This document shows positions 1 to 13,212 of a DNA stretch of 13,212 nt, one piece after another; within the stretch, counting starts at the first letter, position 1; each line of letters starts with the position of its first letter. The DNA is from an uncultured Cellvibrio sp. GTDB taxonomy: Bacteria > Pseudomonadota > Gammaproteobacteria > Pseudomonadales > Cellvibrionaceae. Position numbers and translations under genes: made by a program. The notes under the pieces are model-generated. The model saw only the letters and a program-made list of their open reading frames with translations. It ran no database searches and was not told the DNA's origin. Where the stretch lies: contig CAMLOU010000119.1 in the NCBI GenBank assembly GCA_946481735.1, positions 1-13,212 on the forward strand, in the 5' to 3' direction.

Positions 1-326
1 GGAATCCGCAGCAGCAATGCAATAATGGAGTAAGTCAGCGTTGAGCCAAGCAAATGGGCCTGAATAAGTTTTACATTGTTTTCGCGGACAATACGAATGA
101 GTTCTCGATAATAAGAGAGTGAAAAACTGCCACCAGGTTTAACAATGTAATAATGTATTCCGCGCGCCTTCAGTTGGTCTTCGACCCAGCCTGGTCCTTT
201 AATGACGGCAAAAGATCGATAACCATCAAGTGTTAAATTTTCCGTCAGGTCGAGAAAAACTGTTTCCGCACCACCCGGACCGGTGGTATCGATTGCGTGT
301 AAAATACTAGGCAAGCTGGTGTCCAT
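1..326 (-). CDS. Glycosyltransferase, GT4-like (N-terminal part only)
   Basis: This gene runs leftward off the window; 108 residues are visible and the frame is open to the edge. The start reads MDTSLPSILHAIDTTGPGG followed by AETVFLDL. That is the usual first strand and glycine-rich turn of GT-B fold glycosyltransferases (GT4 type), where a GPGGAE-like loop contacts the acceptor. A second Rossmann-like unit follows, with a strand/helix ending in LIQAHLLGSTLTYSIIALL, typical of the N-terminal GT-B domain. The nucleotide-sugar binding C-terminal domain lies outside the window, so donor and linkage cannot be judged. There is no signal peptide, so it probably acts at the cytoplasmic face in building the surface glycan. 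The ATG at 324-326 is the only reasonable start: no in-frame ATG, GTG or TTG occurs upstream before a stop. Its ribosome binding site is weak. It is divergent from the ATP-grasp gene, with 135 bp between them. Confidence 0.8.
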   Translation of the reverse strand, partial: MDTSLPSILHAIDTTGPGGAETVFLDLTENLTLDGYRSFAVIKGPGWVEDQLKARGIHYYIVKPGGSFSLSYYRELIRIVRENNVKLIQAHLLGSTLTYSIIALLLRI

Positions 327-416
327 TTGTGCGAACCTGAGGATAGAAATTGGGCTGCGACAATCTACTAAAATCAACGGGCTATTACCAGTTTAAAAGC
401 GGCATAATTCACAAGA

Positions 417-433
417 TCACGGTATCATCGTGA
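417..433. promoter_or_regulatory. Inverted repeat in the divergent intergenic region (possible operator)
   Basis: A perfect 5-bp inverted repeat, TCACG-N7-CGTGA, lies in the 135-bp gap between two divergent genes and ends about 28 bp before the ATP-grasp start. Its centre contains TATCAT, a good match to a sigma-70 -10 hexamer, but I see no convincing -35 box at the right distance. It could be a regulator site overlapping a promoter. A 5-bp half-site can also arise by chance, so this is a weak call. Confidence 0.3.
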
Positions 434-447
434 CTGACAATTTAGGG

Positions 448-453
448 TAAGGA
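448..453 (+). promoter_or_regulatory. Ribosome binding site of the ATP-grasp gene
   Basis: TAAGGA lies 8 bases before the ATG at 462. It is a good Shine-Dalgarno match at normal spacing and supports that ATG as the start. Confidence 0.65.
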
Positions 454-461
454 TTCACTGA

Positions 462-1649
462 ATGGCTTTTCATATACTGGTACTGGATGCGCATCAGCGT
501 AGCGCATTGGCAGTGACGCGCGCCCTGGGATCATTGCCCGGGGTGACAGTGACCACAGCTGATTCCGCCGTAAGCACATTGGCCGGCTCTTCAAAATTTT
601 CCAGCCGGAGTTTGCTCAGTCCCAGTGCGGAGTTGGAACCTGGAAAATATCTCGACTGGTTGGAGCAATGTCTTGCTGCACAGCGAATTGATCTGGTCAT
701 TCCGGTAACTGAAATTACCAGCCAGTTATTGCTGATGAACCAGCAACGCTTTGCGCATTTGACCTTGCCTTTTGCTGATTACCCAACCGTCATGTCATTG
801 GCGGATAAGGGAAAATTGGTGGCTTTGGCGGAACGAAACAACGTGCCATGCCCGGCTTCCAAATGGTTCGCTTCGGCAGCGGAGCTGGATGTTGATGCGC
901 AGGAGTTTCCAGTAGTTCTCAAGCCCTGTTTATCAAAAATTTACACGGGTGTTGCTTGGGTGGCCACCCGCGTGCGAGTACTCTATTCAAGGCAGGAGTT
1001 GATAGAGGAGCTGCAAGTATCGCCATACCTGCACAACACGCCCTTTATGTTGCAGGAATTCATTCCCGGTCATGGCGCAGGTATATTCTGCCTCTATGAT
1101 CGGGGCAAGCCCAAGGTATTTTTTGCCCATCGGCGGTTGCGTGAAAAGCCCCCGCAAGGTGGAGTCAGTGTGCTGAGTGAAAGTGTGCCAGTAGACCCTG
1201 TGCTAAAAGCCTATGCGGAGAAATTGCTGAGCGCTGTTCAATGGCACGGTGTGGCAATGGTGGAATTTCGTATAGCTCCGGATGGCAGAGCATACCTGAT
1301 GGAGGTCAATACCCGCTTCTGGGGTTCGTTACAATTGGCAGTAGATGCCGGTGTGAATTTCCCCCGGTTACTCTGGGCAGCTGAGCAAGCTCGAGCTGGT
1401 CATCCAGAAGCTGTAATGCAAATCGACAGTTACCGTATCGGCCAACGGTTGCGTTGGTTGTTAGGCGATCTGGACAGCTTGTATATATATCTCAAGGGAA
1501 ATTACTCCCGGGCACAAAAACTGCGAAGAATTATTCAGTTTCTGACACCACATCCCGGCTGCACGCGACATGAAGTGAACCGGTGGGCGGACCTGGGGCC
1601 TGCGCGACATGAATTGACGTTATATATTAAACAATTGATGGGGCGTTGA
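462..1649 (+). CDS. ATP-grasp domain carboxylate-amine ligase-like protein
   Basis: This 395-residue protein has the three-part ATP-grasp layout. The N-terminal pre-ATP-grasp Rossmann-like domain (about 1-110) starts with HILVLDAHQRSALAVTRAL. The ATP-binding part has VVLKP with K154 as the likely nucleotide-contacting lysine, and QEFIPG at 198-203 for adenine and hinge contacts. The metal-binding strand MEVNTRFWGS at 280-289 has E281 and N283 as Mg ligands. The family joins a carboxylate to an amine (or thiol) through an acyl-phosphate. The substrate cannot be read from sequence. ATP-grasp proteins of this kind recur in exopolysaccharide loci beside deacetylases. There is no signal peptide, so it is cytosolic. 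It is the first gene of a rightward run; the next gene starts 1 bp after its stop, which indicates translational coupling. The C-terminal ~75 residues are basic and of unknown role. Confidence 0.82.
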   Translation: MAFHILVLDAHQRSALAVTRALGSLPGVTVTTADSAVSTLAGSSKFSSRSLLSPSAELEPGKYLDWLEQCLAAQRIDLVIPVTEITSQLLLMNQQRFAHLTLPFADYPTVMSLADKGKLVALAERNNVPCPASKWFASAAELDVDAQEFPVVLKPCLSKIYTGVAWVATRVRVLYSRQELIEELQVSPYLHNTPFMLQEFIPGHGAGIFCLYDRGKPKVFFAHRRLREKPPQGGVSVLSESVPVDPVLKAYAEKLLSAVQWHGVAMVEFRIAPDGRAYLMEVNTRFWGSLQLAVDAGVNFPRLLWAAEQARAGHPEAVMQIDSYRIGQRLRWLLGDLDSLYIYLKGNYSRAQKLRRIIQFLTPHPGCTRHEVNRWADLGPARHELTLYIKQLMGR

Positions 1650-1650
1650 G

Positions 1651-2664
1651 ATGAGGGATGGCGTAAAGCAGATTATCAAACCGATTCTGGTTTCGTTAGC
1701 CAGTAACCTGGGGCCGCATACGCGCACGGGTAAGCATCCCCGGTTGTGGTTGCTGATGTACCACCGTGTTTTGCCGGCCCATGATGTGCGTTACGGCCAC
1801 GAAGAGCCCGGTATGTTGATTCGGCCGGAGACACTTGAGATGCATATCCAGGAGGTAAAGCGGCAATTTGATCTTATGTCTCTTAAAGAATGGATTGACC
1901 TGCATCGAGCGGGTGTGGCTGTTCCAGACAGGACTTGCGCCATCACATTTGATGATGGCTGGCTTGATAATTATCAATATGCTTTCCCTGTATTACAAGC
2001 ATACTCTACACCGGCAACGTTATTTGCAGTCGTGGAAAAAATAGGGACAGATTTTCAATTCTGGCCAAATGTCCTGGCCAATTTATTGCTTCACGGAGCT
2101 AAACAAGAACTGGAGCGGCACCCTATATTTCAGCCATATGTCAATAGATTGACGGGGAAGATTACTGTAGATCAGGTGGCTGGTGTCATTAAACAGTTAA
2201 AAGTACACACGGATGCAGATATTTTTGATGCGTTGGAGCAAATTAATTGGCGAGCATTGTGTGCCAGTTATGCAGGAGGCACGACGCCGGCGTTGATGAA
2301 TTGGGATCAGTTGTGCGAGATGAAACAGTCTGGACTGATAGATATTGGTTCACACACCTGCACACATCGCCGCCTGACTAATGCCTTATCTCTGGCAGAG
2401 CTGGAATATGAGATTGTCCACAGCAAAACATTACTGGAACAACGGTTGCAATCGACGGTAGATTTATTCTGTTTTCCCAACGGCGATTATAACGATCTTG
2501 CGTTATCATTGGTAAAGCAGCACTATCGAGCCTCTGTGACGACACAACGTGGAATCAATAAAGATAACAAACTGAATCTTCACGAATTAACTCGCATTGG
2601 CTTGCACGATGAAGTGAGTTGCAGTCGAAGACTGTTTCGTGCGCGGCTTTCCGGCTGGGTTTGA
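1651..2664 (+). CDS. Polysaccharide deacetylase (NodB/CE4 type), first copy
   Basis: This 337-residue protein has CE4 catalytic motifs. Motif 1 is TFDDG at 99-103 (D101 catalytic base, D102 metal ligand). Motif 2 is SHTCTH at 234-239 (H235 and H239 metal ligands). A FCFPNG segment at 273-278 sits where the family's third motif falls. The family removes N- or O-acetyl groups from glycans with a divalent metal. Motifs 1 and 2 are about 134 residues apart, against roughly 50 in compact NodB proteins, so an insert of about 80 residues (FWPNVLANLLL onward) sits between them. No signal peptide or membrane segment is evident, pointing to action on a cytosolic, probably lipid-linked, precursor. The gene starts 1 bp after the ATP-grasp stop without a strong ribosome binding site, consistent with coupled translation. 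Family is clear; substrate is unknown. Confidence 0.87.
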   Translation: MRDGVKQIIKPILVSLASNLGPHTRTGKHPRLWLLMYHRVLPAHDVRYGHEEPGMLIRPETLEMHIQEVKRQFDLMSLKEWIDLHRAGVAVPDRTCAITFDDGWLDNYQYAFPVLQAYSTPATLFAVVEKIGTDFQFWPNVLANLLLHGAKQELERHPIFQPYVNRLTGKITVDQVAGVIKQLKVHTDADIFDALEQINWRALCASYAGGTTPALMNWDQLCEMKQSGLIDIGSHTCTHRRLTNALSLAELEYEIVHSKTLLEQRLQSTVDLFCFPNGDYNDLALSLVKQHYRASVTTQRGINKDNKLNLHELTRIGLHDEVSCSRRLFRARLSGWV

Positions 2665-2732
2665 TTACATCACGAAACATGGGTATAGATCCTTGAGCGT
2701 AGCAGTTGTTTAGCCTCAGGGCTGCAAAAGAC

Positions 2733-2737
2733 AGGAG
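2733..2737 (+). promoter_or_regulatory. Ribosome binding site that decides the start of the second deacetylase
   Basis: AGGAG lies 4 bases before the ATG at 2742. The frame could be extended upstream to a TTG at 2706, but that codon has no comparable Shine-Dalgarno sequence. ATG 2742 is therefore preferred. Confidence 0.65.
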
Positions 2738-2741
2738 TGCG

Positions 2742-3746
2742 ATGAACCATTTATTGTTGCAGGCGATGACGAATAAATATGTTGATCGTTGGATGACGAA
2801 GCTACTGGGCCCGTTTGTAACGATCTATACCTTGCATCGCCCTAATCCTGCCAACCATTCCTTTCATGGTATTGACGAGGGATTACTGGATCAAAGTCTG
2901 CGGTTTGCGGTTGAGCGCGGCTATCGATTCGCATCCATTGACGAGTTGGTTGAAGCGGCGGTGAGGCAGCAGGAACTGACTCATCCCACGTTATGCTTTA
3001 CCCTGGATGACGGTTATGCGGATCAGATTACTCGTCTGGTCCCCGTACTGCTCAGACACCAGGCAAAGCCAACCCTTTTTACCATTACCGATTTTGTTGA
3101 CCGGGTAGATTGGCCATGGGATGCGAAAGTATCTTATGTTATCTGGAATACGCACCTCACCCGCTTTACATTGGAAACTGCCGGAGGACAACTTGAACTG
3201 AATTGTTCCACCACGGGGCATAAAGTGAATGCGCGCAGGGCCTTATCCCGTCATGCTAAAACCCTAAACAAAAAAGCCCTGCACGAATTTCTGCAACGGC
3301 TGCAAGAGATATGTAGAGTCAATGTTCCGGAGGAAGCACCCGAAGAATACGCCCCGGCAACATGGGAAGCGTTGCGCACCTATGAAAGTCGGGGCTTGCG
3401 CGTGGGGGCTCATTCTCGTTCACACCTTGTGTTGAGTGCATTAAGTGATGAGGAAATTTTGCAGGAATTGACCTACTCCAAACAGCGGATCGACAGCGAG
3501 CTCAATAATCCATCGCGTGTGTTCTGTTATCCTTCTGGTACCGCGCGGGATTTTTCGGCTACACACCCGCGTTTGGTCGAACAGGTAGGTTTCTCATCAG
3601 CCATTACAACAATATCCAAGCCTACCAATCTGCAGGCGATACGTAATAATCTGTATCAAATTGATCGTATTGGTTTTCCTGAAACCTTTGATAAATTCGT
3701 ACGCTATTCATCCTGGATAGAAGTGCTCAGAAACAAGCTCTCCTGA
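2742..3746 (+). CDS. Polysaccharide deacetylase (NodB/CE4 type), second copy
   Basis: From the preferred ATG this is a 334-residue protein. Motif 1 is TLDDG at 87-91, where leucine replaces the usual phenylalanine but both aspartates are kept. Motif 2 is HSRSH at 224-228. FCYPSG lies at 261-266. As in the preceding gene, motifs 1 and 2 are about 136 residues apart, so the same kind of insert is present. The two proteins are clearly divergent (few identical stretches), so this is not a recent duplication. They may act on different sugars or positions. There is no signal peptide. The gene follows the first deacetylase by 77 bp and precedes the FemAB gene by 78 bp, and is probably in the same transcript. 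An upstream TTG at 2706 would add 12 residues but lacks a ribosome binding site. Confidence 0.85.
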   Translation: MNHLLLQAMTNKYVDRWMTKLLGPFVTIYTLHRPNPANHSFHGIDEGLLDQSLRFAVERGYRFASIDELVEAAVRQQELTHPTLCFTLDDGYADQITRLVPVLLRHQAKPTLFTITDFVDRVDWPWDAKVSYVIWNTHLTRFTLETAGGQLELNCSTTGHKVNARRALSRHAKTLNKKALHEFLQRLQEICRVNVPEEAPEEYAPATWEALRTYESRGLRVGAHSRSHLVLSALSDEEILQELTYSKQRIDSELNNPSRVFCYPSGTARDFSATHPRLVEQVGFSSAITTISKPTNLQAIRNNLYQIDRIGFPETFDKFVRYSSWIEVLRNKLS

Positions 3747-3824
3747 GATTTCTATTATCACAATAAATCGTCTCAAAAATCAGCTGACTAGATTCATGCC
3801 AGGCGTATTAGTTAAGGTAGGACA

Positions 3825-5219
3825 ATGGACATAAAAAAATTTCTGGCTTCGCCGGAATCGAGTATGGCTTCGCTTGGTATTTCAGTTGATGGTAGCAAGG
3901 GGCGCGAGCTATTGGAGCAGGTCGACCAACTGACGCAACTTAGATCCCGACTGAAAGAGGCAAAAAAAAATAAGTCCGAAGTAGCACGTCAGTTTAAAGC
4001 ACCGGAACAAGCCGCAGATGAGCGGGAGTCATTAATCCTTGCTATGCAAGTGGTCTCGGCCGAGATAAAAGGTATTGAAGAAGAGCTTAAAACAATCGAA
4101 AAACGCATGGCCGATGCGCTTAATGCAAACCAACAACAGGACACACCACTACCACCTTTTGTTATAGCCCCGGAGCAACATTACAATGGGGGCTACACGG
4201 TACGAGAGCTAAGGGCCTCGGAGCGTCACATGTGGGAAGAGTTTTTGTTGACGGCTCATATATCAGCATATCATCATCCCGTCTGGGCGGAGCTGATCAG
4301 ACGGTCGTTTGGCCATCCAACGCGAATATGGGTTGCTATAAATGATGAAGGAAAGCTTATCGGCGGTGTACCGTTAACATTTTTCTCCAGTAGGTTGTTT
4401 GGGAAGTTTGCCGTATCCATACCCTACTTTAATTACGGTGGTGTAATCTCAAACTGGTTTAATGTGGCGAGAGATATCGTTGGGCACCTGAAGACAATTT
4501 GTAAACATGAAAGTCTTTCCCATATAGAAATCCGCAGTATGCAGCCGAACCTGGGTGAGCACTTCTCCAGCAAAAAGGTATCGATGGTCTTGAGTTTGCC
4601 TGATAGTGAGGCTTCTCTTGATGAGCAACTAGGTGCAAAAGTTCGTGCACAGTATAAAAAATCAGAGGAATACCAGCCGAAAATTGTGTTTGGCAAAATG
4701 GAATTGTTGGACGACTTCTATCGCGTCTTTGCCCACAACATGCGTGATCTTGGCACGCCTGTTTATGGAAAGAAATGGTTTGCCAATATCCTTTCCGAAT
4801 CGAAAATAAATGCTGTCGTTGCCGTTGCGTATGTTAACCAAAAACCAGTGGCAACCGGCTTTCTGATTGGTCACGAAGGAATGCTCGAGATCCCTTGGGC
4901 ATCGACTATCAGGCAGGCTAATGCGATGAATGTCAATATGTGGATGTATAGACAAATTTTGGGTTACGCAGTGAATGAAGGTTACCAATTTTTTGACTTT
5001 GGCCGATCTACCCGTGATGCAGGTACCTTTAAATTCAAAAAACAATGGGGAGCCGTGCCTCATACGCACTATTGGTATTATCTCTTTCCGGAGGGCGGCG
5101 CTGTTCCGGAGTTAAATCCGGATAACCCGAAGTATAAGCTTATGATTAACCTTTGGAAAAAAATGCCAGTGTGGTTGAGCAAATTAATTGGTCCGCCAAT
5201 TGTTGCTAATCTCCCCTGA
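3825..5219 (+). CDS. FemAB-family XrtA/PEP-CTERM-associated protein with a SerRS-like N-terminal arm
   Basis: This 464-residue protein has two parts. Residues about 118-460 are a FemAB/GNAT-fold transferase of the kind linked to XrtA systems. A GNAT-like first half (HHPVWAELIRRSFGHPTRIW, 150-169) is followed by AQYKKSEEYQPKI (275-287) and the family signature FFDFGRSTRDAGTFKFKKQWG (389-409, read in two pieces: FFDFGRSTRD and AGTFKFKKQWG). FemAB enzymes transfer an amino acid from aminoacyl-tRNA to an amine, or are acyltransferases of related fold. Residues 1-102 are an additional helical hairpin: MDIKKFLASPES, then a long charged helix (29-57, with LRSRLKEAKKNKSEVARQF), a short polar turn, and a return helix (68-100). 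In order and spacing this resembles the tRNA-binding arm of seryl-tRNA synthetase. No signal peptide. TAAGGTAGGA just upstream is a good ribosome binding site. Last gene of the rightward run. The exact substrate is unknown. Confidence 0.83.
   Translation: MDIKKFLASPESSMASLGISVDGSKGRELLEQVDQLTQLRSRLKEAKKNKSEVARQFKAPEQAADERESLILAMQVVSAEIKGIEEELKTIEKRMADALNANQQQDTPLPPFVIAPEQHYNGGYTVRELRASERHMWEEFLLTAHISAYHHPVWAELIRRSFGHPTRIWVAINDEGKLIGGVPLTFFSSRLFGKFAVSIPYFNYGGVISNWFNVARDIVGHLKTICKHESLSHIEIRSMQPNLGEHFSSKKVSMVLSLPDSEASLDEQLGAKVRAQYKKSEEYQPKIVFGKMELLDDFYRVFAHNMRDLGTPVYGKKWFANILSESKINAVVAVAYVNQKPVATGFLIGHEGMLEIPWASTIRQANAMNVNMWMYRQILGYAVNEGYQFFDFGRSTRDAGTFKFKKQWGAVPHTHYWYYLFPEGGAVPELNPDNPKYKLMINLWKKMPVWLSKLIGPPIVANLP
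3962..3970 (+). repeat. A9 homopolymer inside the FemAB coding region
   Basis: Nine consecutive A bases encode Ala-Lys-Lys-Asn at residues 46-49 of the FemAB-family protein, inside the putative tRNA-binding arm. Gain of one A gives an immediate TAA, and loss of one A leads to TAG within a few codons. The run could be a site of replication or transcriptional slippage. It may equally be an ordinary lysine-rich coiled-coil stretch. Confidence 0.6.
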
Positions 5220-5224
5220 CTTTA

Positions 5225-6277
5225 TCAGCGTTTTTTGATGAGTGACTGGAATCGGTAGATCTGTTTTAACCAGTTACTTCTTATCAATAACAACGTTGCA
5301 AATTCATCATGACGGTTGACTAACTTCTTTTTGTAGTCACTTTTCTTCCCTTTGCCGGCCATAAAGTCATAGTATTGAATGGCCGGGTTATTAAATGCTG
5401 CTTCAATTTGATAGCCGAAATGTAAGGTTCCCAAGGAGATAGACCGGCAGAATTTTTCCAGATAACCACTTTGAAAATTGTACTGCCTTCCCTGATAGCG
5501 GATGTCGAACGCAACAGAAACGGGTGTTCCAGAAACGCTCATAACCGAGAAATCAATCTCATGTCCTTCCCGGGTTAAATGATCCAGAAACAGATTAATA
5601 AAGTCGAGATTTCTACCCCGGTAACAGGCTTTACCCCAACGAAGTTGGTGAAAATCATTTAATAATTGAAAAAAAGCAGCACGGTCTGGCCAGATGTTCT
5701 CAACGGTTACCGAACCTTGTCGCTTAAGGTTTTGTCGACGATTGTACAGTCGTAAGCGTGTGTTTTTCCCCAGTTCACGCAAGTAACCTGCGAAATCCTG
5801 TTGGCGCAAGTCAATCGCATAGGTTGGTTCAATTTTGCTATGAATAACATCTAATTTTCGGACCCTGGCTGCCTGTAAAAGCAAATGATAAGTAGGAGAT
5901 GAACGTAATAAATCGGCGATGTAAAACTGATCCCATGGATGTTGTAATGCAGTATCCAGATGATGGGTAATGGTATCCGATAAATGTTTATCTTCGTTCC
6001 CAAAAAAGAAGTACTCACTGCGAATGCTGGGTATTTCTCTGGTAGAAAGCCCGGCAGGATAAGCAGTGATCACGGGCAATATTTTCCCTTTATAAGAACG
6101 TGTGCAGGCAATCATTTGATCAAGCGCTGCAGTTGAAAGTGGAGTTGCACTATCTTCGGATAATCGTATGGCGGGATGTTTACCCCACGTCTCATACCAC
6201 GCCATCAACCAGGCCGATGAACGAAACAGGCCTGGTTGATGAGTACAAGGAAAAAAATCGGAGGGATCTCGCTTCAT
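5225..6277 (-). CDS. GNAT/FemAB-like acyltransferase (CelD/BcsL, Acetyltransf_6 type)
   Basis: This 350-residue protein is a distant relative of the FemAB gene that it faces tail to tail. It begins with FRSSAWLMAWYETWG (18-32), the usual opening of CelD/BcsL-like proteins. It has the basic stretch KNTRLRLYNRRQNLKRQG (171-188), typical of the middle of the family. The C-terminal GNAT core has PVSVAFDIRYQGRQYNFQSG (252-271) followed by YYDFMAGKGKKSDYKKKL (302-319), equivalent to the FDF(x)RG/K(x)RW end motif. Members are thought to transfer acyl or aminoacyl groups to surface polysaccharide; the substrate here is unknown. It has no SerRS-like arm and no signal peptide. It lies downstream of prsT on the same strand with a 102-bp gap that may contain its own promoter. 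Ribosome binding site is weak, so the start is less certain than the family. Confidence 0.75.
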   Translation of the reverse strand: MKRDPSDFFPCTHQPGLFRSSAWLMAWYETWGKHPAIRLSEDSATPLSTAALDQMIACTRSYKGKILPVITAYPAGLSTREIPSIRSEYFFFGNEDKHLSDTITHHLDTALQHPWDQFYIADLLRSSPTYHLLLQAARVRKLDVIHSKIEPTYAIDLRQQDFAGYLRELGKNTRLRLYNRRQNLKRQGSVTVENIWPDRAAFFQLLNDFHQLRWGKACYRGRNLDFINLFLDHLTREGHEIDFSVMSVSGTPVSVAFDIRYQGRQYNFQSGYLEKFCRSISLGTLHFGYQIEAAFNNPAIQYYDFMAGKGKKSDYKKKLVNRHDEFATLLLIRSNWLKQIYRFQSLIKKR

Positions 6278-6324
6278 AGGGATGTCTGCCGGTTATCGCT
6301 CAGTTGCCATCGCCTCGCTACATA

Positions 6325-6353
6325 ATTGTAAGAGCAATAACATCCTGCTTCAG
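6325..6353 (-). promoter_or_regulatory. Possible sigma-70 promoter for the GNAT gene
   Basis: On the minus strand CTGAAG (a poor -35, 3 of 6) is followed after 17 bp by TACAAT (a good -10, 5 of 6), about 50 bp before the GNAT start. It would allow expression separate from prsT. Chance matches of this quality are common. Confidence 0.3.
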
Positions 6354-6379
6354 TTTATCCATTGAGCGGTGAAAAGAAT

Positions 6380-9004
6380 TCACAGTCGCGTTTTGGCTGC
6401 TGCCAAATGCTCCCGAATCTCCTCATTATCCGGCGCCGCGCGAGCAGCTTGCTCCAGAATCCGATGGCCCTGTTGCACGTCGCCGCTTTCTACCAGTAGC
6501 CATCCATAAGTGTCGAGGATAGCGGCACTGGTCGGTGCAAGTTCATAGGCACGTTTGGCCAGTTCCAGCGCGCGTGAATCTTTTTGTTCGTAATAAAGCC
6601 AGGCGAGGTTATTGAGGGCGGCGGGCATCTGTGGGGCCAGTTCAAGGGTTTTCTCATACCATTTGACAGCCTTGGCCGAGTCCTGGGTGCGCTGTGCAGC
6701 CATGGCTTTTATCAGGGTTGGCTTGGCACTCTGTGGTAATTTTTGAATCCACTCATCGACAAAGGCATCTGCCTGCTGCGGATTATTTTTTTGATGGTGG
6801 CTAAACAGCGCTTCCGCAGCGGTGTCATTGGGCGCGGATTGCCAGGATTGACGGTAAAGTTGTAAGGCTTCGTCAGGTTTCTTTTCGGCGATGCGAATCA
6901 TCGCTTGCAAGTTAAAGCGTGCAGCCTGATTAGTCTGGGTTGATGTTAACTGATCCAATAATTTTTGAGCTTCTGCAATATTCTGTGTCACCAGTTCCGC
7001 TTGAACCATGCTGCTCAGATAACGCATATCATCAGGAAACAGTTTCAGCGCGCGCAATAGAAAGGTTTTTGCTTCATCGGGTTGTTTTTTTGCCAGCAGG
7101 GCAACACCTTGTTGATAGTATAAGTTAGCCGCCAGTTGCTTGACCGGAATGCTGTTACCGCTGCGCGCCAGTGCGGTTTCAATATGTGCGATGGCTCGTT
7201 GGATATCATTTTGCGATGCATAAATACGTGCGAGCATTACCGCAGGCTGCCATTGCTGGCTTCCTTCTTCCAGTGCGACCAGAAACTCTATCGCTTCTCG
7301 GTTGCGCTTTTGTGCTTGCATTAACGTCAACCAGTGGCCGTAAGCGGGGATCATGCCTGGATCGGCCTGCAACGCTGACTGCCAGGACTCGATGGCTTGT
7401 GCCGGTTTTTGCTGGTCGGTATAAATTTGCGCGAGGCCCGCATAGGCAAATTGTTTTTCGCGGTTATCCGGATGGGCAATCGCTTTTTCAAACGCGCGTT
7501 GTGCTTCGGCTAGCTGCTTTTCTTCATACGCGAGCCAGCCCGCAAGAAAGTCACCGCGTGGATTGTCAGGAAATTTTTGTTGGAATTGGGCGATAAGGGT
7601 TTTGACTTCCGCCTGCTGGCCGTTGGCAATCAGGGCGTGAAAGTAGCTTTGCTGGATAATAATGTCGAGTGGCATCTCGGTATAGGCTTTCTGCAATTGC
7701 GCCAATGCCTGCTCGGTATTTTCCAGTGCAAAGTAACGCTTGGCCAGTGCGATGCGCAAACGTTGTTGCGAGGTGTCCAGTGCAAGGCTTTTTTCCAGGG
7801 CCAGTGCACCTTCATTACTCTTGGCATCCCGGTCCAGCAGGGCGAGGCCGTAACTGGCAAGGAGTGCCGGATTCTGTGGCTGGTTTTCACTGGCCATCTT
7901 TAATAATATCAGTGCTTCGTCGTCCTGGTCGGCGCGCAATTTGGTTAACACGGCGGTCTGGATCAAGCTGGTAGACGCGGTTTCAGGATCAATGTATTGA
8001 TCAAATAATTCGGCGGCACTCTCGTCGCGCCCCAGTTGATGTTGCACCAGGCCCAGCAGTGTGCCGGTGGTGGCGTTCTGCGGAAATTCTTCGTGCAGTT
8101 TGGTGAGCACAGCTTCCGCATCGGTATAGTTGCCGTCCTGGTATAACGCCAGGGCTTCATTAAAACGTTGCTGTGCTGAATGACTTTCAGGATTGGCTTC
8201 CGATAATAATTTTTGATAAGCGTAAGCTTCGCTGGTGCGTCCTTCACGAATCAGTACATCGGTTAACTGGTTCAATACCATGATGCGTTGTGCCGTCATG
8301 ATGTCAGTCGTGCCCAGTGTAGTCAGGGCGCGGGTAAAATGTTTTTCAGCGCTGGGCAGATCATTTCGATAAAGCGCTATCTCGCCTTGTAAAATCAACG
8401 CATCAAAATGATCGGGATGTTGGCTAAGCAATTGCGTCAGATTTTTTGCTGCAAGATCACTTTCGCCATTAGCCAGAGCCCAGCGAGCGCGCAGTAATTC
8501 GACATCAAGACCGCTGTTGTCATAGGTTTCCAATTGCGCGAGCGTTGCGTCAAAACCGCTGCGATCACCGACCGGGATCTGTGCGCGACCGCGTAAAATC
8601 CATTGTTGGTATTGTTCGGCGGTTTCCTGTGCCGGGTGCGCGTCCAGGATTTCAAGCGTTGAGCGATATTTTTGGGTGTTCAGATAGGCTTCGGCGAGCA
8701 GGGTGCTGGTTTGCGGATGTCGGGTTATAACGCTTTCAAGCAGCTCCTGGGTCGCACCATAAGCGCCCATATGATTGTAAATGCGGGCCAGCGCCATGTA
8801 GCCGGCGGCATTTTCCGGCTGTAACTGGATGGCATTCTTGGCTTCGATCATTGCCGCGCGCAGTTGACCTTGCTGGGTATAGGCTTCAGCCGTACGCAGG
8901 TGGCGCTCAACATTGGCGGCCTGTTCGGCTTCCTTGTTACCGCAACCGGCGATCAATAAAGCCAGCCCGAAGCCTGCGATGATAGTGAGGTATTTCATGG
9001 TCAT
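6380..9004 (-). CDS. prsT: XrtA/PEP-CTERM system TPR-repeat lipoprotein PrsT
   Basis: This 874-residue protein starts with a lipoprotein signal peptide: a positive start, hydrophobic run IIAGFGLALLIAG, and lipobox LIAGC with C21 as the lipidated residue. The rest is almost entirely tetratricopeptide-type repeats, recognisable from about residue 35 (RTAEAYTQQGQLRAAMIEAK) to the end, where ALNNLAWLYYEQKDSRALEL and ILDTYGWLLVESGDVQQGHR are very typical TPR units. Length and layout fit the PrsT family (about 900 residues). It is probably anchored to the inner leaflet of the outer membrane; the residue after the cysteine is glycine, not the aspartate that marks inner-membrane retention. Role (family knowledge plus inference): a periplasmic protein-protein scaffold for polysaccharide or PEP-CTERM protein export. 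It follows prsR by 56 bp in the order prsK-prsR-prsT seen in these systems. A second ATG two codons downstream (8996-8998) is an equally possible start. Confidence 0.9.
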   Translation of the reverse strand: MTMKYLTIIAGFGLALLIAGCGNKEAEQAANVERHLRTAEAYTQQGQLRAAMIEAKNAIQLQPENAAGYMALARIYNHMGAYGATQELLESVITRHPQTSTLLAEAYLNTQKYRSTLEILDAHPAQETAEQYQQWILRGRAQIPVGDRSGFDATLAQLETYDNSGLDVELLRARWALANGESDLAAKNLTQLLSQHPDHFDALILQGEIALYRNDLPSAEKHFTRALTTLGTTDIMTAQRIMVLNQLTDVLIREGRTSEAYAYQKLLSEANPESHSAQQRFNEALALYQDGNYTDAEAVLTKLHEEFPQNATTGTLLGLVQHQLGRDESAAELFDQYIDPETASTSLIQTAVLTKLRADQDDEALILLKMASENQPQNPALLASYGLALLDRDAKSNEGALALEKSLALDTSQQRLRIALAKRYFALENTEQALAQLQKAYTEMPLDIIIQQSYFHALIANGQQAEVKTLIAQFQQKFPDNPRGDFLAGWLAYEEKQLAEAQRAFEKAIAHPDNREKQFAYAGLAQIYTDQQKPAQAIESWQSALQADPGMIPAYGHWLTLMQAQKRNREAIEFLVALEEGSQQWQPAVMLARIYASQNDIQRAIAHIETALARSGNSIPVKQLAANLYYQQGVALLAKKQPDEAKTFLLRALKLFPDDMRYLSSMVQAELVTQNIAEAQKLLDQLTSTQTNQAARFNLQAMIRIAEKKPDEALQLYRQSWQSAPNDTAAEALFSHHQKNNPQQADAFVDEWIQKLPQSAKPTLIKAMAAQRTQDSAKAVKWYEKTLELAPQMPAALNNLAWLYYEQKDSRALELAKRAYELAPTSAAILDTYGWLLVESGDVQQGHRILEQAARAAPDNEEIREHLAAAKTRL

Positions 9005-9060
9005 TCTGTTCCGTGATAGGTTCGCGATGCCTGATTGAGGCGCAAAAACACACCGTGCGG

Positions 9061-10446
9061 TTAATCGTTGTCGTGATTGTTCTGATTATGCGCTACCGGT
9101 ATGTCATATTTTTTAATCAGGTCGTAAAACGTCGGGCGTGTTATGCCGAGCAGTTTGGCTGCGGCAGAAATATTGTTGTCGGTCATCACCAGCGCGCGCA
9201 TGATGGCAGACTGTTCTGCCGCCTGGCGCACATGGCGCAGATTCAGTGACAGCTCGCCGGCATCGGCAAGTCCCATATCTTCGCGCGTGATGTACTTGCC
9301 ATCAGCCATGATGACAGCGCGCTTCACCTTGTTTTCCATCTCGCGAATATTGCCGGGCCAGTTGTAGCTTTCAATGGCGGCAATGGCGTCCGGCGTAAAG
9401 CCGCTGATATTTTGTGAATGTTCTGCGGCAAACTTCATCTTGAAATGGCGCGCGAGCAGAACCTTGTCACCGTGGCGCAGCCGCAGCGGTGGGATATCCA
9501 CCGTCATTTCGCAAATGCGGTAAAACAAATCTTCACGAAAGGTGCCTTCGCTGACCATCTTTTGCAGGTCTTTATTGGTCGCACAAATGACGCGCACATC
9601 CACCGGGATTTCGGTGCGGCCACCGACGCGTTCGATCACACGCTCTTGCAAAAAGCGCAGCAATTTGGATTGCAGGTTGAGTGGCATATCGCCGATCTCA
9701 TCCAGGAACAATGTACCTTCATTGGCAGTTTCCACCTTGCCGACGGTGGTTTTATTGGCGCCAGTAAAAGCACCTTTTTCGTAACCGAACAATTCACTCT
9801 CAATTAAATTTTCCGGCACAGCTGCACAGTTAATTGCAACGAAACGTTTATTGCGCCGGGGGCTGATCTGGTGAATCGCGCGCGCCATCACTTCCTTGCC
9901 GGTGCCGCTTTCACCCAGCAGTGTGCAGGTCACGGTAGTGGGGGCAATTTTTTCCAACTGCCGGCAAATTTTTAACATCTTCGGGTCGTTGGTGATCAAA
10001 CCCTCCAGCGGTTCCTGCTGGGTAATGTGCAACCGGCGATTGTCTTCTTCCAGTTCATAAATATGAAATGCGCGCTGCACAATCAGGTCGAGTGTGCCGG
10101 GATCAACCGGCTTTTGATAATAATCGTAAGCGCCCATGGCAATCGCGCTGATGGCATGTTCGTGACCGGTCTTGCCGGTCATGACAATGATCTTACTGGT
10201 AGGAGAAATACGCAGGATATCCTGGATGCATTTAAAGCCTTCATCCACACCGTCTTCATCCGGCGGGAGCCCCAGGTCCTGAATAATGACGGAGGCTTCA
10301 TGTAAACGCAGCGCGGCGATGGCGTCCTGGCGGTTCTCGGCAATGATGGTTTCGTATTGGTCGAAGTGCCAGCGCAATTGGCTTTGCAGGCCGCGATCGT
10401 CTTCGATAATCAGGAGCGTGGGCTTGTTACTGGACTGTCTGCTCAT
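9061..10446 (-). CDS. prsR: PEP-CTERM system response regulator PrsR (NtrC-type sigma-54 activator)
   Basis: This 461-residue protein has three domains. The receiver (about 10-125) has an acidic pocket E15/D16, phospho-acceptor D57 within VIIQDLGLPPDEDG, T90 and K112, so it looks functional. The sigma-54-interacting AAA+ domain (about 148-380) has Walker A GESGTGKE (178-185), the GAFTGA loop (225-230) that contacts sigma-54, Walker B TLFLDE (245-250) and the arginine-finger region FREDLFYR (303-310). A Fis-type helix-turn-helix closes the protein (ISAAAKLLGITRPTFYDLIK, 426-445), the form typical of PrsR. It should bind upstream of sigma-54 promoters and open them when phosphorylated by PrsK. 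Its start codon lies inside the prsK end (20-bp overlap) and has only a weak ribosome binding site, so translation is likely coupled to prsK. In this family the targets are PEP-CTERM protein genes; none is in this window. Confidence 0.93.
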   Translation of the reverse strand: MSRQSSNKPTLLIIEDDRGLQSQLRWHFDQYETIIAENRQDAIAALRLHEASVIIQDLGLPPDEDGVDEGFKCIQDILRISPTSKIIVMTGKTGHEHAISAIAMGAYDYYQKPVDPGTLDLIVQRAFHIYELEEDNRRLHITQQEPLEGLITNDPKMLKICRQLEKIAPTTVTCTLLGESGTGKEVMARAIHQISPRRNKRFVAINCAAVPENLIESELFGYEKGAFTGANKTTVGKVETANEGTLFLDEIGDMPLNLQSKLLRFLQERVIERVGGRTEIPVDVRVICATNKDLQKMVSEGTFREDLFYRICEMTVDIPPLRLRHGDKVLLARHFKMKFAAEHSQNISGFTPDAIAAIESYNWPGNIREMENKVKRAVIMADGKYITREDMGLADAGELSLNLRHVRQAAEQSAIMRALVMTDNNISAAAKLLGITRPTFYDLIKKYDIPVAHNQNNHDND

Positions 10447-12514
10447 GGAAGCTCATAAATCCTTGTTGATGTGGCTCGTTGAGGGGCAGGGTAATGGTAA
10501 TCGTTGTACCTTCGCCGACGGCGCTGATCACATTCAACGTGCCGCCCAATTCACTGATGTATTCGCGCGAGAGATACACACCGATACCCATACCCTTGCC
10601 GGATTTGGTGGTGTCGAAAGGTTTAAACAAACGGTTGTGAATAAAATCCCAGTCCATGCCGGAACCATTATCTTCGATGGTTATGGTGGCATTATTGCCG
10701 GAACAGCGCAATGTAAGGTGGACGCGCCCGTCATCGGGCGTGGCTTCCTGGGCATTTTTGATGAAGTTGGTGATGGTCATTACCAGGCGGACCTGGTCGG
10801 CGTTGATGGTTCTATCGGTATCCTGAATATCCGCCGTCAGCACCGGCGAACTGCGTTGGCATTCGGCCAGCGCCTGGTCAATCACGTCGCGCAAATGCAG
10901 GCGCTTGACCAGGTCGCTTTCATCGCGGCGCAATTTCTTTAATAAGTTATTCATCCGGTCAACAGAATTACTGATGGTCTCAATGGCATCTTCAATAAAG
11001 GCGGGATTATCTTTATGGCGTTCTGCGTTACGTACTACCAACGCCTGCTGTGCAATCAGATTGTTAAGGTCATGGATAATAAAGGCCACTAATTTGTTGT
11101 AGGTATCAAACTGACGTACCTCCACTAACTGCTCCGCTTGCTGATGGCGTTTCAGGTAGCTCGCCAACTGGCGTCCCATGGTTTTCAGCATGTCCAGATC
11201 TTCCCAGGTCAGCGACGCGTCCGCAGTGGGTTTGGTCAGCGCCATAAAACCCACCAGCTCATCGGCGACGATCAGCGGAAAGATCAACCAGAGTTCCGGA
11301 ATATTGCGGGCCCAGTGGGGCAGGAATTCATTGTTCTGGCTCAGCGCTTCGTTGTCGCCGGAGTCAGGGAAAAAGACCCATTCGGATTGCAGGAAGGTTT
11401 CACAAAAAGGACTGTCCACCGCTTCTTCCTGCAGGTCCACGAAGCCGGGAATGCCCGATTGGAAAACCGGCTCATAGTAGCCTTGCTTGCGTAGCCAGAT
11501 GGCGCCACCGGGAGCCTTGGTGATAGATGCTACGGCGTAGAATGCGCGCTGGTTAACTTCATTGTTCTCTGCGGGTTGAGCCAGGTAGTTGATCAGGCCC
11601 AGCCATTCGCTGCGGTAATCATATTTATGGCGGAACAGGTGTTTGTTGATAAGCACGGACAGTTGTGAGCGGATACTGCTGGAAAGGAACACCGTCGCAA
11701 TCGCCAGCACAGCGCCGATCAACACAAAACTGTACACCACCGTTCCCCAGTTCCCACCGTAAAGCCGCACGTAGTAACCCCCCAACGCGAGGGCGCTGAT
11801 AAGTACTCCGACTCCGACCAGAGAGGTGGTGTAAAACGCGATGGGACGGGAAAGGTTGAAGTGCGCGGGACGGTCATTCTGCTGCATCAACAGCAGGCCG
11901 CCTAAGGCCATAAACAGGCAGGTGCCGATGGAGACGGCGGCGCGGGATTGCCACAACAAGGGGTCCAGTCCCTGAAAGATCAGGCTGTGGGTATAAAGAT
12001 AGATATCATAGAGGAACAGCACGCCCAGGTTCATACACATCAATTTGATCTGGCGATCATTGGCTGCGGCATAGCGAAACAGTTGCTCTATGCTCACCAG
12101 CCCGATGACTGCAAGCGTCAGCGCAAACCAGGACGACAGGCGCAATAGTGGCTCAAAGTCAGCCAGGCTGGCCACCAGCACCACGGCGGTTAACGGCCAG
12201 CCGATGCCGAACAGGATCTTCAGACTGCGCGGCAGGCGTTGTTTGTTGGTGGCGGCCCGCAGAATCAGGGCTATGCACAATACCCACACGTTGTAGTGCA
12301 GGCATTCATAGACCAACAAAGTGAGTGCGGAATAATCCCGGTCGCCAAACGACAGCGCAATCACCAGCAGGCTCAGGGTATGGGTAGCGGCCGCCAGGGC
12401 GAAAACATAGGTGCGTTGTTGCCTGAAGAATTGATAACAGTAGGTAACCGTTAACAGGGCCGCGACGATGGCGGCACTCAGATAAGCGGTAAAGGTGACG
12501 CTGTTATATTCCAT
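10427..12514 (-). CDS. prsK: XrtA/PEP-CTERM system membrane histidine kinase PrsK
   Basis: This 695-residue protein has an N-terminal half of about eight or nine hydrophobic segments between residues 5 and 280. They are strongest at 5-29, 36-55, 61-86, 100-118, 127-147, 190-210, 225-247 and 255-280. A GAF-like cytosolic domain follows (about 300-455, including WLIFPLIVADELVGFMALTK at 409-428). The kinase core has H481 in FIIHDLNNLIAQQ as the phosphorylated histidine, the N box NFIKNAQE (583-590), G1 DNGSGM (615-620), the F box LFKPFDTTKSGKG and G2 GMGIGVYLS (641-649). It should autophosphorylate and pass phosphate to PrsR. The stimulus is unknown; the multi-pass sensor and GAF domain suggest a membrane or cytosolic signal. 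It heads the leftward operon prsK-prsR-prsT. The start codon has no strong ribosome binding site, and a small hairpin (CGGATTTTTCCG, 12521-12532) lies directly upstream. Confidence 0.92.
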   Translation of the reverse strand: MEYNSVTFTAYLSAAIVAALLTVTYCYQFFRQQRTYVFALAAATHTLSLLVIALSFGDRDYSALTLLVYECLHYNVWVLCIALILRAATNKQRLPRSLKILFGIGWPLTAVVLVASLADFEPLLRLSSWFALTLAVIGLVSIEQLFRYAAANDRQIKLMCMNLGVLFLYDIYLYTHSLIFQGLDPLLWQSRAAVSIGTCLFMALGGLLLMQQNDRPAHFNLSRPIAFYTTSLVGVGVLISALALGGYYVRLYGGNWGTVVYSFVLIGAVLAIATVFLSSSIRSQLSVLINKHLFRHKYDYRSEWLGLINYLAQPAENNEVNQRAFYAVASITKAPGGAIWLRKQGYYEPVFQSGIPGFVDLQEEAVDSPFCETFLQSEWVFFPDSGDNEALSQNNEFLPHWARNIPELWLIFPLIVADELVGFMALTKPTADASLTWEDLDMLKTMGRQLASYLKRHQQAEQLVEVRQFDTYNKLVAFIIHDLNNLIAQQALVVRNAERHKDNPAFIEDAIETISNSVDRMNNLLKKLRRDESDLVKRLHLRDVIDQALAECQRSSPVLTADIQDTDRTINADQVRLVMTITNFIKNAQEATPDDGRVHLTLRCSGNNATITIEDNGSGMDWDFIHNRLFKPFDTTKSGKGMGIGVYLSREYISELGGTLNVISAVGEGTTITITLPLNEPHQQGFMSFHEQTVQ

Positions 12515-12520
12515 GGCTTA

Positions 12521-12532
12521 CGGATTTTTCCG
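12521..12532. promoter_or_regulatory. Small hairpin at the prsK translation start
   Basis: CGGA-TTTT-TCCG is a perfect 4-bp stem with a 4-base loop, just 6 bases upstream of the prsK ATG on the minus strand and beside an A/T homopolymer run (12533-12539). If it forms in the mRNA it would sit where the ribosome binds, which fits the absence of a clear Shine-Dalgarno sequence. The stem is short, so its importance is uncertain. Confidence 0.3.
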
Positions 12533-12548
12533 AAAAAAATGAGGTTAA

Positions 12549-12576
12549 AGCATAACAGCAGATGGAGGCAGATCAA
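12549..12576 (-). promoter_or_regulatory. Possible sigma-70 promoter for the prsK operon
   Basis: On the minus strand TTGATC (-35, 4 of 6) is followed after 16 bp by TATGCT (-10, 4 of 6), ending about 35 bp before the prsK start. Spacing is acceptable and the position is right for the first gene of the operon. I see no -24/-12 sigma-54 element here, so prsK itself is probably not self-activated through PrsR. Confidence 0.35.
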
Positions 12577-12636
12577 ATCAGCGGCTGTAATGGAAGCATA
12601 AAATTAAACAATGGAGCCTGCCATTACACAAGCTTG

Positions 12637-12650
12637 CAGGTGTCAGGTGT
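12637..12650 (+). repeat. Tandem direct repeat CAGGTGT x2
   Basis: Two adjacent copies of CAGGTGT lie just upstream of the cytochrome -35 region, in the 222-bp divergent gap between prsK and the cytochrome gene. Adjacent 7-bp repeats here could be a regulator site, or chance. Confidence 0.35.
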
Positions 12651-12654
12651 TCAG

Positions 12655-12684
12655 TTCACGTTGATGCAGATTTGTGGCTATAAT
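12655..12684 (+). promoter_or_regulatory. Sigma-70 promoter of the cytochrome gene
   Basis: TTCACG (-35, 4 of 6 matches) is separated by 18 bp from a perfect TATAAT -10 at 12679-12684. The expected transcript start is near 12691, giving a leader of about 45 bases before the GTG start at 12737. The perfect -10 makes this the best promoter in the window. Confidence 0.6.
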
Positions 12685-12723
12685 GGCCGCCGACTTTGCC
12701 CAGCGGGGCGCTATATATAAAGA

Positions 12724-12729
12724 AGAGGA
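12724..12729 (+). promoter_or_regulatory. Ribosome binding site that sets the cytochrome start
   Basis: AGAGGA lies 7 bases before the GTG at 12737. The next in-frame ATG (12746) is 16 bases away, too far. A longer upstream reading from the GTG at 12674 would overlap the promoter and hide the signal peptide, so GTG 12737 is preferred. Confidence 0.6.
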
Positions 12730-12736
12730 AAAAACC

Positions 12737-13162
12737 GTGAGCCAAATGAAGAAGATATTCAGTCTGGTACTGGTCGTGGGCCTTGGTGCTGTTTCCGGTC
12801 TCGCCTACAGCCAGTCAGCGGCCCTGACTGAAGAGATGAAAGCGCGCATCGCCCCCGTTGGCAGTGTTTGTAAATCCGGTGAAAGCTGTGCCGCCGCCCC
12901 GGTAGCCGTCAGCAGTGGCCCCAAGTCCGGTGAAGAGGTGTACAAGAGCGCTTGTACGACATGTCACTCTATCGGCGTGGCTGGCGCGCCCAAAACCGGT
13001 AGTGCGGATGATTGGGCTCCGCGTATCGCCAAGGGTATCGACACGCTTTATACCCATGCTATCGATGGTTTCAACGGTATGCCCGCCATGGGCTTGTGCA
13101 CCACCTGCACCGAAGATGAGGTCAAGGCAGCGGTTGATTACCTCGTCGAGGGTGCCCAGTAA
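12737..13162 (+). CDS. Cytochrome c5-type periplasmic c-type cytochrome
   Basis: With the GTG start this is a 141-residue protein. A Sec signal peptide (MSQMKKIFSLVLVVGLGAVS then GLAYSQSA) directs it to the periplasm, with cleavage probably after AYS or SQS. The heme is attached at CTTCH (73-77). The sequence VAGAPKTGSADDWAPRIAKG and the GMPAMG segment (114-119) with a methionine axial ligand are typical of cytochrome c5. C121 and C124, in LCTTC, form the disulfide that marks this group. C45 and C51 are an extra cysteine pair in the N-terminal linker. The family shuttles electrons in the periplasm, for example to terminal oxidases. The gene is divergent from prsK, has its own promoter and is followed by a strong hairpin, so it is a single-gene unit at the border of the polysaccharide locus. 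Confidence 0.88.
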   Translation: MSQMKKIFSLVLVVGLGAVSGLAYSQSAALTEEMKARIAPVGSVCKSGESCAAAPVAVSSGPKSGEEVYKSACTTCHSIGVAGAPKTGSADDWAPRIAKGIDTLYTHAIDGFNGMPAMGLCTTCTEDEVKAAVDYLVEGAQ

Positions 13163-13170
13163 TCCCTCTG

Positions 13171-13212
13171 TGGGCTAACTGATGTAGTGTCAGTTAGCCC
13201 ATCTACTTTCTC
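13171..13212 (+). terminator. Hairpin terminator after the cytochrome gene
   Basis: GGGCTAACTGA (13172-13182), loop TGTAGTG, and TCAGTTAGCCC (13190-13200) form a perfect 11-bp stem, extended by a T-A pair at 13171/13201. It begins 8 bases after the stop codon. The downstream tract ATCTACTTTCTC is pyrimidine-rich rather than a clean T-run, and the window ends there. It is a likely intrinsic terminator, or bidirectional with a gene beyond the edge. Confidence 0.8.

Follow-up and report, generated by a model that had tools for sequence, protein, structure and literature searches.

A FemAB-family protein of an XrtA/PEP-CTERM exopolysaccharide locus carries a seryl-tRNA synthetase-type N-terminal arm

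The 13,212-nucleotide stretch of DNA analyzed here (the window) contains an open reading frame (ORF; 3825-5219, + strand) that starts with ATG, has AAGGTAGG upstream and encodes a 464-amino-acid FemAB-family protein. The first-pass annotation, made by eye from the letters, likened residues 1-102 to the arm with which seryl-tRNA synthetase (SerRS) grips tRNA. We asked whether this protein has a SerRS-type arm and, if so, what such an arm could do on a transferase encoded among genes for a surface polysaccharide. Our preferred reading, to which we assign a probability of about 0.6, is that the protein acts as an aminoacyl transferase of the FemABX type, encoded in an XrtA/PEP-CTERM exopolysaccharide locus and equipped with a SerRS-type tRNA-binding arm at its N terminus.

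The N-terminal 102-105 residues of the ORF read as the annotation had given them, and the search against PF02403 that it suggested returned a match. PF02403 (Seryl_tRNA_N) was the top-ranked Pfam family for the arm (residues 1-102; 3825..4130, + strand), with residues 2-99 aligned to positions 3-101 of the 108-position profile. Scanned alone, the arm scored 30.3 bits (E = 5.3e-7), above the Pfam cut-off of 28.2; the full-length protein scored 25.6 bits (E = 1.5e-5), just below it. When ten relatives were scanned at full length, four exceeded the cut-off (L055, L062, L075, and L077), five fell below it and L018 gave no match. At E <= 0.1, PF02403 was found in 60 of the 78 proteins of the family (the window protein and 77 relatives), compared with 4 of 78 for the commonest unrelated coiled-coil families. 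Whole-genome scans with PF02403 ranked the FemAB arm as the best match after SerRS itself in five of seven genomes.

Comparisons between profiles gave the same picture. An HMM of the arm, searched against 177,635 PDB sequences, placed SerRS at ranks 1-3 and at nine of the first 14 ranks, and a profile of the whole protein placed SerRS at ranks 1-5, matched through the arm. In the reverse direction, an HMM built from six SerRS arms (six of seven SerRS loci; L087, on the other strand, was left out) matched 38 of 4341 ORFs from 80 related loci, and all 38 were FemAB ORFs; 79 of the 80 FemAB ORFs were flagged as such in this set. Using hhalign, the family arm profile aligned to SerRS at 96.6% (E = 4.7e-10) over 99 columns and without gaps. 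The reversed profile reached 19.0% (E = 0.0012) and ten heptad shuffles 0.0-0.2%.

In the AlphaFold2 model, the arm consists of two short helices (residues 3-8 and 10-16; 3831..3872, + strand) followed by a long antiparallel hairpin, with an outgoing helix at residues 24-56 (3894..3992) and a return helix at residues 64-102 (4014..4130). The profile match and the predicted coiled-coil hairpin thus both agree with the annotation. The two short helices, where the PF02403 match begins at residue 2, are probably the counterpart of the SerRS opening. A linker (residues 103-123; 4131..4193) leads to the catalytic core; its mean pLDDT is 67 in the block 101-110, the lowest of the model, and 76 in the block 111-120. 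Foldseek searches with the arm returned SerRS as all six best matches, with weak E-values.

Like the PF02403 domain of SerRS, the arm is N-terminal, has cap helices and an antiparallel hairpin that run colinear with the profile, and carries a similar tip motif and a positively charged outgoing half (residues 35-62, with a net positive charge in 76 of the 78 arms). Unlike the SerRS domain, it is joined to a double-GNAT transferase rather than to a class II synthetase core, and its return half carries less negative charge (on average a net -1 in FemAB arms, versus -3 to -7 in six SerRS). The cap has also been lost in part of the FemAB family. In this short, Cellvibrio-type form (P0019, P0040, L005, L012, and similar proteins), the hairpin is kept and the cap, corresponding to window residues 1-23, is absent; column 24 is occupied in 50 of 78 arm rows.

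The gapless hhalign alignment, in which each window residue n stands opposite residue n+1 of the L081 SerRS, also sets the register of the hairpin tip (K50-S-E-V-A-R-Q-F-K58; 3972..3998, + strand). Across the family the tip reads [KR]-G-x-x-S-R-x-[IF]-[GK], in register with R-N-x-x-S-K-x-I-G of the six SerRS used; the window tip is a looser match to this motif than the family form. At position 50, which pairs with the Arg of the SerRS R-N, 90% of the 78 arms have K or R. Ser or Ala occupies position 54 in 74 arms (the six SerRS mostly have Ser), R or K occupies position 55 in 81% (Lys in SerRS), and 77 of the 78 arms have F, I, or V at position 57 (Ile in SerRS). Position 58, a Gly in SerRS, is G in 40 arms and K in 31. 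None of the 78 arms has an acidic residue at positions 50, 51, 53-55, 57, or 58. Position 51 is a real difference: 40 of the 78 arms have Gly there, whereas SerRS mostly has Asn. Outside the tip, S78 is present in 71 of 78 arms.

The rest of the protein is a double-GNAT FemAB core of the XrtA/PEP-CTERM-associated type (residues 137-464; 4233..5216, + strand). Like canonical XrtA FemAB proteins, this 328-residue core exceeds the cut-off of the NCBIfam equivalog TIGR03019 (295.6 bits; cut-off 260.35). The top Foldseek matches of the whole model were FemX, Sbb17, Sba18, FemA, and MprF; further GNAT proteins ranked below these. The best was Weissella viridescens FemX (1.9e-14), which uses Ala-tRNA and, unlike the window protein, is described without a helical arm in the available text of PMC4964394. 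Sbb17 and Sba18 are streptothricin synthases that, according to their PDB titles, are aminoacyl-tRNA dependent. FemX Phe304 and Lys305 are reported to be essential (PMC4964394, available text). Based on the FK motif, Phe404-Lys405 (5034..5039, + strand) is their candidate counterpart; both residues are invariant in a 34-row alignment, and over 78 rows Lys405 is invariant and Phe404 is present in at least 90%.

Staphylococcus aureus FemA (1lrz; Foldseek 5.1e-12) offers a parallel in architecture, as it also joins a helical hairpin, proposed by comparison with SerRS to bind tRNA, to a double GNAT. However, its hairpin is an insert within the second GNAT domain (residues 246-307) and not an N-terminal arm (both points from the available text of PMC4964394), which bears out the earlier description of the FemA arm as internal. 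No FemA chain appears among the 60 PDB matches listed for the arm profile, and we therefore infer that the two arms had separate origins.

The window is an XrtA/PEP-CTERM-type exopolysaccharide locus, as identified by PrsT, PrsR, and PrsK (6380..12514, - strand; TIGR02917, TIGR02915, and TIGR02916, each scoring above its cut-off). A 20-base overlap (10427-10446, - strand) is shared by the prsR and prsK ORFs. Upstream of the FemAB gene, and on the same strand, are an ATP-grasp protein (462..1649; PF15632) and two polysaccharide deacetylases (1651..2664, PF01522 at 6.3e-24; 2706..3746, PF01522 at 5.8e-16), the second directly upstream of FemAB. Among 58 related loci of at least 18 kb, BLAST homologues of these three proteins were found in 32, 33, and 38 loci, respectively. 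The two deacetylase counts overlap through mutual BLAST matches, and 40 of the 58 loci have a homologue of one or the other. In the Marinobacter locus L062, an XrtA deacetylase (TIGR03006) lies directly upstream of FemAB and TIGR03007 is also present; in a Rubrivivax gelatinosus gene table, a PEP-CTERM deacetylase adjoins a FemAB-related gene (PMC3684757, available part).

Convergent to the FemAB gene is a second PF13480 GNAT protein (5225-6277, - strand), in which a Pfam scan found no PF02403 match. Its homologue in Marinobacter L062 (35% identity; 11289-12275) directly follows FemAB. The two transferases, one with the arm and one without, may function together as a pair. A small ORF at the end of the window (12674-13162, + strand) has a CxxCH motif (CTTCH) and by eye is cytochrome c-like. 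In 14 of the 58 loci, the arm is present but BLAST detected no homologue of any of the seven window neighbors examined. Seven of these 14 are labelled Granulosicoccaceae (L036, L041, L044, L052, L053, L055, and L070). In L055, the 875-amino-acid protein beside FemAB (12627-15251, - strand) has no NCBIfam match at 1e-10.

To follow the distribution of the arm, we scanned contigs with an alignment (A1) and took the best 80 of 584 loci, nearly all of them labelled gammaproteobacteria. Of these 80, 77 have an N-terminal stretch that aligns to the arm; L061 and L065 are without an arm and L076 has no start before its contig end. A wider draw covered 398 genomes from the phylum, of which 65 had a TIGR03019 match above cut-off, and 369 from the class, of which 84 did. 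These corresponded to 152 distinct places. We read the N-terminus at 138 of them; the remainder are 13 whose sequence was not retrieved and G001, which is L001. Leaving out four misplaced reads near contig ends (L121, L134, L137, and L139), the HMM detected the arm in four of 134 readable N-termini. The first-pass annotation expected FemAB proteins of XrtA systems to be shorter and without the arm; this fits most of the wider draw but fails for the branch to which the window protein belongs.

A second alignment (A2) leaves out L061, L065, and L076; the two arm-less loci were restored for a tree of 105 cores, which comprised 78 with the arm, two without and 25 canonical proteins picked by hand from L111-L168. 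All arm rows, together with L061 and L065, fell on one branch (100/100). Two changes in arm presence are enough to explain this tree and could be one gain plus one loss. On this sample of arm-bearing cores, L061, L065, and hand-picked canonical cores, a single gain is likely. Two rows carry unexpected labels: L073 (Pelagibacterium) is the closest tree row to Marinobacter algicola L056, and L024 (Verrucomicrobiaceae) lies inside the arm branch among gammaproteobacteria. These placements possibly reflect mislabelled bins or transfer.

Alternatively, the arm could be an ordinary antiparallel coiled coil that serves in dimerization or in docking to the glycan machinery, with its likeness to SerRS arising from convergence of charged helices. 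The fold alone is unspecific, as the model is matched by many unrelated hairpins no worse than by SerRS. Designed antiparallel coiled coils take ranks 4 and 5 when the PDB is searched with the arm profile and rank 6 when it is searched with the whole-protein profile. Against the narrow SerRS HMM of six sequences, the isolated window arm scored 7.8 bits, which 23 of 1000 heptad-preserving shuffles reached; the corresponding counts were 41 of 1000 for L001 and 51 of 996 for L018. However, the relatives include stronger SerRS matches: no shuffle in 1000 reached the score of L075, L055, or L062, and two did for L006. Convergence also leaves unexplained why heptad-preserving shuffling collapses the hhalign score, why the SerRS-arm HMM picks out no non-FemAB ORF among 4341 and why tip columns 54, 55, 57, and 58 favor SerRS residues in register. 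The case is one of PF02403 and the family, not of the window letters alone. On that footing, we regard convergence as unlikely and the arm as very probably of the SerRS type, which upholds the original by-eye resemblance at the level of profiles.

A genuine SerRS-type arm could nonetheless bind a different tRNA than tRNA-Ser, or a different kind of RNA altogether, in which case the donor would not be serine. The internal arm of FemA is comparable and has been proposed as a glycyl-tRNA site (PMC4964394, available text), and the arm of human mitochondrial SerRS contacts the elbow of a tRNA with a three-nucleotide variable loop (PMC10412605, available text), so such an arm needs no long variable arm. 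The frequent Gly at position 51 of the family, where SerRS has Asn, points the same way. Yet the best match among both families and solved structures is the SerRS arm and not another tRNA-binding arm, and we consider a different RNA a serious contender with the odds somewhat against it. More remote, and in our judgment quite improbable, is that the core is an acyl-CoA-dependent N-acyltransferase and the arm is non-catalytic. PF13480 is named as an acetyltransferase domain, and Caulobacter HfsK, which is FemX-like, is discussed as a putative acyltransferase that perhaps acts on amines exposed by the deacetylase HfsH (PMC5362036, available text). The structural neighbors of our core, headed by FemX, Sbb17, Sba18, FemA, and MprF, argue against this, and a tRNA synthetase-type arm would make little sense with a CoA donor.

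Returning to an arm-bearing aminoacyl transferase, we propose that the FemAB protein would draw an amino acid from aminoacyl-tRNA; such tRNA-dependent transfer is somewhat favored by the evidence. The hairpin would hold the tRNA elbow or variable arm through its basic tip, and the flexible linker would let the double-GNAT core reach the charged 3′ end. Because the SerRS arm recognizes tRNA-Ser, tRNA-Ser would be the leading candidate. Serine as the donor amino acid is a tentative choice that falls a little short of an even bet. VlmA, a FemX-like GNAT enzyme, uses Ser-tRNA-Ser and therefore provides a precedent for the proposed chemistry (PMC12945691, available text).

The acceptor would be an amino group on the exopolysaccharide or on a lipid-linked precursor, perhaps freed by the neighboring deacetylases. 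Deacetylases near FemAB in the window, in L062 and in R. gelatinosus suggest an amine exposed by deacetylation. This parallels the possibility raised by the HfsK authors, who discuss a FemX-like GNAT together with a polysaccharide deacetylase acting on a surface polysaccharide; unlike here, the available text of PMC5362036 contains no mention of an N-terminal arm and leaves the donor unspecified. An exopolysaccharide amine is a possible acceptor, but a doubtful one, and this is the weakest step because 14 of the 58 loci have the arm without homologues of the window neighbors. Taken as a whole, the scenario in which a largely gammaproteobacterial group of XrtA FemAB proteins gained a SerRS arm for seryl-tRNA-Ser-dependent transfer of serine to exopolysaccharide amino sugars, while FemA independently gained an internal arm, may be correct, although we think it has clearly less than an even chance.

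The fusion architecture is already visible to databases, since precomputed Pfam annotation reports PF13480 and PF02403 together in nine of 120 homologues listed (of 7015) and in 12 of 14 relatives of a Marinobacter protein. In the open-licence PubMed Central literature, we found neither a paper describing a SerRS-arm-FemAB fusion nor a description of the chemical role of the XrtA/PEP-CTERM FemAB protein. The arm points to a definite donor class, aminoacyl-tRNA, with Ser-tRNA-Ser as the first candidate, and the arm-bearing and arm-less relatives form an internal control, making the donor question directly testable. If our reading is true, this would be a second, differently built FemAB transferase with a SerRS-like arm. 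The presence of such an arm on a putative sugar-coat enzyme suggests that the coat may be decorated with a tRNA-derived amino acid, and the translation pool would then feed the biofilm matrix.
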